Shown piece by piece: positions 1 through 64,000 of a stretch of DNA of 64,000 bases. The position numbers and the translations under genes are program-made. The notes beneath the pieces are model-generated. The model saw nothing but the letters and a program-made list of their open reading frames with translations, was not told the origin of the DNA and ran no database searches. Source of the stretch: Isoptericola halotolerans (GTDB lineage Bacteria > Actinomycetota > Actinomycetes > Actinomycetales > Cellulomonadaceae); the NCBI RefSeq assembly GCF_013149785.1, contig NZ_JABEZU010000001.1, forward strand, positions 868,001-932,000, read 5' to 3'. Position 1 is the first letter of the stretch. Each line of letters begins with the position of its first letter.

Positions 1-1
1 G

Positions 2-271
2 AAGCTCTTCACCGTCGAGGAGCGTGACCTGCCCGCCTCGTCGCTCGCCGCGCGGTTCGCTGCGAAGGAGGCCATCGCCAAGGCTCTCGGTGCTCCGGGG
101 ACCATGCACTGGCACGATGCGACCGTGCATCGGGTGGTCGGCGGTCCGCCTGAGGTGGAGCTGCGGGGCACGGTGCAGGCACGGGCCGACGAGCTGGGTG
201 TGCGGCACTGGCACCTGTCGATCTCCCACGACGCGGGGATCTCCTCGGCCATGGTGATCGCCGAGGGCTGA
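2..271 (+). CDS. acpS: Holo-[acyl-carrier-protein] synthase, 3' part
   Basis: The reading frame is open from the first base of the window and ends at TGA 269-271, so the N-terminus lies outside. The visible 89 residues include the AcpS signature [13 protein letters not shown] followed by LSISHD near the end, both typical of the small trimeric phosphopantetheinyl transferases. AcpS moves 4'-phosphopantetheine from CoA to a serine of apo-ACP in the cytosol. In related actinobacteria acpS sits upstream of nnrD and alr; here a DUF559 gene, an LLM oxidoreductase and a FGE-like gene come between. A strong hairpin follows 13 bases after the stop. Confidence 0.9.
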
Positions 272-283
272 CCCCCTTGGCGC

Positions 284-339
284 CGAGCATGCGGTGACGG
301 CCCGTCCGCGGTGGCAGACGGGCCGTCACCGCATGCTCG
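284..339. terminator. Long perfect hairpin A (23-bp arms)
   Basis: Arms 284-306 and 317-339 are exact reverse complements around a 10-base loop. It lies between the stops of acpS (+) and the AbiEi/DUF559 gene (-), so it can terminate both; there is no U-tract. Its left arm matches hairpin B (1449-1508) and palindrome C (48276-48333) at 22 of 25 positions each. The loop matches that of B at 9 of 10. A stray half-site lies at 352-364. Confidence 0.8.
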
Positions 340-391
340 ACGGTTGCCGGGGCATGCTCGGCGGAGGAGCAGGGTCCACGGGCGGCGGCGG

Positions 392-1333
392 TCAGGATCT
401 CAGCGCGCGCCGCACCGTCCCGGCGATCGAGCCGAGGTCGCGCGACGTGAACCTCAGCAGGTCCACCGCCCCGGTGCCGGTGAGGAGATTCTGCCGGCGG
501 CGGTCGGCAAAGAGCGCCGTGGGTGAACCGTGGACGTCGAGACCGTCCATCTCCACGACGAGCCACCGACCGCCGGCGCGCCACCAGGCCATGTCGCCGC
601 GCGCCACGACCCGGCCCGAGCCGTCGACCAGGGGCAGCTGGAGCATCGTCGGTGGCACACCGGCCTCGATGCACTCCCACCGGGCGAACGACTCCAGGGG
701 CGACTCGGCCCGGGCGTCCGCCTCGCTCCACAGCACATGACGGCTCGCCACACCTCGGCGGCCACGGGCGTGCTCGTGCGACCGCAGCAGGGACGCCCGG
801 GACACGGCCCCGGTCCGCAGTGCAGCGTCCAGCACGGCGAGGCCGTAGCGGTGCGGCAGCTCGGGCACCGACTGGGCGAGGGCCCACTCGACGCTCACCG
901 CCCGGCAGCCGGGCATCTCGACGACCACCATGCCGTCGTCGAACTGGCGCAGGGAGACTCCTTCGCGGTTCCGTCGGTTCACCGCACCCGGCAGGGCAGC
1001 CTCGGCCGGGATGGTCCGGGGGAGCCCGGCGATCCCGTGCAGCGCGAGGGCGCAGCGGCCGACGGCGACCGCGTCCGGTCCGAAGGTGAGCATCGCGAGC
1101 CAGGCCGATCGCCGTCGTCGGGCATCGAGGTCCGACGCCGGTGGTGCCGCGTCGCGGACCTCGTAGACCTGGCGGGCCACACGGCGCCAGCGACATCGTG
1201 CCACCAGCCCGCGGACGTCCTTGTCGCTCAGCCCGAGCTCTCGGCACTGGTCGAGAGCGACCAGGCCCGACTGGTGCAGTGCCAGCCGGTGCAGCGCCGA
1301 GGGCGTCTCTGCTCGTGGATGCATGGCCTGCAT
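392..1333 (-). CDS. AbiEi antitoxin-like / DUF559 nuclease-fold protein (copy 1)
   Basis: This is a 313-residue protein with an N-terminal winged-helix-like region (about 15-70) of the AbiEi antitoxin type and a C-terminal DUF559 domain (about 205-300) related to Vsr-like PD-(D/E)XK nucleases. Visible candidate catalytic residues are E210 and E214 (AESPLESF), D247 and E261-x-D263 (VVEMDG). The frame stays open further upstream to about 1705, but that would run through hairpin B. The start at 1333 places the N-terminus like that of the second copy at 55578. No partner toxin gene is adjacent. Hairpins A and B bracket the gene. Function is inferred from fold; such proteins are common and mostly uncharacterised in actinobacteria. 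Confidence 0.72.
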   Translation of the reverse strand: MQAMHPRAETPSALHRLALHQSGLVALDQCRELGLSDKDVRGLVARCRWRRVARQVYEVRDAAPPASDLDARRRRSAWLAMLTFGPDAVAVGRCALALHGIAGLPRTIPAEAALPGAVNRRNREGVSLRQFDDGMVVVEMPGCRAVSVEWALAQSVPELPHRYGLAVLDAALRTGAVSRASLLRSHEHARGRRGVASRHVLWSEADARAESPLESFARWECIEAGVPPTMLQLPLVDGSGRVVARGDMAWWRAGGRWLVVEMDGLDVHGSPTALFADRRRQNLLTGTGAVDLLRFTSRDLGSIAGTVRRALRS

Positions 1334-1448
1334 CCCAGCAGCCGGGCTCGGGGGGCGGGCACCGGTGTGGCGGTTCTGTGGACGGAGGTCCATGGTGGGC
1401 GGCCTCGTTCCGCCGGACCGTGTGCTCGCCGACCATACCCTACGGCCC

Positions 1449-1508
1449 GCCGACCATGCGATGGCGGCCCGTCCGCGGAGGCAGACGGGCCGCCATCGCA
1501 TGGTCGGC
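1449..1508. terminator. Long perfect hairpin B (25-bp arms)
   Basis: Arms 1449-1473 and 1484-1508 are exact reverse complements with a 10-base loop. It lies between the stop of the LLM oxidoreductase gene and the start of the AbiEi/DUF559 gene, both on the minus strand. It belongs to the same sequence family as hairpin A (22/25 in the arm, 9/10 in the loop). It probably ends transcription from the LLM gene. Confidence 0.8.
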
Positions 1509-1536
1509 GCAGCAGGAGGAGAGAGAGGAGGAGGGG

Positions 1537-2592
1537 TCAGTCCTGGAGCTCGGGGATCACCTGCCGCTGGAACAGCTCGATCTGGTCGCGGTCCCGGGCG
1601 GCGTCGGCGAAGTACGTGATCGCGTAGGTCATGCCCAGCGACCTCATCTCCGTGAGCTTCTCGACGATCTGCTCCGGTGTCCCGACCATGAGCCCGTGGC
1701 GCCACAGCGAGCTCTCACGGTGTCCCTTGTCACCGGGCGCGTACCGGGCGAAGTGGTCGTCGATCCACGCGAGCTTGTCGTCGATCGCTGCCTGGTTCTC
1801 GCCGATCACCACGTTGTAGTTGGCCGAGCGGGTGATCTCGCCGAAGTCCCGCCCGACGTCGCGGCAGTGCTCCTCGAGGATCCTCGACCTGTGCGCGAAC
1901 TCCTCCGGGCTGCCCGAGAAGTTCGTGTACTGCGCGTGCTGCGCGGCGATGCGCAGGGTCTTCTTCTCGCCGCCGCCCGCGATCCACAGCGGGATGCTCG
2001 GGACCTCCGCGCCGCCGTCCCCGACGGGCAGCTGCTGCAGCGGCTGCGGGTAGCACAGTGCCCCGTCCACCTGGTACCGCTTGCCCTCGAAGGTGCCGGA
2101 CGACCCGGTGCGCCACATGCGCTCCATGATCTGCACGCCTTCGTCCAGCGCACGCAGCCGCTCCCCGGCGGTGGGGAAGCCGTAGCCGTACGCCCGCCAC
2201 TCGTGCTCGTACCAGCCCGCGCCGATGCCCATCTCGACGCGGCCGCCGGAGATCGCGTCCACGGTGGAGGCGACCTTCGCCAGGTAGGTCGGCTCGCGGT
2301 AGGCCATGCAGGTGCACATCTGCCCGAGCCGCACCCGCTGGGAGGCGGCGGCGAAGGCGGCCATGAGCGACCAGGCCTCGTGCGTCGCCTCGGTGCTGGC
2401 GACCGGGACGGTGTGGAAGTGGTCGTAGACCCACACCGACTCCCAGGCGAACTCGCCGCCCGGGACGGCCTCGCCGGCCGCGGCGTTGTCGGCGTAGTGG
2501 AGGAGAGACAGCATCGTCTCCCAGTGCTGCTCCGGGGGGATGTCGGTGAGCGACATACGCCAGCCCTGCGGGATGAAGAGTCCGAATCGCAT
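1537..2592 (-). CDS. LLM-class F420-dependent (or FMN) oxidoreductase
   Basis: A 351-residue protein of the luciferase-like monooxygenase TIM-barrel superfamily. It begins MRFGLFIPQGW and contains the family block GGRVEMGIGAGWYEHEWRAYG, then VPLWIAGGG-like and GTPEQIVEKL segments near the C-terminus. The family uses F420 or FMN with varied substrates, and the substrate cannot be told here. The start is supported by a -10-like TAGGCT 6 nt upstream, with no Shine-Dalgarno, implying a leaderless mRNA. It is divergent from the FGE-like gene. Actinobacterial proteins of this shape are usually annotated TIGR03560-type F420 oxidoreductases; that assignment is from memory. Confidence 0.85.
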   Translation of the reverse strand: MRFGLFIPQGWRMSLTDIPPEQHWETMLSLLHYADNAAAGEAVPGGEFAWESVWVYDHFHTVPVASTEATHEAWSLMAAFAAASQRVRLGQMCTCMAYREPTYLAKVASTVDAISGGRVEMGIGAGWYEHEWRAYGYGFPTAGERLRALDEGVQIMERMWRTGSSGTFEGKRYQVDGALCYPQPLQQLPVGDGGAEVPSIPLWIAGGGEKKTLRIAAQHAQYTNFSGSPEEFAHRSRILEEHCRDVGRDFGEITRSANYNVVIGENQAAIDDKLAWIDDHFARYAPGDKGHRESSLWRHGLMVGTPEQIVEKLTEMRSLGMTYAITYFADAARDRDQIELFQRQVIPELQD

Positions 2593-2598
2593 GCCGCG

Positions 2599-2604
2599 AG
2601 CCTA
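2599..2604 (-). promoter_or_regulatory. -10 box of leaderless LLM gene
   Basis: TAGGCT on the minus strand, 6 nt before the ATG at 2592. It fits the actinobacterial TANNNT -10 with transcription beginning at or next to the start codon. Confidence 0.55.
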
Positions 2605-2612
2605 GTCCGGTC

Positions 2613-2660
2613 GTGCCTGCGGCGCGCCCCTCGTCCGTGCCTGCGGCGCGCCCCTCGTCC
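2613..2660. repeat. 24-bp direct tandem repeat, two copies
   Basis: Two exact copies of a 24-bp unit (2613-2636 and 2637-2660) lie in the short divergent region between the LLM and FGE-like genes. The unit length is a multiple of three, so a GTG-initiated frame reads through it into the FGE-like gene. The downstream ATG at 2688 is the more likely start. Confidence 0.85.
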
Positions 2661-2687
2661 GGGCGCGCGTCGTGGCACGCTGGACGC

Positions 2688-3473
2688 ATGACCTCTGTGC
2701 TCGCCGGACCACCGTCGATGCTCTCCGTGCCGGCCGGGACGATCGACCTGCGCGACGCGCGGACGGGCTCGGTCCGTGAGGTCGGGCTGCAACCGTTCTC
2801 GATCGGGGCGACACCGGTCACGCGACGACAGTGGGAGCTCGTCGGACCATCGTCCGCGCGCGAGCGCCCGACCGTCCCCGTGCGTCCCGTCTCCTGGTTC
2901 GACGCCGTGTCCTGGTGCAACGCCGCCTCGACGACGGCGGGCCTCCGGACGGCCTACACGATCGAGGGCCGGGCGGTCACCTGGGACACCACCGCCGACG
3001 GGTTCCGTCTGCCCACCGAGGCCGAGTGGGAGCATGCGGCCCGCGCCGGCAGCACCGCCCCGACCTACGGTCCGCTCGCGGCGGTCGCCTGGACGGCTCT
3101 CGACGAGGTCGACGGCGTGCAGCCGGTCGCGCGCAAGGAACCGAACGCGTTCGGGGTCTACGACATGCTCGGCAACGTCTGGGAGTGGTGCTGGGACTAC
3201 GCCGACCCGGCACGGTACGCGGACTACCGGGTGCTCCGGGGCGGCGGCTGGGCGGACCGGCACTGGAGCGTCCGCGCCTCGGTGCGCCGGGGGAGCCTGC
3301 CCGAGGCACGGCTCGAGGACGTGGGGTTCCGTGTGGCGCGTGGGGCCGTCGGGCAGGTCGGTTCCGCGCAGGGGTGGTCCGCGCGACGCGACCGGGAGCG
3401 CGCGGACGTCCGTGGTCCGGTGCCGTTCGGCTGGACGCCGCTGCGGGAGCTGCTCGAGGACGGTGCTCGGTGA
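2688..3473 (+). CDS. Formylglycine-generating-enzyme-like (SUMF1/EgtB fold) protein
   Basis: A 261-residue protein with the FGE-sulfatase fold, shown by PVSWFDAVSWCNAAS, FRLPTEAEWEHAARAG, NVWEWCWDY, VLRGGGW and the final GFRVAR. True formylglycine-generating enzymes carry a C-terminal cysteine pair that binds copper. Here the only cysteines are in SWCN and EWCW, so sulfatase maturation is doubtful and a structural or other non-heme-metal role is possible. No sulfatase gene is nearby. ATG 2688 was chosen over in-frame starts inside the tandem repeat. The stop TGA overlaps the GTG of nnrD, so the two are probably co-transcribed. Confidence 0.72.
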   Translation: MTSVLAGPPSMLSVPAGTIDLRDARTGSVREVGLQPFSIGATPVTRRQWELVGPSSARERPTVPVRPVSWFDAVSWCNAASTTAGLRTAYTIEGRAVTWDTTADGFRLPTEAEWEHAARAGSTAPTYGPLAAVAWTALDEVDGVQPVARKEPNAFGVYDMLGNVWEWCWDYADPARYADYRVLRGGGWADRHWSVRASVRRGSLPEARLEDVGFRVARGAVGQVGSAQGWSARRDRERADVRGPVPFGWTPLRELLEDGAR

Positions 3474-5038
3474 TCAGCGCCTGGGACGCCGACGACGTCC
3501 GTGCCGCCGAGGCGCCGCTGCTGGAGGCCGGTGAGCCGCTCATGGACCGCGCCGCCTTCGCGCTCGCGCGGCAGGTGCTCGCGGACCTGCGGGCCCGACG
3601 GCGGCACCTGCGGGGCGCTCGCGTCGTGCTGCTGGTGGGGGCCGGCAACAACGGTGGCGACGCGCTGTTCGCCGGCGCGGTGCTGGCGCGCCGGGGGGTC
3701 GCCGTGACGGCGGTGCTCGTCTCCGACCGGGCGCACGACGGCGGGCTCACCACCCTGCGGCGTGCCGGCGGGCGGGTGGTGGACCTGGCGGGCGAGGGAC
3801 CCGAGCGGGTCGGTGCTGTCGCCGCCCAGGCCGCCCGGGCCGACGTCGTCGTCGACGGGGTGCTCGGCATCGGTGCCCGCGGGGCGCTGCGTGGCCGGGC
3901 CGCCGAGCTGGTCGATGCCCTCGCCGAGGCCCTGGCGCGCGGCGACGGACCCGCGGACGGACCCGGACGCCCCTGGGTCGTGGCCGTCGACCTGCCCTCC
4001 GGCATCGGGGCCGACGACGGCACGCTGCCCGGCCCGGTCCTGCCCGCCGACCGCACGGTCACCTTCGGGGCGGTCAAGCCTGGTCTGCTGCTCCCGCCGG
4101 CCGCCTCCCGCTGCGGTGAGGTCACCGCGGTGGACATCGGGCTGGCCCTCGACGGCCCGCCGGCGCTGCGCCGGCTCGAGGCCGCCGACGTCGGCCGCGC
4201 GTGGCCGGTGCCAGGCCCCGCCGACCACAAGTACACCCGTGGCGTGGTCGGCGTGGTCGCCGGCACGGCCGCCTACCCGGGCGCCGCCGTCCTCACCACG
4301 TCGGGCGCGGTCCGTGCCGGCGCGGGGATGGTCCGCTACCGGGGGCCGGGCGCTGTCGGGCAGGCCGTGGTGGCGGCACGGCCCGAGGTGGTGGTGGGCC
4401 CCGGTCGCGTGCAGTCCTGGGTGGTCGGACCCGGGATCCCCAGCGGCCCCGACCAGCCGCCCGACGCCGACGACGGCCAGCACGAGCGCGGCGGTGCCGC
4501 CCTGGCCGCCGCCCGCGGCGAGCTGGCGGGCGTGCGTGAGCCCGCCCCCGCCGTCGTCGACGCCGGTGGCCTGGCCCTGCTCGGTGACCGCTGCCCCCCG
4601 TGGTTCGTCCTGACCCCGCACGCCGGCGAGCTGACGACGCTCCTGCGGTCGCGGGGTGAGGACGTCCGGCGCCACGAGGTCGAGGCGGCGCCGCTGCGGT
4701 GGGCACGCCGGGCACAGGAGCTCACCGGCGCGACCGTGCTGCTCAAGGGCGGCGTGACCGTCGTCGTCGGGCCGCGCGGCGCCTTCTCGCAGGCCGACGC
4801 GCCGGGCTGGCTGGCCACCGCGGGCGCCGGTGACGTGCTGGCCGGGCTGCTGGGCGCGATGCTCGCGGCGCGCTCTGCCGAGGTGGTCGAGCAGCCGACG
4901 CTCGCGGCCGAGGTCGCCGCCGCTGCCGCCCTGGTGCACGGCCGGGCGGCGCGCCGCGCGAACCCCGGGGGGCCGGTGGCCGCGCTCGACGTGGCCGAGG
5001 CGGTCCCGGCCACCGTGGCGGAGCTCGTCGGACGGTGA
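3470..5038 (+). CDS. nnrD: Bifunctional NAD(P)H-hydrate epimerase / ADP-dependent dehydratase
   Basis: A 522-residue fusion that repairs hydrated NAD(P)H. The N-terminal YjeF epimerase domain carries GAGNNGGD at 57-64 and VVDGVLGIG near 125. The C-terminal ribokinase-like dehydratase domain carries HKYTRGVVGVVAG near 250, LTPHAGEL near 380 and the ATP/anion loop TAGAGDVLAG at 450-459. The GTG start overlaps the preceding stop (GTGA) and its own TGA overlaps the next GTG. The symbol is used for the fused protein, as is common in annotation. Its place between acpS and alr is conserved in actinobacteria. Confidence 0.93.
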   Translation: MISAWDADDVRAAEAPLLEAGEPLMDRAAFALARQVLADLRARRRHLRGARVVLLVGAGNNGGDALFAGAVLARRGVAVTAVLVSDRAHDGGLTTLRRAGGRVVDLAGEGPERVGAVAAQAARADVVVDGVLGIGARGALRGRAAELVDALAEALARGDGPADGPGRPWVVAVDLPSGIGADDGTLPGPVLPADRTVTFGAVKPGLLLPPAASRCGEVTAVDIGLALDGPPALRRLEAADVGRAWPVPGPADHKYTRGVVGVVAGTAAYPGAAVLTTSGAVRAGAGMVRYRGPGAVGQAVVAARPEVVVGPGRVQSWVVGPGIPSGPDQPPDADDGQHERGGAALAAARGELAGVREPAPAVVDAGGLALLGDRCPPWFVLTPHAGELTTLLRSRGEDVRRHEVEAAPLRWARRAQELTGATVLLKGGVTVVVGPRGAFSQADAPGWLATAGAGDVLAGLLGAMLAARSAEVVEQPTLAAEVAAAAALVHGRAARRANPGGPVAALDVAEAVPATVAELVGR

Positions 5039-5592
5039 CGGTGTTCGCGCGCTTCGCGCCGCACCGGCACGGGACGCCGGTCCCGGTGACGGTGCGGCCC
5101 GCCACGGTCGCGGACCTGTCGGCGATCGGGACGATCCAGGAGGCTGCGGGCCAGACGCGGCTTCTCGACGGTATCCGCGCGGCGGTGCTCGACAGCGGCC
5201 GGCTCGTGGTCGTCGCCGAGGTCGGTGCAGGCGGGGCCCACGGGCCGGCCGTGGTCGGCTGGGGCAAGACGCACCAGCACCCGCGGCCCGACGGCGTCGC
5301 ACCGGCCGGGCACTACCTCGGCGGGGTGACGGTGGACCCGGCGTGGCGGCGACGCGGGATCGCGACGGCGCTCACCGCGGCACGCATGGCCTGGGTCGCC
5401 GACCGTGCCGACCGGGTCCACTACGTCGTCAACGCCGCCAACGCCGCCTCGGTCGCCCTGCACGAGCGCTGGGGCTTCCACGAGGTCGCACGGGCCGCGG
5501 CGTTCCACGGCGTCACGTTCGCCGGCGGCGACGGACTGCTGATGGCCGCGGACGTCGGCCCGCCGGGAACCCGCCGTCGGACCGGCCGGTGA
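5035..5592 (+). CDS. GNAT-family N-acetyltransferase
   Basis: A 185-residue protein with a GNAT core. It shows VRPATVADL at the start of the domain, the acetyl-CoA loop VDPAWRRRGIATAL near 102-115, and AASVALHERWGFHEVAR near the C-terminus. The substrate is unknown. The GTG start overlaps the nnrD stop (GTGA), and a second GTG two codons downstream is possible. The gene ends at 5592, directly abutting the stop codon of gpx on the opposite strand with no spacer. Confidence 0.82.
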   Translation: MTVFARFAPHRHGTPVPVTVRPATVADLSAIGTIQEAAGQTRLLDGIRAAVLDSGRLVVVAEVGAGGAHGPAVVGWGKTHQHPRPDGVAPAGHYLGGVTVDPAWRRRGIATALTAARMAWVADRADRVHYVVNAANAASVALHERWGFHEVARAAAFHGVTFAGGDGLLMAADVGPPGTRRRTGR

Positions 5593-6075
5593 CTACCGTG
5601 GCAGGTGGGCCTCGATCGCCTCGATGATCTCCGGGTCGTCGGGGACGGTCTTGGGGGAGTAGCGGCGCACCTCGCCGCCGGGCAGCACGAGAAACTTCTC
5701 GAAGTTCCAGCGGATCTTGCCGTCGTGCCCGCCGGCGTCCGGCGTCTTCGTCAGCTCCTGGTAGAGCGGGTGGGCGTTGCGGCCGTTGACCTTGACCTTC
5801 GAGACCACGGGGAAGGTGACCCCGTAGGTGGTGGAGCAGAACTCGGCGATCTTCTCGTCGCTGGACAGCTCCTGCAGGAACTGGTTGCTGGGGAAGCCCA
5901 CCACGGTGAACCCCCGGTCCGCGTACTTGCGCTGCAGGGCCTCCAGCGTGTCGTACTGCGGGGTCAGGCCGCAGCGCGAGGCGACGTTGACCACCAGCAC
6001 CACGTCGTCGCGGTGCTCGGCGAGGGTCGCGGAGGTGCCGTCCATACGGTCGAAGGGGATGTCGTAGAGGCTCAT
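5593..6075 (-). CDS. Glutathione peroxidase-family thiol peroxidase
   Basis: A 160-residue GPx-family protein with peroxidatic Cys in NVASRCGLT (about residue 35), FPSNQF supplying the Gln, and RWNFEKFLV supplying the Trp and Asn of the catalytic tetrad. It is a Cys, not selenocysteine, enzyme. Actinobacteria of this type mostly lack glutathione, so thioredoxin is the likelier reductant (inference). The ATG overlaps the ccdA stop (ATGA), making it the last gene of the tlpA-ccdA-gpx operon. This context supports a role in thiol redox and peroxide defence. Confidence 0.88.
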   Translation of the reverse strand: MSLYDIPFDRMDGTSATLAEHRDDVVLVVNVASRCGLTPQYDTLEALQRKYADRGFTVVGFPSNQFLQELSSDEKIAEFCSTTYGVTFPVVSKVKVNGRNAHPLYQELTKTPDAGGHDGKIRWNFEKFLVLPGGEVRRYSPKTVPDDPEIIEAIEAHLPR

Positions 6076-6923
6076 GCGTCCATCTTGGCCCGACGACGAC
6101 GCTGCCACCAGGCCCCGAGGCCCGCGACGACGACCAGGGTGACCAGCAGCCCGACCCACCCGATGCCCTCGGCGGCCCCCGCGAGCCAGCGCTGCACGGA
6201 CGCGGCGGCGCCGACCACGGGGTCCTCACCGGCCCGGCCCGCCAGCACCCGCAGCTCCCAGAACCCGTACCAGGCCACGTACAGCCCGGCGATCAGCAGG
6301 ATCGCCCCGCCGACCCGCGCGAGGACCGGGCCGGCGCTGCGGGCCCGCCCCACGACGCCGGCCCCGGCGGTCGCGACGACGACGGCGGCCGTCCCGACGA
6401 GCAGCGCCATCCCGGCCGCGTACGTGGCGAACAGGGCGACACCCTGCCCGACGGACCCGGCGCGGAAGGCCGTGACCACGACGGCGAGGAACGGTGCGAT
6501 CGTGCACGTCAGGGACGCCAGCGCGTACGAGGCGCCGAAGCCGACCACGGACCACCAACGGTCCGTCAGGGGCCTGCCGCTGCCGGTGCGCAGCAGCCGC
6601 AGCCCGGGCAGCTCGCGGCCGGCGACCACCCAGATGCCCGCCGCGGCGAGCACGACCCCCAGGACCAGGGTGAACGCGGGCAGCCAGCGCTGCACGGAGC
6701 TGGCCACGGGAGCGACGACCAGGCCGAACACGCCGAACACCGCCACGAAGCCGAGCGTGAGGGCCGCCGTGGAGCGCAGCGCGCGGCCGACGGCGGAGGC
6801 CCGGCCGTCGTCGGGTCGCACCAGTGTGGCGAGGTAGGCGGGCAGCAGGGCGAAGCCGCAGGGGTTGACCGCCGCCACCAGCCCGGCGCCGAGCGCGAGC
6901 GCGAACGCGCCGTCGCCGAGCAC
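6072..6923 (-). CDS. ccdA: CcdA/DsbD-like membrane electron transporter
   Basis: A 283-residue integral membrane protein of the CcdA/DsbD transmembrane family that passes reducing equivalents across the membrane. The conserved first helix motif is AAVNPCGFALLPAYL. The second cysteine region is ALASLTCTIAPFLAV, giving the typical CcdA cysteine pair. About seven hydrophobic segments are visible, with a basic C-terminal end RRRRAK. The GTG start lies 4 bases after the stop of the thioredoxin-like lipoprotein gene, its probable electron acceptor. It could serve cytochrome c maturation or general extracytoplasmic thiol reduction. Confidence 0.86.
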   Translation of the reverse strand: MLGDGAFALALGAGLVAAVNPCGFALLPAYLATLVRPDDGRASAVGRALRSTAALTLGFVAVFGVFGLVVAPVASSVQRWLPAFTLVLGVVLAAAGIWVVAGRELPGLRLLRTGSGRPLTDRWWSVVGFGASYALASLTCTIAPFLAVVVTAFRAGSVGQGVALFATYAAGMALLVGTAAVVVATAGAGVVGRARSAGPVLARVGGAILLIAGLYVAWYGFWELRVLAGRAGEDPVVGAAASVQRWLAGAAEGIGWVGLLVTLVVVAGLGAWWQRRRRAKMDA

Positions 6924-6927
6924 CGGC

Positions 6928-7566
6928 TCAGCCCGCGAGGTCGGCGACGGCGGCCTCGAGCTCGGGCTCGGTGAGCACGCCCTCGGCGACGATCTCGCCG
7001 TCGGCGTCCAGCACCACGAACGTCGACTGCTGGGTCATCCCGAAGTGCTGCCAGACGTCCCCGGCGTCGTCGACGAGGTGCGTGATCCCGGCGATGTCCT
7101 CCTCGGCCATGCCGCTGATGGCCGAGGCGTCGTCGAGCCCGCCGACCCCGACCACCGCGACGTCGTCGCCGTACTCCTCGGCGAGGCCGGTGACGGCCGG
7201 GATCTGCATGATGCAGGTGGGGCACCACGGGGCCCAGAACCACAGCACGGCCGGCGCCCCCGCGAGGGACGAACCCTCGAAGGTCCCGCCGTCCAGGGTG
7301 GTGGCGGAGAAGTCGTAGACAGGGCTCGTCCCCATCTCGTCGCTCATGTCGTCCGCCATGTCGTCGGCCTCGTCGTTCATGTCGTCCGCCATGTCGTCGG
7401 CCTCGTCGTTCATGGCGTCGTCCGAGGCGGCCATGTCGTCCGTCGCCGCCGTCTCCTCGGTCGCGTCGGAGCCGGGTGAGGCCTCCGGCTCGGCGGCGCA
7501 CCCGGCCAGCGTGAGGGTGGCGGCCGTGGCCAGGGCAAGGGCTGTGCGGTGCAGTCGGCGGTCCAT
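6928..7566 (-). CDS. Thioredoxin-fold (TlpA/ResA-like) lipoprotein with acidic Met-rich linker
   Basis: A 212-residue predicted lipoprotein. It has a signal peptide with lipobox LAGC (Cys23), a low-complexity acidic linker (about 30-78), then a thioredoxin-like domain with active site WCPTC at 114-118. The linker contains two identical 11-residue units (MNDEADDMADD) encoded by a 33-bp tandem repeat. It is probably anchored outside the membrane and re-reduced by the CcdA protein encoded next. A CAGACT -10-like box 6 nt before the ATG suggests a leaderless transcript. The Asp/Met-rich linker may be a flexible tether or bind metal (inference). Confidence 0.88.
   Translation of the reverse strand: MDRRLHRTALALATAATLTLAGCAAEPEASPGSDATEETAATDDMAASDDAMNDEADDMADDMNDEADDMADDMSDEMGTSPVYDFSATTLDGGTFEGSSLAGAPAVLWFWAPWCPTCIMQIPAVTGLAEEYGDDVAVVGVGGLDDASAISGMAEEDIAGITHLVDDAGDVWQHFGMTQQSTFVVLDADGEIVAEGVLTEPELEAAVADLAG
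7345..7410. repeat. 33-bp in-frame tandem repeat in the lipoprotein linker
   Basis: Two exact copies (7345-7377 and 7378-7410) encode the duplicated 11-residue acidic unit. Shorter related units flank them. Copy number could vary without breaking the frame. Confidence 0.85.
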
Positions 7567-7572
7567 GCGACC

Positions 7573-7578
7573 AGTCTG
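7573..7578 (-). promoter_or_regulatory. -10-like box of the thioredoxin-like lipoprotein operon
   Basis: CAGACT on the minus strand, 6 nt before the ATG at 7566. It is the likely leaderless promoter of the lipoprotein-ccdA-gpx operon. Confidence 0.4.
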
Positions 7579-7635
7579 ACCGCCCCCGGTCGCCGCGGGG
7601 AGCCCCGGACGCCTTACGAGGTCGTGACGCCGCGC

Positions 7636-7641
7636 GACAAT
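7636..7641 (+). promoter_or_regulatory. -10-like box of the pseudouridine synthase/alr run
   Basis: GACAAT lies 6 nt before ATG 7648, matching NANNNT and the leaderless spacing seen at other starts in the window. No Shine-Dalgarno sequence is seen. Confidence 0.4.
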
Positions 7642-7647
7642 GGGGCC

Positions 7648-8637
7648 ATGCCGTCCCCGCGCAAGCATGTGCCGCCGCTGCCCGTGCGGGACGGTCTCAA
7701 CCCCACCCGGCTGGTCCTGCCGCACGACCCGGGCTCGGTGGCGCGGTACGCCACCGCTGTGGCGTACCTGCTCGACCGGTTCCCCGACGACACCGACCGG
7801 CTGCGCGAGAAGATCGCGGCCGAGGAGGTCGTCACCGGCGAGGGCACCCCGGTGACCGCGGCCACGCCCTACGCGCCGCGCGGGTTCCTCTACCTGTACC
7901 GCGACCCGCCGGCCGCCGAGCCCGGGGTCCCGGCGCTCGCGGACGTCGAGGTGCTGCACCGCGACGACGACCTGCTCGTCGTGGACAAGCCCCACCTCGT
8001 GGCGACGACGCCGCGCGGCCGCTGGGTCACGCAGACGGTGCTGACGCACCTGCGCGTCACCCTCGACCTGCCCGACCTGGTGCCCGCGCACCGCCTGGAC
8101 CGACCCACGGCAGGCGTCCTGGTCCTCACGGTGCGCCCGCAGGTGCGCGGCGCCTACCAGACGGTCTTCCAGGAACGCCGGGCGCGCAAGACCTACGAGG
8201 CGGTCGCGGCCCTGCCCGACGACGACGCGCCGCCGTTCCCGCGGACCGTGAGCTCGCGCATCGTCAAGCGTCGCGGCGTCGTGCGGGCCGAGGAGGTTCC
8301 GGGCGAGCCCAACGCGGAGTCCTCGATCGAGCTGGTCGGCAGCGACGAGGAGCGAGGTCTCGGGCTCTACCGGCTCGCGCCGCGCACCGGCAAGACGCAC
8401 CAGCTCCGCCTGCACATGGCCTCGCTCGGACTGCCGATCCTGCACGACCCCTTCTGGCCGGAGCTGCGGGCCGACGGCGACGACGGCGTGGACGACGCCG
8501 GCCCGCCGCTGCAGCTCCTGGCACGCTCGCTGGAGTTCGACGACCCGCTGACCGGCGCACCCCGTCGCTTCACGTCGCGTCGGACCCTGGCCGAGTGGCC
8601 GGGCTGCGAGGAGGACGGCTCGCAGGGGCCGAGGTGA
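7648..8637 (+). CDS. RluA-family RNA pseudouridine synthase
   Basis: A 329-residue protein of the RluA family. It carries the catalytic motif HRLDRPTAG with nucleophile D151, VVDKP at 111-115 (substrate loop), and the C-terminal block PRTGKTHQLRLHMASLGLP. It isomerises uridine to pseudouridine in rRNA or tRNA; the target site cannot be assigned. The frame is open upstream to 7549, but ATG 7648 has the -10-like box and is the more likely start. The stop TGA overlaps the GTG of alr, so the two genes are coupled. Confidence 0.88.
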   Translation: MPSPRKHVPPLPVRDGLNPTRLVLPHDPGSVARYATAVAYLLDRFPDDTDRLREKIAAEEVVTGEGTPVTAATPYAPRGFLYLYRDPPAAEPGVPALADVEVLHRDDDLLVVDKPHLVATTPRGRWVTQTVLTHLRVTLDLPDLVPAHRLDRPTAGVLVLTVRPQVRGAYQTVFQERRARKTYEAVAALPDDDAPPFPRTVSSRIVKRRGVVRAEEVPGEPNAESSIELVGSDEERGLGLYRLAPRTGKTHQLRLHMASLGLPILHDPFWPELRADGDDGVDDAGPPLQLLARSLEFDDPLTGAPRRFTSRRTLAEWPGCEEDGSQGPR

Positions 8638-9866
8638 GAGAATCGCTGACCGTGAGCCTCCCCGCCCTCGACGACGGCACCCCGGCCCAGGCGGTCGTCG
8701 ACCTCGACGCGATCAGCGACAACGTGCGCGCACTGCGCGGCCACGCGCCGTCGTCGGACCTCATGGCCGTCGTCAAGGCCGACGGGTACGGGCACGGCAT
8801 GCTCCCGGTCGCCCGGGCGGCGCTCGCGGGCGGTGCCCGCTGGCTGGGGGTGGCGACGGCCGCGGAGGCGCTGGCCCTGCGCGCCGGGCTCGGCGCCACC
8901 GACGCGCGTCTGCTGGTGTGGCTGCTCACCCCCGGCGCGCCGTTCGCGGACCTGCTGCGGGCCGACGTCGACGTGACCGCCGGGGCGCCGTGGGCGCTCG
9001 ACGAGATCGCCGTCGGTGCCCGCGCGGCCGGCCAGGTCGCCCGGGTGCACCTCAAGGTGGACACCGGGCTGTCCCGCGGCGGGGTGGCGATGCGGGACCT
9101 GCCGGACGTGGTCCGTCGGGCGGCGGCGCTGGAGGCCTCGGGCGAGCTGCGGGTCGTCGGCGTGTTCTCGCACCTGGCCTGCGCCGACGAGCCGGGTCAC
9201 CCCTCGATCGCCCGCCAGGCCGCAGCGTTCGCCGACGCGCTCGACGCGGTCGCCTCGGCCGGGCTGCGGCCCGAGGTGCGCCACCTGGCGAACTCGGCCG
9301 CGACACTGACCCTGCCGGGCCTGCACCACGACGTGGTCCGCACCGGGATCTCGGTCTACGGGTTCTCCCCGGGGCCGCTGCTCGGTGCACCGAGCGACCA
9401 CGGGCTGCGCCCGGCCATGACGCTGCGGGCCCGGCTCGCGGGCGTCAAGCAGGTCGACGCCGGGGAGGGCGTCTCCTACGGTCACCTGTACACCACGTCG
9501 CAGGACACCCGGCTCGGGCTCGTGCCCGTGGGCTACGGCGACGGGGTGCCCCGACAGGCCTCCGGCGGCTCGGCCGGTCCGGGCGGACCGTTCGCCGTCG
9601 GGTCCGGCGCCGACCGGCGCGTGCTGCGCGTGGCCGGGCGCGTGTGCATGGACCAGCTCGTCCTCGACCTGGGACCCGGAGCGAGGGAACGGGCCGGGGA
9701 CGTCGTCACGCTGTTCGGCGCGTCCGACGGTGTGGCGCACGGTGCCGAGGTCCCGAACGCCCAGGACTGGGCCGAGGCGGTCGGCACCATCAGCTATGAG
9801 ATCGTCACCCGCCTCGGTGCGCGGGTGCCGCGTACCTACCTGTCACGAGGAGTGGTGGAGCCGTGA
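8634..9866 (+). CDS. alr: Alanine racemase
   Basis: A 410-residue PLP enzyme making D-alanine for peptidoglycan. The PLP lysine is K48 in VVKADGYGHGM. The catalytic tyrosine of the C-terminal beta domain is in VSYGHLY (about residue 280), and GRVCMDQLVLDL is the conserved dimer-interface block. The fold is an N-terminal TIM barrel followed by a beta domain. GTG 8634 overlaps the preceding stop (GTGA); a second GTG at 8652 is an alternative. The TGA overlaps the tsaE GTG. The order alr-tsaE-tsaB-rimI is conserved in actinobacteria. Confidence 0.95.
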   Translation: MRESLTVSLPALDDGTPAQAVVDLDAISDNVRALRGHAPSSDLMAVVKADGYGHGMLPVARAALAGGARWLGVATAAEALALRAGLGATDARLLVWLLTPGAPFADLLRADVDVTAGAPWALDEIAVGARAAGQVARVHLKVDTGLSRGGVAMRDLPDVVRRAAALEASGELRVVGVFSHLACADEPGHPSIARQAAAFADALDAVASAGLRPEVRHLANSAATLTLPGLHHDVVRTGISVYGFSPGPLLGAPSDHGLRPAMTLRARLAGVKQVDAGEGVSYGHLYTTSQDTRLGLVPVGYGDGVPRQASGGSAGPGGPFAVGSGADRRVLRVAGRVCMDQLVLDLGPGARERAGDVVTLFGASDGVAHGAEVPNAQDWAEAVGTISYEIVTRLGARVPRTYLSRGVVEP

Positions 9867-10402
9867 GCGACGACGTCGTGCGGACCGAGACCGACCTGCC
9901 GGACGCCGCGTCCACCCGGGCGCTGGGCGCGGCGCTCGCCGGGGTGCTGCGCGCAGGGGACCTGGTGATCCTCACCGGCGACCTCGGCGCGGGCAAGACG
10001 ACCCTGACCCAAGGGCTCGGCGCGGCGCTGGGGGTGCGCGGCCAGGTCGCCTCCCCGACGTTCATCGTGGCCCGTGAGCACCCGCCGCTGCCCCGGGAGG
10101 ACGGCACTCGCGGCCCGGCCCTGGTGCACGTGGACGCCTACCGGCTCGGGGACCTGTCCGAGCTGGACGCGCTCGACCTCGACTCGTCGCTGGACGAGTC
10201 GGTGACCGTCGTCGAGTGGGGCCGTGGTCTGGCGGAGGCGCTCACGGACGAGCGCCTCGAGATCGACCTGGAGCGCCCGCGCGGCGGGGTGGGCGACGAC
10301 ACCGACGCCGAGCTCGACGCCGGCGCAGGTACCCGGCGCGCCGTGCTGCGCGGTGTGGGCGCCCGGTGGGCGGACGTCGACCTCGCGGCGCTGCTGCCCT
10401 GA
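9863..10402 (+). CDS. tsaE: tRNA t6A biosynthesis ATPase TsaE
   Basis: A 179-residue P-loop ATPase that works with TsaB and TsaD in making N6-threonylcarbamoyladenosine at tRNA A37. Walker A is GDLGAGKTT (39-47), followed by VASPTFIVARE, then HVDAYRLGDLSELDALDLD and VVEWGRGL, all typical of TsaE. The C-terminal tail of about 40 residues is acidic and poorly conserved. GTG 9863 overlaps the alr stop. Confidence 0.94.
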   Translation: MSDDVVRTETDLPDAASTRALGAALAGVLRAGDLVILTGDLGAGKTTLTQGLGAALGVRGQVASPTFIVAREHPPLPREDGTRGPALVHVDAYRLGDLSELDALDLDSSLDESVTVVEWGRGLAEALTDERLEIDLERPRGGVGDDTDAELDAGAGTRRAVLRGVGARWADVDLAALLP

Positions 10403-10446
10403 CGGTCGCGGCGCTCGCGCCGACGTCGGCGGGACGTCCGGCGCCG

Positions 10447-10452
10447 TAGGCT
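10447..10452 (+). promoter_or_regulatory. -10 box of leaderless tsaB
   Basis: TAGGCT lies 6 nt before the GTG at 10459, so tsaB probably has its own leaderless promoter in the 56-bp gap after tsaE. Confidence 0.6.
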
Positions 10453-10458
10453 GGGCCC

Positions 10459-11199
10459 GTGGCAGTTCTCGCTCTCGACACCTCTGCAGCCGTGGCCGTC
10501 GCCCTCGTGGACGACGACGGAGGTCGCCTCGCGGCACGCGCCTCCGCCGAGCGCCGCCGGCACGCGGAGTCGCTCGCTCCTCTGATCGCCGAGGTCCTGG
10601 CCGAGGCCGGTGTGGACCGCACCGACCTCACCGCCGTGGTGGGTGGCACCGGCCCTGCTCCCTTCACCGGGCTGCGGGTGGGCCTGGTCACCGCACGCAC
10701 GCTGGCGCTGAGCCTCGGCATCGACCTGCTCGGAGTGCCGAGCATCGACGCGCTGGCCGTCCAGGCGGTCGCCGACCTGGGTCTGCAGCCCGGGGACGAG
10801 GTCCTCGCCGTGACCGACGCGCGGCGCAAGGAGGTCTACTGGGCGCGGTACCGCGTGGTGGCGCACGAGGGGCCGCACGGGGTGCCCGTCGTCGAGACCC
10901 TGGCCGGCCCTGACGTCCAGAAGGCGGCCGACGTCGCTGCGGCCGGGCTCGACCCGCCGGCCGAGCCCGGCGGCAGGCTCGCCGTCGTCGGCGAGGGTGC
11001 GGCGCTCTACCCGGACGACCTGAGCCTCGACGAGGACGCGCCGCTGGTGCCCGACGCGACCGTGCTGGCGCGCGTCGCCCTGGCCCGGCGCGACGCAGGT
11101 GCACCGTTGCCGGCCGAGCCGCTGTACCTGCGCCGCCCCGACGTGCAGGAGCCGGCCGGGACCAAGCGCTCGCTCCCGTCCACCGGGGGGACGGCATGA
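10459..11199 (+). CDS. tsaB: tRNA threonylcarbamoyladenosine biosynthesis protein TsaB
   Basis: A 246-residue protein of the ASKHA fold, the scaffold partner of TsaD in t6A synthesis. It begins LALDTSAAVAVALVDDD, then has GGTGPAPFTGLRVGLVTART and VTDARRKEVYWARY, all characteristic of TsaB. The GTG start is set by the TAGGCT box 6 nt upstream. The stop overlaps the rimI ATG (ATGA). TsaD itself lies far away at 28138, separated by the urea island. Confidence 0.93.
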   Translation: MAVLALDTSAAVAVALVDDDGGRLAARASAERRRHAESLAPLIAEVLAEAGVDRTDLTAVVGGTGPAPFTGLRVGLVTARTLALSLGIDLLGVPSIDALAVQAVADLGLQPGDEVLAVTDARRKEVYWARYRVVAHEGPHGVPVVETLAGPDVQKAADVAAAGLDPPAEPGGRLAVVGEGAALYPDDLSLDEDAPLVPDATVLARVALARRDAGAPLPAEPLYLRRPDVQEPAGTKRSLPSTGGTA

Positions 11200-11726
11200 C
11201 CGAGAACCCGATCGAGGTACGGCTCCGCCCGCTCGCCAGCGAGGACTTCGATCGCGTGCTGGAGCTGGAGCACGAGCTGTTCGGCCCGGGTGCGTGGACC
11301 TACGGGATGCTCGCCGACGAGCTGGCCGGCCTCGGCCGCTGGTACGTCGTGGCCGAGCCGGCCGACGCCGCCGAGCGCTACGGCGTCGGGCGCAAGCCGG
11401 TGATCGGCTACGCGGGGCTGTGGTTCGACGGCGAGGTCGCGCAGGTGATGACTCTCGGCACGGCGCAGCGCTACCAGGGCCGGGGGGTCGGCCGACGCCT
11501 GCTGCAGGCGCTCGTGGACCGCTCGCGGGCCCTGCGCGCCCGGGCGCTCTTCCTCGAGGTCGCGGTGGACAACACGCAGGCACTCGCCCTGTACGAGCAG
11601 TTCGGGTTCGAGCGGCTCGGGGTGCGCAAGCGCTACTACCAGCCCGAGGACAAGGACGCCTACACGATGCGGATGGAGCTCGCGGCACCGGAGGCCGGCT
11701 CGACGGCCCCGGGGGACGCGGCGTGA
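11196..11726 (+). CDS. rimI: Ribosomal protein S18-alanine N-acetyltransferase
   Basis: A 176-residue GNAT protein with RimI features: LRPLASEDFDRVLELEHELF at the N-terminus, the acetyl-CoA loop QRYQGRGVGRRLL, FLEVAVDNTQALALYEQFGF, and RKRYYQPEDKDAYTMRMEL at the end. It acetylates the N-terminus of protein S18 and possibly other proteins. It overlaps tsaB (ATGA) and its TGA overlaps the GTG of the sulfurtransferase gene. The position between tsaB and tsaD supports the name. Confidence 0.92.
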   Translation: MTENPIEVRLRPLASEDFDRVLELEHELFGPGAWTYGMLADELAGLGRWYVVAEPADAAERYGVGRKPVIGYAGLWFDGEVAQVMTLGTAQRYQGRGVGRRLLQALVDRSRALRARALFLEVAVDNTQALALYEQFGFERLGVRKRYYQPEDKDAYTMRMELAAPEAGSTAPGDAA

Positions 11727-12598
11727 CCGGCCTGTCCGGGTCGGCCCGGGACGAGGTGCTCGTCGACGTCGCGACCCTGGCGGCGGACCTGCAGCTCGGT
11801 GGGCTGCAGGACCCGCTCGGCGGGGCACCCGTCCTGCTGGACGTGCGCTGGGAGCTCGGCCGCAGCGACGGCCGCGAGCAGTACGAGGCGGGCCACCTGC
11901 CGGGAGCCGTGTTCGTCGACCTGGAGACCGAGCTGGCCGCACCGCCGTCGGCCGCCGAGGGGCGGCACCCGCTGCCGTCGGCGGGCGCGTTCCAGGAAGC
12001 GGCGCGACGCTGGGGCGTCCGGACGGGCTCGCGGGTCGTGGTCTACGACGCCGTGGGGGGCATGTCGGCGGCGCGGGCCTGGTGGTTGCTGCGGTGGTTC
12101 GGCGTGGCGAGCGTCCAGCTCCTCGACGGCGGGCTCGCGGCCTGGCAGCGTGCGGGCCACCCGCTCGAGGCAGGGTCGGTCGAGAGCGAGCCGGGCGACG
12201 TCGTCGCGCGGCCGGGCGGGATGCCGGTGCTGGACGCCGAGGGGGCTGCAGCGCTCGCGGGGGACGGTGTGCTCCTCGATGCGCGGGCGGCGGAGCGCTT
12301 TCGCGGCGAGGTGGAGCCGGTCGACCCGCAGGCGGGTCACGTCCCGGGTGCCGTGTCGGCGCCCACGGCCGGCAACCTGGCCGACGACGGCACGTTCCGG
12401 CCGGCGGCCGAGCTGTCGGAGCGCTTCGCGGGCCTGGGCGCCACCGACCAGGTGCCCGTGGGCGTGTACTGCGGCTCGGGGGTCACCGCGGCCCACGAGG
12501 TCGCGGCGCTGGCGACCGTCGGGGTCACGGCGGCGCTGTACCCCGGGTCGTGGTCCCAGTGGTCGAACGACCCGGCCCGCCCGGTGGCCACCGCCTGA
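11723..12598 (+). CDS. sseA: Rhodanese-type sulfurtransferase (3-mercaptopyruvate/thiosulfate)
   Basis: A 291-residue protein of two tandem rhodanese domains. The N-terminal domain (LLDVRWELG, YEAGHLPGAVFVDLE) is catalytically inactive. The C-terminal domain has the active loop CGSGVTA with nucleophile C250, then YPGSWSQWS. CGSGVTA-type loops are typical of mercaptopyruvate sulfurtransferases. The GTG start overlaps rimI (GTGA). The gene is not part of the usual t6A cluster and marks the last plus-strand gene before the accessory region. A compound hairpin follows 6 bases after the stop. Confidence 0.86.
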   Translation: MTGLSGSARDEVLVDVATLAADLQLGGLQDPLGGAPVLLDVRWELGRSDGREQYEAGHLPGAVFVDLETELAAPPSAAEGRHPLPSAGAFQEAARRWGVRTGSRVVVYDAVGGMSAARAWWLLRWFGVASVQLLDGGLAAWQRAGHPLEAGSVESEPGDVVARPGGMPVLDAEGAAALAGDGVLLDARAAERFRGEVEPVDPQAGHVPGAVSAPTAGNLADDGTFRPAAELSERFAGLGATDQVPVGVYCGSGVTAAHEVAALATVGVTAALYPGSWSQWSNDPARPVATA

Positions 12599-12604
12599 CG
12601 AAGG

Positions 12605-12675
12605 TTGTGGGCGCGATTTCTGGCCCGTCTTGTCCCGCGAAACGGGATGAAACCGGCCAGAAATCGCGCCCACAA
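12605..12675. terminator. Bidirectional hairpin terminator (21-bp arms, nested inner stem)
   Basis: Arms 12605-12625 and 12655-12675 are exact reverse complements. The 29-base interior itself contains TCCCG-cgaaa-CGGGA. It lies between the convergent sulfurtransferase and nitroreductase genes and can terminate both. It also marks the left edge of the accessory nitrogen region. Confidence 0.8.
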
Positions 12676-12699
12676 CGCTTGGGGCAGCGTCGCCTGGGT

Positions 12700-13323
12700 T
12701 CAGAGGGCCTGGGACACCTGGTCGAAGGACAGGCGCGGGTTGCGCGGGTACGGCGAGCCCTCGCCCTCGGCGACGCCGACGTTGACGACCATCAGGGACT
12801 TCCAGCCGGACTCGGCGAAGAACTCGCCGTCGACGCCGTCGAGGTCCATCCCGTCCATCGGCCCGGTGGCCAGGCCGACCGAGCGCAGCGCGACGACGAG
12901 GTAGCCCGCCTGCAGCAGCGCGTTCTTGCGGGCCATGGCCTCGCGCATCTCGGCGGCCGGAGCGAGCTGCTCACGGATACCGGGGTAGACGGGGAAGAGC
13001 TCGTCCAGGTGCTCGTGGAACGCCGGGTCGGCGGCCAGGACGAGCGAGACCGGTGCGGCCTCGACCTTCGGCCTGTTCCCCTCGGCCATGTGCGGCACGA
13101 GACGCTGCCTGGCCTCGGTGGAGCGCACGACCAGCACCCGCAGCGGGAGCGTGTTCATCGCCGTCGGGCCCAGCTTGGCGAGGTCCCAGGCGGCCTGGAG
13201 CCGAGCGTCGCTCACCTCGGCGTCGGCCCACTGGGAGGTGGTGCGGGCGTGGCGGAAGATCAGGTCTGCCGCGGTCTCGTCGATGGCGAGCGACGGTGCG
13301 GTCTCGAGAACGGTGTCGGTCAT
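12700..13323 (-). CDS. Nitroreductase family, RutE/malonic-semialdehyde-reductase-like
   Basis: A 207-residue FMN-dependent nitroreductase-fold protein. The segments FRHARTTSQW, KLGPTAMNTLPLR, EGNRPKVEAAPVSLVLAAD and GWKSLMVVNVG match the RutE subgroup, which reduces malonic semialdehyde in pyrimidine catabolism. No other rut genes are near, so the substrate is open. The gene is 64 bp downstream of the AmiC-like gene on the same strand and may be co-transcribed with it. RutE-type names in databases often cover general nitroreductases. Confidence 0.82.
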   Translation of the reverse strand: MTDTVLETAPSLAIDETAADLIFRHARTTSQWADAEVSDARLQAAWDLAKLGPTAMNTLPLRVLVVRSTEARQRLVPHMAEGNRPKVEAAPVSLVLAADPAFHEHLDELFPVYPGIREQLAPAAEMREAMARKNALLQAGYLVVALRSVGLATGPMDGMDLDGVDGEFFAESGWKSLMVVNVGVAEGEGSPYPRNPRLSFDQVSQAL

Positions 13324-13387
13324 GTCCCGGGCAACAGGTCCATCCGTCCGGATGATTCCTGGTGCGGACGTGACGTGACGCACACCG

Positions 13388-14443
13388 TCACAGCTCGGTG
13401 AGCAGCTCGAAGTCGACGCCGTCGGCCCGCGCCAGGTAGAGCCGCTGCTCGGCATGGTTGCCGGTGAAGTGCACCGCGCCCCGCGGACCCTCGTAGACGA
13501 GCCCGTCCACCGCCCGGTCGGTGGCGGCGACGTCGGGGCTGCCGGCCCGTTGGACGATCGAGCGCAGCGCGAAGATGCCCTCGTAGCAGGCCTCGGCGGC
13601 GGCCCCCACGGCCGGTGCCCGCTGCCCGTGGTGGGCCGTGTACCGGCCGATGAGGTCGAGGGCCTCGCCGGTGGCCAGGCTGCGGAACCAGCCACCGGCC
13701 GAGAACAGGTCGTCGGTGGCGCCGACGCCGCTGCCGAGGAGCATGTTCTCCTCCATCAGGGTGCTCAGCCGCACCATCCGCTCGTGCAGGCCGCGTCGGG
13801 CGAAACCGCGGTTGAAGCGGACCCCGTTCTGCCCGACCATCAGCAGCAGCACGCCGTCGGCGCCGGCCGCCTCGACCGCGTCGAGGGTCGACGCGAGCTC
13901 GGCCGGGCTCGCACCGGCCGCAGGCAGGAACCGGGCGCCGGCGAACCGGGCGTCGAGCCCGGAGATCTGCTCGGCCAGCACCCGGAAGGTGCCGCGCGGC
14001 CAGGCGTAGTCGTCGCCCACCACGAACCAGCGGCGTACCCCCCGCGAGGCGCGCAGCCGGCGGATCGCCGGGAAGAGCTGTGCCGAGGGCACCTCGCCGG
14101 TCACGTAGAGGCCGGAGCGGGTCTCGGCGCCCTCGTAGGCCGCCGGGTAGACGTAGGGCACCCGCTGCTGGACGAGCGGGACGACGGCGTTGCGCACGGC
14201 GGAGGTGTGCCACCCCGTCAGGGCGTGCAGTCGCCGGGCGTCGAGGGCGGTCGCGAGCTGGCGCCGCAGAGCGGGCGTCGGCTGACCGGCGTCGAGCAGC
14301 TCGATGCGCAGGGGTCGGCCGAGGACGCCGCCGGTGGCGTTGATCTCCGCGACGGCGAGCTCCGTGACGGCCTGGCACGACGGGCCGTAGATCCCCCCGG
14401 GACCCTGGAAGTGCAGCAGGACGCCGACGACGAAGTCACTCAT
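13388..14443 (-). CDS. Cytosolic AmiC/UrtA-like ligand-binding protein
   Basis: A 351-residue periplasmic-binding-protein-like (Peripla_BP_5/6) protein. It starts directly with the mature fold (MSDFVVGVLLHFQGPGG), with no signal peptide or lipobox, so it should be cytosolic like Pseudomonas AmiC rather than a transporter component. Segments such as INATGGVLGRPLRIELLD, FVVGDDYAWPRG and AAEACYEGIFAL resemble UrtA/FmdD/AmiC proteins that bind urea or short amides. It is divergent from a MarR-like regulator gene and within 15 kb of urtA and urease. Its likely job is amide or urea sensing (inference). No AmiR/ANTAR partner is visible. Confidence 0.7.
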   Translation of the reverse strand: MSDFVVGVLLHFQGPGGIYGPSCQAVTELAVAEINATGGVLGRPLRIELLDAGQPTPALRRQLATALDARRLHALTGWHTSAVRNAVVPLVQQRVPYVYPAAYEGAETRSGLYVTGEVPSAQLFPAIRRLRASRGVRRWFVVGDDYAWPRGTFRVLAEQISGLDARFAGARFLPAAGASPAELASTLDAVEAAGADGVLLLMVGQNGVRFNRGFARRGLHERMVRLSTLMEENMLLGSGVGATDDLFSAGGWFRSLATGEALDLIGRYTAHHGQRAPAVGAAAEACYEGIFALRSIVQRAGSPDVAATDRAVDGLVYEGPRGAVHFTGNHAEQRLYLARADGVDFELLTEL

Positions 14444-14493
14444 GCCGCCCCGTCCGCGCAGGGGACCCGCAGGCCCCGGCCTGTGTTGGCGGG

Positions 14494-14499
14494 TAGTCT
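14494..14499 (+). promoter_or_regulatory. Putative -10 of the MarR-like gene
   Basis: TAGTCT lies 27 nt before ATG 14527, which is preceded by a strong purine-rich ribosome binding site (GAGAGGGAGAG). This gene is therefore leadered, unlike many others in the window. Confidence 0.4.
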
Positions 14500-14526
14500 A
14501 GCGAGCACCGAGAGGGAGAGATCAGC

Positions 14527-14907
14527 ATGCGGACACCACGCGGGGCGGTCGACGCCCTCGACACCGACGTCGAGGCGACGATGGGGGCCGCCGTGCTGAG
14601 GGAGTCGGTCCTGGGGGCGCGCCGCGCGTCCCGCCGTGCGGCCGAGGTTCTGCGCCAGGAGGGTTTCACGCTCGACGAGTGGCTCGTGCTCGGCTCCCTC
14701 GAGGATGCCGACGGGCTGACCATGACGGAGCTGCGAGAGGTCACCGTCACGGACAAGGCGACGCTCGGGCGCCGCGTGGACTCCCTGGTCACGCGCGCCC
14801 TCGTGTTCCGCGAGGTCGACGGAATCGACCGACGTGTCATCCGGGTGTACCTCTCCACCCGCGGTCGGGAGGTCCTGTCACGCCTCACGGTGCTGCTGGC
14901 GCGATAG
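14527..14907 (+). CDS. MarR-like winged-helix transcriptional regulator
   Basis: A 126-residue protein with a MarR-type winged helix. EGFTLDEWLVLGSLEDADGL forms the first helices, TMTELREVTVTDKATLGRRV the helix-turn-helix, and DGIDRRVIRVYLSTRGREVL the wing and following helix. It is short for MarR (usually 140-160). A strong Shine-Dalgarno precedes the ATG. It is divergent from the AmiC-like sensor gene, and its last 30 bp overlap the convergent Fur-family gene. It may control the AmiC-like gene or the urea operon; no direct evidence is visible. Confidence 0.75.
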   Translation: MRTPRGAVDALDTDVEATMGAAVLRESVLGARRASRRAAEVLRQEGFTLDEWLVLGSLEDADGLTMTELREVTVTDKATLGRRVDSLVTRALVFREVDGIDRRVIRVYLSTRGREVLSRLTVLLAR

Positions 14908-15387
14908 TCCGGCGGCGCACCGCTCGCACCGACCGGGCAGCGTGACGGCCGGGGCGTCCACGACGAACCCGGTGGCCGCACGGATGCCGTCGACCGCGCC
15001 GTGGAGGGCCGTGACGGGCAGCGCACCCACTGCTCCGCACCCCGAGCAGACGAGGTGCAGGTGCTCGTGCTCCGGGGCCACGGTGGCGAGGTGGTACACC
15101 GGGCCGCCGCCGGGAGCGAGCCGCCTGTCGACCACCGATCTCTCGACCAGGAGCTCCAGCGTCCGGTAGACGCTGGCGCGGTGCCCGTCGGCGCCCACCG
15201 CGGTCACGATCTGCTCGGCCGTCATCGGATCGTGACGGCCGGCGAGCACGTGGATCACCGCTCGCCGCGGGGTCGTCACCCGCAGGGAGGCGGCGCGCAG
15301 CCGGTCGGTCGCGCGACGTACCGCCTCGTCGGCGTCCACGTGGAGCTCCTCGTGGTCGACGGGTGTCGCGCCGGGAGACCTCGTCAT
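14878..15387 (-). CDS. Fur-family metal-responsive repressor (Zur/Nur/Fur type)
   Basis: A 169-residue Fur-family protein with an N-terminal winged helix (LRVTTPRRAVIHVL, AEQIVTAV, HRASVYRTLELLVE) and a C-terminal dimerisation domain with HEHLHLVCSGCG. It has two CxxC motifs (CSGC and CERC) for a structural zinc. The metal sensed cannot be read from sequence alone. The gene is divergent from the FecCD/FecB/FecE-type transporter and probably controls it through the inverted repeat at 15481-15503. The nearby nickel-requiring urease makes a Nur-like role worth testing; Zur and Fur are the alternatives. Confidence 0.85.
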   Translation of the reverse strand: MTRSPGATPVDHEELHVDADEAVRRATDRLRAASLRVTTPRRAVIHVLAGRHDPMTAEQIVTAVGADGHRASVYRTLELLVERSVVDRRLAPGGGPVYHLATVAPEHEHLHLVCSGCGAVGALPVTALHGAVDGIRAATGFVVDAPAVTLPGRCERCAAGLSRQQHREA

Positions 15388-15480
15388 CGCGCCATCGTCG
15401 CACGCGTCCCGGTACCGCCCGGTGCTCGCCGGCGCGGGGACGTCGGACCGAAACCTGCTCGAAACGGTCGGCCGCCATAC

Positions 15481-15503
15481 TTGCTGCGACAAGGTCGCAA
15501 CAG
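15481..15503. promoter_or_regulatory. Putative metalloregulator operator before the FecCD permease gene
   Basis: Imperfect inverted repeat: arms 15481-15489 (TTGCTGCGA) and 15495-15503 (TCGCAACAG), 7 of 9 pairs, spacer 5. It lies just after a possible -10 CATACT (15476-15481) and before the GAGGAG ribosome binding site. TTGC...GCAA ends recall the Streptomyces Nur consensus, though the spacing is 3 nt longer. Confidence 0.45.
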
Positions 15504-15516
15504 CCGAGGAGACGAC

Positions 15517-16608
15517 GTGCCACCAGCGACGACGACGGCGGGCCCGGCGCCGGCGGAAGGGCTGCGTTCCGCTCGACGTCGCTCCGCTGCCTGGACCGCC
15601 GGCCTCGCGGTCGCGCTGGTCCTCACCGCCGTGGTGTGCGTGGCCGTCGGCCCGGTGACGATCGCTCCCTGGACCGTCCTGACCATCGTCCAGCAAGCGC
15701 TGCTCGGCGACCCGGGCGGTGCCGGGGCGAGCGCCGCGGAGCAGACCATCGTCCTGGACGTGCGGGTGCCACGGGTCCTGCTCGGGGCGGCCGTCGGGGC
15801 GGCGCTCGCGGTGTGCGGGGCAGCGTTGCAGGCCATGGTCCGCAACCCGCTGGCGGACCCGTACGTGCTCGGGATCTCCGGGGGCGCCTCCACCGGCGCC
15901 GCCGCAGCCATCCTGTTCGGTGCGGGCGCGGCGCTCGGGCAGCAGGCACTGCCCACCAGCGCGTTCCTCGGTGCTCTGGCCGCCGGTGTGCTCGTGCTGA
16001 CCGTGGCACGCACGGCCGGGCGGGTCACCTCGGTGCGGCTGCTGCTCTCCGGTGTCGCCGTCGGCTACGCCCTGTCCGCGCTGACGAGCTTTCTCGTCTT
16101 CGCCTCCGGGTCGGCCGAGGGCGCGCGGTCGGTGATGTTCTGGCTGCTGGGCTCGTTGTCGTTGGCGCGCTGGGACGCGACGCTGGTGGCGGCCGTCGCC
16201 GTGACGGTGGTCGGGGTGGCGGTGCTCACCGCCGGCGCGCGGACCCTCGACGTCCTGGGGGCGGGGGACGCGACGATGCACGCCCTGGGCTACTCGCCGT
16301 CCCGGGCACGCGTCGCGCTGCTCGTGGTCGTCAGCCTGTGCACCGGGGTCGCCGTGGCCGCCGCCGGCAGCATCGGCTTCGTCGGCCTGGTCGTGCCGCA
16401 CCTGGCGCGCCGCGCCGTCGGGGCGCTGCACGCCCGCATGCTGCCGGTCTGCGCGTTGCTCGGTGCCGTGCTCCTGCTGTGGGCCGACGTCCTGGCCCGC
16501 ACGCTGATGGCCCCCCGCGAGCTGCCCATCGGCATCGTCACCGCCATGGTCGGCGCACCGTTCCTCCTGGTCCTCGTCCGCCGCGCACGGCTCGGGCGGG
16601 AGCCATGA
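15517..16608 (+). CDS. FecCD-type ABC transporter permease
   Basis: A 363-residue FecCD/BtuC-family permease with about nine or ten hydrophobic helices. It carries the family block RVPRVLLGAAVGAALAVCGA, QAMVRNPLADPYVLGISGGA and GFVGLVVPHLARR, the loop that contacts the ATPase. These permeases import ferric siderophores, haem, cobalamin or other metal chelates. GTG 15517 is preceded by GAGGAG. The frame is open much further upstream, but that part is antisense to the Fur-family gene. It forms an operon with the binding protein and ATPase downstream. Confidence 0.88.
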   Translation: MPPATTTAGPAPAEGLRSARRRSAAWTAGLAVALVLTAVVCVAVGPVTIAPWTVLTIVQQALLGDPGGAGASAAEQTIVLDVRVPRVLLGAAVGAALAVCGAALQAMVRNPLADPYVLGISGGASTGAAAAILFGAGAALGQQALPTSAFLGALAAGVLVLTVARTAGRVTSVRLLLSGVAVGYALSALTSFLVFASGSAEGARSVMFWLLGSLSLARWDATLVAAVAVTVVGVAVLTAGARTLDVLGAGDATMHALGYSPSRARVALLVVVSLCTGVAVAAAGSIGFVGLVVPHLARRAVGALHARMLPVCALLGAVLLLWADVLARTLMAPRELPIGIVTAMVGAPFLLVLVRRARLGREP

Positions 16609-16666
16609 GGTGCCGTCGGCCCCCGTCGTCCCGGGCGACGCCCGCCCCCCGCGAGAGGACCCCTTC

Positions 16667-17683
16667 GTGACCCACCCACCGACCCGGAGCCGGACGGCGC
16701 GTCTGCGCCCGACGGTGCCCGCCCTCCTGGCCGCCGTCGTGCTCGCCGGCTGCTCCGCGGCCGCCTCGACCACGGGGTCCTCGGGTGCCACCGACGACCC
16801 CGTCGGCCCGCGCACCGTGACCAACTGCGGGGTGGACGTCGCGCTCGACGAGGCTCCGGAGCGTGTGGTGCTGCTGGACCCCGCGCCGGTGACCGTCCTC
16901 GACGGCCTCGGAGTCCTGGACCGGGTGGTCGCTCGTGCGGGCGTGTTCGACCCGGCCTACTACGACGACGCCCTCCTGGCGCGCATCGAGGCGATCCCCG
17001 CGCTGACCGAGGAGGTCGACGCCACCGGGCACCTGATGATCTCGTCCGAGGTCGTCATCGCGCAGCAGCCCGACCTGGTGCTCGGCCTGCCCGAAGGGCT
17101 GACCCGGGACGGGATGGCTGACGCCGGCGCCGCGGTCCTGGTGTCCCCGGTGTTCTGCCCCGGGGGTGCCGGCGACGCGTCCTTCCAGACGCTGTACGAC
17201 CAGGTGCGCGACCTCGGGACGGTCTTCGGCCGGGACGACGCCGCCGCGGAGCTCGTCGAGTCGCTGCAGGACCGGGTCGGCGCCGTCGAGCAGGTCGCGC
17301 CCGACGACGGACGCACGGCAGCGGTCCTCTACCCGTCGGTCGGCGGAGGCCCGTTGTACGCCTACGGCCGCGGGTCGATGGCCCAGCCACAGCTCGACGC
17401 CGCGGGCCTGGAGAACGTGTTCGCCGACACGGCCGACCGCGTCTTCGAGGTGGGTGTCGAGGAGCTGGTGGCGCGCGACCCCGACGTCCTCGTCGTGCTC
17501 TACCAGGGCGACGTGGAGGGGATCGTCGAGGAGGTGACCGCGCTGCCCGGCGCCGCGGCGATCACGGCGGTGCGCGACGACGAGATCCTCGTCCAGCCGT
17601 TCAACTTCACCGAGCCCTCCTCCCCGCTGACCGTGACCGGGTTGGAGGCCGTCGTGGAGCGCTTCGGGCGGGACGGGTCGTGA
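16667..17683 (+). CDS. Metal-chelate ABC transporter substrate-binding lipoprotein
   Basis: A 338-residue class III binding protein with a signal peptide ending in lipobox LAGC (Cys29). It contains APERVVLLDPAPVTVLDGLG, QQPDLVLG and the late ARDPDVLVVLYQGD segment typical of FecB/BtuF proteins. The ligand is unknown (siderophore, corrinoid or nickel chelate). GTG 16667 follows a GAGAGGA ribosome binding site. The TGA overlaps the GTG of the ATPase gene. The lipoprotein would sit on the outer face of the membrane and deliver to the FecCD permease. Confidence 0.87.
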   Translation: MTHPPTRSRTARLRPTVPALLAAVVLAGCSAAASTTGSSGATDDPVGPRTVTNCGVDVALDEAPERVVLLDPAPVTVLDGLGVLDRVVARAGVFDPAYYDDALLARIEAIPALTEEVDATGHLMISSEVVIAQQPDLVLGLPEGLTRDGMADAGAAVLVSPVFCPGGAGDASFQTLYDQVRDLGTVFGRDDAAAELVESLQDRVGAVEQVAPDDGRTAAVLYPSVGGGPLYAYGRGSMAQPQLDAAGLENVFADTADRVFEVGVEELVARDPDVLVVLYQGDVEGIVEEVTALPGAAAITAVRDDEILVQPFNFTEPSSPLTVTGLEAVVERFGRDGS

Positions 17684-18519
17684 TCGTCGCCGACGGCGTC
17701 TCGCACGCCTACGGCGACACCGCCGTCCTGGCGGACGTCGCCCTGCGGGCGGCCGACGGTGAGGTGCTGGGACTGGTCGGGCCGAACGGCAGCGGGAAGA
17801 CGACGTTGCTGCGGGCGCTGCACCGCGCGCTCGTCCCGGACGCCGGGGCGGTCGCCGTCGACGGCGACGACGTGGACGCCCTGTCGGCCCGGTCGCTGGC
17901 ACGCAGGGTGGCCGTCGTCGTGCAGTCCACCGACGTCGAGTCCCAGCTCACCGCCATGGACGAGGTGCTCCTGGGCCGCTCGCCCTTCCTGGCGCCCTTC
18001 CGGCGCGCCGGGACCGCCGACGAGGAGATCGCTGCCCGGTCGCTGGAGCGGGTGGGCGCCGCCCACCTCGCGGGGCGGGAGGTGGCGACGCTCTCCGGCG
18101 GCGAGCGGCAGCGTGTGCTCGTGGCGCGCGCGCTCGCGCAGGAGCCGCGCTATCTGCTCCTGGACGAGCCGACCAACCATCTCGACGTGCACTACCAGCA
18201 CGAGGTGCTGCACCTGGTGCGCGACCTGGACGTCACCGTGGTGGTGGTGCTCCACGACCTGAACCTCGCGGCCCGGTACTGCGACCGGCTGGTGATGATC
18301 GAGCGGGGGCGGGTGCGCGCGGTCGGGACACCGCAGGACGTGCTGGTGCCCGACCTCGTGGAGCCCGTCTACGGGGTCCGTGCCCAGCGGGTCACCGCGC
18401 AGGACGGCTGCCCCCAGATGCTCTTCGCGCACCGGTCCGGCGACGGAGCGCCGTCGGCGCACCATGCCGACGTCACCGATGCCGACGTCACCGACAAAGT
18501 GCCCGCTCGATCGGGCTGA
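17680..18519 (+). CDS. FecE/BtuD-type ABC transporter ATP-binding protein
   Basis: A 279-residue ATPase with Walker A GPNGSGKTT (about 35-43), Q-loop VVQSTDVESQLTAMDEV, signature LSGGERQRVLVARAL, Walker B LLLDEPTNHLD and H-loop VVLHDLNLAARYCD. It powers the FecCD permease encoded upstream. The C-terminal tail has HRS, HHAD and Asp repeats that could touch metal. GTG 17680 overlaps the binding-protein stop. Its last 32 bp overlap the 3' end of ureD on the other strand, so the transporter and urease operons run into each other. Confidence 0.9.
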   Translation: MIVADGVSHAYGDTAVLADVALRAADGEVLGLVGPNGSGKTTLLRALHRALVPDAGAVAVDGDDVDALSARSLARRVAVVVQSTDVESQLTAMDEVLLGRSPFLAPFRRAGTADEEIAARSLERVGAAHLAGREVATLSGGERQRVLVARALAQEPRYLLLDEPTNHLDVHYQHEVLHLVRDLDVTVVVVLHDLNLAARYCDRLVMIERGRVRAVGTPQDVLVPDLVEPVYGVRAQRVTAQDGCPQMLFAHRSGDGAPSAHHADVTDADVTDKVPARSG

Positions 18520-19252
18520 GGTGGGCGGCACCGCCCAGCCACCGCACGAGGCGTCCACCGCGTTCGAGCTCCAGGGTCGCCACGTGCTCGCCGGCCGGCT
18601 CCGGGGCGAGGGGCGGTGCCGCCTCGTCCTGCGGGTCCGTGCCGGTGGCGTGCAGGACGTTGAGCGTGTCGAGCACGCGGTGCGGACCCAGCACGCCGGG
18701 CACCGGGCGCCCGCCGTCGGCGACGACCTCCTCGACGAGGACGGGCCCGTCGTCGTCGGTCACCTCGCTGCGCAGGACGACGCGACCCCCGCGCTCACCG
18801 TCACGACCCAGGACGACCGTCTCGCGCAGGACCATCCGGGCGCCGGGTCCGAGGTGGGCGGACGTCGTGCGCTGCACGTCCGCGCCGGTCGAGACGACCA
18901 GCGGCATGCCGTACCAGTCCAGCCGGGCGTCCCGGCCGAGACGGACCTCGACGTCCCAGCGGCAGCCGGCGCCCTCGCCGTCGTAGGCGACGGTCCCGCC
19001 CACGTCCGTGACCCGCAGCGCGCACCCGTCGGCCACGTCGAGGCGGACGACGACGTGGTCGCCGCCGAGCAGCACCGCACCGGTGGCGACCAGGGCGACC
19101 TCCGCGTGGTCGGTGCTGCGTGACACGGTGCGCACCGCGAGCAGGCCGTCGGTGGCGTCGACCCGGACCGGAGCCCCGGGCGCGCTGCCCCGCACGACGC
19201 CGACGGCGGTGGTGACCCGGGTGTCAGCGGGCGACGGCGTCGTCGTGGTCAT
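18488..19252 (-). CDS. ureD: Urease accessory protein UreD (UreH)
   Basis: A 254-residue protein of the UreD family, which with UreF and UreG forms the complex that loads nickel into apo-urease. Visible family features are [22 protein letters not shown] and [13 protein letters not shown] near the C-terminal half. It is the last gene of the urease operon. Its 5' end overlaps ureG by 29 bp and its 3' end overlaps the transporter ATPase gene by 32 bp. It is diverged in the N-terminal part, as actinobacterial UreD proteins often are. Confidence 0.85.
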
Positions 19253-20009
19253 GGGCGTGGGCGTGGTCGCCGTCGGCGTGGCTGTGCAGCACGCCGACGC
19301 CGTCCTCGTCGGCGTGGAAGTGCGGGGCCATCGGCCCGGGGTCCTGGGCGACGTGGGCTCCGGACCGGTAGGAGGCGAGCACGTCGAGCAGCCAGCCGCG
19401 CAGGGCGGCCACGGAGTCCTCGTCGGTGCGCGACAGGGCGATCACGGCGCGCCCCTCCCGGGCCGCGGAGGCGTCGGCCACCATCTGCTCGACGTCGACG
19501 CCGACGTGCGGTGCCAGGTCGGTCTTGTTGACGACCAGCAGGTCCGCCCTGCCGATGCCGGGACCGCCCTTGCGGGCGACGTCACCGCCGCCGGCGACGT
19601 CGAGGACGAAGATCTGCGCGTCGACCAGCGCGGGGGAGAAGGTGGCCGTGAGGTTGTCGCCCCCCGACTCGATGATGACCACGTCCAGCGGTGCGAAGTC
19701 GGCGGCCAGGTCCTCGGCGGCGAGCAGGTTGGCGGTGACGTCGTCGCGGATCGCGGTGTGCGGGCAGGCCCCGGTCTCCACGGCGCGGATCCGCTCGGGC
19801 TCCAGCACGCCCGCGGACCGCAGGAACCGCGCGTCCTCGTCGGTGTAGATGTCGTTGGTGATGACCCCGATCTCCAGCTCGGCGGCCAGCGCGCGGCACA
19901 CGGTGGCGATGAGGGACGACTTGCCGACGCCGACGGGGCCGGCAACACCGAGGCGCAACGGCCGCGCCGGGGTGGTGGGTGCGGTCTCGGGGAACGGGTT
20001 CTCAGGCAC
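19224..20009 (-). CDS. ureG: Urease accessory GTPase UreG with His-rich C-terminal tail
   Basis: A 261-residue SIMIBI GTPase supplying nickel to urease. The P-loop is GPVGVGKSS, followed by [34 protein letters not shown] and NKTDLAPH; the CPH metal motif is intact. The last 32 residues (230-261) hold eight histidines with Asp/Glu, an extension not seen in canonical UreG of about 205 residues. No ureE gene is present in this cluster, so the tail may take over nickel storage or delivery (inference). It starts with GTG and overlaps the ureF stop by 8 bp. Confidence 0.93.
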
Positions 20010-20727
20010 GGAACAACCTCTGGTTCGTCAGGGCGTGGGCCTCGGCCCAGCCTTCGGTCAGGGGGGCACCGGACGACGGGATGTCGTCCGGGGTGGTGCA
20101 CGCCGCCACGCGGCCCACGTGGGCCTCGGCGGCGGCGCAGGCGTCGAGGACCCACCGTGCGGGCACGAGAGGGTCCAGGGGTTCGAGCTTCAGCAGCGCG
20201 GACGCCGCCGTCTGGGCGTCGTCGTACACCGTCAGCCGGACGACGTCGACGGCGTCGAGCCCGGCGGCGGCAGCGACGGCACCGAGGACGACGGCACGGG
20301 GCGGGCTGCTGCTCCGGGTCGCCCGGGCGGCGACGGCCGCGACCGCGGGGTGGGGCCCCCACAGCGAGCGGGCCACCCGCAGGTAGCCGCGGCCGAGGAG
20401 CCGGGAGGCGTCGCGCAGCGCACGCGACGGGGTCCGGGCGGCCCACGCGCGCTCGACGGTGGAGAGCGCGGCGTCGTGGTCGAGACCGTGCGGACCGCTC
20501 GTGAGCACGCGTGCGGCCACGACGGCGGTGCCCGCCTCGACGAGGCCGACCGTCGTGGCGCGCCCCACCATCCAGGCGGGCACGTCGGCCGCGGGCAGCC
20601 CGCCGAGCAGCGCGGGCTCGAGGCTCGCCGAGTGCGCGTGCCCGCCGCCCGGCAGGCGGGCGTCGGCCAGGAGCATCGCGACCGACGCCGGCGCCGGCCG
20701 GGCCGGTGGCGCTGAGGTGGGGTTCAC
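20002..20727 (-). CDS. ureF: Urease accessory protein UreF
   Basis: A 241-residue all-helical accessory protein that bridges UreD and UreG. It has the conserved start region [23 protein letters not shown], the UreF hallmark, and the later [25 protein letters not shown] 20727 follows GAGGG and lies 8 bases after the ureC stop. The same frame is open much further upstream, antisense-free but inside ureC in another phase, and is not coding there. The stop overlaps the ureG start. Confidence 0.86.
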
Positions 20728-20735
20728 GGCGGCCC

Positions 20736-22439
20736 TCAGAACATCGAGTAGAGCTGAGCGAGCGGCAGGCGGGCCGCAGGAGCGGGTTCGACGAGGTCCC
20801 CGTCGATGCGGATCTCGAACGTGTCGGGCCGGATGTCGATGCGCGGCAGCGCGTCGTTGTTGCGCATGGCCGACTTGCCGACCCCGCGCGTCGAGGCGAT
20901 CGGCGCGAGGCGGCGCCGCAGCCCGAGGCGGTCGGCCAGCCCGTCGTCGATCGCGGCGGGCGCGACGAAGGCGAGCGAGGTGTCCGCCGCGAGCGCTTCG
21001 CCGAACGCGGGCCGCTGCAGCACGGGCTGCGGGGTGGGGATGGAGGCGTTGGGGTCGCCGAGCGCCGCCCAGGCGATGACGCCGCCCTTGATCACCAGCT
21101 CGGGCCGGAAGCCGAAGAACCTCGGGTCCCACAGCACGAGGTCGGCCAGCTTGCCGGGCTCGACGGAGCCGATCTCGGCGTCGACCCCGTGGGCGATCGC
21201 CGGGTTGATCGTGTACTTGGCCACGTAGCGGCGGGCCCGCTCGTTGTCGGCGGGCTCGCCGGCCCCGAGCGACCCTCGCCGGTGCTTCATCACGTGCGCC
21301 ACCTGCCAGGTGCGGGTGATCACCTCCCCGATGCGCCCCATGGCCTGGGCGTCCGAGGACGTGATCGAGATGGCGCCCATGTCGTGCAGCACGTCCTCGG
21401 CGGCGATGGTCGACGCGCGGATGCGGGACTCGGCGAACGCCAGGTCCTCGGGCACCGCCGGGTTGAGGTGGTGGCAGACCATCAGCATGTCGAGGTGCTC
21501 GGCCACCGTGTTGACGGTGTGCGGCAGCGTGGGGTTCGTCGAGCCGGGGATCACGTGCTCCAGCGCCGCGATGGTGAGGATGTCGGGGGCGTGGCCGCCC
21601 CCGGCACCCTCGACGTGGTAGGCGTGGATGCCCCGGCCGTCGATCGCGTCGATGGTGGACTGCACGTACCCGGTCTCGTTGAGAGAGTCGGAGTGCAGCG
21701 CCACCTGCAGACCCCACTCCTCGGCCGCGGTGAGGGCTGCGTCGAGGGCGGCGGGAGTGGAGCCCCAGTCCTCGTGCACCTTGTAGCTGCCGGCCCCGGC
21801 GAGGGCCTGCTCGGCGAGGGCCTCGGCGCTGACGGTGTTGCCCTTGGCCAGCAGCAGCACGTTCAGCGGCAGGGGGTCGAGTGCCCGCAGGACCTGGCGC
21901 AGGTGCCAGGCGCCCGGCGTCACGGTGGTCGCCTTGGAACCCTCCGAGGGACCGGTGCCGCCACCGGCGACCGTCGTGATGCCGGTGGCGAGCGCCTCGT
22001 GCAACGCCGACGGGGACAGCAGGTGGACGTGCGGGTCGAAACCCCCGGCGGTGAGGATGCGCCCCTCGCCCGAGATGACGTCCGTGGACGGGCCGATCAC
22101 CAGGTCGGGGTGCACGCCGTCGGCGACGTCCGGGTTTCCTGCGCGCCCCAGGGCGACGATCCGGCCGTCGCGCACGCCGACGTCGGCGCGGACCACGCCC
22201 CACCAGTCGAGGACGACGGCGTTGGTGATCACCGTGTCGAGCGCACCCTGGGCACGTGTCCGTGTCGACTGCGCCATCGACTCGCGGATGGTCTTGCCAC
22301 CCCCGAACACGGCCTCCTCACCACCGACGGTGCGGTCCTCGGTGACCTCGATCCACAGGTCGGTGTCCCCGAGCCGGACCTGGTCGCCGACCGTCGGGCC
22401 GTAGAGGGCGGCGTAGCGCTCGCGGTCGACCCAGACCAT
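20736..22439 (-). CDS. ureC: Urease subunit alpha
   Basis: The 567-residue catalytic subunit. Ligand motifs are present: DPHVH (two nickel His), the carbamylated Lys in YKVHEDWG (about residue 220), [22 protein letters not shown], the flap MVCHHL with catalytic Cys and His, and SSDAQAMGR with the nickel Asp. Several spots differ from classic ureases ([10 protein letters not shown] instead of GGIDTHIHfi, SYKV instead of GlKl), so it is a divergent but complete enzyme. The ATG overlaps the ureB stop by one base. Confidence 0.95.
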
Positions 22440-22801
22440 CAGCGTGTCCCGGCGCCGGGGACGTCGAGCGTCCCGCCGTCGGTCTTGCCGCGCTGCAGGC
22501 CGGGGACCTGCCGGGTCCCGCGCAGCGCGACGGCGTCGACCTCGCGGCTGACACCGGGCTCGAACCGCTGGGAGGTGCCGGCAGGGACGTCGAGGCGGAA
22601 GCCGTGCGCGGCGGCGCGGTCCATGCGCAGCGCCGCGTTGGCGTCGGGCAGGTGGACGTGCGAGCCGACCTGCACCGGGCGGTCACCGGTGTTGGTGACG
22701 ACCAGGCGCAGCCGTTCGGCGTCGCTGCGGTCGGCGTTGAGCTCGATCCGGCCGGGGGCGACGCGGATCGCGCCGGGGCCGGTGGTGCTGTGGGCGGACA
22801 C
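22439..22801 (-). CDS. ureB: Urease subunit beta
   Basis: A 120-residue structural subunit. The core [18 protein letters not shown] and [14 protein letters not shown] match the family block (canonical form RPIQVGSHFHFFEVN), again showing the divergent subtype. The C-terminal 20 residues are Gly/Pro-rich. GTG 22801 follows an AGGAG ribosome binding site 9 bases after the ureA stop. Confidence 0.92.
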
Positions 22802-22810
22802 GGGGAGCTC

Positions 22811-23113
22811 CTACGGGATCGGGTGGTGGAGGGTGACGAGCTTGCGGCCGTCGGGGAACGTGGCCTCGACCTGCACGTCGGTGAGCATCTCGGGCACGCC
22901 GTCCATGACCTGTGCACGGGTGAGCACGGTGCTGCCGTCCCGCATGAGGGTGGCGACGTCCGCGCCGTCGCGGGCGCGCTCGATCACCCAGCACGAGAGC
23001 AGGGCGATCGTCTCCGGATGGTTGAGTCGCACCCCGCGGCCGAGGCGGTCGCGGGCGACCATGCCGGCGACGGCGAGCAGCAGCTTCTCGGTGTCGGCGG
23101 GTGTCAGGTGCAC
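22811..23113 (-). CDS. ureA: Urease subunit gamma
   Basis: A 100-residue structural subunit with [40 protein letters not shown] and the C-terminal [20 protein letters not shown], all close to the UreA consensus. It starts with GTG 25 bases after urtE, so transport and urease genes are probably one operon. Confidence 0.95.
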
Positions 23114-23138
23114 GCGGACTCCTCCGGGTCGTGGGGAC

Positions 23139-23834
23139 TCACAGCGCCATCGCCTCGCGGGCCTCGGCGACGGCCGTGGCGCCGCCCGGTGCGCGGTGCG
23201 TGATGCGGCCGGAGGTCATCACCAGGTACTCGGCGGCGTGCTGCACGGCATAGCCGATGTGCTGCTCGACGAGCAGGACGGACAGGTCGCCGTCGGACCT
23301 CAGCGCGGTGACGGCCGCGTAGATCTCCTGCACCACGTTGGGCTGGATGCCCTCGGTCGGTTCGTCGAGGACGAGCAGGCGCGGGCCGGTCACCAGGGCG
23401 CGGGCGATGGCGAGCTGTTGACGCTGGCCGCCGGAGAGCAGACCGGCCGGGCGCCCGAGCAGCGGACCGAGGGCGGGGAAGAGGTCGAGGGCCTCGGCGG
23501 TGCGACGTCGCCCCTCGGCACCGTAGGCGTCGGCCACGACCTGGAGGTTCTCCCTGGCGGTGAGCTGACCGAAGGACTGCTGCCCCTGGGGGACGTAGGC
23601 GACGCCTCGACGGACCCTGCGGTGCGGGGGCCAGCGCGTGACGTCGTCGTCGCCGAGCAGCACGGTGCCCGACCGGACCGGCAGCAGACCGAGGACGGCG
23701 CGCAGCAGCGTCGTCTTGCCGGCGCCGTTGTGTCCCAGCACGGCGGTCAGGGCGCCGTCGGGGACCGTGAGGTCGACGTCGTGGACCACGGCCGTGCGCC
23801 CGTAGCCGGTGCTGACCCCGGTGAGCTCGAGCAT
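23139..23834 (-). CDS. urtE: Urea ABC transporter ATP-binding protein UrtE
   Basis: A 231-residue LivF-like ATPase: Walker [10 protein letters not shown], signature [15 protein letters not shown], Walker [17 protein letters not shown] and [10 protein letters not shown]. The EGIQPNVV run after Walker B is typical of UrtE rather than LivF. The ATG overlaps the urtD stop by one base. It is the last gene of urtABCDE, followed by ureA. Confidence 0.92.
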
Positions 23835-24688
23835 CAGGCCTCCTCGTCGTCCGTGTGGGTGGCGCCGAGGTAGACCTCGACGACGGCCGGGTCGTTCTGG
23901 ACCTCGGCCACGGTGCCCTCGGCCAGCACCCGGCCCTGGTGCATGACGGTGACCGAGTCGGCGTAGGACCGGAGGAACTCCATGTCGTGCTCGACCACGA
24001 CCACGACCCGCTGGGAGCCGATGCGGCGCAGCAGCTCCCCGGTGGCCTCGCGCTCCGCCTGCGTCATCCCGGCCACGGGCTCGTCGAGCAGCATCAGGTG
24101 GGCGTCCTGGACGAGCAGCATCCCGATCTCGAGCCACTGCTTCTGACCGTGGGCGAGCACCCCGGCGGTCGTGTCCCGCAGGGCGCCGAGGCCGACCAGC
24201 TCGAGCGCCTGCTCGACAGCCTCGGGGGTGCCGCGACGTCGGCGCAGCAGCGTCGAGGGGCCGCGCCGGGCGCCGGCGGCGATGTCGAGGTTCTGCAGCA
24301 CGGTGAGCTCCTCGAAGACGCTCGCCGTCTGGAAGGTCCGTCCCACGCCGTCGCGGGCGATGCGGTGCGTGCCGCGGCCCAGCAGCTCGGTGCCGCCGAA
24401 GCGGGCCGATCCCGTCGCTCCCACCAGCCCGGTGATCGCGTCGATCAGCGTGGTCTTGCCGGCGCCGTTCGGGCCGATGAGGAACCGCAGGTCGCCCTGG
24501 GTGACCGTGAGGTCGACGTCGCGCACCGCGACGAACCCGCCGAACGTCACGCGCAGGCCGCGCACCTCGAGGTAGTCGTGGCGGAAGCGGGAGGTGTCGG
24601 TGCCGAGCAGCGCCTCGGCAGCCGGGCCCGTGGTGTCGGGCTCCGGCTCGATGGCGGCCGGCTCGGTGGTGGTGGGGAGGTCGGTCAT
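23834..24688 (-). CDS. urtD: Urea ABC transporter ATP-binding protein UrtD
   Basis: A 284-residue LivG-like ATPase with Walker A GPNGAGKTT, RTFQTASVFEELTVLQNL, the UrtD-specific signature region LAHGQKQWLEIGMLL in place of LSGGQ, Walker B LMLLDEPVAGMT, and VVVEHDMEFLRSYAD. The first 40 residues are a Pro/Thr/Glu-rich extension. The ATG overlaps the urtC stop (ATGA). Confidence 0.92.
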   Translation of the reverse strand: MTDLPTTTEPAAIEPEPDTTGPAAEALLGTDTSRFRHDYLEVRGLRVTFGGFVAVRDVDLTVTQGDLRFLIGPNGAGKTTLIDAITGLVGATGSARFGGTELLGRGTHRIARDGVGRTFQTASVFEELTVLQNLDIAAGARRGPSTLLRRRRGTPEAVEQALELVGLGALRDTTAGVLAHGQKQWLEIGMLLVQDAHLMLLDEPVAGMTQAEREATGELLRRIGSQRVVVVVEHDMEFLRSYADSVTVMHQGRVLAEGTVAEVQNDPAVVEVYLGATHTDDEEA

Positions 24689-25791
24689 GCGGGGCGCTCC
24701 TCGAGCTCGGGTGCGGGCGGTGACGCGGCGCTGTCCCTCCGCCGTCGTCGGCGGACGAGCGAGGCGAGCCCGCCGGGCAGGAAGGCGATGACGACGATGA
24801 ACAGAGCGCCCTGGAAGTAGATCCAGCCGGAGGGGAACTGCTCCGAGATGGAGGTCTGGGCCCAGCTCACGGCGATGGAGCCGAGCACGGGCCCCAGCAG
24901 GGTCGCCCGCCCGCCGATCGCCACGCCGACGAGGAAGCCGATCGAGGGGACGACGCCGACGTCGGCGGGCGAGATGATGCCGACGATCGGCACGAACAGG
25001 GCACCGCCCACGGCCGCCATCACGGCGGCGACGACGTAGGCGACGGTCTTGACCGCGGCCGGGTTGTAGCCGAGGAACCGGACGCGGTCCTCGGCGTCGC
25101 GCACCGCCACGAGGAGCTCGCCGAAGCGCGAGACCATGAGCTGGCGTGCCACCAGCACCATGAGCAGCAGCACCCCGGCCGCGATGAGGTAGAGCATCCG
25201 CTGGTTGACGGGGTCGGTGAGGTCGTAGCCGAAGAACGCGCGGAACCCGTTGAGGCCGTTGGTCCCGCCGGTGGTCTGCTGCTGACCGATCAGCAGGATG
25301 GCGAACGCGGCGGCCAACGCCTGGGAGAGGATCGCGAAGTAGGCGCCGCGCACCCGGCGGGTGAACACCGCCCAGCCCAGCAGTCCCGCCAGCGCGGCAG
25401 GGACGAGCACGATGAGCAGCACCGTGGCAGCGGGGGAGCGCATCGGCTCCCACCACCAGGGCACCTCACCGGTGCCGTACAGGCTCATGAAGTCCGGCAC
25501 CCCGCCGGGGCCGGCGTCGGCCAGCTTGAGGTGCATGGCCATGAGGTAGGCGCCCAGGCCGAAGTAGACCCCCTGGCCCAGGGTGAGCAGGCCGCCGCGA
25601 CCCCACGCGAGACCGATACCGACGGCCACCATCGCCAGGCACAGGAACTTGGCGAGCAGGCTGAGCCGGAACGGGCTGAGCAGGACGGGTGCCACCGCGA
25701 AGAGCAGGACGGCTGCGAGCGCGAAGCCGGCCAGGGCCCGGGTGCGTCCCGGCGCCAGGAGGGTGTGCAGTCGGTCGGTCATGCCGGTCAT
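24685..25791 (-). CDS. urtC: Urea ABC transporter permease UrtC
   Basis: A 368-residue LivM-type permease with about nine or ten helices. It contains GLLTLGQGVYFGLGAYLMAM, QQQTTGGTNGLNGF and the cytoplasmic loop GYNPAAVKTVAYVVAA, all typical of UrtC. ATG 25791 overlaps the urtB stop (ATGA); a second ATG at 25782 is possible. The Arg-rich C-terminal end is cytosolic. Confidence 0.91.
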   Translation of the reverse strand: MTGMTDRLHTLLAPGRTRALAGFALAAVLLFAVAPVLLSPFRLSLLAKFLCLAMVAVGIGLAWGRGGLLTLGQGVYFGLGAYLMAMHLKLADAGPGGVPDFMSLYGTGEVPWWWEPMRSPAATVLLIVLVPAALAGLLGWAVFTRRVRGAYFAILSQALAAAFAILLIGQQQTTGGTNGLNGFRAFFGYDLTDPVNQRMLYLIAAGVLLLMVLVARQLMVSRFGELLVAVRDAEDRVRFLGYNPAAVKTVAYVVAAVMAAVGGALFVPIVGIISPADVGVVPSIGFLVGVAIGGRATLLGPVLGSIAVSWAQTSISEQFPSGWIYFQGALFIVVIAFLPGGLASLVRRRRRRDSAASPPAPELEERPA

Positions 25792-26672
25792 ACCAGGCTC
25801 CTCGTCCGCACGGTGACCAGCCCCTGGGGGCGCACCTGCAGGAAGGCGACGATCACGACGAAGACCAGCACCTTGGCGACCGACGCCGTCGTGGAGTACT
25901 CGAAGAAGGCTTGCATCAGCCCGAGCGCGGTCGCGGCGATCACCGTGCCCTTGATCTGCCCGATGCCTCCCGCCACGACCACCAGGAAGGCGTCGACGAT
26001 GTAGCTGGTCCCCAGCGTCGGGCCGATCGAGCCGAGCAGGGTGAGGGCGACCCCGGCGATGCCGGCGAGACCGGAGCCGATGAAGAACGTCAGCCGGTCG
26101 GTGCCGCGCGAGGAGACGCCGGACGTCTCGGCCAGGTCGCGGTTCTGCACGACGGCGCGGATGCGCCGGCCGAGCGGTGTGGCCTTGAGCGCGATCGACA
26201 GCGTGGCGACGCAGACGATCGCGACGGTCAGGATGAACAGGCGCGTCTTGGGGAGCGTGACGTCGCCGATCGTGACCGCGCCGGAGAGCCACTCCGGCGC
26301 GGTCACGTCGACGTTCGGCGCACCGAAGACGTCCCGGGCGACCTGCTGCAGGACCAGGGCGACTCCCCAGGTGACCAGCAAGGTGTCCAACGGTCGGTGG
26401 TACATGCGATGGATGAGGGTCGCCTCGAGCAGGAGCCCGAGGAGGCCGCCGACCACGAAGCCGAGCGGCAGGGCGACCAGCAGGCTGATCCCCGCGCTCC
26501 CGATGACGCCCTGGACCACGAAGGCCGTGTAGGCGCCGGCCATCATGAACTCTCCGTGGGCCATGTTGATGACTCCCATCTGGCCGAACGTCAGCGCGAG
26601 GCCGAGTGCGGCGAGCAGGAGCACCGAGCCGAGGCTCAGTCCCGCGAAGAGCTGGGAGAGGAGGATGTCCAT
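25788..26672 (-). CDS. urtB: Urea ABC transporter permease UrtB
   Basis: A 294-residue LivH-type permease with about eight helices. The blocks ALGLALTFGQMGVINMAHGE, TLLVTWGVALVLQQ and the loop AVVQNRDLAETSGV are characteristic of UrtB. It pairs with UrtC in the membrane. A 45-bp gap separates it from urtA, containing no strong hairpin. Confidence 0.92.
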   Translation of the reverse strand: MDILLSQLFAGLSLGSVLLLAALGLALTFGQMGVINMAHGEFMMAGAYTAFVVQGVIGSAGISLLVALPLGFVVGGLLGLLLEATLIHRMYHRPLDTLLVTWGVALVLQQVARDVFGAPNVDVTAPEWLSGAVTIGDVTLPKTRLFILTVAIVCVATLSIALKATPLGRRIRAVVQNRDLAETSGVSSRGTDRLTFFIGSGLAGIAGVALTLLGSIGPTLGTSYIVDAFLVVVAGGIGQIKGTVIAATALGLMQAFFEYSTTASVAKVLVFVVIVAFLQVRPQGLVTVRTRSLV

Positions 26673-26717
26673 CGTCAGTGTCCGATCGTCGGGTGCGTCG
26701 GGTCGGTGGGGTTCACG

Positions 26718-27986
26718 TCAGGACAGACCCTCGGCCCAGTCGTAGCCCTCGAGGAACGGGTCGGGCTCGATCGGGCCGTCCGAGCTCCACTCGGTGTAGA
26801 TCAGGCCGTCGTCGCCGATCCGGCCGATGAGCGCGGTCTTGGCGATGTGGTGGTTGTCGCCGTTCACCGTGACGGTGCCCTCGGGGGCGTCGAACGAGAC
26901 GCCGTCGGCGGCCTCCTGGACGTCCGCGACGTCGAAGGACTCGGCCTTCTCGACCATGCCCTTCCACAGGTAGAGGGAGTCGTAGGCGGCTTCCATCGGG
27001 TCGGAGGTGACGCGGTCCGCGCCGTACTCGGCCTGGAAGGCCTCGACGAAGGCGGCGTTCTCCGGGGTGTCGACGGTCTGGTAGTAGTTCCAGGCGGTGA
27101 GCTGCCCCTCGACGTTCTCGACGCCGATGCCGCCGATCTCCTCCTCGGCGATGGACACGGAGAGCACGGGCATGTCGTCCGGTCCGAGGCCCGCGTTCGA
27201 GTACTCCTTGAAGAACGCCACGTTGGAGTCGCCGTTCAGCGTGTTGAACACCGCGTCGGCGTCGGCCGACCTCACCTTGTTGACGATCGTGGAGAAGTCG
27301 GTGTGGCCGAGCGGTGCGTACTCCTCGCCGAGGACCTCGATGCCGTGCGCCTCGGCGTAGGCGTTGATGATCTTGTTCGCGGTGCGGGGGAACACGTAGT
27401 CCGAGCCGACGAGGAACAGCGACTCGACGCCCTGCTCGGCGAGGTAGTCGAGACCCGGCACGATCTGCTGGTTGGTCGTGGCACCGGTGTAGAAGATGTT
27501 CGGCGAGGACTCCAGGCCCTCGTACTGCACGGGGTAGAACAGCAGGGAGTCCTGGGACTCGAAGACGGGCAGCATCGCCTTGCGCGAGGCCGAGGTCCAG
27601 CCACCGAAGACCGCCGCGACGCAGTCGCTCGTGATGAGCTTGGTGGCCTTCTCGGCGAAGACGGTGGGTTCGGACTGGCCGTCCTCGGTGACGATCTCGA
27701 GCTCCTTGCCGAGGACGCCGCCGTCGGCGTTGATCTCCGAGGCGGCGAGCTGCAGGGAGTCGTGGACGGTCTGCTCGGAGATCGCCATCGTGCCCGACAG
27801 CGAGTTGAGGAAGCCGATCTTGACGGTGTCGCCCGAGGTGTCGACGCAGCCGGCGCCGGTCGCCTCGGAGGGCTCGCCGCCCGCTGTGTCGACCTGGGCT
27901 CCGCAGGCGGTCAGCGCGCCGGCGGCGAGTGCTGCGATGGAGAGGGCGCCGAGACTTCTCGTGCCGGCGTGTGTCCGTGGACGCAT
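26718..27986 (-). CDS. urtA: Urea ABC transporter substrate-binding lipoprotein UrtA
   Basis: A 422-residue binding lipoprotein with lipobox LTAC (Cys28). The mature part has [55 protein letters not shown] and [17 protein letters not shown], which are near-diagnostic of UrtA. It captures urea outside the cell for UrtBC/UrtDE. The frame opens 12 codons earlier, but ATG 27986 has a GGAG ribosome binding site and keeps the signal peptide intact. It is the first gene of the urtABCDE-ureABCFGD run, with a perfect palindrome 36-56 bases upstream. Confidence 0.94.
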
Positions 27987-28022
27987 GGCGTGCTCCGTTC
28001 GTGGCGGGCCCGGGAAGGCCAT

Positions 28023-28042
28023 TTAGGTTCAGATGAACCTAA
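28023..28042. promoter_or_regulatory. Perfect palindromic operator upstream of urtA
   Basis: Arms TTAGGTTC (28023-28030) and GAACCTAA (28035-28042) are perfect reverse complements around AGAT. It lies 36 nt before the urtA start. The 7-bp half-sites TTAGGTT/AACCTAA equal those of DtxR/IdeR boxes, but the spacing is 6 instead of 5. The true regulator is unknown. It stands out in composition from the GC-rich surroundings. Confidence 0.6.
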
Positions 28043-28137
28043 GTACGCCGAGGTGTCCGATCTGTCAGCCCCACGTAACTTTCGTGTTTCCGGTCGCGGT
28101 GGCCGGCCGTGCTCGCGACGGTGCGATCATGGTGGCC

Positions 28138-29196
28138 ATGACTGACCAGACCGGTGGCGAGCCCCTGGTGCTCGGGATCGAGACCTCCTGCGACGAGACC
28201 GGCGTCGCGCTCGTGCGCGGCGACACGCTGCTCTTCGACGCGGTGGCGAGCTCCATGGACGAGCACGCCCGGTACGGCGGGATCATCCCCGAGGTCGCCA
28301 GCCGCGCCCACCTCGAGGCCATGGTGCCGACGATCCGCCGGGCGCTGGGCGAGGCCGACGTCGACCTGTCGCAGGTCGACGCGATCGCCGTCACCGCGGG
28401 ACCGGGCCTGGTCGGCCCCCTGACCATCGGCGCCAGCGCCGCCAAGGCGTTGTCGATCGGGCTGAACCGGCCGCTCTACGGCGTCAACCACGTCATCGGC
28501 CACGCGGCGGTCAACCAGCTCGTCGACGGGCCGTTCACCGGTCGGTCGATGGCCCTGGTCGTCTCCGGCGGCCACAGCTCGCTGCTGCTCGTCGACGACA
28601 TCGCCACCGGCGTCACCGAGCTGGGCTCGACCCTCGACGACGCCGCGGGGGAGGCGTTCGACAAGGTGGGGCGTCTGCTCGGCCTGCCGTACCCGGGCGG
28701 CCCGCACATCGACCGGCTCGCCCGCGAGGGCGACCCCGAGGCGATCCGGTTCCCGCGCGGCCTGACCGCCCGCAAGGACCAGGCGGAGCACGCCTACGAC
28801 TTCAGCTTCTCCGGTCTCAAGACGGCGGTGGCCCGGTGGGTCGAGACCTGCCAGGACGCGGGGCGCGACGTGCCCGTGGCCGACGTCGCGGCCTCCTTCG
28901 CGGCCGCCGTCGTCGACGTGCTCACCGCCAAGACCATCGCCGCCTGCCGGGCGCACGACGTCGACACCCTGGTCATCGGTGGCGGCTTCTCCGCCAACAG
29001 CCAGCTGCGGGACCTGGCGGCCGAGCGGTGCGCCGCCGCCGGCATCGACCTGCGCATCCCCCCGATCCGCTACTGCACGGACAACGGGGCGATGATCGCC
29101 GCGCTCGGGTCCGCCGTCGTGCGGGCCGGTGTCGCGCCGTCGGACCTGGACATCGGGGTGGACTCCTCCATGCCCCTGACCTCGATCACCGTCTGA
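28138..29196 (+). CDS. tsaD: tRNA N6-adenosine threonylcarbamoyltransferase TsaD
   Basis: A 352-residue ASKHA enzyme transferring threonylcarbamoyl to A37 of tRNA. It has [13 protein letters not shown], the metal-binding pair in [47 protein letters not shown] and [14 protein letters not shown]. In M. tuberculosis tsaD follows rimI directly; here about 16 kb of nitrogen and metal genes lie between. A weak GATCAT -10-like box 7 nt before the ATG suggests it has its own promoter. It is followed by an unrelated SRPBCC gene. Confidence 0.96.
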
Positions 29197-29200
29197 GCGC

Positions 29201-29800
29201 ATGGCCGCGCTGTACGTGGAGGTCGTCGTCCGCACGACGATGGACCGGCTCTGGGCGCTGACCCAGGACCCTGCCGAGCACGTGCGCTGGGACCTGCGGT
29301 TCAGCCGGATCGTGCCGACCGGGGAAATGTCCGGCGGAGGTGCCCGCTTCCGGTACGAGCGGGCGATCGGTCCCCGCACGATCCGCGGCACCGGTACCTC
29401 CCTGGGCGAACGGCACCGCCGCGACGGCACGCGCACCTCCGCGCTGCGGTTCGACACCGACGACCGCCTCTCCCCGCTGCGGGACGGGCGCGGCTACTGG
29501 CGCTACACCCCGGTCGACGGCGGCGTCCGCTTCGTGACCGGCTACGACTACACCCCGGGGTTCGGCCGTGCGGCCGACCGGCTGCTGCGCCCGGTGGTGC
29601 TGTGGATGACGGCGTGGAGCTTCGACCGGCTGCGTGTCTGGGCCGAGACCGGCACCCCGCCCGAGCGATGGCCGCTCGCCTCCGTGCTGGCGTTCTGGCG
29701 CCGGGACCGCCCCCGGGCGTCGCGCTGCGTGACCCGGCGCCCGGGCCGCGACCCGATGCGCGACGCCCCGGACTCGCTCGGCTCGCTGGAGGCCCCATGA
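29201..29800 (+). CDS. SRPBCC-superfamily protein
   Basis: A 199-residue protein with a START/Bet v 1-like pattern. It has a first strand VEVVVRTTMDRLWALTQDP, then HVRWDLRFSRI, and a long C-terminal helix with WMTAWSFDRLRVWAE. Such proteins bind hydrophobic ligands or act as polyketide cyclases; no function can be assigned. It begins 4 bases after tsaD and its stop overlaps the next gene's ATG (ATGA), so the pair is likely one unit. Confidence 0.65.
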   Translation: MAALYVEVVVRTTMDRLWALTQDPAEHVRWDLRFSRIVPTGEMSGGGARFRYERAIGPRTIRGTGTSLGERHRRDGTRTSALRFDTDDRLSPLRDGRGYWRYTPVDGGVRFVTGYDYTPGFGRAADRLLRPVVLWMTAWSFDRLRVWAETGTPPERWPLASVLAFWRRDRPRASRCVTRRPGRDPMRDAPDSLGSLEAP

Positions 29801-30501
29801 CCGACGTCCCGCGCGAGAGCGGAGAGAGCATCTTCCGGCGGGCGCTGGGAGCCGACTTCGACCGGCTGCACCCTCAGCTCCAGCGTCGCTTCGGGGTGTC
29901 GACCGACGACGGGTACGCCTGCGTGGGCCGGGGGACCATGCGCCGGATCCGCCGCGGTCCGTGGTGGACGGTGCCGTTCCTGCAGATCGGGCGGCTGCGC
30001 AACATCCTCGTCGCCGACGTGGGTCAGGACGTGCCCTTCACCGTCGAGAACTACCCCTACCGGGACCCGCTGGGCCGCGAGACGGTGACGTTCGTCCGGG
30101 AGTACCGCGTCCCGGGGCGGCGTCGTCCGAGCCGCTTCGACGCGACGATGGTCCTGGACGCGGGCCGCGGCACGATCGTCGACTACCTGGGCACGCACCA
30201 GCACCTCGCCGTCGACCTGGACCTGCAGGTCGAGCCCGACGGGTCGCTGCTCCTGCGGTCCGGCAACCAGCGGTTCTACGAAGGGCTGCTCGGCTTCCGC
30301 TTCCCGATGCTGCTCTCCGGGAGAGCGACGCTGCGCGAGCGCTACGACGACGAGGCCCAGGTGTTCCGCATCGACCTCGAGGTGCGGAACCGGCTTTTCG
30401 GGTTCCTCTTCGGCTACGACGGACAGTTCACCTGCGACTACCCCGCGGCGACGACGGCGCCCGAGCGGCTGCTGCCCGTGCGGCACGAGCGCCGGTTCTG
30501 A
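29797..30501 (+). CDS. DUF4166-type protein
   Basis: A 234-residue protein with the DUF4166 pattern: IFRRALGADFDRLHPQLQRRF at the N-terminus, GRGTMRRIRRG, and FVREYRVPG in the middle. In other bacteria this domain is found fused or next to membrane or epimerase-like proteins; no activity is known to me. It is translationally coupled to the SRPBCC gene and convergent with the carboxylate-amine ligase gene 22 bp away. Confidence 0.65.
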   Translation: MTDVPRESGESIFRRALGADFDRLHPQLQRRFGVSTDDGYACVGRGTMRRIRRGPWWTVPFLQIGRLRNILVADVGQDVPFTVENYPYRDPLGRETVTFVREYRVPGRRRPSRFDATMVLDAGRGTIVDYLGTHQHLAVDLDLQVEPDGSLLLRSGNQRFYEGLLGFRFPMLLSGRATLRERYDDEAQVFRIDLEVRNRLFGFLFGYDGQFTCDYPAATTAPERLLPVRHERRF

Positions 30502-30523
30502 GGCGGGGACGCGGGACGACGGC

Positions 30524-31672
30524 TCAGAGCACTGGCAGGGGCCGGCCCGCCCGCAGCTCGGCCACGAGGGCTCGCACCACCGCCTCGAGGCCGGGCTGGC
30601 CCCCGCCGTGCGCCGCGGCCACCGCGCGCTGGCGCTGGTAGGACGCGCCGGCGCGGACGATCTCATGGATCCCGGCCAGCTCGTCGGTGCAGCCGAGGCG
30701 CTCGGCCACGGGGGCGAGCTCGTCGAGGAGCCGGGGCAGCGCGTCGGTGATCAGCTCCTCGTTGCCCGCGGCGTCGAGGATGATGATGGCGTCCATGCCG
30801 TAGCGGGCTGCCCGCCACTTGTTCTCGTGGACGAACCAGCGCGGCATGGTGGGCAGCTCGCGTCCCTCGTCGAGCAGCGTGGAGAAGTGCTCCACGAGGC
30901 AGTGCACGAGCGCTCCCAGCGCCGCCAGCTCCAGCACGTTGGAGGTGCCGTCGCAGATCCGGACCTCCACGGTGCCGAAGTGCGGGGCCGGGCGGACGTC
31001 CCAGCGCACCTCGGTGAAGTCGTCGATGACGCCGGTCCTGAGCATGTCGTCCGTGTACTGCTCGAGCTGGCTCCACTCGGAGAACTGGTAGGGCAGCCCG
31101 GCGGTCGGCAGCTGCTGGAAGATCAGCGCGCGCATCGACGCGTACCCGGTGTCGTCGGCGCCCCAGTAGGGCGACGATGCCGAGAGGGCCTGCAGGTGGG
31201 CCACGTACACGAGCAGGGAACGCACGATGGGCAGCACCTTGGCCCGGTCCTCGATCCCGACGTGCACGTGCACGCCGTAGACGACCTGCTGACGGCCCCA
31301 CACCTGGGTGCGGTCGACGACGGTGGCGTACCGCTGCTTGTCGGTGACCTGCTGCTGGGACCAGTGCGCGAACGGGTGGGTGCCCGCGCCCATGATCTCG
31401 GCGCGCATCGGGGTGATGACGTCCTGGATGACCGCGATCCCGGCCTCGAGGTCGGTGATGGCCTGGCCGACGGTGCCGCACACGTCGGAGACGACCTCCA
31501 GGGTGTTGCGGAGGAACTCGGGCTTGACGTGGCGTGCCCGGGCGTCGGGGCCGAGCGCCTCCATCACGGCGGGCGCGACCTGCCGCAGGTTTCCCGAGTC
31601 GGCGTCCACGAGCGCCAGCTCCCACTCGAGTCCGACGCTCGAGCGACGGGACGGCGCGAAGTCCAAGGTCAT
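30524..31672 (-). CDS. YbdK-type carboxylate-amine ligase (glutamate-cysteine ligase 2 family)
   Basis: A 382-residue ATP-grasp-like GCS2 family protein. It has SVGLEWELALVD (ATP/Mg site), PEFLRNTLEVVSDVC, GAGTHPFAHW, YGVHVHVGI and HFGTVEVRICDGTSN, matching the YbdK family. Family members have weak glutamate-cysteine ligase activity in vitro and an unknown true role. It could ligate an amino acid in low-molecular-weight thiol or antibiotic-like pathways. It lies downstream of a methyltransferase gene on the same strand with a 40-bp gap. Confidence 0.85.
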   Translation of the reverse strand: MTLDFAPSRRSSVGLEWELALVDADSGNLRQVAPAVMEALGPDARARHVKPEFLRNTLEVVSDVCGTVGQAITDLEAGIAVIQDVITPMRAEIMGAGTHPFAHWSQQQVTDKQRYATVVDRTQVWGRQQVVYGVHVHVGIEDRAKVLPIVRSLLVYVAHLQALSASSPYWGADDTGYASMRALIFQQLPTAGLPYQFSEWSQLEQYTDDMLRTGVIDDFTEVRWDVRPAPHFGTVEVRICDGTSNVLELAALGALVHCLVEHFSTLLDEGRELPTMPRWFVHENKWRAARYGMDAIIILDAAGNEELITDALPRLLDELAPVAERLGCTDELAGIHEIVRAGASYQRQRAVAAAHGGGQPGLEAVVRALVAELRAGRPLPVL

Positions 31673-31712
31673 GTGGTCATGCTTCCACGCCGCACGGGTG
31701 GCCGCCCGGACG

Positions 31713-32957
31713 CTAGCCGCGGTCGCCGAGCGGTTCGACGACGAGCACGTGCTGACGCCCGGCGATCCGGGTGAGCACGAGGGTGGCCGCGGCGTCCCCC
31801 TTGAGCGCGAGCTGCGACCGGAGCTGTTCCGGGGTGACTGCCGTGCCCCGCTTCTTGACCGTGAGCCGGCCGACGCCGCGCTCGCGCAGGTACGCCTTGA
31901 GCTTCTTCAGGTTGAAGGGCAGCACGTCCAGCACCCGGAAGCCCGTGGCGATCGGGGCGACGCCCGACGACGGCGCGGCGGCGGGGGCGTCCGTCGTCAC
32001 GTAGGCGATGGTGCGGTCCACGAGCCGTCCGCCGAGCTCGGCGGCGGCGTGCGCGACGAGCCCGGCACGCACCACGGCTCCGTCCGGCTCGTACAGGTAG
32101 CCGCCGACGGCGCCGACCTCGGGCACCAGCTCGGCGCCACCGGTGCCGTCCGTCTCGCGAGCCCGCAGGGTGCGCGACGCCGTGCCCTGCGCCGTCGTGC
32201 GCAGGACATGCGCCGACCGCCCCGGGCCGTCGGGAGCGAGCGGGCCGAACCACAGCCCGGCCTCGACGACGTCGCCGTCGACGGAGACCCACTGCACCTC
32301 GGCGTCGTCGGGCAGCCCGTGGTGGGGGATGCCGGGGCCGACCTTGATGCCGAGGGCGGGGACCTGGTCACGCAGCGCCCAGACCGCGTCGAGCGGGGGA
32401 GCGTAGGCGGACGGGTCGAAGATGCGCTTGCCGCCGCGGGTGCGACGGGCCGGGTCGGCGTAGACGCCGTCCACGCCCTCGGCGACCAGGTCGACGTCGA
32501 GCCCGTCGGTGTGCCGGACCTCGGCCTCGGGGAACGCCCGCAGGTTGACGGTCGCCATGGCGGCGGTCATCTCGTCGATGTCCGTGGCCAGCACGTCGAG
32601 GCCGACGCCGGCGAACGCGAGGGCGTCCGCCCCGACGCCGGAGGTGAGGTCGGCGACCTTGGTGACACCTGCCGCGAGGTAGCGGCGGGCGTGCAGCCCG
32701 GCGACGACGAGCCGGGTGGCCTGCTCGACGCCGTCGGAGGTGAAGAGCATGCCGTCGGCGAAGGAGCCGAGCTTGGTGCGGGCCTTGGCCCGCAGCCTGG
32801 ACTGGGTGAGCACGGCGGCGGCCAGGTCCGGGTCGACGCCCTCGGCACGGAGCCGGGTGGCCAGCACCATCGCCTGCGCCTCGTCGTACGGGGGGAGGGC
32901 GTTGAGCAGCGCCCAGCCCTCAGGGCTGAGCAGCTTGGTGAGGGAGGCCGGGTCCAT
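31713..32957 (-). CDS. Class I SAM-dependent methyltransferase with THUMP-like domain
   Basis: A 414-residue protein. The SAM-binding region is VADLTSGVGADALAFA (motif I, about 100-115) with LATDIDEMTAAMA and DGVYADPARR (motif IV-like DPAR). The C-terminal part VLDVLPFNLKKLKAYLRERG and RLTVKKRGTAVTPEQLR matches the THUMP-like domain found with such methyltransferases. An RNA substrate is likely but not proven. It ends at 31713 and begins at 32957, near the groES promoter region that runs the other way. Confidence 0.8.
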   Translation of the reverse strand: MDPASLTKLLSPEGWALLNALPPYDEAQAMVLATRLRAEGVDPDLAAAVLTQSRLRAKARTKLGSFADGMLFTSDGVEQATRLVVAGLHARRYLAAGVTKVADLTSGVGADALAFAGVGLDVLATDIDEMTAAMATVNLRAFPEAEVRHTDGLDVDLVAEGVDGVYADPARRTRGGKRIFDPSAYAPPLDAVWALRDQVPALGIKVGPGIPHHGLPDDAEVQWVSVDGDVVEAGLWFGPLAPDGPGRSAHVLRTTAQGTASRTLRARETDGTGGAELVPEVGAVGGYLYEPDGAVVRAGLVAHAAAELGGRLVDRTIAYVTTDAPAAAPSSGVAPIATGFRVLDVLPFNLKKLKAYLRERGVGRLTVKKRGTAVTPEQLRSQLALKGDAAATLVLTRIAGRQHVLVVEPLGDRG

Positions 32958-33012
32958 GGGGCCATCGTCTCAGGCGGCAGGCCGGGCGGGCGATGACGCC
33001 CTGGGAGGAATC

Positions 33013-33039
33013 CTGGCACTCGACTTGTCAGAGTGCTAA
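33013..33039 (+). promoter_or_regulatory. CIRCE element (HrcA operator) of groES
   Basis: The right half GAGTGCTAA (33031-33039) matches the CIRCE consensus exactly. The left half CTGGCACTC (33013-33021) matches TTAGCACTC at 7 of 9, with the standard 9-nt spacer. It overlaps the -35 hexamer, as expected for HrcA repression. Confidence 0.85.
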
Positions 33040-33053
33040 CGGCTGCCTAGATT
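33025..33053 (+). promoter_or_regulatory. groES promoter (-35 TTGTCA, -10 TAGATT)
   Basis: TTGTCA (33025-33030) and TAGATT (33048-33053) are spaced by 17 bp. A leader of roughly 90 nt follows before the groES ribosome binding site. Confidence 0.75.
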
Positions 33054-33150
33054 TGGTCCCAGCGCACGAGGCTGAGCCGGCACCCGCGACGACGGCCAGC
33101 GCCAGAGCGCGTCCCAGTCCAGCAAGTCATCGCGAACAAGGAGGTCCGAC

Positions 33151-33447
33151 GTGTCGGTCCCCATCAAGCCGCTCGAGGACCGGATCGTCGTCAAGGCCGT
33201 CGAGGCCGAGACCACGACCGCTTCCGGCCTGGTCATCCCGGACACCGCCAAGGAGAAGCCCCAGGAGGGCGAGGTCCTGGCGGTCGGCGACGGCCGGTTC
33301 GACGACCAGGGCAACCGTGTCCCGGTCGACGTGAAGGTCGGCGACAAGGTCATCTACAGCAAGTACGGCGGCACCGAGGTCAAGTACGCGGGCGAGGAGT
33401 ACCTGGTGCTCTCCGCGCGCGACATCCTCGCCGTCGTCGTCGGCTGA
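33151..33447 (+). CDS. groS: Co-chaperonin GroES (Hsp10)
   Basis: A 98-residue co-chaperonin. It has [16 protein letters not shown], the mobile loop [19 protein letters not shown], and [21 protein letters not shown]. It caps GroEL during folding. GTG 33151 is preceded by AAGGAGG. Unlike most bacteria, no groEL follows: a strong terminator comes 55 bases after the stop and the next gene is whiB on the other strand. The chaperonin gene must lie elsewhere in the genome. Confidence 0.97.
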
Positions 33448-33502
33448 ACGAAGCCGGCAGACAGGCGCCGTGGGTCGATCACCGACCCTCGACGCTGACG
33501 AC

Positions 33503-33536
33503 CGAGGCCCCGCATCATCCGTGATGCGGGGCCTCG
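33503..33536 (+). terminator. groES intrinsic terminator
   Basis: Perfect 15-bp stem (33503-33517 and 33522-33536) with a 4-base loop TCCG. T-rich bases follow (TCGTGTGTT). It ends the monocistronic groES transcript. Confidence 0.88.
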
Positions 33537-33553
33537 TCGTGTGTTCAGAGGGT

Positions 33554-33735
33554 CTCAGCGGTGCCGTCGTCGGCCGAGCCTGCGGTTCCACGCCGGGCGG
33601 GCGCCTCGTCCCTCGACCCCCACCCGTCCCTGCACCTCCGGCTCAGCGGTGCCGTCGTCGGCCGAGCCTGCGGTTCCACGCCGGGCGGGCGCCTCGTCCC
33701 TCGACCCCCACCCGTCCCTGCACCTCCGGCTCAGC
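33554..33735. repeat. 88-bp tandem duplication between groES and whiB
   Basis: An 88-bp unit is present twice without change (33554-33641, 33642-33729). The first 6 bases of a third copy overlap the stop codon of the whiB-family gene. The unit length is not a multiple of three, and the short frames crossing it are unlikely to code. The unit ends with the sequence just before the whiB stop, so it looks like duplication of the whiB 3' end or terminator region. Confidence 0.9.
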
Positions 33736-34021
33736 CGGCCTTGCGGTCGCGACCGGCGAGCGCGGCGCTGCGCTCGTCCTCGCTGAGCCCACCCCAGACG
33801 CCGTAGGGCTCCCGCACGCGCAGGGACTGCTCGCGGCACTGCATCATCACCGGGCACGAGTGGCAGATGGCCTTGGCGGCCTCCGCTCGTCGACGCCGGG
33901 TCGAGCCCCGTTCCCCTTCGGGGTGGAAGAACAGGGTGTCGTCCGCGTCGCGGCACGAACCCTGGTACTGCCACTCCCACAGCTCCATGACCGGCCCGGG
34001 CAGTCTTGAGATCTCTGTCAT
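33731..34021 (-). CDS. WhiB-family Fe-S regulator, WhiD/WhiB3 type
   Basis: A 96-residue protein with the four cluster cysteines C23, C53, C56 and C62 and the GVWGG turn at 74-78, followed by a basic tail. The start RLPGPVMELWEWQYQGSC and FFHPEGERG match the WhiD/WhiB3 subgroup. In M. tuberculosis whiB3 is also close to groES and guaB2. These proteins carry a [4Fe-4S] cluster and act with the principal sigma factor in redox response or development. ATG 34021 is fixed by a TAGGTT -10 7 nt upstream, so the mRNA is leaderless. Confidence 0.92.
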   Translation of the reverse strand: MTEISRLPGPVMELWEWQYQGSCRDADDTLFFHPEGERGSTRRRRAEAAKAICHSCPVMMQCREQSLRVREPYGVWGGLSEDERSAALAGRDRKAG

Positions 34022-34025
34022 GGCG

Positions 34026-34057
34026 AACAACCTACAAGTTGTGCAGAGGTTGTTCAA
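34026..34057 (-). promoter_or_regulatory. whiB promoter with overlapping inverted repeat
   Basis: On the minus strand, -35 TTGAAC (34057-34052) and -10 TAGGTT (34034-34029) are 17 bp apart. The ATG is 7 nt after the -10. Perfect 8-bp arms AACAACCT (34026-34033) and AGGTTGTT (34047-34054) span the -10 and the -35, a likely operator. Confidence 0.7.
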
Positions 34058-34209
34058 GGGGTTGGCACAAGTTGGCCGGATCAGACCCGAATCGGCGTCC
34101 TGACCAGGTGATGAACCGCTTTGTCTCACGCGTGACCGGCTTTGAGCGATGAACTCCTCTCGGTTCGTGACGCGCCGGGGGCCGCAGTGGCGGCCTGGCG
34201 AAGCCCTGG

Positions 34210-34215
34210 CAGAAT
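34210..34215 (+). promoter_or_regulatory. -10-like box of the MerR-family gene
   Basis: CAGAAT lies 6 nt before ATG 34222 and fits the leaderless pattern of neighbouring genes. Confidence 0.4.
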
Positions 34216-34221
34216 CGAGGC

Positions 34222-35334
34222 ATGACCTCCTCGCGACCGGCCCAGGACTCGGGCGGGTCACGCCCGTCGGGCCCCGGTCTTGCTGTCGCGGCCGTCGCCC
34301 GGCGTCTCGGGGTGGCCCCGGCCACCCTGCGGACGTGGGACCGTCGTTACGGTCTCGGACCCTCGGACCGCACCGCTGGATCGCACCGCCGTTACACACC
34401 GGACGACGTCGCGCGCCTGCTCGTCATGCGCCGGCTCACGCTCGAGGGCGTCGCCCCGGTGGACGCCGCGCAGGCGGCGCTCGAAGCCGACGTCGACGAG
34501 CTCGAGAAGGCGCAGAAGGCCTCGCTGCCTGCTGCGACGGAGGCGCACGAGCCGGCGGTCGGCGCCTCCTCCGGCACCGACGAGGCGCCCGGGCGGCCAG
34601 GACGCGCCCACCTGCGCGCGCTGCCGGGCGGAGGGCAGGGGGCACCGGGGCCGTCGGGGCACGGCGCCCCGGGCCAGAACGCCTCCGGCAAGGTCTCCGC
34701 CGTCGTCGACGCCGCGCTCGCCTACGACCAGGGCCGTTGCGACGACCTGTTGCGGATCCCCGCGCACGGCGATCCTGCGATGTGGTGGGCGCACCTGCTC
34801 GAACCGGCCTGGAACAGGGTCGCCGAGCGGACGGTGCTCGCCGGACCGGGCGCGGTGCCGGAGGTGGTCCTGGCCACCGCCGCCCTGCACGCGCTGCGGT
34901 CCTTCACCGAGGCGTTCGAGCAGGCCGTCGTGCAGAACGGCGGCCCACCCGCCAACCACCCGAGCCGCATGCGCAACATCGTGCTGATCTTCGCGGCGCC
35001 CGACGAGGTCGTGCCGCTCTCCGCGCACGCGCTCGCCGCCGCGCTCACCGCCAAGGGCAAGACGGCACGGATCGTCACGGGCCCGGCCAGCACCCGCCGC
35101 TCGCTGGAGCTCGTCACCATGGTCCGCCCGGCGGCGCTGGTGCTCGCGACCACCCAGCGGCGACCGGACCTCGACGTCGTCCACGCCGTCCACGAGGGCT
35201 TCCCCGACCTGCCGATCTTCGTCGGGCTGCGGCGCGACGACGCCGCGACCGAGATCCCCCTCGCTCCGCAGGTGCAGCGCGTCCGTTCCTTCACCGGTCT
35301 GCTCCACGAGGTCCTCGCCGTCGTCTCCTCCTGA
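34222..35334 (+). CDS. MerR-family regulator with degenerate cobalamin-binding-like domain
   Basis: A 370-residue protein. The N-terminal MerR helix-turn-helix is at about 22-75 (AAVARRLGVAPATLRTWDRR, GSHRRYTPDDVARL). A Gly/Pro-rich linker (about 100-155) follows. Then comes a helical region and a C-terminal Rossmann-like part resembling CarH/LitR sensors (VLIFAAPDEVVPLSAHALAA, LVLATTQRRPDL). The DxHxxG cobalamin-ligand motif is not seen, so B12 or light sensing is doubtful. It sits between whiB and guaB. The targets are unknown. Confidence 0.78.
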   Translation: MTSSRPAQDSGGSRPSGPGLAVAAVARRLGVAPATLRTWDRRYGLGPSDRTAGSHRRYTPDDVARLLVMRRLTLEGVAPVDAAQAALEADVDELEKAQKASLPAATEAHEPAVGASSGTDEAPGRPGRAHLRALPGGGQGAPGPSGHGAPGQNASGKVSAVVDAALAYDQGRCDDLLRIPAHGDPAMWWAHLLEPAWNRVAERTVLAGPGAVPEVVLATAALHALRSFTEAFEQAVVQNGGPPANHPSRMRNIVLIFAAPDEVVPLSAHALAAALTAKGKTARIVTGPASTRRSLELVTMVRPAALVLATTQRRPDLDVVHAVHEGFPDLPIFVGLRRDDAATEIPLAPQVQRVRSFTGLLHEVLAVVSS

Positions 35335-35397
35335 CCCCGCACGGCACCTGGCTCGTCGGGTGACGGAGGGCACCTCCGGAGCGACGCCGACCGGCCG

Positions 35398-36927
<1,530 letters not shown>

Positions 36928-36936
36928 GCCGAGCGC

Positions 36937-37671
36937 TCAGCCTGCCACGGGCGGCTCGACCGGCCACGCCGTCGAGGCGCCCGGCCCCTCGAGCCCCTTC
37001 GTCCGGCGCCACGCGTTGAAGCTCGTCGCCCAGCGGTGGTGCGCGTCCCGCTGGGCGGAGTGCAGGGCGTCCAGGGCGACCGCCCGCAGCTCCGGGAAGT
37101 GGTGGAGCTGGGCGTCGAGGACGTCCAGGGTGGCGAGGACGTCGACGTCGGCGCTGTGGAGCTCGCCCTCGCCGGTGATGCCGTACAGCTCCACGAGGTC
37201 GCCGAGGCGGCGCTTTCCCCGCCGGTAGCGGTCCTGCCACCGGTCGATGACCAGCGGGTCCAGCACGGGGGAGACGGGACGCCCGAGCCGTTGCGGCAGG
37301 GTGGGGAGCCCGTGGCGTGCCAGCTCGGCGTCCAGGAGCGTCAGGTCGAACGCGGCGTTGTACGCCACCACCGGCACCCCCGCGCGGCTGTGCTCGGCCA
37401 GGACCGCGGCGATCTCCTCCAGCGCCTGGCGGGGGGCCCGGCCGTGGGCGCGGGCGTGCTCGGTGGTCACCCCGTGGATCGCTGCCGCCTCGTCCGGGAT
37501 CTCCACGCCGGGGTCGACCAGCCAGGTGCGCACGTCCGTCGTGGTGGCGGTGCGCAGCACGACCGCGGCGGTGACGATGCGGTCGGAGTGCACGTCGACC
37601 CCCGTCGTCTCGGTGTCGAAGCCGAGCAGCGGGCCACCGTTCCATGCGGCGTGGTCAGCGGTGTCGTCCAT
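36937..37671 (-). CDS. DnaQ-like 3'-5' exonuclease
   Basis: A 244-residue DEDDh-family exonuclease. ExoI is FDTETTG (about 19-25), ExoII is VVAYNAAFDLTLL (about 101-113), and ExoIII contains HSADVDVLATLDVL (about 175-188, the DEDDh His). It resembles the stand-alone DnaQ-like proteins annotated as exonuclease domain proteins or Pol III epsilon-like in actinobacteria. It is convergent with guaB and divergent from guaB3. Confidence 0.88.
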   Translation of the reverse strand: MDDTADHAAWNGGPLLGFDTETTGVDVHSDRIVTAAVVLRTATTTDVRTWLVDPGVEIPDEAAAIHGVTTEHARAHGRAPRQALEEIAAVLAEHSRAGVPVVAYNAAFDLTLLDAELARHGLPTLPQRLGRPVSPVLDPLVIDRWQDRYRRGKRRLGDLVELYGITGEGELHSADVDVLATLDVLDAQLHHFPELRAVALDALHSAQRDAHHRWATSFNAWRRTKGLEGPGASTAWPVEPPVAG

Positions 37672-37765
37672 CGTGAGTCCCTTCCTCGCATCCTGGTCCG
37701 GACCCTGCCACCCGCCACCGACAGCGCCCCGCGGACACTCTCGCGGCGCCCCGTGCCCCGGCCGG

Positions 37766-37771
37766 TAGGCT
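37766..37771 (+). promoter_or_regulatory. -10 box of leaderless guaB3
   Basis: TAGGCT lies 7 nt before GTG 37779. Confidence 0.6.
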
Positions 37772-37778
37772 GGTCCGC

Positions 37779-38903
37779 GTGAGCAACGAGATCGAGATCG
37801 GCCGTGGCAAGCGCGGACGCCGCGCGTACTCCTTCGACGACATCGCGGTGGTCCCCTCGCGACGGACCCGTGACCCGAAGGACGTCTCCACCGACTGGCA
37901 GATCGACGCCTATCACTTCGACCTGCCGATCATGGCGGCCCCGATGGACTCGGTCATGAGCCCGGACACCGCGGTCGCGCTGGGCAACCACGGCGGTCTC
38001 GGCGTGCTGGACCTCGAGGGTCTGTGGACCCGGTACGAGTCCCCGGAGCCGTTGCTCGCCGAGATCCGTGAGCTGCCGGCCGACCGGGCGACGCGGCGCA
38101 TGCAGGAGATCTACGCCGAGCCGATCAAGCCCGAGCTCATCACCCAGCGCCTCAAGGAGATCCGTGCGGCGGGCGTCACCGTCGCCGGCGCCCTGTCCCC
38201 GCAGCGCACCCAGGAGCACTACCAGACGGTGGTCGACGCCGGCGTGGACCTCTTCGTCATCCGCGGCACCACGGTCTCGGCCGAGCACGTCTCGGGCAAC
38301 GCCGAGCCGCTGAACCTCAAGCGGTTCATCTACGAGCTGGACGTCCCCGTGGTGGTCGGCGGCGCCTCCACCTACACCGCTGCCCTGCACCTCATGCGCA
38401 CGGGTGCCGCGGGCGTGCTCGTCGGGTTCGGCGGGGGAGCGGCGCACACGACACGCGTCAGCCTCGGCATCCACGCCCCGATGGCCACCGCCGTGTCCGA
38501 CGTCGCCGCCGCGCGGCGTGACTACCTCGACGAGTCCGGCGGCCGCTACGTGCACGTCATCGCCGACGGCGGCGTCGGTCACTCCGGTGACGTCGTCAAG
38601 GCCGTCGCCTGCGGCGCCGACGCCGTCATGCTCGGTGCCGCCCTGGCGCGGGCCGCCGAGGCTCCGGGCAAGGGCTGGCACTGGGGACCCGAGGCGCACC
38701 ACGCGCAGCTCCCGCGCGGTGAGCGCGTCGCCGTGGGCACCGGCGGCACCCTCGAGGAGATCCTCTTCGGACCCGGCCGTCAGGCCGACGGGACCACGAA
38801 CCTCGTCGGCGCGCTGCGGCGTGCGATGGCGACCACGGGCTACTCGGACCTCAAGGAGTTCCAGCGGGTCGAGGTCGTCATGTCCCCCTACCAGCCGCGG
38901 TGA
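37779..38903 (+). CDS. guaB3: GuaB3 family IMP dehydrogenase-related protein
   Basis: A 374-residue TIM-barrel protein without CBS domains. The family start IEIGRGKRGRRAYSFDDIAV, PMDSVMSPDTAVALGNHGG and the late VIADGGVGHSGDVVKAVACG are intact. Where IMP dehydrogenases have the catalytic cysteine (SICTTR), this protein reads AAHTTR with H223, so the usual thioimidate chemistry is impossible. From memory, mycobacterial GuaB3 also lacks the cysteine. Its true activity is unsettled. The stop overlaps the next GTG. Confidence 0.9.
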   Translation: MSNEIEIGRGKRGRRAYSFDDIAVVPSRRTRDPKDVSTDWQIDAYHFDLPIMAAPMDSVMSPDTAVALGNHGGLGVLDLEGLWTRYESPEPLLAEIRELPADRATRRMQEIYAEPIKPELITQRLKEIRAAGVTVAGALSPQRTQEHYQTVVDAGVDLFVIRGTTVSAEHVSGNAEPLNLKRFIYELDVPVVVGGASTYTAALHLMRTGAAGVLVGFGGGAAHTTRVSLGIHAPMATAVSDVAAARRDYLDESGGRYVHVIADGGVGHSGDVVKAVACGADAVMLGAALARAAEAPGKGWHWGPEAHHAQLPRGERVAVGTGGTLEEILFGPGRQADGTTNLVGALRRAMATTGYSDLKEFQRVEVVMSPYQPR

Positions 38904-39346
38904 GCGAGCCTGACCCGCGGCAGACGATCCTGCGGGAGATCACCGACGACGACGTCGAGCAGGTCGTCGCGCTGTGGCGCGAGTGCGACCTGACCCGGCC
39001 GTGGAACGACCCGCACCGCGACGTCGCCGACGCCCGGCGCAACCCGACGTCCACGGTGCTCGTCGCGCTCGACGCGACCTCCGCCGTCGTCGGCTCGGCC
39101 ATGGCCGGGTACGAGGGGCACCGCGGGTGGCTCTACTACGTGGCGGTGGCCCCGCAGCTCCGGGGAACCGGGCTGGGACGGGTGCTCGTCGGCGCTGCCG
39201 AGGAGTGGCTCCGCCGCGCCGGAGCGAGCAAGGTGCGCCTGATGGTCCGCTCCACGAACGCCGCAGTGCTCGGCTTCTACGCGAGCCTCGGCTACGAGGA
39301 CGCCGAGTGCACCGTGCTCGGGCGGACGCTCGAGCCGTCGCGCTGA
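38900..39346 (+). CDS. YpeA-type GNAT acetyltransferase
   Basis: A 148-residue GNAT protein. It has ITDDDVEQVVALWRECDLTRPWNDP, typical of the YpeA subgroup, the loop VAPQLRGTGLGRVLVG, and TNAAVLGFYASLGYEDAE. The substrate is unknown. GTG 38900 overlaps the guaB3 stop (GTGA), so it is co-expressed with guaB3. Confidence 0.85.
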   Translation: MSEPDPRQTILREITDDDVEQVVALWRECDLTRPWNDPHRDVADARRNPTSTVLVALDATSAVVGSAMAGYEGHRGWLYYVAVAPQLRGTGLGRVLVGAAEEWLRRAGASKVRLMVRSTNAAVLGFYASLGYEDAECTVLGRTLEPSR

Positions 39347-39402
39347 GAGCGAACGACACGGACATCTGACGCAGTGTTCACGGTGCCGTCACCGGCGCCG
39401 CA

Positions 39403-39408
39403 TAGAGT
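39403..39408 (+). promoter_or_regulatory. -10 box of the leaderless aldehyde dehydrogenase gene
   Basis: TAGAGT lies 7 nt before ATG 39416, which selects this start over the upstream in-frame ATG at 39374. Confidence 0.55.
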
Positions 39409-39415
39409 GTCGCCC

Positions 39416-41038
39416 ATGGCAACCGCGCACGAGAGCGACGGCGCTCTGGGCGATCTCATCGATCCCGAGCTCCCCTCGTCCACCTACGTCCTCGAACCCG
39501 AGGTCGTGTCCCCGCTGGTCAAGAGGATCGTCACCTCCCACGACGCCGGCACCCACCGCAGCACCTCGCCGTTCACCGGCGCCCCGCTCGCCGCGGTCCC
39601 GCTCTCCGGGCCCGCCGACGTCGCGCGCGCCGTCGAGCGGGCACGCAACGCCCAGCACGACTGGGCGGCGACGTCGCTCGTCGAGCGCGGACGGGTGCTC
39701 GACCGGCTCGGGACGCTGGTGCTCGACCGCCAGTCGGAGATCCTCGACCTCATCCAGATGGAGTCCGGCAAGTCGCGGCGCAGCGCCTTCGAGGAGGTGG
39801 CCGACGTCGCGCAGACCTGCCGCCACTACGTCGTGCGCGGACCTCGCTACCTCGCCGACCGCCGGGTCCCGGGTGCGCTGTCCGTCCTGACCGGTGCCCG
39901 CGTGCACCGGCGCCCGGTCGGGGTGGTCGGGGTCATCGCCCCCTGGAACTACCCCCTGACGCTCGCCCTGTCGGAGGCGATCCCCGCGCTGCTGGCGGGC
40001 AACGCCGTCGTGCTCAAGCCGGATCCGCAGACCACCCTGTCCGCCCTGTGGGCCGCCGAGCTCCTCGCCGAGGCCGGTCTGCCGGACGACCTGCTCGTCG
40101 TCGTCGCGGGCGGGGGCGACGTCGGTGCCGCGCTCGTCGACCACGTGGACCACGTGGCGTTCACCGGGTCGACGGCCACCGGACGCAAGGTCGCGGCACG
40201 CGCGGGGGAGCGGCTGATCGGCGCCACGCTCGAGCTGGGCGGGAAGAACCCGCTGTACGTCGCCGCGGACGCCGACCTCGACGCGGCCGTCCCCGGTGTG
40301 GTGCGGGCCTGCTTCTCCAACGCCGGCCAGCTCTGCATGTCGATCGAGAGGCTCGTGCTGCACGAGCGCATCGCCGACGAGTTCCTGGAGCGGTTCGTCC
40401 CCGCGGTGCGGGAGCTCGCGCTCGGTGCCGGGCTCGACTACACCGCCGACATCGGGTCCCTGGTCTCCGCCGCGCAGCTCGACAAGGTCACCGCCCACGT
40501 CGACGACGCCCTCGCGAAGGGGGCGCGGGCGCTGGCCGGCGCGGTGCACCGGTCCGACGTCGGACCGTACTTCTACGCCCCGACGGTCCTCGACGACGTC
40601 CCCGACGACGCGGTCTGCCTGCGCGAGGAGACGTTCGGCCCGGTCGTGGCCGTCACCCGGGTGTCCAGCGACGACGAGGCCGTGCACGTCATGAACGACA
40701 CCGAGTACGGGCTCAACGCCTCGGTCTGGTCCCGCGACGTGGCCCGTGCGCGACGGATCGCGGCACGTGTCGAGGCCGGCACGGTGGTCATCAACGACGG
40801 CTACCTGCAGGCCTGGGGCTCGGCGGGTGCACCGATGGGCGGCATGAAGGCCTCCGGCCTGGGACGCCGGCACGGTCGCGAGGCGATCGACGCCGTGACC
40901 GAGGCGCAGAGCGTCGTGGCGCAGCGTGGGCTCAGCGCGGGGCTGTCGCTGGACACGCTCTACGCGCTCGGCGGCGACGTGCCGAGCCGGGCGCTGACGG
41001 GTGCGATGCACGTGATGCGGCGGCTGCGGCTGCCCTGA
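39416..41038 (+). CDS. Succinate-semialdehyde dehydrogenase-like aldehyde dehydrogenase
   Basis: A 540-residue ALDH. It has GVIAPWNYPLTLALSEAIPA, VVLKPDPQTTLSA, FTGSTATGRKVA, the general base Glu in LELGGKNP, and nucleophile C307 in NAGQLCMS. The C-terminal region has MGGMKASGLGRRHG and a short extension. It is closest to the GabD2 type of actinobacteria, which converts succinic semialdehyde to succinate with NADP+ (family inference). It is monocistronic and convergent with the YdcF-like gene. Confidence 0.82.
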   Translation: MATAHESDGALGDLIDPELPSSTYVLEPEVVSPLVKRIVTSHDAGTHRSTSPFTGAPLAAVPLSGPADVARAVERARNAQHDWAATSLVERGRVLDRLGTLVLDRQSEILDLIQMESGKSRRSAFEEVADVAQTCRHYVVRGPRYLADRRVPGALSVLTGARVHRRPVGVVGVIAPWNYPLTLALSEAIPALLAGNAVVLKPDPQTTLSALWAAELLAEAGLPDDLLVVVAGGGDVGAALVDHVDHVAFTGSTATGRKVAARAGERLIGATLELGGKNPLYVAADADLDAAVPGVVRACFSNAGQLCMSIERLVLHERIADEFLERFVPAVRELALGAGLDYTADIGSLVSAAQLDKVTAHVDDALAKGARALAGAVHRSDVGPYFYAPTVLDDVPDDAVCLREETFGPVVAVTRVSSDDEAVHVMNDTEYGLNASVWSRDVARARRIAARVEAGTVVINDGYLQAWGSAGAPMGGMKASGLGRRHGREAIDAVTEAQSVVAQRGLSAGLSLDTLYALGGDVPSRALTGAMHVMRRLRLP

Positions 41039-41057
41039 GCGCGGTGCAGGCCGGGGC

Positions 41058-41672
41058 TCAGAGCAGCTCGCGGGCGGCGGCCCGCCAGGAGGCGGGGATC
41101 TCCCGCACCCGCCACCAGGTCGCCTGCGCCGGCGTGAGGCTGAGCGACGAGACGCCGAGCCCGGTGGCGTCGACCCCCGCCCGGTCGCAGGAGAACAGCG
41201 CGCGGCGCAGGTGGTAGTCCTGCGTGACGACGACGGCGGAGGCTGCGCCGTAGACCTCGTGGGCCCGGCGGCAGGTGGCCGTCGTGTCGAAGCCCTCGCG
41301 ATCGAGCACGAGCGCGTCCGCGGGGACGCCGCGGTCCAGGATCCAGTCGCGCATCGCTCCGGGTTCGTCGTAGGGCGTGCCGTCCGCGCGGTCCTGCCCG
41401 TCACCCGAGAGGATCACCCGGGGCGCCGCGCCCGCAGACCACAGCTCGGCGGCAGCCTCCACCCGGCGCCGCAGGTAGGTCGACGGGGTGCCGTCGGGCC
41501 GCAGGCCCGCACCCAGGACCACGATCGCATCGACCCTCGTCGTGGCGGCATCCTCCACCGACGGTCGCACCCGGGAGTGCCCGGTCGCCTGTACCCAGGC
41601 GACCGGGACGACGAGGACGAGGGCGAGCGCGGCGGCGCCGGCACCGAGCAGGCGCCGCGAGGGTCGGGTCAC
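41058..41672 (-). CDS. YdcF/SanA-type DUF218 protein
   Basis: A 204-residue protein with one N-terminal hydrophobic anchor (LLGAGAAALALVLVVPVAWV) and a DUF218 domain: DAIVVLGAGLRPDGTPS, GAAPRVILSGDGQDR, DYHLRRALFSCDRAG. SanA-like members affect envelope permeability and vancomycin sensitivity; the activity is unknown. The GTG start overlaps the stop of the MFS gene (GTGA), so the two are in one operon. Confidence 0.82.
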   Translation of the reverse strand: MTRPSRRLLGAGAAALALVLVVPVAWVQATGHSRVRPSVEDAATTRVDAIVVLGAGLRPDGTPSTYLRRRVEAAAELWSAGAAPRVILSGDGQDRADGTPYDEPGAMRDWILDRGVPADALVLDREGFDTTATCRRAHEVYGAASAVVVTQDYHLRRALFSCDRAGVDATGLGVSSLSLTPAQATWWRVREIPASWRAAARELL

Positions 41673-42889
41673 GACGTCGAACCATACTGGTCGGCGCGCA
41701 GCCCGGCGAGGCCGGCTCGGCGGTGCAGGATCGCCGTCCACCCCGCACCCACCAGAGCCACGGCGGCCGCGACGACGAAGGCCCCCGGGATGCCGGCCGC
41801 CCCGGCGACCAGGCCGAGCACGATCGGTCCGCCGCCGAGGCCGAGGTCGAGGGCGATCGACGCCGTCGCCGACGCCGCGCCACGCTCGGAGGGCGCGGCC
41901 GTCGCGAACACCGCGGCGAAGAAGGCCGGTGTGCTGAAGGTGATGCCGAGCGCCAGGACGACCGCGCCGAGGATGAGCCCGGCGGTCGTGGGTGTCGCGG
42001 CCATGACCACCAGGCCGGCTGCGATCAGGCACAGGGCCGCCGTGCCGAGCGCGAGCGGGGGGAACCGGTCGGGGACCCGCGCGAACGCGATCCGGCACAC
42101 CACGACGACCGCGCCGTAGGTGGCCAGCGGCACGCCGGTCGCGACCATCCGGAGATCTGCTGCGTGCAGCGCGGCGAACGCCAGGAACCCGCCCATGGCG
42201 ATGATCGAGGCCAGCAGGCCCAGGGTCGGGGCGACGGCCCCGCGGTGGATCAGTGGGGAGGGTTCCGCGTCCGCTGCTGCGGGGTCGCGCGTCTCGCCGA
42301 TGGTGAGGACGACTGCCGCGGCGACCAGGGCCAGGACGGCGGCGCCGTACCAGGCCCCGGTGAACCCCCCGACGGCGATGAGCAGGCCGCCGAGCAGCGG
42401 CCCGCCCGTGATGCCCAGGTAGAGGCCCAGCGAGTTGTAGCTGAGCGCCTCGCCCAGCCTCGTCGGGGGCGCGATGTCGACCAGGGCGGCGAACCCCGCG
42501 ACGAAGAAGGCGGCCTCGCCGACCCCGGCCAGGAGCCGGATGGCTACCACCAGGGCCAACGACTCGACGTGTGCCGTCGCGACCATGCCCACCGCGCACA
42601 GCAGTGCACCGCAGAGCAGGAGAGGACGCCTCCCGACCGTGTCGGCGAGGCGGCCGGCCGCGGGTCGCAGGATCAGGGCCGTGATCGCGAAGGCGCCGAA
42701 CGCGAGCCCTGCTCCGGCGGTGCCCGCCCCGACCGGTCCGGTGACGTACAGCGGCAGGGCCAGGACCGACACGCCGACAGCGGTGAAGTAGGCGAGGTCC
42801 GCGACGGCCAGTCCGACGAAGGCCGGTGTCAGCAGGCGTCGCCGGTCCGGTGGGGAGCCCGTCGAGGAGGGTGCGGCCGAGGTCGTCAT
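41669..42889 (-). CDS. MFS transporter
   Basis: A 406-residue major facilitator with 12 predicted helices. It has the loop 2-3 motif GRLADTVGRRPLLL, typical of drug/proton antiporters. Helix 5 has NSLGLYLGITGGPLLGG (motif C-like). The substrate is unknown; multidrug or sugar export is likely. It is coupled to the downstream YdcF-like gene. A short inverted repeat GGTAG-ac-CTACC at 42926-42937 lies upstream, overlapping the preceding gene's stop. Confidence 0.8.
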   Translation of the reverse strand: MTTSAAPSSTGSPPDRRRLLTPAFVGLAVADLAYFTAVGVSVLALPLYVTGPVGAGTAGAGLAFGAFAITALILRPAAGRLADTVGRRPLLLCGALLCAVGMVATAHVESLALVVAIRLLAGVGEAAFFVAGFAALVDIAPPTRLGEALSYNSLGLYLGITGGPLLGGLLIAVGGFTGAWYGAAVLALVAAAVVLTIGETRDPAAADAEPSPLIHRGAVAPTLGLLASIIAMGGFLAFAALHAADLRMVATGVPLATYGAVVVVCRIAFARVPDRFPPLALGTAALCLIAAGLVVMAATPTTAGLILGAVVLALGITFSTPAFFAAVFATAAPSERGAASATASIALDLGLGGGPIVLGLVAGAAGIPGAFVVAAAVALVGAGWTAILHRRAGLAGLRADQYGSTS

Positions 42890-42936
42890 GCCGCCAGGCT
42901 CGTCGCCTGGTGGCCGGTGGGGATGGGTAGACCTAC

Positions 42937-44466
42937 CTATCTCCGGGTCAGCAGGCCGTGCTCCATCGCGTACAGCGCGGTGGCGGCGCGGGTGGACGCG
43001 CCGATCTTGACGTAGACGTCCTGCACGTGGTGCTCGGCGGTCCGCCGCGCGATGACGAGGGTGTCGGCGATCTGCTGGTTGGAGAGCCCGTCCGCGACCA
43101 GCCGGAGGACCTCGACCTGGCGGTCCGTGAGCCCGTCCGGGTGCCCCGGGCGGACGTGCGCCCGATGGCCGGCCGCCTCGAGGACGGCCTCGACGACCTC
43201 GCCGTCGAGCCGTCCTGCGCGGACGGAGTCCCGCAGGTGGTGCGCAGCCTCCCGGGTGGACGACCGGCCTCGGCCCGGACGGTCCTCGAGGAGCGTGCAG
43301 TAGGCGTCTGCCGCTGCGAGGACGCGGGATGGTACAGAGATCCGGTCACCGGTGAGCCCTCGGTGGTACCCGCTCCCGTCGTTGCGCTCGTGGTGCTGAC
43401 CGGCGAGGAGAGCCACGTCGGCCAGCTCGGGGACGCGGGCGAGCACGCGCTCGGAGTGGTACGGGTGGAGTCGCGTCTGGTCGCGCTCCGTGGCGGTCAG
43501 GGGCGATGCCTTCGACCAGTGCCGGCTCGGCGCGGCGACCCGGCCGATGTCGTGGAGGTGGCCGGCGATGCGCACCGTCCGCACGTCCGCACCGAGCCCG
43601 AGCCGTGCAGCGGCCTCGGCCCCGAGGCCCGCGACCGTGGTCGAGTGTCCCTGCAGGCAGGGGGCCTTCAGGTCGACGAGGTCGCCGAAGGTGCGCGCCA
43701 CCGCCTCCCGCTCGGAGAGGTCGACCCGCCGCACCGGGTCGGGTTCAGCGTCGAGGACCACGTCGAAGGGGTCGACGTCGGCGATGCCGTCGAGGAGGTC
43801 GTCGGCGTGCGTGAGGAACGCGCCGGCGACGGCAGGGTCCAGGGCGGTACCGGTCCGGCGCCGGACCTCCGTGAGCGCGGGCCGAGGGCCGGTGGACAGC
43901 AGGAACAGCACCGCGACGGAGGCGACGTGCATCACCCGGGTGGGCAGCGGTAGCTCGTCGCCGGAGAGCGGCGGGTACCCGCTGCCGTCCCACATGGCGG
44001 TGGTGGCGGCGAGGCACTCCTGGACGGGTGCTGCCAGCCCCAGCCGGCGGGACGCCTCGCGAGCCACCTCGCAGGTCGCGACGGGCGCCTCGGCGTCGAT
44101 CGACCGGACGTGGCGGGCCGTCGTCGCCAGCGCGCCGAGCCAGGACCGCCCGGTCGCGGCAGCCAGGCCCGGCACCCAGACGCGCAGGAGGTCGCGCGGA
44201 TCGCTCTCGTCCACGCGCTGGGCGAGCCGGGTGGCGGCGACGTCGTCGCCCAGCGCCTGGGACAGCTCGTGCGAGTACGCGGTGCAGCCGAGGTGCTGGA
44301 GCAGCGACGTGTAGAGGACCTCCCGCACCGTGGCCTCGTCACAGCCGATCGTCCGCGCCAGCCGGGTCGCGACCGTGCACCGGAGCAGGGACTCGTCGGT
44401 CGCCGATCCGGTGCCGAGGTCGGTGACCGCGGCGAGCCCTGCGAGCAGGCTGAGCAGACGGAACAC
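42937..44466 (-). CDS. Tandem HD-GYP-like domains fused to a LuxR helix-turn-helix
   Basis: A 509-residue protein. Two HD-GYP-like halves can be seen, the first with MWDGSGYPPLSGDELPLPTR (about 145-165), and the second with AGHLHDIGR, HPYHSERVLARVPEL and HHERNDGSGYHRGL (about 285-365). The last 65 residues are a LuxR/GerE domain (LTDRQVEVLRLVADGLSNQQ). The first half lacks the HD pair and the second has GYH instead of GYP, so cyclic-di-GMP hydrolysis is uncertain. The start MFRLLSLLAGLAAVTDLGTG at GTG 44466 matches homologues, although the frame opens at 44508. Confidence 0.75.
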   Translation of the reverse strand: MFRLLSLLAGLAAVTDLGTGSATDESLLRCTVATRLARTIGCDEATVREVLYTSLLQHLGCTAYSHELSQALGDDVAATRLAQRVDESDPRDLLRVWVPGLAAATGRSWLGALATTARHVRSIDAEAPVATCEVAREASRRLGLAAPVQECLAATTAMWDGSGYPPLSGDELPLPTRVMHVASVAVLFLLSTGPRPALTEVRRRTGTALDPAVAGAFLTHADDLLDGIADVDPFDVVLDAEPDPVRRVDLSEREAVARTFGDLVDLKAPCLQGHSTTVAGLGAEAAARLGLGADVRTVRIAGHLHDIGRVAAPSRHWSKASPLTATERDQTRLHPYHSERVLARVPELADVALLAGQHHERNDGSGYHRGLTGDRISVPSRVLAAADAYCTLLEDRPGRGRSSTREAAHHLRDSVRAGRLDGEVVEAVLEAAGHRAHVRPGHPDGLTDRQVEVLRLVADGLSNQQIADTLVIARRTAEHHVQDVYVKIGASTRAATALYAMEHGLLTRR

Positions 44467-44528
44467 CTGTCCACAGTGGCACCGTCGTCGGCCGGACGCC
44501 ATCGTCACCGGGCGTCTCGCGGGGAGCG

Positions 44529-45482
44529 TCAGCGCCGGTCGTCCGGCGCGGCGAGCGCGACCAGCTCAGCACGCAGGTTCTGCTCGGCCGCGTCGCTCCA
44601 GCGGTGCCGCCCTGCCGACGTGCGGTACAGCCCAGGCCCCGTGTGCAGCGTGAGGAGCTGATCGAGCACCGCACCGCGTCCCGCTCGGAAGTCGCCGTCG
44701 GTGACGTGCCCGTACTCGGCGCGGACCTGTGCCACGTAGCGGTGGTAACGCCTCGGGTCGGCGCCGAGGATCGCGAGGTCGGCGTCGCTGACCAGGCATC
44801 CCGCGAGATCGCTCGGGTCGGGGTCGTGGCCGGCGGTGAGCAGCACGAGCCGTTCCACCTCCGCGAGGTCCGGGCGGGTGAGGCCTCCGAGCTCGACGAA
44901 GGGCTCCAGGAGGGCGCGGGTGAGCGCGGCGGAGCGTTCCTCGTCGTCCGGGGTGGCGCCGTCGTGCACCGCGTCGTGGAACCACAGCGCGACCGCGGCA
45001 CGCCGCTCCACCTCGTCGCGGCGGGTACCCAGGAGGGGCAGGGCGTCGAGGGTGTCCGCCAGGTGGAGCCGCCCGTGGTAGACGCGGTGGGGCTCGCGCC
45101 ACCGGTCGACGACCTCCTCTCCGACGGCGTGGACGGTGCTCGTCGGTGCGTGCCCGACGCTCCCGGCGTCGGGCCACAGCGCGCCCCACCGGTCCAGCAG
45201 CGCCGGGCGCTTCGCCCGTCGTCGTTCGTGGCCGGGCACCCGCAGGCCGGAGGCGGCGAGACGCCGGGCCAGGGTGCCGCCGTCGACGGGGGTCGCCCCG
45301 GCGGTGACCAGGTCGTCGTACCGGTCGGCGGGGACGTCGTAGTGGTCGAGGTCGAAGGCGCGGTCGGGGATGCCGGCGGCCCGGGCGAACGTCCGCAGCT
45401 CGTGCAGGGAGGAGTCGGAGACCAGGTGGGACCAGAGTCGGTCGTGCGCGGGCCAGGCGGGCGGGTCGACGAGGACGGTCAC
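44529..45482 (-). CDS. DUF4031-HD domain fusion protein
   Basis: A 317-residue fusion. The N-terminal 95 residues are DUF4031 (MTVLVDPPAWPAHDRLWSHL, FDLDHYDVPADRYDDLVTAG). The rest is a metal-dependent HD-like phosphohydrolase region with YHGRLHLADTLD, LWFHDAVHDG and VSDADLAILGADPRRYHRY. The substrate is unknown, possibly a nucleotide. GTG 45482 overlaps the stop of the GntR gene (GTGA), so it is expressed with the gluconate repressor. Confidence 0.8.
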   Translation of the reverse strand: MTVLVDPPAWPAHDRLWSHLVSDSSLHELRTFARAAGIPDRAFDLDHYDVPADRYDDLVTAGATPVDGGTLARRLAASGLRVPGHERRRAKRPALLDRWGALWPDAGSVGHAPTSTVHAVGEEVVDRWREPHRVYHGRLHLADTLDALPLLGTRRDEVERRAAVALWFHDAVHDGATPDDEERSAALTRALLEPFVELGGLTRPDLAEVERLVLLTAGHDPDPSDLAGCLVSDADLAILGADPRRYHRYVAQVRAEYGHVTDGDFRAGRGAVLDQLLTLHTGPGLYRTSAGRHRWSDAAEQNLRAELVALAAPDDRR

Positions 45483-46189
45483 CGGTGCTCCCCGACCGGG
45501 CCGGCGGCGTCGAGGGCCGTGCGAACCTCGCCGACCAACGCCGACATCGCCGCCTCGGCAGCCGCGGCGTCACTGTCGGCGACGGCGCGGGCGACGGCCT
45601 CGTGCTGGTCGAGCGCCTCGGGGACGGGTGCGGCGGGCATGAGTCCCAGGTGGGTGCGACCGGTGAGCACCTCGGCGACCACGGCGGCCAACGCGCCGAA
45701 CATCTCGTTGCCGCTGGCTCGCAGCAGCAGCTCGTGCATCCGGATGTCGAGGGCGAGGAACTCGGTGAGGTCGCCGCGGGCGCCGAGCACGCGCATGCGG
45801 TCGGCGAGGTCGACGAGCTCGGCGCGCTGCTCGGCGCTCGCGTGCCGGGCGGCGCCGGCGGCGGCCAGCGGTTCGACGGCGTGGCGGAGCTCGGTGAGGG
45901 TGCGCAGCTGCTCGTCGCGGCCGGGTCCGGCCAGCCGCCAGCGGATGACGCGGGGGTCGAGGACGTTCCACTCGGCCATGGGCAGCACGACGAGGCCGAC
46001 GCGGCGGCGGGAGCGGACGAGGCCGAGTCCCTCCAGCATCCGCATGACCTCGCGGGCCACTGTGCGGGATACCTGGTGCTGTGTTCCGATCGACTCGAGG
46101 GTGAGGGGAGTACCGGGCACGATGTCGCCGCTGGTGATGGCCCTCCCGACGGCGTCGAGGACGGCGCTGTGCAGGGCGGGTGGCGGCAT
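45479..46189 (-). CDS. GntR/FadR-type repressor of the gluconate genes
   Basis: A 236-residue GntR-family regulator. The N-terminal winged helix (about 8-70) has LESIGTQHQVSRTVAREVMRMLE. The C-terminal FCD ligand domain has FLALDIRMHELLLRASGNEM with the metal-binding D/H residues and DQHEAVARAVADSDAAAAEAAM. It is divergent from gntK-gntP and probably represses them, with gluconate or a phosphate ester as ligand (inference). A TAGGCT box 6 nt before the ATG implies a leaderless mRNA. Confidence 0.88.
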   Translation of the reverse strand: MPPPALHSAVLDAVGRAITSGDIVPGTPLTLESIGTQHQVSRTVAREVMRMLEGLGLVRSRRRVGLVVLPMAEWNVLDPRVIRWRLAGPGRDEQLRTLTELRHAVEPLAAAGAARHASAEQRAELVDLADRMRVLGARGDLTEFLALDIRMHELLLRASGNEMFGALAAVVAEVLTGRTHLGLMPAAPVPEALDQHEAVARAVADSDAAAAEAAMSALVGEVRTALDAAGPVGEHR

Positions 46190-46195
46190 GGTGAG

Positions 46196-46201
46196 AGCCT
46201 A
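46196..46201 (-). promoter_or_regulatory. -10 box of the leaderless gntR-type gene
   Basis: TAGGCT on the minus strand, 6 nt before ATG 46189. It lies 21 bp from the nearer operator, allowing autoregulation. Confidence 0.55.
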
Positions 46202-46222
46202 GCGGCGCACCGAGCTCCCGCA

Positions 46223-46260
46223 ATTGGTGTCACCAATGGCTTGCCAAAGGTGCTACCAAT
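46223..46260. promoter_or_regulatory. Paired GntR-type operators before gntK
   Basis: Site 1 (46223-46237) is ATTGGTGTCACCAAT, a perfect 7-bp palindrome. Site 2 (46246-46260) is AAAGGTGCTACCAAT, matching it at 12 of 15. Their centres are 23 bp apart, about two helical turns. Both fit the GT-N3-AC core of FadR-type sites. A possible -35 TTGCCA (46241-46246) lies between and under them. Confidence 0.72.
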
Positions 46261-46306
46261 AGTGCATCCTCGACGGACTGACCCACCGACACGGAAGTCG
46301 AGACTC

Positions 46307-46864
46307 ATGGACACCGACGTCACACCCGCCGGCACGCCGGAGGTCGCCCATCTCGTCGTCATGGGGGTGGCCGGATCGGGCAAGACCACCGTCGCGACGC
46401 TGCTCGCCGACCGCCTCGGTGTCGAGTACGCCGAGGCCGACCAGTTCCACTCCGCGCAGAACATCGCCAAGATGACGGCCGGGACCGCGCTCACCGATGC
46501 TGACCGTGCCCCCTGGCTCGAGGCGATCCGGGACTGGCTGACCGCCGAGGCCGACGCCGGACGCCCCGGCGTCGTCACCTGCTCCGCCCTCAAGCGTTCC
46601 TACCGCGACGTGCTGCGCTCCGCCCGCGGGCTGGTGCGGTTCGTCCACCTGGACGGCAGCCCCGAGCTCCTCGCCGAGCGGATCACCGCGCGGTCCGGTC
46701 ACTTCATGCCGACCTCGCTGCTGCCCTCCCAGCTCGCCACCCTCGAACCACTGGACGACGACGAGGACGGGCTCACCGTCGACATCGCCGTCCCCCCCAC
46801 GGAGATCGTCGACGACGTCGTCGCGCGGTGCGCCATCACGACGTCGGCAGGGAGCCCCGCATGA
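46307..46864 (+). CDS. gntK: Gluconokinase
   Basis: A 185-residue P-loop kinase making 6-phosphogluconate. Walker A is GVAGSGKTT (about 20-28), then EADQFHSAQNIAKMTAG, the substrate motif, LTDADRAPWLEAIRDWL, CSALKRSYRDVLR and RSGHFMPTSLLPSQLATLE, all diagnostic of GntK/IdnK. ATG 46307 lies 47 bases after the second operator. The stop overlaps the gntP ATG (ATGA). Confidence 0.95.
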   Translation: MDTDVTPAGTPEVAHLVVMGVAGSGKTTVATLLADRLGVEYAEADQFHSAQNIAKMTAGTALTDADRAPWLEAIRDWLTAEADAGRPGVVTCSALKRSYRDVLRSARGLVRFVHLDGSPELLAERITARSGHFMPTSLLPSQLATLEPLDDDEDGLTVDIAVPPTEIVDDVVARCAITTSAGSPA

Positions 46865-48255
46865 CCATGGACGACTGGACCCAGACCCTCAGCGCCGGCC
46901 CCCTGCTCGCGATCGCCGCCGCGGCCGTCGCGCTGCTGCTGGTCCTCATCATCAAGGTCCACCTGCACGCGTTCGTCGCGCTCATCCTGGTCAGCCTGCT
47001 CACCGCGGTGGCGGCCGGGCTGCCGGCCGGGGGCATCGTCGACGTGCTGCTCGACGGCTTCGGCAGCACCCTGGCGGCCGTCGCGCTGCTGGTCGGGCTG
47101 GGGGCGATGCTCGGACGGCTGGTCGAGACCAGCGGCGGGGCGAAGGTCCTCACCGACGTGCTCATCGCGCGGTTCGGCGAGCGACGCGCCCCGCTGGCGC
47201 TCGGGATCGCCTCGCTGCTGTTCGGCTTCCCGATCTTCTTCGACGCCGGCCTGGTCGTCATGCTGCCGATCGTGTTCGCCGTCGCGCGTCGCCTCGGCGG
47301 GTCGCTGCTGCTGTACGGCCTGCCCGTCGCCGGTGCCTTCTCCGCCATGCACATCTACGTGCCGCCCCACCCCGGGCCGGTGGCGGCCTCGGAGTTCCTC
47401 GGCGCGAACGTCGGCATCGTCATCCTCGTCGGGCTGGTCGTGGCGATCCCGACCTGGTACGTGACGGCCTATCTCTTCGGCCGGTTCGCCGGCCGGCGCA
47501 TCCAGCTCCCCGTGCCGGAGATCCTCGGCCGCGCCGACGACGCCCAGATCGAGAACCCGCCGCGCTTCGGCGCCGTCGTCGGGATCCTCCTGCTGCCGCT
47601 GGTGCTGATCTTCGCCAACACCGGGCTCGAGACCGCGGCGACGGCCGGTTGGATCGACACCGACAACGGGGCCGTCGCCGCGACGGTCGCCGTCGCGGGC
47701 GCCGTCGGCTCCACCCCCGTGGCCCTGCTCATCTCGGTGCTCGTCGCGGCCTGGGTGCTGGGGCGCCGTCGAGGGGTCGAGGGCACCGCCCTGGAGAAGA
47801 CCCTCGACTCCGCGCTCGGCCCCGTCGCCTCGGTCATCCTCATCACCGGCGCCGGAGGGATGTTCGGCGGCGTGCTGCGTGCCTCCGGCATCGGTGACGC
47901 GCTGGCCGACGTGCTCGGCGACATGGGGCTGCCGGTCATCGTGGCCGGGTTCGTCATCGCCGCGGCGCTGCGCGTGGCGCAGGGCTCGGCGACCGTCGCG
48001 CTCACCACCGCGGCCGGGCTCATCGCCCCCGCAGTGCTCAACGGCGGGTACGGCGCGGTCGAGCTGGCCGCGATCGTGATCGCCGTCGCCGCCGGGTCCG
48101 TGGTGCTCAGCCACGTCAACGACTCGGGGTTCTGGCTGGTCGGCCGGTTCTTCGACATGGACGTGCGCACCACGCTGCGCACCTGGACCGTCATGGAGAC
48201 GGCGATCGGCGTGATGGGCTTCGCGATCGCGTGCGTGATCTTCGCCGTCGCCTGA
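46861..48255 (+). CDS. gntP: Gluconate:H+ symporter GntP family
   Basis: A 464-residue GntP-family permease with about 12-14 helices. It has FGSTLAAVALLVGLGAMLGR, FGFPIFFDAGLVVMLPIVF, VPPHPGPVAASEFLGANVG, GAGGMFGGVLRASGIG and VLSHVNDSGFWLV, all strongly conserved in the family. It imports gluconate for GntK. The gene is followed by a 58-bp palindrome. Confidence 0.94.
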   Translation: MTMDDWTQTLSAGPLLAIAAAAVALLLVLIIKVHLHAFVALILVSLLTAVAAGLPAGGIVDVLLDGFGSTLAAVALLVGLGAMLGRLVETSGGAKVLTDVLIARFGERRAPLALGIASLLFGFPIFFDAGLVVMLPIVFAVARRLGGSLLLYGLPVAGAFSAMHIYVPPHPGPVAASEFLGANVGIVILVGLVVAIPTWYVTAYLFGRFAGRRIQLPVPEILGRADDAQIENPPRFGAVVGILLLPLVLIFANTGLETAATAGWIDTDNGAVAATVAVAGAVGSTPVALLISVLVAAWVLGRRRGVEGTALEKTLDSALGPVASVILITGAGGMFGGVLRASGIGDALADVLGDMGLPVIVAGFVIAAALRVAQGSATVALTTAAGLIAPAVLNGGYGAVELAAIVIAVAAGSVVLSHVNDSGFWLVGRFFDMDVRTTLRTWTVMETAIGVMGFAIACVIFAVA

Positions 48256-48275
48256 TTCTGGCGGCCCGTCCCCTG

Positions 48276-48333
48276 CCGAGCATGCGCTGAGGGACCGTCC
48301 GGTCGACCGGACGGTCCCTCAGCGCATGCTCGG
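48276..48333. terminator. 58-bp perfect palindrome C between gntP and ackA
   Basis: Arms 48276-48304 and 48305-48333 (29 bp each) are exact reverse complements with no loop. It lies between the convergent gntP and ackA genes and can serve both as terminator. Its outer 25 bases match hairpin A near the start of the window at 22 positions. Confidence 0.85.
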
Positions 48334-48391
48334 CGGTGACCGTCAGCCGGCGGTGACCGTCAGCCGGCGGTGACCGTCAGCCGGCGGTGAC
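48331..48391. repeat. 17-bp tandem repeat over the ackA stop
   Basis: A 17-bp unit is present three times exactly (48331-48347, 48348-48364, 48365-48381) plus a partial copy. Each full unit contains a copy of the ackA C-terminal codons and stop, so the stop codon is echoed downstream of the gene. The unit begins at the right end of palindrome C. Confidence 0.88.
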
Positions 48392-49660
48392 CGCCGCCGC
48401 CGGCCGCCGCCCGTCGACCGCCTCGACGCACTGGCGGGCGATCGCGAGCTCCTCCTGGGTCGGGACCACCATGACCAGGGTCGACGTCCAGTCGGGGGAG
48501 ATGATCCGCTCCCCGCCGCGCGCGGCGTTGCGGTCCGCGTCGACGGCGATCCCGAAGCCCTCGAGGCCCTCGCAGACGGCGGCCCGCACCGCAGGGTCGT
48601 TCTCGCCGACGCCCGCGGTGAAGGCGACGACGTCCACCCGGCCGAGCAGGGCCGCGTACGCGCCGACGTACTTCTTGAGCCGGTGGACGTAGACGTCGAA
48701 CGCGAGGGCCGCGCCGTCGTCGCCGGCGTCGATCAGCTGCCGCAGCTCCCGGAAGTCGTTGACCCCGGACAGCCCGAGCATGCCCGAGCGCTTGTTGAGC
48801 AGCGTGTCGAGCTCGTCGATGCTCATGCCCGCGTTGCGCGCCAGGTGGAAGACGACCGCCGGGTCGACGTCGCCGGAGCGGGTGCCCATGACCAGGCCCT
48901 CCAGCGGGGTCAGCCCCATCGAGGTGTCCACCGGCACCCCGCCGCGGACGGCCGACGCGGACGCACCGTTGCCGAGGTGCAGCACGATCGTGTGGAGGTC
49001 CTGCACGCGACGGCCCAGCACGCGCGCCACCTTGCCGGCGACGTACTGGTGGCTGGTGCCGTGGAACCCGTAGCGGCGCACGTCGTGCGCGGCGGCGACC
49101 TCCCGGTCGATCGCGTAGGTGTAGGCCGCCGCGGGCAGCTGCTGGAAGAACGCCGTGTCGAACACCGCCACGTGCGGCACGTCGGCCAGCAGCTCGCGAG
49201 CCACCCGGATGCCCTGCACGTTCGCCGGGTTGTGCAGGGGAGCGAGCGGCACCAGGGCCTCGATCCGGTCCACCACGCCGTCGTCGACCACCACCGGCCC
49301 GGAGAACTCCGCCCCGCCGTGCACCACCCGGTGCCCGACGGCGTAGATCCCGGCGTCCGCGAGCCGCGGGCCGATCTCGTCGAACATCCCCAGCGCGATC
49401 CGCAACGCCTCGCCGTGGTCCGGGACCTCGAGCTCGCGCCGGGTGCGGTTGCCGGCGAAGGTATGGCTGACGATGCCGCCCGAGGAGCCACCCGACTCGC
49501 CGATGCGCTCGATCGTCCCCGCGGCGATCGCCTCCCCGCCGACCGGGTTGACGAGCTGGTACTTCAGCGACGAAGAGCCCGAGTTCAGCACCAGCACCGA
49601 CCCGTGCGCCCCGTACGCGCTGTACGGGTTGGGCCGCTCGGCCTCGGGGAGGATGCTCAT
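48377..49660 (-). CDS. ackA: Acetate kinase
   Basis: A 427-residue ASKHA kinase converting acetyl phosphate and ADP to acetate and ATP. It has VLVLNSGSSSLKYQL, GHRVVHGG, VFDTAFFQQLP, YGFHGTSHQYV, LHLGNGASASAV, GLTPLEGLVMGTRSGDVDP and FTAGVGENDP. The first 20 residues are an extension rich in Pro/Tyr. The ATG overlaps the pta stop (ATGA). Together with Xfp and Pta it yields ATP from acetyl phosphate. Confidence 0.96.
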   Translation of the reverse strand: MSILPEAERPNPYSAYGAHGSVLVLNSGSSSLKYQLVNPVGGEAIAAGTIERIGESGGSSGGIVSHTFAGNRTRRELEVPDHGEALRIALGMFDEIGPRLADAGIYAVGHRVVHGGAEFSGPVVVDDGVVDRIEALVPLAPLHNPANVQGIRVARELLADVPHVAVFDTAFFQQLPAAAYTYAIDREVAAAHDVRRYGFHGTSHQYVAGKVARVLGRRVQDLHTIVLHLGNGASASAVRGGVPVDTSMGLTPLEGLVMGTRSGDVDPAVVFHLARNAGMSIDELDTLLNKRSGMLGLSGVNDFRELRQLIDAGDDGAALAFDVYVHRLKKYVGAYAALLGRVDVVAFTAGVGENDPAVRAAVCEGLEGFGIAVDADRNAARGGERIISPDWTSTLVMVVPTQEELAIARQCVEAVDGRRPAAAVTAG

Positions 49661-51783
49661 GCGGACGCTCCGTTCGTCGTGCTCGGGGTGGACTGCGCCT
49701 GGATCGCCGTGATCGCGACCGTGTTGACGATGTCGGCCACCAGCGCCCCGCGGGACAGGTCGTTGACCGGCTTGTTGAGGCCCTGCAGCACCGGCCCGAC
49801 GGCGACCGCACCGGCCGAGCGCTGCACCGCCTTGTACGTGTTGTTGCCGGTGTTGAGGTCCGGGAAGATGAAGACGCTCGCCCGGCCGGCCACGGTCGAG
49901 TCCGGCAGCTTGGACGCCGCGACGGAGACGTCCACCGCGGCGTCGTACTGGATCGGCCCCTCGACGCTGAGCTCCGGGTGGCGCTCGCGCACGAGGTCGG
50001 TGGCGGCGCGCACCTTGTCGACGTCGGCACCCGAGCCGGACGTGCCCGTCGAGTAGGACAGCATGGCGATCCGGGGGTCCACCGCGAACTGCGCGGCCGT
50101 GGCCGCTGACGACGCCGCGATGTCGGCGAGCTGCTCCGCCGTCGGGTCCGGGTTGACGGCGCAGTCGCCGTAGACGAGCACACGGTCGGGCAGGCACATG
50201 AGGAAGACCGAGGACACCACGGACACCTCCGGCTTCGTCTTGATGATCTCGAACGACGGCCGGATCGTGTGCGCGGTGGTGTGGGCGGCGCCGGAGACCA
50301 TGCCGTCGGCCAGTCCCAGGTGCACCATCATCGTGCCGAAGTAGGACACGTCGGTGACGATCTCGCGGGCCCGCTCGACCGTCATGCCCTTGTGCGCCCG
50401 CAGCCGCGTGTACTCGGTGGCGAAGCGCTCGACGTGCTCCGGGTCCGTGGGGGACCGCACCACCGCGGCGGAGATGTCCAGCCCGAGCTCCGTGGCGCGC
50501 GCACGGATCGCCGTCTCGTCGCCGAGGATCACCAGGTCGGCGATGCCGCGCGCCAGGACCGTGGAGGCGGCCCGCAGGATGCGGTCGTCGCCCCCCTCGG
50601 GCAGGACCACCCGGCGGCGGTCCGCTCGCGCCCGCTCGACCAGCTCGTGCTCGAACATCAGGGGCGTCACCACCGGGGTGCGCTCGACGTCGAGCCGCGC
50701 CAGGAGCTCGTCGCCGTCGACCCGCTGCTCGAACATGGCGCGGGCGACGTCGTGCTTGCGCTGCGCGGTCGCCGTCATCGCCCCGCGGGTCCGGGCGGCG
50801 ACCCCGGCCACCTCGTAGGTGTCCATCGTGGTGGTGATGATCGGCACGTGGGGCTCCAGCGCGGCCGCGAGCTGGCCCGAGCGCCCGGACGGCCGGTACC
50901 CGCCGGTGAGGATCAGCCCTGCCAGGGAGGCGAAGCGCGGTGCGGCCTGCACGGACAGCAGCCCGAGCAGCACGTCCGTGCGGTCGCCGGGTGTGATGAC
51001 CACGGTGCCGTCGGCGAGGTGACCGAGCATGTGCTCGAACGTCATCGCCCCCACGATCACGTCGAGCGCCTCACGGGCCATGAGGTCCGGGTCCCCGAGG
51101 AGCAGGGTGCCGTCGACGGCGTCGGCGAGCTGGGCGACGGTGGGAGCCCCCAGGAACGGTTCCTCCGGGATGACCCACGTCGGCAGGCCCTGGCCGCTGA
51201 TGCCGGCACGCGCCGCCGCGGGCATGTCCGTGACGACCTCCTCGGCGCGGTTCACCACGACGGCGATCGGCTGGGCATGGCCCGCCCGCAGCTCGGTGAG
51301 GCTCAGGCGCGTCAGCGTCGTCACGTCGTCGACGCCACGGCCGCGCCCCGAGACCACCAGCAGCACGGGGGAGTCGAGGTTGGCGGCCACGCGGGCGTTG
51401 AACGCGAGCTCCGTCGCGCCCGAGACGTCCGTGTAGTCCGTGCCGAGCACGACGACGGCGTCACAGCGGGCGGCGACGGCGTGGTAGCGCGCGACGATCC
51501 GGGCGAGCGCGGCCTCCGGGTCGGCGTGCACGTCGTCGTAGGTCACTCCCACCGCGTCGGCGTAGTCGAGGTCCACGCCGTCGTGCGCGAGCATCATCTC
51601 CAGGACGTGGTCGCGCACCCCCGTCCCGCCGTCGGCCGCGGGGCGCTCCGGGACGCGCGAGACCGCTCGGAAGACCCCGACGCGCTGCACCTGGCGGACC
51701 AGGAGGTCGAGCACCCCCAGTGCGACCGTCGACTTGCCGGTGTCCCCCTCGGGGGACGCGATGTAGATGCTCCGTGTGCTCAC
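49657..51783 (-). CDS. pta: Phosphate acetyltransferase (long form)
   Basis: A 708-residue Pta of the long type. It has an N-terminal BioD-like P-loop domain (IASPEGDTGKSTVALGVLDL, residues 8-27), a DRTGG domain in the middle (VITPGDRTDVLLGLL), and the C-terminal catalytic PTA_PTB domain (VVLPEGGDDRILRAAS, SYSTGTSGSGADVDKV, FIFPDLNTGNNTYKAVQRS). It interconverts acetyl-CoA and acetyl phosphate. It starts with GTG. A CATTCCACCGCA motif 35 nt upstream is shared with xfp. Confidence 0.96.
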   Translation of the reverse strand: MSTRSIYIASPEGDTGKSTVALGVLDLLVRQVQRVGVFRAVSRVPERPAADGGTGVRDHVLEMMLAHDGVDLDYADAVGVTYDDVHADPEAALARIVARYHAVAARCDAVVVLGTDYTDVSGATELAFNARVAANLDSPVLLVVSGRGRGVDDVTTLTRLSLTELRAGHAQPIAVVVNRAEEVVTDMPAAARAGISGQGLPTWVIPEEPFLGAPTVAQLADAVDGTLLLGDPDLMAREALDVIVGAMTFEHMLGHLADGTVVITPGDRTDVLLGLLSVQAAPRFASLAGLILTGGYRPSGRSGQLAAALEPHVPIITTTMDTYEVAGVAARTRGAMTATAQRKHDVARAMFEQRVDGDELLARLDVERTPVVTPLMFEHELVERARADRRRVVLPEGGDDRILRAASTVLARGIADLVILGDETAIRARATELGLDISAAVVRSPTDPEHVERFATEYTRLRAHKGMTVERAREIVTDVSYFGTMMVHLGLADGMVSGAAHTTAHTIRPSFEIIKTKPEVSVVSSVFLMCLPDRVLVYGDCAVNPDPTAEQLADIAASSAATAAQFAVDPRIAMLSYSTGTSGSGADVDKVRAATDLVRERHPELSVEGPIQYDAAVDVSVAASKLPDSTVAGRASVFIFPDLNTGNNTYKAVQRSAGAVAVGPVLQGLNKPVNDLSRGALVADIVNTVAITAIQAQSTPSTTNGASA

Positions 51784-51817
51784 TGCCCACCTGTTCGCTC
51801 GCGTCGGACGTCACGCC

Positions 51818-51829
51818 CATTCCACCGCA
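51818..51829 (-). promoter_or_regulatory. Shared upstream motif of pta
   Basis: CATTCCACCGCA on the plus strand (TGCGGTGGAATG in the direction of pta) lies 35 nt before the GTG. The same 12 bases lie upstream of xfp. TGGAAT within it could be a -10. Confidence 0.45.
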
Positions 51830-51883
51830 CCGCGGCCCGTGGTGCACCGTCCCGAGAGCGTCGGGTTGGTCACTCCCGGCGGG

Positions 51884-54379
51884 TCACTCGTTGTCCCCGC
51901 CGGTCGCCGTCGCGGCGTCGTACATCGGACCGGCGGCCTCGGTGGCGGTCTGCCCGGCGTCGGGCCACACCCAGTCGCGCACCGCGGGCACGTCCTCGCC
52001 GTGCTCGCGGGTGTACTGACGGGCCGCGAGCCGCGCGTCCACCATCCGCTGGCGCAGGCCGGCGACCTTCGAGCCCAGCCCGGGGACCCGGTCGATGACG
52101 TCCAGCACCAGGTGGTACCGGTCGATGTCGTTGAGCATCGCCATGTCGAAGGGCGTGGTCGTGGTGCCCTCCTCCTTGTAACCGCGCACGTGGATGTTGC
52201 CGTGGTTCCGGCGACGGTAGGTCAGGCGGTGGATGAGCCACGGGTAGCCGTGGTAGTTGAAGATCACGGGCCGGTCCGAGGTGAACAGCCCGTCGAAGTC
52301 CTTGTCGGACAGGCCGTGCGGATGCTCGCGCTCGTCCTGCAGACGCATGAGGTCCACGACGTTGACGACCCGCACCTTGAGGTCGGGCAGCTCGTCGCGC
52401 AGGATGTGCGCGGCCGCCAGCACCTCGAGCGTCGGCACGTCGCCCGCGCAGCCCAGCACGACGTCCGGGTCCTCGCCGGGGACCTCGGTGCCGGCCCACT
52501 CCCAGATGCCCAGCCCCCGTGTGCAGTGCGCGATGGCGTCGTCCATCGGCAAGAACTGCGGACCCGGCTGCTTGCCGGCCACCACCACGTTGACGTACTG
52601 GCGGCCGCGCAGGCAGTGGTCGTAGGTGCTGAGCAGGGTGTTGGCGTCCGGCGGCAGGTACACCCGCACGATCTCGGCCTTCTTGTTGACCACGTGGTCG
52701 ATGAAGCCCGGGTCCTGGTGGGAGAACCCGTTGTGGTCCTGGCGCCACACGTGGCTCGACAGCAGGTAGTTGAGCGACGCGATCGGGCGGCGCCAGGGGA
52801 TGTGGTTGGTGACCTTCAGCCACTTCGCGTGCTGGTTGAACATCGAGTCGACGATGTGGATGAACGCCTCGTAGCTCGTGAACAGGCCGTGTCGTCCGGT
52901 GAGCAGGTAGCCCTCCAACCAGCCCTGGCACTGGTGCTCGCTGAGCATCTCCATGACGCGGCCGACGCGTGCGAGGTGCTGGTCGACGTCGGGCCCGTAG
53001 AACTCCGCGTTCCACTGCTTGTCCGTGACGTCGTAGACGGCCTGGAGCCGGTTCGACGCCGTCTCGTCCGGTCCGAAGATGCGGAAGTTGTCCGGGTTGC
53101 GCCGGATGACCTCGGTGAGCCAGGTGCCCAGCACCCGGGTCGACTCCGCGACGGCGCCACCGGGGCGCGGCACGTCCACGGCGAAGTCCCGGAAGTCGGG
53201 CATCCGCAGGTCCTTGAGCAGCAGCCCGCCGTTGGCGTGCGGGTTGGCCCCCATGCGCAGCTCGCCGTCCGGAGCCTGCGCGGCGATCTCGGGCAGCAGC
53301 CGGCCGTCGTCGTCGAAGAGCTCGTGCGGTCGGTAGGAGTGCAGCCAGTCACGCAGCACGTCCAGGTGCTCCGGGGTGTCCCTCGCGCTGGCCAGCGGCA
53401 CCTGGTGGGCGCGCCAGGAGTCCTCGGTCTTCTGACCGTCGATCTCGGGCGGGCAGGTCCAGCCCTTGGGGGTGCGGAAGACGATCATCGGCCAGGCCGG
53501 TCGCTCGTCGCTCCCCTCGGACGAGTCCCGGGCGTCTGCCTTGATGCGCGCGATGTGCTCCATGACCTCGTCGAGCAGCCGGGCGAACCGGCGGTGCACG
53601 GCGGCGTGATCCTCACCGTCGAAGCCCCCGGTGAAGAAGTACGGCGTGTGCCCGTAACCGATCATGAGGTCGCGCAGCTCGTCGTCGCTGATGCGGGCCA
53701 GCACCGTGGGGTTGGCGATCTTGTAGCCGTTGAGGTGCAGGATCGGCAGCACGACGCCGTCGGTGCGGGCGTTGACGAACTTGTTCGAGTGCCAGCTGGT
53801 GGCCAGCGGGCCGGTCTCGGCCTCGCCGTCGCCCACGACGGCCGCCACCAGCAGGTCGGGGTTGTCGAACGCCGCACCGTAGGCGTGGCTCAGCGCGTAG
53901 CCGAGCTCGCCGCCCTCGTGGATCGACCCGGGGGTCTCCGGCGCCACGTGCGACGGGATGCCGCCCGGGAACGAGAACTGCCTGAACAGCCGCCGCACCC
54001 CCTCGTCGTCCTGGGTGACGTCGCTGTAGATCTCGGAGTACGTGCCCTCGAGGTAGGTGTTGGCGACCAGGCCCGGGCCGCCGTGCCCCGGGCCCGCCAC
54101 GTAGACGGTCGACTGGTGGCGCTCGCGGATGACCCGGTTGAGGTGGGCGTACAGGAAGTTCAGGCCCGGCGTCGTCCCCCAGTGGCCGAGCAGGCGTGGC
54201 TTGACGTCGTCGCGCTCCAGGGTGCGGCGCAGCATCGGGTTGTCGAGCAGGTAGATCTGGCCGACCGAGAGGTAGTTCGCGGCGCGCCACCACTGGTCCA
54301 GGCGTTCGACGTCCGTGTCCGTCAGGTCCGCGACGCCGGTGGCGGGCCAGGTCGTGGTGTCGGGGGCCGAGGTGCTCAT
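51884..54379 (-). CDS. xfp: Xylulose-5-phosphate/fructose-6-phosphate phosphoketolase
   Basis: An 831-residue TPP enzyme that cleaves Xu5P or F6P to acetyl phosphate. It has [58 protein letters not shown] and the TPP motif [19 protein letters not shown]. Later come [19 protein letters not shown] and the C-terminal domain. Length is normal. ATG 54379 follows GGAGCG. It lies upstream of pta-ackA on the same strand with a 100-bp gap. Confidence 0.96.
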
Positions 54380-54419
54380 CTGACGCTCCTACCGGTTCGG
54401 GGGCGATCGTGCTCGTCCT

Positions 54420-54431
54420 CATTCCACCGCA
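54420..54431 (-). promoter_or_regulatory. Shared upstream motif of xfp
   Basis: CATTCCACCGCA (TGCGGTGGAATG toward xfp) lies 41 nt before the ATG, identical to the motif before pta. It suggests shared regulation or a shared promoter element. Confidence 0.45.
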
Positions 54432-54520
54432 GTGCGGGTCCGGGCGCAGCGCGGGCGGGCACCTGGAGACCCGCGACGTGAGGTTGACCACGCGATTCCT
54501 GCTCCTGAGCAGTGCGCGGA

Positions 54521-54526
54521 TACCGT
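54521..54526 (+). promoter_or_regulatory. -10 box of the leaderless SURF1 gene
   Basis: TACCGT lies 6 nt before GTG 54533. This chooses that GTG over the upstream in-frame codon at 54512. Confidence 0.5.
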
Positions 54527-54532
54527 GGTGCC

Positions 54533-55447
54533 GTGCCCGACGCCCCGCCAGCCCGCCGTTCGTTCCGGGCGGTCGCCCGCCAGCCCCGCATGATCACGAT
54601 CCTGCTGATCTTCCTCGCCGCCGCAGCGGTGTGCGGCCGGCTCGGCGTCTGGCAGATCGACCGGGCCTACGAGCGTGCCAACCTCGCGGCGGAGCAGGAG
54701 GCCGCCGAGGCCGCGGTGGCCGCACCGGTGGCGATCGGTGAGCTCCTGGCGCCCCAGGCCTCGTTCCCCGGCGAGCTCGTCGGCCGTGAGGTCGCCGTCA
54801 CCGGGACCTACGAGCCCGACGGGCAGCTGCTGGTCGCGGGACGTGCCCTCGACGGCGCCGACGGCTACCTCGTGCTCACCCCGTTGCGCGTGTCCGACGA
54901 CGGCACGGGCGGGGCGAGCTGGGCATCGCTCTCCGGCGAACCGGTGCTCCCCGTGGTGCGCGGGTGGGTCGACTCATCGACCCCCGATCCTGCCGCGCTG
55001 GAGGTGCCACCCGGCGAGGTCGCGCTGCACGGCTGGCTGCAGGCCTCCGAGTCCACCGCGCGCAGCGGTGTCGTCCCGGACAACCCGGGCGGGCCGCCGC
55101 TGACGCAGGACATCGCCTCGAGCGCCCTGGCCAACACCTGGCAGGGCCCGATCTACACGGGCTACGTGGTGCTCACCGACTCCGCACCGTTGCAGACGAC
55201 CGCCGCCGAGGGCGGCCCGGCGCCCCTGCCACGCCCGGTGCTGGAGGGCGGCGCGGACGTCAACCTGCAGAACTTCTTCTACGCGCTGCAGTGGTGGGTG
55301 TTCGGACTCTTCGCCGTGGCCCTGTGGGTGCGGCTGGTGCGCGACGAGATGGCCGGCGGGGTGCGCGAACGACGGTCCTCCCGCGACCGGGGCGGTCGCG
55401 ACGCCGACCCGGTCGGTACCGGTATCGCCGGGCTCCCCTCCTCCTGA
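54533..55447 (+). CDS. SURF1-family cytochrome oxidase assembly protein
   Basis: A 304-residue SURF1-like membrane protein. An N-terminal helix MITILLIFLAAAAVCGRLGVWQ is followed by QIDRAYERA, an extracytoplasmic domain with VAVTGTYEPDG and VVRGWVD, and a second helix (FFYALQWWVFGLFAVALWVRLV) near 250. SURF1 helps insert haem a into cytochrome c oxidase. The C-terminal tail is polar and Arg-rich. Confidence 0.88.
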   Translation: MPDAPPARRSFRAVARQPRMITILLIFLAAAAVCGRLGVWQIDRAYERANLAAEQEAAEAAVAAPVAIGELLAPQASFPGELVGREVAVTGTYEPDGQLLVAGRALDGADGYLVLTPLRVSDDGTGGASWASLSGEPVLPVVRGWVDSSTPDPAALEVPPGEVALHGWLQASESTARSGVVPDNPGGPPLTQDIASSALANTWQGPIYTGYVVLTDSAPLQTTAAEGGPAPLPRPVLEGGADVNLQNFFYALQWWVFGLFAVALWVRLVRDEMAGGVRERRSSRDRGGRDADPVGTGIAGLPSS

Positions 55448-55462
55448 CCTCTCCCTGCTCAA

Positions 55463-55518
55463 CGAGCGTGCTGCAATCTTCCTCAACACCGTGCCGTGAG
55501 GGACACTCCAGCACGCTC
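55463..55518. repeat. Hairpin D upstream of AbiEi/DUF559 copy 2
   Basis: Arms 55464-55473 (GAGCGTGCTG) and 55509-55518 (CAGCACGCTC) are perfect. The left side (55463-55482) matches the left arm of hairpin E (56555-56574) at 16 of 20 positions, and the right sides share CAGCACGCTCGA. It looks like a decayed copy of E and may also terminate the SURF1 transcript. Confidence 0.65.
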
Positions 55519-55577
55519 GATGCGGAGCCTGTGGGTAACGCCAGCGGCGTTCGGTCAAGCCTGCTCTGCTGTGCGGC

Positions 55578-56591
55578 ATGTCTCGACGAGCACGGCCGGT
55601 CCCCTCGCAGCTGAAGGTGCTCGCGCGCCGACAAGCCGGATTGCTGGCGATGGCACAGTGCCTCGACGCGGGCATGACGCCCCGGCAGGTCAGCCGGCGC
55701 GTCGAGTCCAAGGCGTGGGACCGGGTTGTGCGCGGGGTCTACGACACGGGTGAGCCGGTTCCGGCATCGATGTCGGAACGGCTTGATCAGCAGCGTCGCC
55801 GGAGCGCGCTCGTCGGACCGCTCTCGCAGCCCCGAGGGATCGCCGTCGGGCTGGGTGCGCTCGTGCTCCATGGCGTGCGTGGCGCCCCCATCGAGATCCC
55901 GTGGGAGGTCGCGGTCCCCCGGGCACAGCCTCGGAAGCCGGCAGGGCCTGTTCGCGTCCGGCGGATCCTGGTCCCGCAGCCGATGAACGTCCAGGGCATC
56001 CCGTGCATGTCCGTACCCCAGGCGTTGGGCCTCGCTGTCCCGACGATGCACCGGTTCGAGGCCGTCGCGATGATCGACTCGGCACGGTACCGGGGGCTCC
56101 TGTCCGATGCGGAGCTGGCGTGGGCGTGCAGCACCACTGCTGGTCGGCGTGGTGCTGCGACGAGCCGGAGCTGGTGGGCCGAGTCGGACGCCCGTGCCGA
56201 GTCGCCGGCGGAGTCGTGGGCGCGGCTGTCCTGCTCCGAGGCGGGCTGCCCTCCCGATGCTCTCCAGCTGTGGACGCTGGCCGGTGGCCGTTGGTATCGG
56301 CTCGACCTCGCATGGGTGCTGCCCGGCGGCGGACTGCTCATCGTTGAGATCGACGGTCGCGAGGTGCACGATCGGATCGAGGCGCTCTACGAGGACCGTG
56401 AGCGGCAGAACCGGCTGGTGACGCCGTGGACGATCCTGCGGCGGTACACGGGGCGCGACGCGCGGTCCGGCGTCATGGCGGCCGAGGTCTCGCTGCTGCT
56501 GAAGAGCCGCGGATGGCGGCCTCAGCCGCTCGATGTCGACGCTGCCTACGACGTCGAACGTGCTGGGTTCTTCCGAAAACGCCGTTCTTGA
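55578..56591 (+). CDS. AbiEi antitoxin-like / DUF559 nuclease-fold protein (copy 2)
   Basis: A 337-residue paralogue-like relative of the gene at 392-1333. The N-terminus (LARRQAGLLAMAQCLDAGMT, RRVESKAWDRVVRGVY) is the AbiEi-like winged helix. The C-terminal DUF559 part has E208 and E212 (AESPAESW), D243 (RLDLAW), and E257-x-D259 (IVEIDG), at nearly the same spacing as copy 1. No AbiEii toxin gene is adjacent. The last codons and stop lie inside hairpin E, so the hairpin encodes the C-terminal residues. Confidence 0.72.
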   Translation: MSRRARPVPSQLKVLARRQAGLLAMAQCLDAGMTPRQVSRRVESKAWDRVVRGVYDTGEPVPASMSERLDQQRRRSALVGPLSQPRGIAVGLGALVLHGVRGAPIEIPWEVAVPRAQPRKPAGPVRVRRILVPQPMNVQGIPCMSVPQALGLAVPTMHRFEAVAMIDSARYRGLLSDAELAWACSTTAGRRGAATSRSWWAESDARAESPAESWARLSCSEAGCPPDALQLWTLAGGRWYRLDLAWVLPGGGLLIVEIDGREVHDRIEALYEDRERQNRLVTPWTILRRYTGRDARSGVMAAEVSLLLKSRGWRPQPLDVDAAYDVERAGFFRKRRS

Positions 56592-56613
56592 GGAAGAACC
56601 CAGCACGCTCGAC
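56553..56613. terminator. Hairpin E at the 3' end of copy 2
   Basis: Arms 56553-56574 and 56592-56613 pair at 21 of 22 positions around a 17-base loop that contains the stop codon. It lies between the convergent DUF559 gene and the ABC exporter gene and can terminate both. Confidence 0.8.
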
Positions 56614-56633
56614 GCGCAACGCGGGGCGGGCGC

Positions 56634-58406
56634 CTACTCGTGCTGCCAGGACCGCCACAGCCGGGCGTACTCGCCGTCGGCGGCCACGAGGTCGTCGTGC
56701 GGCCCGATCTCGGTGATCCGCCCACCGTCCACGACGGCGACCCGGTCGGCGTCGTGGGCGGTGTGCAGCCGGTGCGCGATCGCCACGACCGTGCGCCCGG
56801 TGAGCACGGCGTTGAGCGAACGCTCCAGGTGCCGTGCCGCGCGGGGGTCCAGCAGGGACGTCGCCTCGTCGAGCACCAGCGTGTGGGGGTCGAGCAGCAC
56901 CAGCCGGGCGAGCGCCACCTGCTGCGCCTGCGCGGGCGTCAACGGGTGCCCGCCCGAGCCCACCTCCGTGTCCAGCCCGGACGGCAGCGTGTCCGCCCAC
57001 TCGCGGGCGTCCACCGCCGCCAGGGCCTCCCGCAGCGCGTCGTCGCCGGCGGTGGTGTCCGCCAGCCGGAGGTTCTCGGCGAGCGACCCGACGAACACGT
57101 GGTGCTCCTGGGTGACCAGGGCCACCTGGCCGCGCAGCTCCTCCAGCGGGAGGTCGACCAGCGGCACCCCGCCCACCGTCACGGACCCTCCGGTCGGCGG
57201 GTGGATCCCGGCCAGCATCCGCCCGAGCGTCGACTTCCCGGCCCCGGACGGCCCGACGACGGCGAGCCGTTCCCCGGGGGACAGATCCACCGAGATGCCG
57301 TGCAGCACGTCGTGGCCCTCGCGGTAGGCGTAGCGCACCTCGTGGGCACGCACCTCGTCCGACGTCGGGACCTCGCCCGACGCGACCCGGTCCGGCCCCA
57401 CGAGCCCCACGCCGACCACGCGCGCCAGCGCCACGGCGGCGACCTGCAGCTCGTCGAGCCAGAACACCAGGTCGAACACCGGTCCGCCCATCTGGTGGGC
57501 GTACAGGGCGATCGTGGCGACGGCTCCCACCGTCGCCAGGTCCTGGGAGACCAGCCACGCACCCCAGACGATCGCCGCGATGGGTGCGAGCGCCACGGCC
57601 GAGTCGAGGGCGGGGATGAGCCGGAGGCGCAGCCCGAGCGTGTAGCTCTCCGCGCCGAACGCCTCGGACAGGTTGCCGCGCAGCCGACGGCGCAGCCGGG
57701 GACCGAGGGCCAGCGCGTCGGTGGTGCGCGCACCCTCGACCGCCTCGGTGATCGTGCCGTTGATCGTCGCGTAGGCGGCGGACTCGCGCAGGTAACCGGG
57801 GGTGGCGCGCTTCAGGTACCAGCGCACGGCGACGACGATGATCGGCACCCCGACGAGCAGCCCGAGGGCCACCAGCGGGTCGGTGAGGAACGAGGCCACG
57901 AGGGTCAGCCCGATCGTCACCACGCACACCAGCACCCGGGGCACCCCGAAGCGGACCGCGTGCTGCAGCTTGTTGACGTCGTTGGTGGTCCGCGCGACGA
58001 GGTCGCCGGTGCCGGCCTTCTCCACGGTGGACAGCGGCAGCCGGGTGGCGGTGTCCATGAACTCCTCGCGCAGTTCGGCGAAGACACGCTCGCCGAAGAC
58101 CATCGACAGCCGCTGGGCGAACCGGGTCACCACGGCCTGCACGACGACGGCACCGACCAGTACCAGCGCGAGCTGGTTGACGCGGGCGAGGGTGGTGCCG
58201 GCGGAGACCTCGTCGATGAACCGACCCAGCAGGAACGGCCCGGCCAGACCGGCGACCGCCGCCACCGCGTGCAGCACGGCGATGCCGCCGAGCTGCACGC
58301 GGTGATGGCGGAACAGCCGCCCGACGGTCCGCCTGACCTCGTGACGGTCGGCGATCGGGAGCTGGTTCTGCGCGGCCGACGACGGCGCGGCGGTGGTGGC
58401 ACTCAT
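56634..58406 (-). CDS. ABC exporter half-transporter with degenerate signature motif
   Basis: A 590-residue type IV ABC exporter, with six helices (about 30-310) then an ATPase domain. Walker A GPSGAGKST, Q-loop VTQEHHVFVGSLAENL, Walker B HTLVLDEATS and H-loop AIAHRLHT are intact, but the signature reads LTPAQAQQ instead of LSGGQ. This complements its partner, which has LSGGQ but no Walker A. ATG 58406 overlaps the partner's stop (ATGA). The substrate is unknown, likely a drug or lipid. Confidence 0.9.
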   Translation of the reverse strand: MSATTAAPSSAAQNQLPIADRHEVRRTVGRLFRHHRVQLGGIAVLHAVAAVAGLAGPFLLGRFIDEVSAGTTLARVNQLALVLVGAVVVQAVVTRFAQRLSMVFGERVFAELREEFMDTATRLPLSTVEKAGTGDLVARTTNDVNKLQHAVRFGVPRVLVCVVTIGLTLVASFLTDPLVALGLLVGVPIIVVAVRWYLKRATPGYLRESAAYATINGTITEAVEGARTTDALALGPRLRRRLRGNLSEAFGAESYTLGLRLRLIPALDSAVALAPIAAIVWGAWLVSQDLATVGAVATIALYAHQMGGPVFDLVFWLDELQVAAVALARVVGVGLVGPDRVASGEVPTSDEVRAHEVRYAYREGHDVLHGISVDLSPGERLAVVGPSGAGKSTLGRMLAGIHPPTGGSVTVGGVPLVDLPLEELRGQVALVTQEHHVFVGSLAENLRLADTTAGDDALREALAAVDAREWADTLPSGLDTEVGSGGHPLTPAQAQQVALARLVLLDPHTLVLDEATSLLDPRAARHLERSLNAVLTGRTVVAIAHRLHTAHDADRVAVVDGGRITEIGPHDDLVAADGEYARLWRSWQHE

Positions 58407-60187
58407 CGTGCGGCTCCTTCCAGAGAGGGGTCGTCCGACGTCTCGGTGCCGGGTTCGGCCATGGACCGGCCGACGACGTCGCGGTAGCGGGCGCCGTCGT
58501 CGTCGGTCCGGGCGAGCAGCTCGCCGTGCCTGCCGTGGGCGACCACACGCCCGTCGGTGCTCAGCAGCTGCACCTCGTCGACGTGGTCGAGGACGAGCGG
58601 GCTCGCGGTGACCACGAGGGTGGTCCTGCCGCGGCGGACCGCGGCGACCCGCTCGGCGATGCGGGCCTCGGTGTGCGCGTCCACGGCGCTGGTCGGCTCC
58701 ACGAGCACGAGGATCTCCGGGTCGGTGAGCAGGGCGCGCGCCAGGGCGACCCGCTGGCGCTGCCCGCCGGACAGCGACCGTCCCTTCTCGGGCAGCTCGC
58801 CGCGCAGGCCACCGGGCAGCGAGTCGAGGACGTCGTGGGCGTCCGCCGTGAGGATCGCCGCCGTCAGGTCCGCCTCGGTCGCCCGCCCGCGGGCGTCCAG
58901 CTCCTCGCCGAGGATCCCCGAGAACAGGTGCGGGGTCGCCTCGGAGACCACGACGCGGTGCCGCAGCGCCTCCTTGTCGAGCTCGGCGAGGCGGACCCCG
59001 CCGAGCGTCACCGGGGTGGCGGCCTCGGCGGCGTCGTCGAACCGGCCGAGCCGGGTGGCGACCTCCGCCGAGACGTCCGGGTCGGCGCACACCAGCGCGA
59101 CCACCCGCCCCGGGCGCAGGACGAGCCCGGAGGAGTGGTCCACCAGGTCGCTGCCCGACGGCGGCGCGTCGGCGGGCACGGCGGCCTGCGGCGTCGCCTC
59201 GGTCACCCGCAGCACCCCGAGGATCTTGCGGGCGGAGACGAACGCGTTGGTGGTCATCTGCAGCATCTGGGTGGCCATCTGCACCGGCCACGACAGGAAC
59301 GCGGCATAGCCGTAGAAGGTCACGAGCTCGCCGGGGGTGAGGTCGCCGCGGACGACGGCGCGTGCCCCCAGCCAGAGCACGAGGGCCACGAGCAGCCCGG
59401 GCAGCAGCACCTGCAGCCCGTCCAGGACGGACTGGACGGCCGCGACCCGCACGCCCCGGCGCCGCACCTCCTGGGACTGGCGGGCGTAACGACCCGAGAA
59501 CACCTCCTCGCCACCGATGCCGCGCAGGATGCGCAACCCGGCGACCGTGTCGGAACCCAGTGCCGTCAGCCGGCCCACCGACTCGCGGTGGGTCTGCTGG
59601 CGACGTTGCAACGGCCGGACGAGCAGGGCGAGGACCGCGGCCACCACCGGGATGCCGAGCGCCACCACGAGGCCGAGCGGCAGGCTCTGGGAGAGCAGGT
59701 ACGCCGCAGCCGCGACGTAGGCCAGCACACCTCCGGCGAACCGGCCGGACATGGCGAACATGTCCCCGGCGCGCAGCGCGTCGTTCGCCACCGCGGCCAC
59801 GACCTCACCCGTGGGGAGCTTCTTGGTCACCGCGTGGCCCGAGCGGGTGGCCTTGTCGCCGACGAGCTCGGTGAAGGAGAACGAGGCCCGCAACCAGTTC
59901 TCGACGTCGTAGGTGTGGCTGAACACCCCGGCCACGACGATGGCGACCGCGGCCACCAGCATCCCGCCGCACCAGAGCAGCAGCTCCCCGCCGAAGCCGG
60001 CACCGAGCCCCGAGTCGACCGCACCCCCCAGGAGCAGCGGAGCGGCGGCGGCGGCCAGCAGCGAGACGCTGCCCGCGGTCACGGCCTTGGCGAGCACGTC
60101 GCGCTGGCGCCACGCCTGCCAGGCGAGCAGGCGTGTCGCCGACGTCAGCGGAGGGGTGCCCGGGTCGGGCAGAGGAAGGGGGCGCAC
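58403..60187 (-). CDS. ABC exporter half-transporter lacking Walker A
   Basis: A 594-residue ABC exporter half. The helical domain (about 35-320) is normal. In the ATPase domain the Walker A position reads ALVCADPDVSAEV with no GxxGxGKS/T. The signature LSGGQRQRVALARAL is intact, and Walker B is altered to ILVLVEPTSAVD. It should bind but hardly hydrolyse ATP at its own site and form the active site with its partner's Walker A. GTG 60187 has a TAGGCT box 8 nt upstream (60196-60201). Confidence 0.9.
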   Translation of the reverse strand: MRPLPLPDPGTPPLTSATRLLAWQAWRQRDVLAKAVTAGSVSLLAAAAAPLLLGGAVDSGLGAGFGGELLLWCGGMLVAAVAIVVAGVFSHTYDVENWLRASFSFTELVGDKATRSGHAVTKKLPTGEVVAAVANDALRAGDMFAMSGRFAGGVLAYVAAAAYLLSQSLPLGLVVALGIPVVAAVLALLVRPLQRRQQTHRESVGRLTALGSDTVAGLRILRGIGGEEVFSGRYARQSQEVRRRGVRVAAVQSVLDGLQVLLPGLLVALVLWLGARAVVRGDLTPGELVTFYGYAAFLSWPVQMATQMLQMTTNAFVSARKILGVLRVTEATPQAAVPADAPPSGSDLVDHSSGLVLRPGRVVALVCADPDVSAEVATRLGRFDDAAEAATPVTLGGVRLAELDKEALRHRVVVSEATPHLFSGILGEELDARGRATEADLTAAILTADAHDVLDSLPGGLRGELPEKGRSLSGGQRQRVALARALLTDPEILVLVEPTSAVDAHTEARIAERVAAVRRGRTTLVVTASPLVLDHVDEVQLLSTDGRVVAHGRHGELLARTDDDGARYRDVVGRSMAEPGTETSDDPSLEGAAR

Positions 60188-60195
60188 GGTCGTCC

Positions 60196-60201
60196 AGCCT
60201 A
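60196..60201 (-). promoter_or_regulatory. -10 box of the ABC exporter operon
   Basis: TAGGCT on the minus strand, 8 nt before GTG 60187. Confidence 0.45.
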
Positions 60202-60240
60202 GGTGGGGCCACCGACGTCGGGCACCCGATTTTCCCCGCC

Positions 60241-60246
60241 TATCCT
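60241..60246 (+). promoter_or_regulatory. -10 box of the leaderless DUF3817 gene
   Basis: TATCCT lies 7 nt before GTG 60254. It stands back to back with the exporter promoter. Confidence 0.55.
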
Positions 60247-60253
60247 GGATGGC

Positions 60254-60649
60254 GTGAGCACCGAGCAGAACACTCCGACCGCCACCACCGAGCAGGCCGC
60301 GACCGCCATCCGCAAGGCGCGCGGGGCGCTGACCCGCTACCGGGTCCTGGCCTTCGTCACCGGGGTCATGCTGCTGGTGCTCTGCGTGGAGCTGATCTTC
60401 AAGTACGTGGTGCCGGTCCAGGCCGTCATCGACTACATGGGCTGGGTACCGTTCGCGCACGGGTGGATCTACGTCGTCTACCTCGTCACGGTGCTGGACC
60501 TGTGGGCCAAGATGCGCTGGGGCTACGGCCGTCTCGCCACGATGGTGTTCGCCGGCGTCGTCCCGGTGATGTCGTTCGTCCTCGAGAAGCGGGTGCACGC
60601 CGACGCCGACGCCAAGCTGACGGCGCTCGCGGAACGGTACGGGGCATGA
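60254..60649 (+). CDS. DUF3817 membrane protein
   Basis: A 131-residue protein with three hydrophobic segments. The DUF3817 pattern is clear: ALTRYRVLAFVTGVMLLVLC, GWVPFAHGWIYVVYLVTVLDLWAK, and MVFAGVVPVMSFVLEKRV. This family is widespread in actinobacteria and has no known function. GTG 60254 is set by the -10 box; the frame opens earlier at 60203. The stop overlaps the next ATG (ATGA). Confidence 0.85.
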   Translation: MSTEQNTPTATTEQAATAIRKARGALTRYRVLAFVTGVMLLVLCVELIFKYVVPVQAVIDYMGWVPFAHGWIYVVYLVTVLDLWAKMRWGYGRLATMVFAGVVPVMSFVLEKRVHADADAKLTALAERYGA

Positions 60650-61929
60650 CGGCGCCCGCCGTCACCGACACCGGGACGCAGCGGCTCGCCCCGTTGGTCG
60701 AGCCGGGCCGCGAGCTGTCCGACGCCGAGCTCGACCGGTACGCACGGCACCTCGCGCTGCCCGGTCTGGGTGTCGAGGGCCAGCGTCGTCTCGCGGCCGC
60801 CCGCGTGCTCGTCGTCGGGGCGGGGGGCCTCGGCAGCCCCGTCCTGCTGTACCTCGCCGCGGCCGGGGTGGGCACGATCGGCGTGGTGGACGACGACGTC
60901 GTGGACGTCACCAACCTGCAGCGTCAGGTGCTGCACGGCCAGGCCGACCTGTCCCGGCCCAAGACCGCCTCGGCGCGCGACGCGATCGCCGAGGTGAACC
61001 CGCACGTCGAGGTGGTCGAGCACCCGGTGCGGCTCGACCGGGACAACGTGCTCACCGTCCTGGGCGACTACGACCTGGTGCTGGACGGCGCGGACAACTT
61101 CCCGACCCGCTATCTCGTCTCGGACGCCGCGGAGATCCTCGGTCTGCCGGTGGTGTGGGGGTCGATCGACCGGTTCGACGGGCAGGTCAGCCTCTTCTGG
61201 GGTGCGCCCGGTGGGCCGGAGCGTGGTCCGACGTACCGGGACGTCTTCCCCGTCCCGCCCCCGCCGGGCACCGTCCCGGACTGCGCCACCGGCGGCGTGC
61301 TCGGTGTGCTGTGCGGTGCCGTCGGCTCGGCGATGGCGACCGAGGCGATCAAGCTGGTCACCGGTCTCGGCACCTCGTTGCTGGGGCGGCTCGCCGTGTA
61401 CGACGCCCTCGCGCTGGACTGGCGCGAGCTCACGGTCCGGCCCGACCCCTCCCGTGAGCCGGTGACGGCGTTGCTGCCCGGCGACGACGCCTATGCCGCG
61501 TTCTGCGGCCTCGGCCCGTCCGGCCTCGGCCCGTCCGGCCTCGGCCCGTCGGGCCTCCGCCCGACCGCCTCCGGTCCGGGCGAGGTGGCCGGCACCCTGG
61601 CGGGGGACCCGCAGATCGACGCGGCCGACGCCCGGGCGCTCCTCGTCGTCGACCCCCCGGCGGCGCTCGTGGACGTCCGCGAGGAGTGGGAGGCGCGGCT
61701 GCGTCCCGTGGACGGTGCCCGGCTGGTGCCCAGCGGGACGTTCCTGGGCACGGCGGGGTCCGATCCTGACGAGACCGCCCGGCAGGCCCTGGCCGCGCTG
61801 CCCGCGGACCGGCCGGTGCTGCTGGTCTGCGCGGCCGGTCCGCGGTCGACCGCGGTGGCCCAGGTCGCCCGGGCCCACGGGGTCGACGCCCGTTCCGTCG
61901 TCGGCGGCGTCCCGGCTCTGCTCGGCTGA
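60646..61929 (+). CDS. MoeB/ThiF-type E1-like adenylyltransferase with rhodanese domain
   Basis: A 427-residue protein with a ThiF/MoeB domain: RYARHLALPGLGVEGQRRL, the nucleotide loop GAGGLGS (58-64), DDDVVDVTNLQRQVLH, DGADNFPTRYLVSD, and the catalytic Cys C213 (DCATGGVLG). The zinc CxxC found in many MoeB is not evident (TYRDVF instead of YrCLF). A repeat linker GLGPSGLGPSGL then leads to a rhodanese domain with Cys395 (CAAGPRS). It would activate the ThiS C-terminus, and the thiOSG operon is convergent 37 bp away. MoeB/MoaD is the alternative pathway. Confidence 0.88.
   Translation: MTAPAVTDTGTQRLAPLVEPGRELSDAELDRYARHLALPGLGVEGQRRLAAARVLVVGAGGLGSPVLLYLAAAGVGTIGVVDDDVVDVTNLQRQVLHGQADLSRPKTASARDAIAEVNPHVEVVEHPVRLDRDNVLTVLGDYDLVLDGADNFPTRYLVSDAAEILGLPVVWGSIDRFDGQVSLFWGAPGGPERGPTYRDVFPVPPPPGTVPDCATGGVLGVLCGAVGSAMATEAIKLVTGLGTSLLGRLAVYDALALDWRELTVRPDPSREPVTALLPGDDAYAAFCGLGPSGLGPSGLGPSGLRPTASGPGEVAGTLAGDPQIDAADARALLVVDPPAALVDVREEWEARLRPVDGARLVPSGTFLGTAGSDPDETARQALAALPADRPVLLVCAAGPRSTAVAQVARAHGVDARSVVGGVPALLG
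61507..61551. repeat. 15-bp tandem repeat in the E1-like gene
   Basis: Three 15-bp units (the last with one change) encode GLGPS repeats in the linker between the E1 and rhodanese domains. Confidence 0.85.
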
Positions 61930-61966
61930 CCCGCGGCCGCGTCGACGGCGCCGGGCACCCAGGGCG

Positions 61967-62803
<837 letters not shown>

Positions 62804-63067
62804 TCAGCCGCCCTGGACGGCTGCGACGATCTCGATCCGGTCACCGGCGCGGACCACGACGGACTCCCAGGTCCCGCGGGGGACGACGGCGTCGTCGATC
62901 GCGACGGCCAGTCCGCGGGGGGCCCCGTCGGCCACGTGGCCCGGCCGGAGCCGTGCCACCAGGTCGGTCAGGGGGATCGCGGCGTCCGGCCCGAGGTCGA
63001 ACGGCTCGCCGTTCACCTGGGCTGCCGTCGCCGGGTCGGGCGGCGCGTTGCTGGACGGGTGGTTCAT
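62804..63067 (-). CDS. thiS: Thiamine sulfur-carrier protein ThiS
   Basis: An 87-residue ubiquitin-fold carrier ending in GG, the site of thiocarboxylation. The C-terminal block VVRAGDRIEIVAAVQGG is diagnostic. The N-terminal 17 residues (Pro/Ala/Asn-rich) extend beyond the usual 66-70. It is coupled to thiO upstream (ATGA overlap) and lies 9 bases before thiG. Confidence 0.93.
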   Translation of the reverse strand: MNHPSSNAPPDPATAAQVNGEPFDLGPDAAIPLTDLVARLRPGHVADGAPRGLAVAIDDAVVPRGTWESVVVRAGDRIEIVAAVQGG

Positions 63068-64000
63068 CGGGTTCCTCCGTCGGTGCGAGGGTCGGTCGCG
63101 GGCGGCGTGAAGCGCCGCGGGTCCGTCGCCCGCAGGGCCGCGAGGGTGGCCGACGGGTCACCGGACGAGATGTCGACGTCGAACCAGGACCCGGTGAGCC
63201 CGGCGACGACGACGTCGGCGGTCAGGGGCGCCAGCAGGATCCCGTTGCGGTGGTGACCCGTGGCCAGGTGCAGGCCCGCCACGTGCGTCGGCCCGACGAG
63301 CGGCAGGTTGTCGGGCGTGCAGGGGCGGGCACGGGGAGTCGCCTCGATCAGGGCCGCCTCGTCGATCGCCGGCAGCAGTACCCGGGCGTCCCGCAGCAAC
63401 GCGTACACACCGCCGGCGAGCGCCCGCCGGTCGTCCGGGTTCTCCTCGGTGGTGGCGCCGATCACCAGCTCGCAGTGGCCCTTCCACGGGCCGTCGGTGG
63501 CGGGGGCGCGGGAGACGACGTAGACGGGGCGGCCCTGCACCAGCCCCCGCACGACGTGCCGGGGGGCGAGGTCGGGGTCCGCCTGCAGCCGCAGGGTCTG
63601 CCCCTTGACCGGCCGGACGGGGACGGCGACGTCGGGGATGTCGGTGAGCAGTGGCGCCGACGCCCAGCCGGCGGCCACGACGACCGCGTCGGTGCGGTGG
63701 CGGTGGTGGGTCTCGTCCACCGCCGCGACGACCCGGCCGCCGCGCTGCTCGAGGCCGACCGCCGCCCGCAGCACCACGGAACCGTCGGCGTGGTCGTCGA
63801 TCGCTCGCCGCAGCGCGGTGTGCGTCGCCCGCGGGTCGACGGCGTGGTCGCCGGGGACCCACGCCGCCCCGGCGAGGCGCTGGCCCAGCAGGGGTTCGCG
63901 CCGTCGTGCCTCGGCGACCGTCAGCTCCTGCGACGAGACGGCGTGCCGGGTGTGCAGCGCCAGGATCCGGCGCAGCAGGGCGGCGTCCGTGTCGTCATAG
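63064..64000 (-). CDS. thiO: Glycine oxidase ThiO, C-terminal part
   Basis: The frame is open to the window edge, so the N-terminus with the FAD-binding GxGxxG lies outside. The visible 311 residues include AVDPRATHTALRRAI and AVVVAAGWASAPLL. Further on are PVRPVKGQTLRL, VIGATTEENPDDRRALAGGV, the late substrate-site ATPRARPCTPDNLPLVGP and HLATGHHRNGILLAP. ThiO oxidises glycine to the dehydroglycine used by ThiG. Any TPP riboswitch for the operon would be upstream of the window. Confidence 0.9.
   Translation of the reverse strand, partial: YDDTDAALLRRILALHTRHAVSSQELTVAEARRREPLLGQRLAGAAWVPGDHAVDPRATHTALRRAIDDHADGSVVLRAAVGLEQRGGRVVAAVDETHHRHRTDAVVVAAGWASAPLLTDIPDVAVPVRPVKGQTLRLQADPDLAPRHVVRGLVQGRPVYVVSRAPATDGPWKGHCELVIGATTEENPDDRRALAGGVYALLRDARVLLPAIDEAALIEATPRARPCTPDNLPLVGPTHVAGLHLATGHHRNGILLAPLTADVVVAGLTGSWFDVDISSGDPSATLAALRATDPRRFTPPATDPRTDGGTR

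Follow-up and report, generated by a model that had tools for sequence, protein, structure and literature searches.

Why should a bacterial nuclease-like gene stand between two long and closely similar palindromes? The question is raised by a 64,000-nt stretch of Isoptericola halotolerans DNA (hereafter the window), in which a minus-strand gene (392-1333) encodes a 313-residue protein predicted to combine an AbiEi-like DNA-binding part with a Vsr/EDxHD-like nuclease part. As claimed in a preliminary description of this DNA, the gene is bracketed by palindrome A (284-339) on its 3′ side and palindrome B (1448-1509) on its 5′ side, and the two resemble one another closely, the 23-nt arms differing at 3 positions and the loops at 1. 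Palindrome A is a 56-bp core with an imperfect extension to 281-342; it has perfect 23-bp arms and a 10-nt loop, and the acpS stop codon lies 12 bp ahead of it. Palindrome B (core 1451-1506) has 26-bp arms and a loop of the same 10 nt. The isolated half-site that had been noticed near A is real: its core, CATGCTCG (353-360), lies on the gene side of A at a distance of exactly 21 bp, and a counterpart with one mismatch, CGACCATA (1430-1437), lies on the gene side 21 bp from B. A and B belong to a sequence family that we call F1, and a dispersed solo member, palindrome C (48275-48334), is indeed the perfect palindrome without a neighboring nuclease gene that had been described; it stands behind a stop codon. 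Beside C (48333-48395) are some 3 tandem copies of a 17-bp unit, CGGTGACCGTCAGCCGG. Another long but imperfect hairpin (12604-12676; 34-nt arms, 88% complementary) lies between two minus-strand ORFs, and possibly represents another palindrome family without an adjoining nuclease gene.

The second bracketed gene that had been reported at 55-57 kb is likewise present, and its palindromes are of a different sequence family from A and B, each of the two cassettes having a family of its own. This AbiEi_4/Vsr-like nuclease gene (55578-56591, plus strand, 337 aa) lies between SURF1 and an ABC-transporter gene; a 57-bp palindrome of the CGAGCGTGCTG family precedes it (55463-55519), and a palindrome of the same family (56552-56614) overlaps its last codons. 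An exact-pattern search of the whole genome found no further CGAGCGTGCTG-family palindrome away from this gene, the one additional match to the pattern (C1:1070758) having an interior that is not palindromic; palindromes of this family were found at the second window gene only, and palindrome dispersal is therefore not universal.

What kind of protein do these palindromes enclose? Residues 9-193 of the window protein (the product of 392-1333) match AbiEi (PADLOC, E 2.6e-16). The protein itself has no Pfam match, and a Pfam search of 41 relatives at E 0.01 finds AbiEi_4 in 31, MTES_1575 REase in 6, DUF559 in 1, and no other family, HUH/Y1 transposase domain included. The AlphaFold model (pLDDT 92, pTM 0.89) has as its best solved fold the AbiEi antitoxin 6y8q (E 2.9e-4; TM 0.33 by query, 0.47 by target), and also resembles Rv2827c (1zel; E 0.027, prob 0.89); the C-terminal part returns weak nuclease fold matches only, including VRR-Nuc and the catalytic domain of I-Bth0305I (prob 0.66, E 0.57). 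Thus, of the Vsr-like nuclease with a DNA-binding part that had been proposed, the DNA-binding part matches AbiEi, and the nuclease part has fold matches that are nuclease-like but weak. Five residues (E214, D247, E261, D263, and H268 in window-protein numbering) are invariant across the 41 sequences, and this E, D, E-x-D, H set is what we would presume to find in an active PD-(D/E)XK/EDxHD-type enzyme.

Bracketing is not peculiar to the window. A search with P0001 found relatives of the nuclease gene in all 18 genomes of the genus (weak matches to the C-terminal part alone being mostly left out of the loci fetched), and long hairpins are present on both sides of 45 of 107 relatives, as against 0 of 154 shifted control positions. 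At a hairpin score of at least 12, the 47 genus loci (a set apart from three gene-fragment loci, L118, L119, and L122) divide into 25 with hairpins on both sides, 19 with a hairpin on one side, and 3 with neither (L086, L105, and L109). The two palindromes of one gene are mostly alike, and the sequences differ from gene to gene: i) in 46 of the 47 loci, the summed similarity between upstream and downstream flanks is 1840, compared with a maximum of 1234 in 20,000 permutations, and the median score is 41 for own pairs but 17 for mismatched pairs; ii) the own partner is the best match in 26 of these 46 loci, part of the others matching a locus at the same site; iii) matched flanks (score at least 28) are found in 36 of the 46 genus loci and in 47 of 59 loci from Cellulomonas, Cellulosimicrobium, Oerskovia, Promicromonospora, and other genera, but in only 8 of 154 shifted controls; iv) by the same score, 12 of 29 class-wide loci (30 less the window's own) have matched flanks, versus 0.86% of 812 cross pairs; and v) protein and palindrome similarity are correlated over the 85 loci that remain once short, divergent, and hairpin-less loci are set aside (Mantel r 0.32, p 0.001). 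The 59 outside-genus loci are those left of 80 after removal of one short locus and of 20 that probably repeat loci of the 18 genus genomes; a few of the 20, from I. variabilis, may be independent. A median of 120 bp separates the end of the upstream palindrome from the matched start, the downstream palindrome typically lies at the stop codon (median -1), and a tag, CGAnC, is present in many of the palindromes. A link between the hairpins and DUF559-type genes, first suggested by the window, is strongly supported by this cognate, gene-specific bracketing, and we regard it as very probable that each encoded protein recognises its own palindromes.

Some of the palindromes have also dispersed. 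A scan of the 3.97-Mb window genome (G000) with up to 2 mismatches finds 19 copies of F1, mostly near stop codons, and no copy of the reversed pattern; among the other genomes of the genus there are 14 copies in G011, 9 in G008, 8 in G003, 3 in G013, and 1 in G005, and none within this limit in the remaining 12 of the 18, a degenerate copy in G007 lying beyond it. The F1 gene itself is held by G000, G011, and G008 (in G008 as a fragment); G003, with its 8 copies, has no F1 gene. A second dispersed family, F2 (the CGAGCGTCTCTG family), has 17 copies in G003, 14 in G008, 10 in G006, and 8 each in G000 and G001, and these are exactly the five genomes with an F2-bracketed cassette at chromosomal site S3; the other 13 hold 0 to 3 copies (Mann-Whitney p 1.2e-4, a statistic that ignores phylogeny), and G004, G005, and G009, whose genes at the same site have other or weak palindromes, hold 0, 0, and 1. 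Dispersal thus follows the resident cassette, clearly for F2 and less so for F1. Length is constant within each family: F1 is 56 bp long, with arms starting exactly 33 nt apart in the 17 copies for which both arms are listed, and F2 is 57 bp in all 67 copies from a search that allowed a 30-nt range. By a simple gene caller, the distance to a stop codon is 9-44 bp for 15 of the 16 F1 copies surveyed among the 19 in the window genome, several of these copies standing between convergent genes; in the other genomes it is at most 45 bp for 21 of 26 F1 copies, and 4 of the others overlap a predicted gene. For F2 (35 copies in three genomes, cassette copies excluded), 24 have a stop codon no more than 45 bp away and 7 have none so near; the remaining 4 overlap predicted genes. 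Part of the dispersed copies are at shared chromosomal positions between genomes, and others are not.

The dispersed F2 copies evolve in concert. Over the 12 positions of the inner stem, copies differ by 3.4 on average within genomes and 6.0 between genomes, a difference of 2.55 where the permutation maximum was 0.62; seven pairs of F2 copies at the same positions in G003 and G008 differ by 4.3, hardly less than all G003/G008 pairs (4.5); and in each of the five genomes compared, the gene-flanking F2 copies are closer to the dispersed copies of their own genome than to those of others. We conclude that a trans-acting factor homogenises or selects F2 palindromes. The strength of the effect varies by genome, since the mean distance among copies is 2.1 within G008 but 4.7 within G003. 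Genome-wide concerted evolution of F1 was considered and rejected: inner stems differ by 3.66 within genomes, 4.60 between genomes, and 3.64 at orthologous positions, a small effect with slight genome-specificity, unlike that in F2. One F1 palindrome of G011 (L151, C20:82548) is a hybrid, its arms carrying the stems of that genome's upstream and downstream gene-flanking palindromes, as expected from a crossover at the palindrome center.

The extra half-sites seen beside A and B are likewise a more general feature. At 25 of 48 F1 copies the half-site CGANCATG is present exactly 21 bp from the palindrome edge, on one side only and never on both; with one mismatch allowed there are 33 at offset 21 and 5 or fewer at any other offset. 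Among 139 cassette-end hairpins, the tag recurs on the gene side at 22 bp (19) or 21 bp (5), these 24 copies coming from 18 loci, and 2 lie at these offsets on the outer side (one mismatch allowed throughout); the tag changes along with the palindrome, for example to CGAGCACG or CGAACCGG. The extra half-site is absent at 23 of the 48 F1 copies and 115 of the 139 cassette-end hairpins, and nearly absent in F2 (2 of 42 copies at 21-22 bp). A G-U pair is tolerated by RNA alone, and across 57 upstream and 70 downstream hairpins the non-Watson-Crick pairs comprise 56 G-T and 75 A-C (p 0.12). The phased extra half-site and the absence of a G-U bias point to double-stranded DNA, rather than RNA or terminators, as the form in which these palindromes function, and a spacing of two helical turns with fixed polarity is what would suit a protein that reads one face of that DNA.

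We think it probable that each palindrome-gene-palindrome cassette is a REPtron-like unit in which a nuclease gene is kept together with its own DNA target, and the balance of evidence tips, if not far, toward the nuclease driving the spread and homogenisation of the palindromes. Specifically, the AbiEi-type winged-helix part would bind half-sites in double-stranded DNA, with the tag CGAnC..G at the outer end of the arms; two half-sites would form the palindrome, and some copies would have a third, two helical turns off and, at cassettes, toward the gene; the Vsr/EDxHD-like domain at the C-terminus may then nick or cut at the palindromes; repair from another copy would homogenise the palindromes and copy them to new gene ends; and the same repair could flip the cassette or delete it down to one lone palindrome. 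Repair between copies would thus account both for the spread and concerted change of the palindromes, the likeness of a cassette's two ends included, and for flips and lone palindromes. The comparisons show the outcomes, namely the anatomy, the gene-specific matching, the dispersal with the resident cassette and the concerted evolution of F2, the inversions in place, the polymorphism of sites, and the phased half-sites; that the protein binds and cuts, and that repair does the copying, we infer.

The main rival is that the palindromes are operators only, an AbiEi-like repressor autoregulating through the upstream copy and governing a regulon through the dispersed ones, the nuclease fold being vestigial or having some other target. 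According to the accessible text of PMC7319586, AbiEi autoregulates and occupies a pair of 23-bp inverted repeats, with 3 bp between them, in its own promoter, and Rv2827c does likewise with four such repeats; the F1 arm is also 23 bp long. The position of the upstream palindrome ahead of the gene start suits an operator, some F2 copies lie between 5′ gene ends, and coevolution of a regulator with its sites would likewise produce concerted change. However, a matched palindrome is also found at the 3′ end of the gene; the dispersed copies lie mostly behind stop codons; the inner stems, far from the tag, remain palindromic in both F1 and F2; the acidic residues of the nuclease part are invariant; and cassette flips and lone palindromes (below) require recombination. 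The comparison with AbiE itself is similarly divided, because the likeness of fold and of paired inverted repeats near the gene is set against an extra (predicted) nuclease domain, palindromes at both gene ends and for some genes also dispersed, and the lack of an AbiEii toxin gene beside the two window genes, whose neighbors are acpS and LLM in one case and SURF1 and an ABC-transporter gene in the other. We consider the operator reading unlikely.

It is a good deal less probable that the palindromes are bidirectional intrinsic terminators, or insulators, of similar sequence, which was the plain alternative entertained in the preliminary description. Their location close behind stop codons, and in several cases between convergent genes, is where terminators would be expected, but T makes up just 10% of the 12 nt after the downstream hairpins, there is no T tract and no G-U preference, and a terminator consensus scan of 1-3000 (which allows loops of 3-8 only) finds none at A or B. 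Nor would termination explain the gene-specific matching, the fixed length of 56 or 57 bp, or the half-sites in helical phase.

Returning to the REPtron-like reading, how long have the cassettes resided where they are found? Synteny places the genus loci at about nine sites, and in a tree of the 41 proteins most cluster by chromosomal site, which argues that residence is old and vertical; the exceptions are S3, which is unresolved, S7, whose group takes in one protein from elsewhere, and S9, which intermixes with a neighboring site. At S2, S4, and S6 the whole cassette is inverted in some genomes while the flanks remain collinear, homology breaking at the palindromes or within about 110 bp of them, and the inverted cassettes nest within the clade of their own site (full support for S2 and S4, 89/84 for S6). 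Some of these genomes are draft assemblies, so that single cases may reflect misassembly across near-identical palindromes. At S7 a different clade is present in the opposite orientation.

Empty sites in related genomes, which the preliminary description had held to be telling, do exist, both at the acpS-LLM site of the window cassette and at one F2 site. Among the 16 of 18 genomes in which acpS was found, the cassette is present in G000, in G011, and, as a gene fragment, in G008; a lone F1-type palindrome stands in G003 and, in degenerate form, in G007 and G013; G012 has a lone palindrome from a different family; G014, G009, G017, and G005 have no palindrome at the site; G006, G002, G004, and G010 have other sequence; and in G001 LLM was not found within 1.5 kb of acpS. 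A lone palindrome is the expected remnant of recombination between the end palindromes, or else the state before gene gain. G000, G012, and G008 carry the palindrome at the F2 site; 11 genomes have just a 10-35 bp spacer; G007, also without the palindrome, reads GCGAG at its would-be start; in G011 no palindrome is clearly visible; and G015 has no left flank and G010 lies outside coverage. Two further observations were made at the acpS-LLM site. In G008 the decayed F1 nuclease gene (L115/L148/L164; about 120 aa matched) is still bracketed by F1 palindromes with inner half-sites, and in G012 the lone palindrome (L165) resembles the palindrome beside that genome's L089 nuclease gene.

These data also bear on whether the whole cassette moves as a classical transposable element, its ends palindromic and its transposase of Vsr fold, which we consider very improbable. 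Part of the cassettes do have polarised compound ends, with the palindrome outside and the half-site inside; sites are polymorphic for presence and absence; and at the SURF1 site of the second cassette the nuclease clades differ between species. Against this stand the clustering of proteins by chromosomal site and the absence of any match to the window protein (E 1e-5) among 72,556 plasmid and 50,697 phage records. A picture of the gene as mobile holds only in part: a cassette stays at its site over long periods, where it may flip or be lost, and it is the palindrome that disperses. Least probable of all is a function in RNA, with mRNA hairpins bound or cut by the protein, for although the downstream palindrome often overlaps the last codons and would be transcribed, the hairpins have no G-U bias, the half-site spacing is two helical turns of double-stranded DNA, the dispersed copies are mostly intergenic, and an RNA-family assignment fails in that the window has no Rfam match.

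The known systems that most resemble these cassettes are the REPtrons, in which, as described in the accessible text of PMC6006769 and PMC8266576, a gene is flanked by cognate palindromes, each gene type has its own palindrome family with dispersed copies, several types coexist in one genome, and the gene is mostly vertically inherited. The likeness extends to flanking by a gene's own cognate palindromes, to their dispersal in intergenic DNA (F1 and F2, a few copies overlapping predicted genes, though not the family of the second window gene), and to vertical inheritance with one gene per palindrome type. The differences are i) a protein with an AbiEi-type winged helix-turn-helix and a Vsr/EDxHD-like nuclease part in place of the HUH/Y1 domain, for which the 41 members gave no match; ii) longer palindromes (56/57 bp) with the tag CGAnC, where REPtrons have GTAG; iii) half-site phasing that suggests a double-stranded substrate, where that of REPtrons is folded single-stranded DNA; and iv) cassettes that flip in place. 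Because the HUH transposase is a defining feature of REPtrons, the cassettes are not REPtrons by membership; the REP/RAYT comparison drawn at the outset is strongly supported in its logic and fails in its enzyme, no RAYT (HUH) domain having been found in the protein.

TIRtrons offer a second parallel, in that related genes of one genome carry different repeats, only some of them dispersed (Di Nocera 2013, PMC3733652); the nuclease genes here are decorated in the same way, but TIRYTs are tyrosine transposases, whereas the present enzyme is nuclease-like. The accessible text of that paper also describes CGTC-tagged REPs without a known dedicated enzyme, and makes no mention of Actinobacteria, Cellulomonas, or DUF559. 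A resemblance to the Vsr/DUF559/EDxHD enzymes, represented by I-Bth0305I, lies in a predicted C-terminal domain with conserved E, D, E-x-D, and H, whose fold is weakly similar to those of I-Bth0305I and other nucleases of the PD-(D/E)XK type; unlike homing endonuclease genes, the two window genes lie neither in an intron nor beside a methylase gene, and the adjoining palindromes appear to be what the enzyme targets. The DUF559 protein VsrA of Caulobacter has been studied as a putative mismatch-repair endonuclease, in a paper whose accessible text does not contain the words hairpin or palindrome (PMC12907096). Among the open-access papers that our searches listed, we found no description of palindrome-bracketed DUF559/AbiEi genes, which is weak evidence of absence.

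The many nuclease-like genes of soil actinobacteria with matching palindromes suggest an undescribed palindrome-spreading system that employs an unfamiliar kind of enzyme. To our knowledge, the HUH RAYTs are the single class of enzyme linked to REP palindromes to date. We are evenly divided on the fullest form of our interpretation, that REPtrons evolved a second time, independently and in a form widespread in Actinomycetes, in which an AbiEi-type DNA reader joined to a Vsr/EDxHD nuclease would use phased half-sites in double-stranded DNA to recognise 56/57-bp palindromes of its own, its cutting driving their copying, homogenisation, and dispersal and the flipping of cassettes. If so, semi-domesticated repeat systems would have arisen more than once, in this case around a nuclease that is not homologous to the RAYTs and has palindrome families of its own; an actinobacterial gene family that is common (present in 123 of the 196 class genomes sampled) but unexplained would gain a role; and many of the AbiEi/DUF559 genes that are unexplained in Actinobacteria would each maintain a palindrome family. 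Natural pairs of enzyme and site, differing in specificity, would then be available in number, and both recognition and spread could be tested directly.

A minor observation concerns the SURF1 site: the DUF559 gene behind SURF1 in G001 and G003 belongs to a second, more remote clade, and the palindromes on its two sides are nearly identical and contain an internal repeat (CGAGATCGACGTACC... in G001); in reverse-complement coordinates these palindromes lie at 969-1047 and 2116-2190 of locus L286, and at 938-1006 and 2050-2116 of L287.
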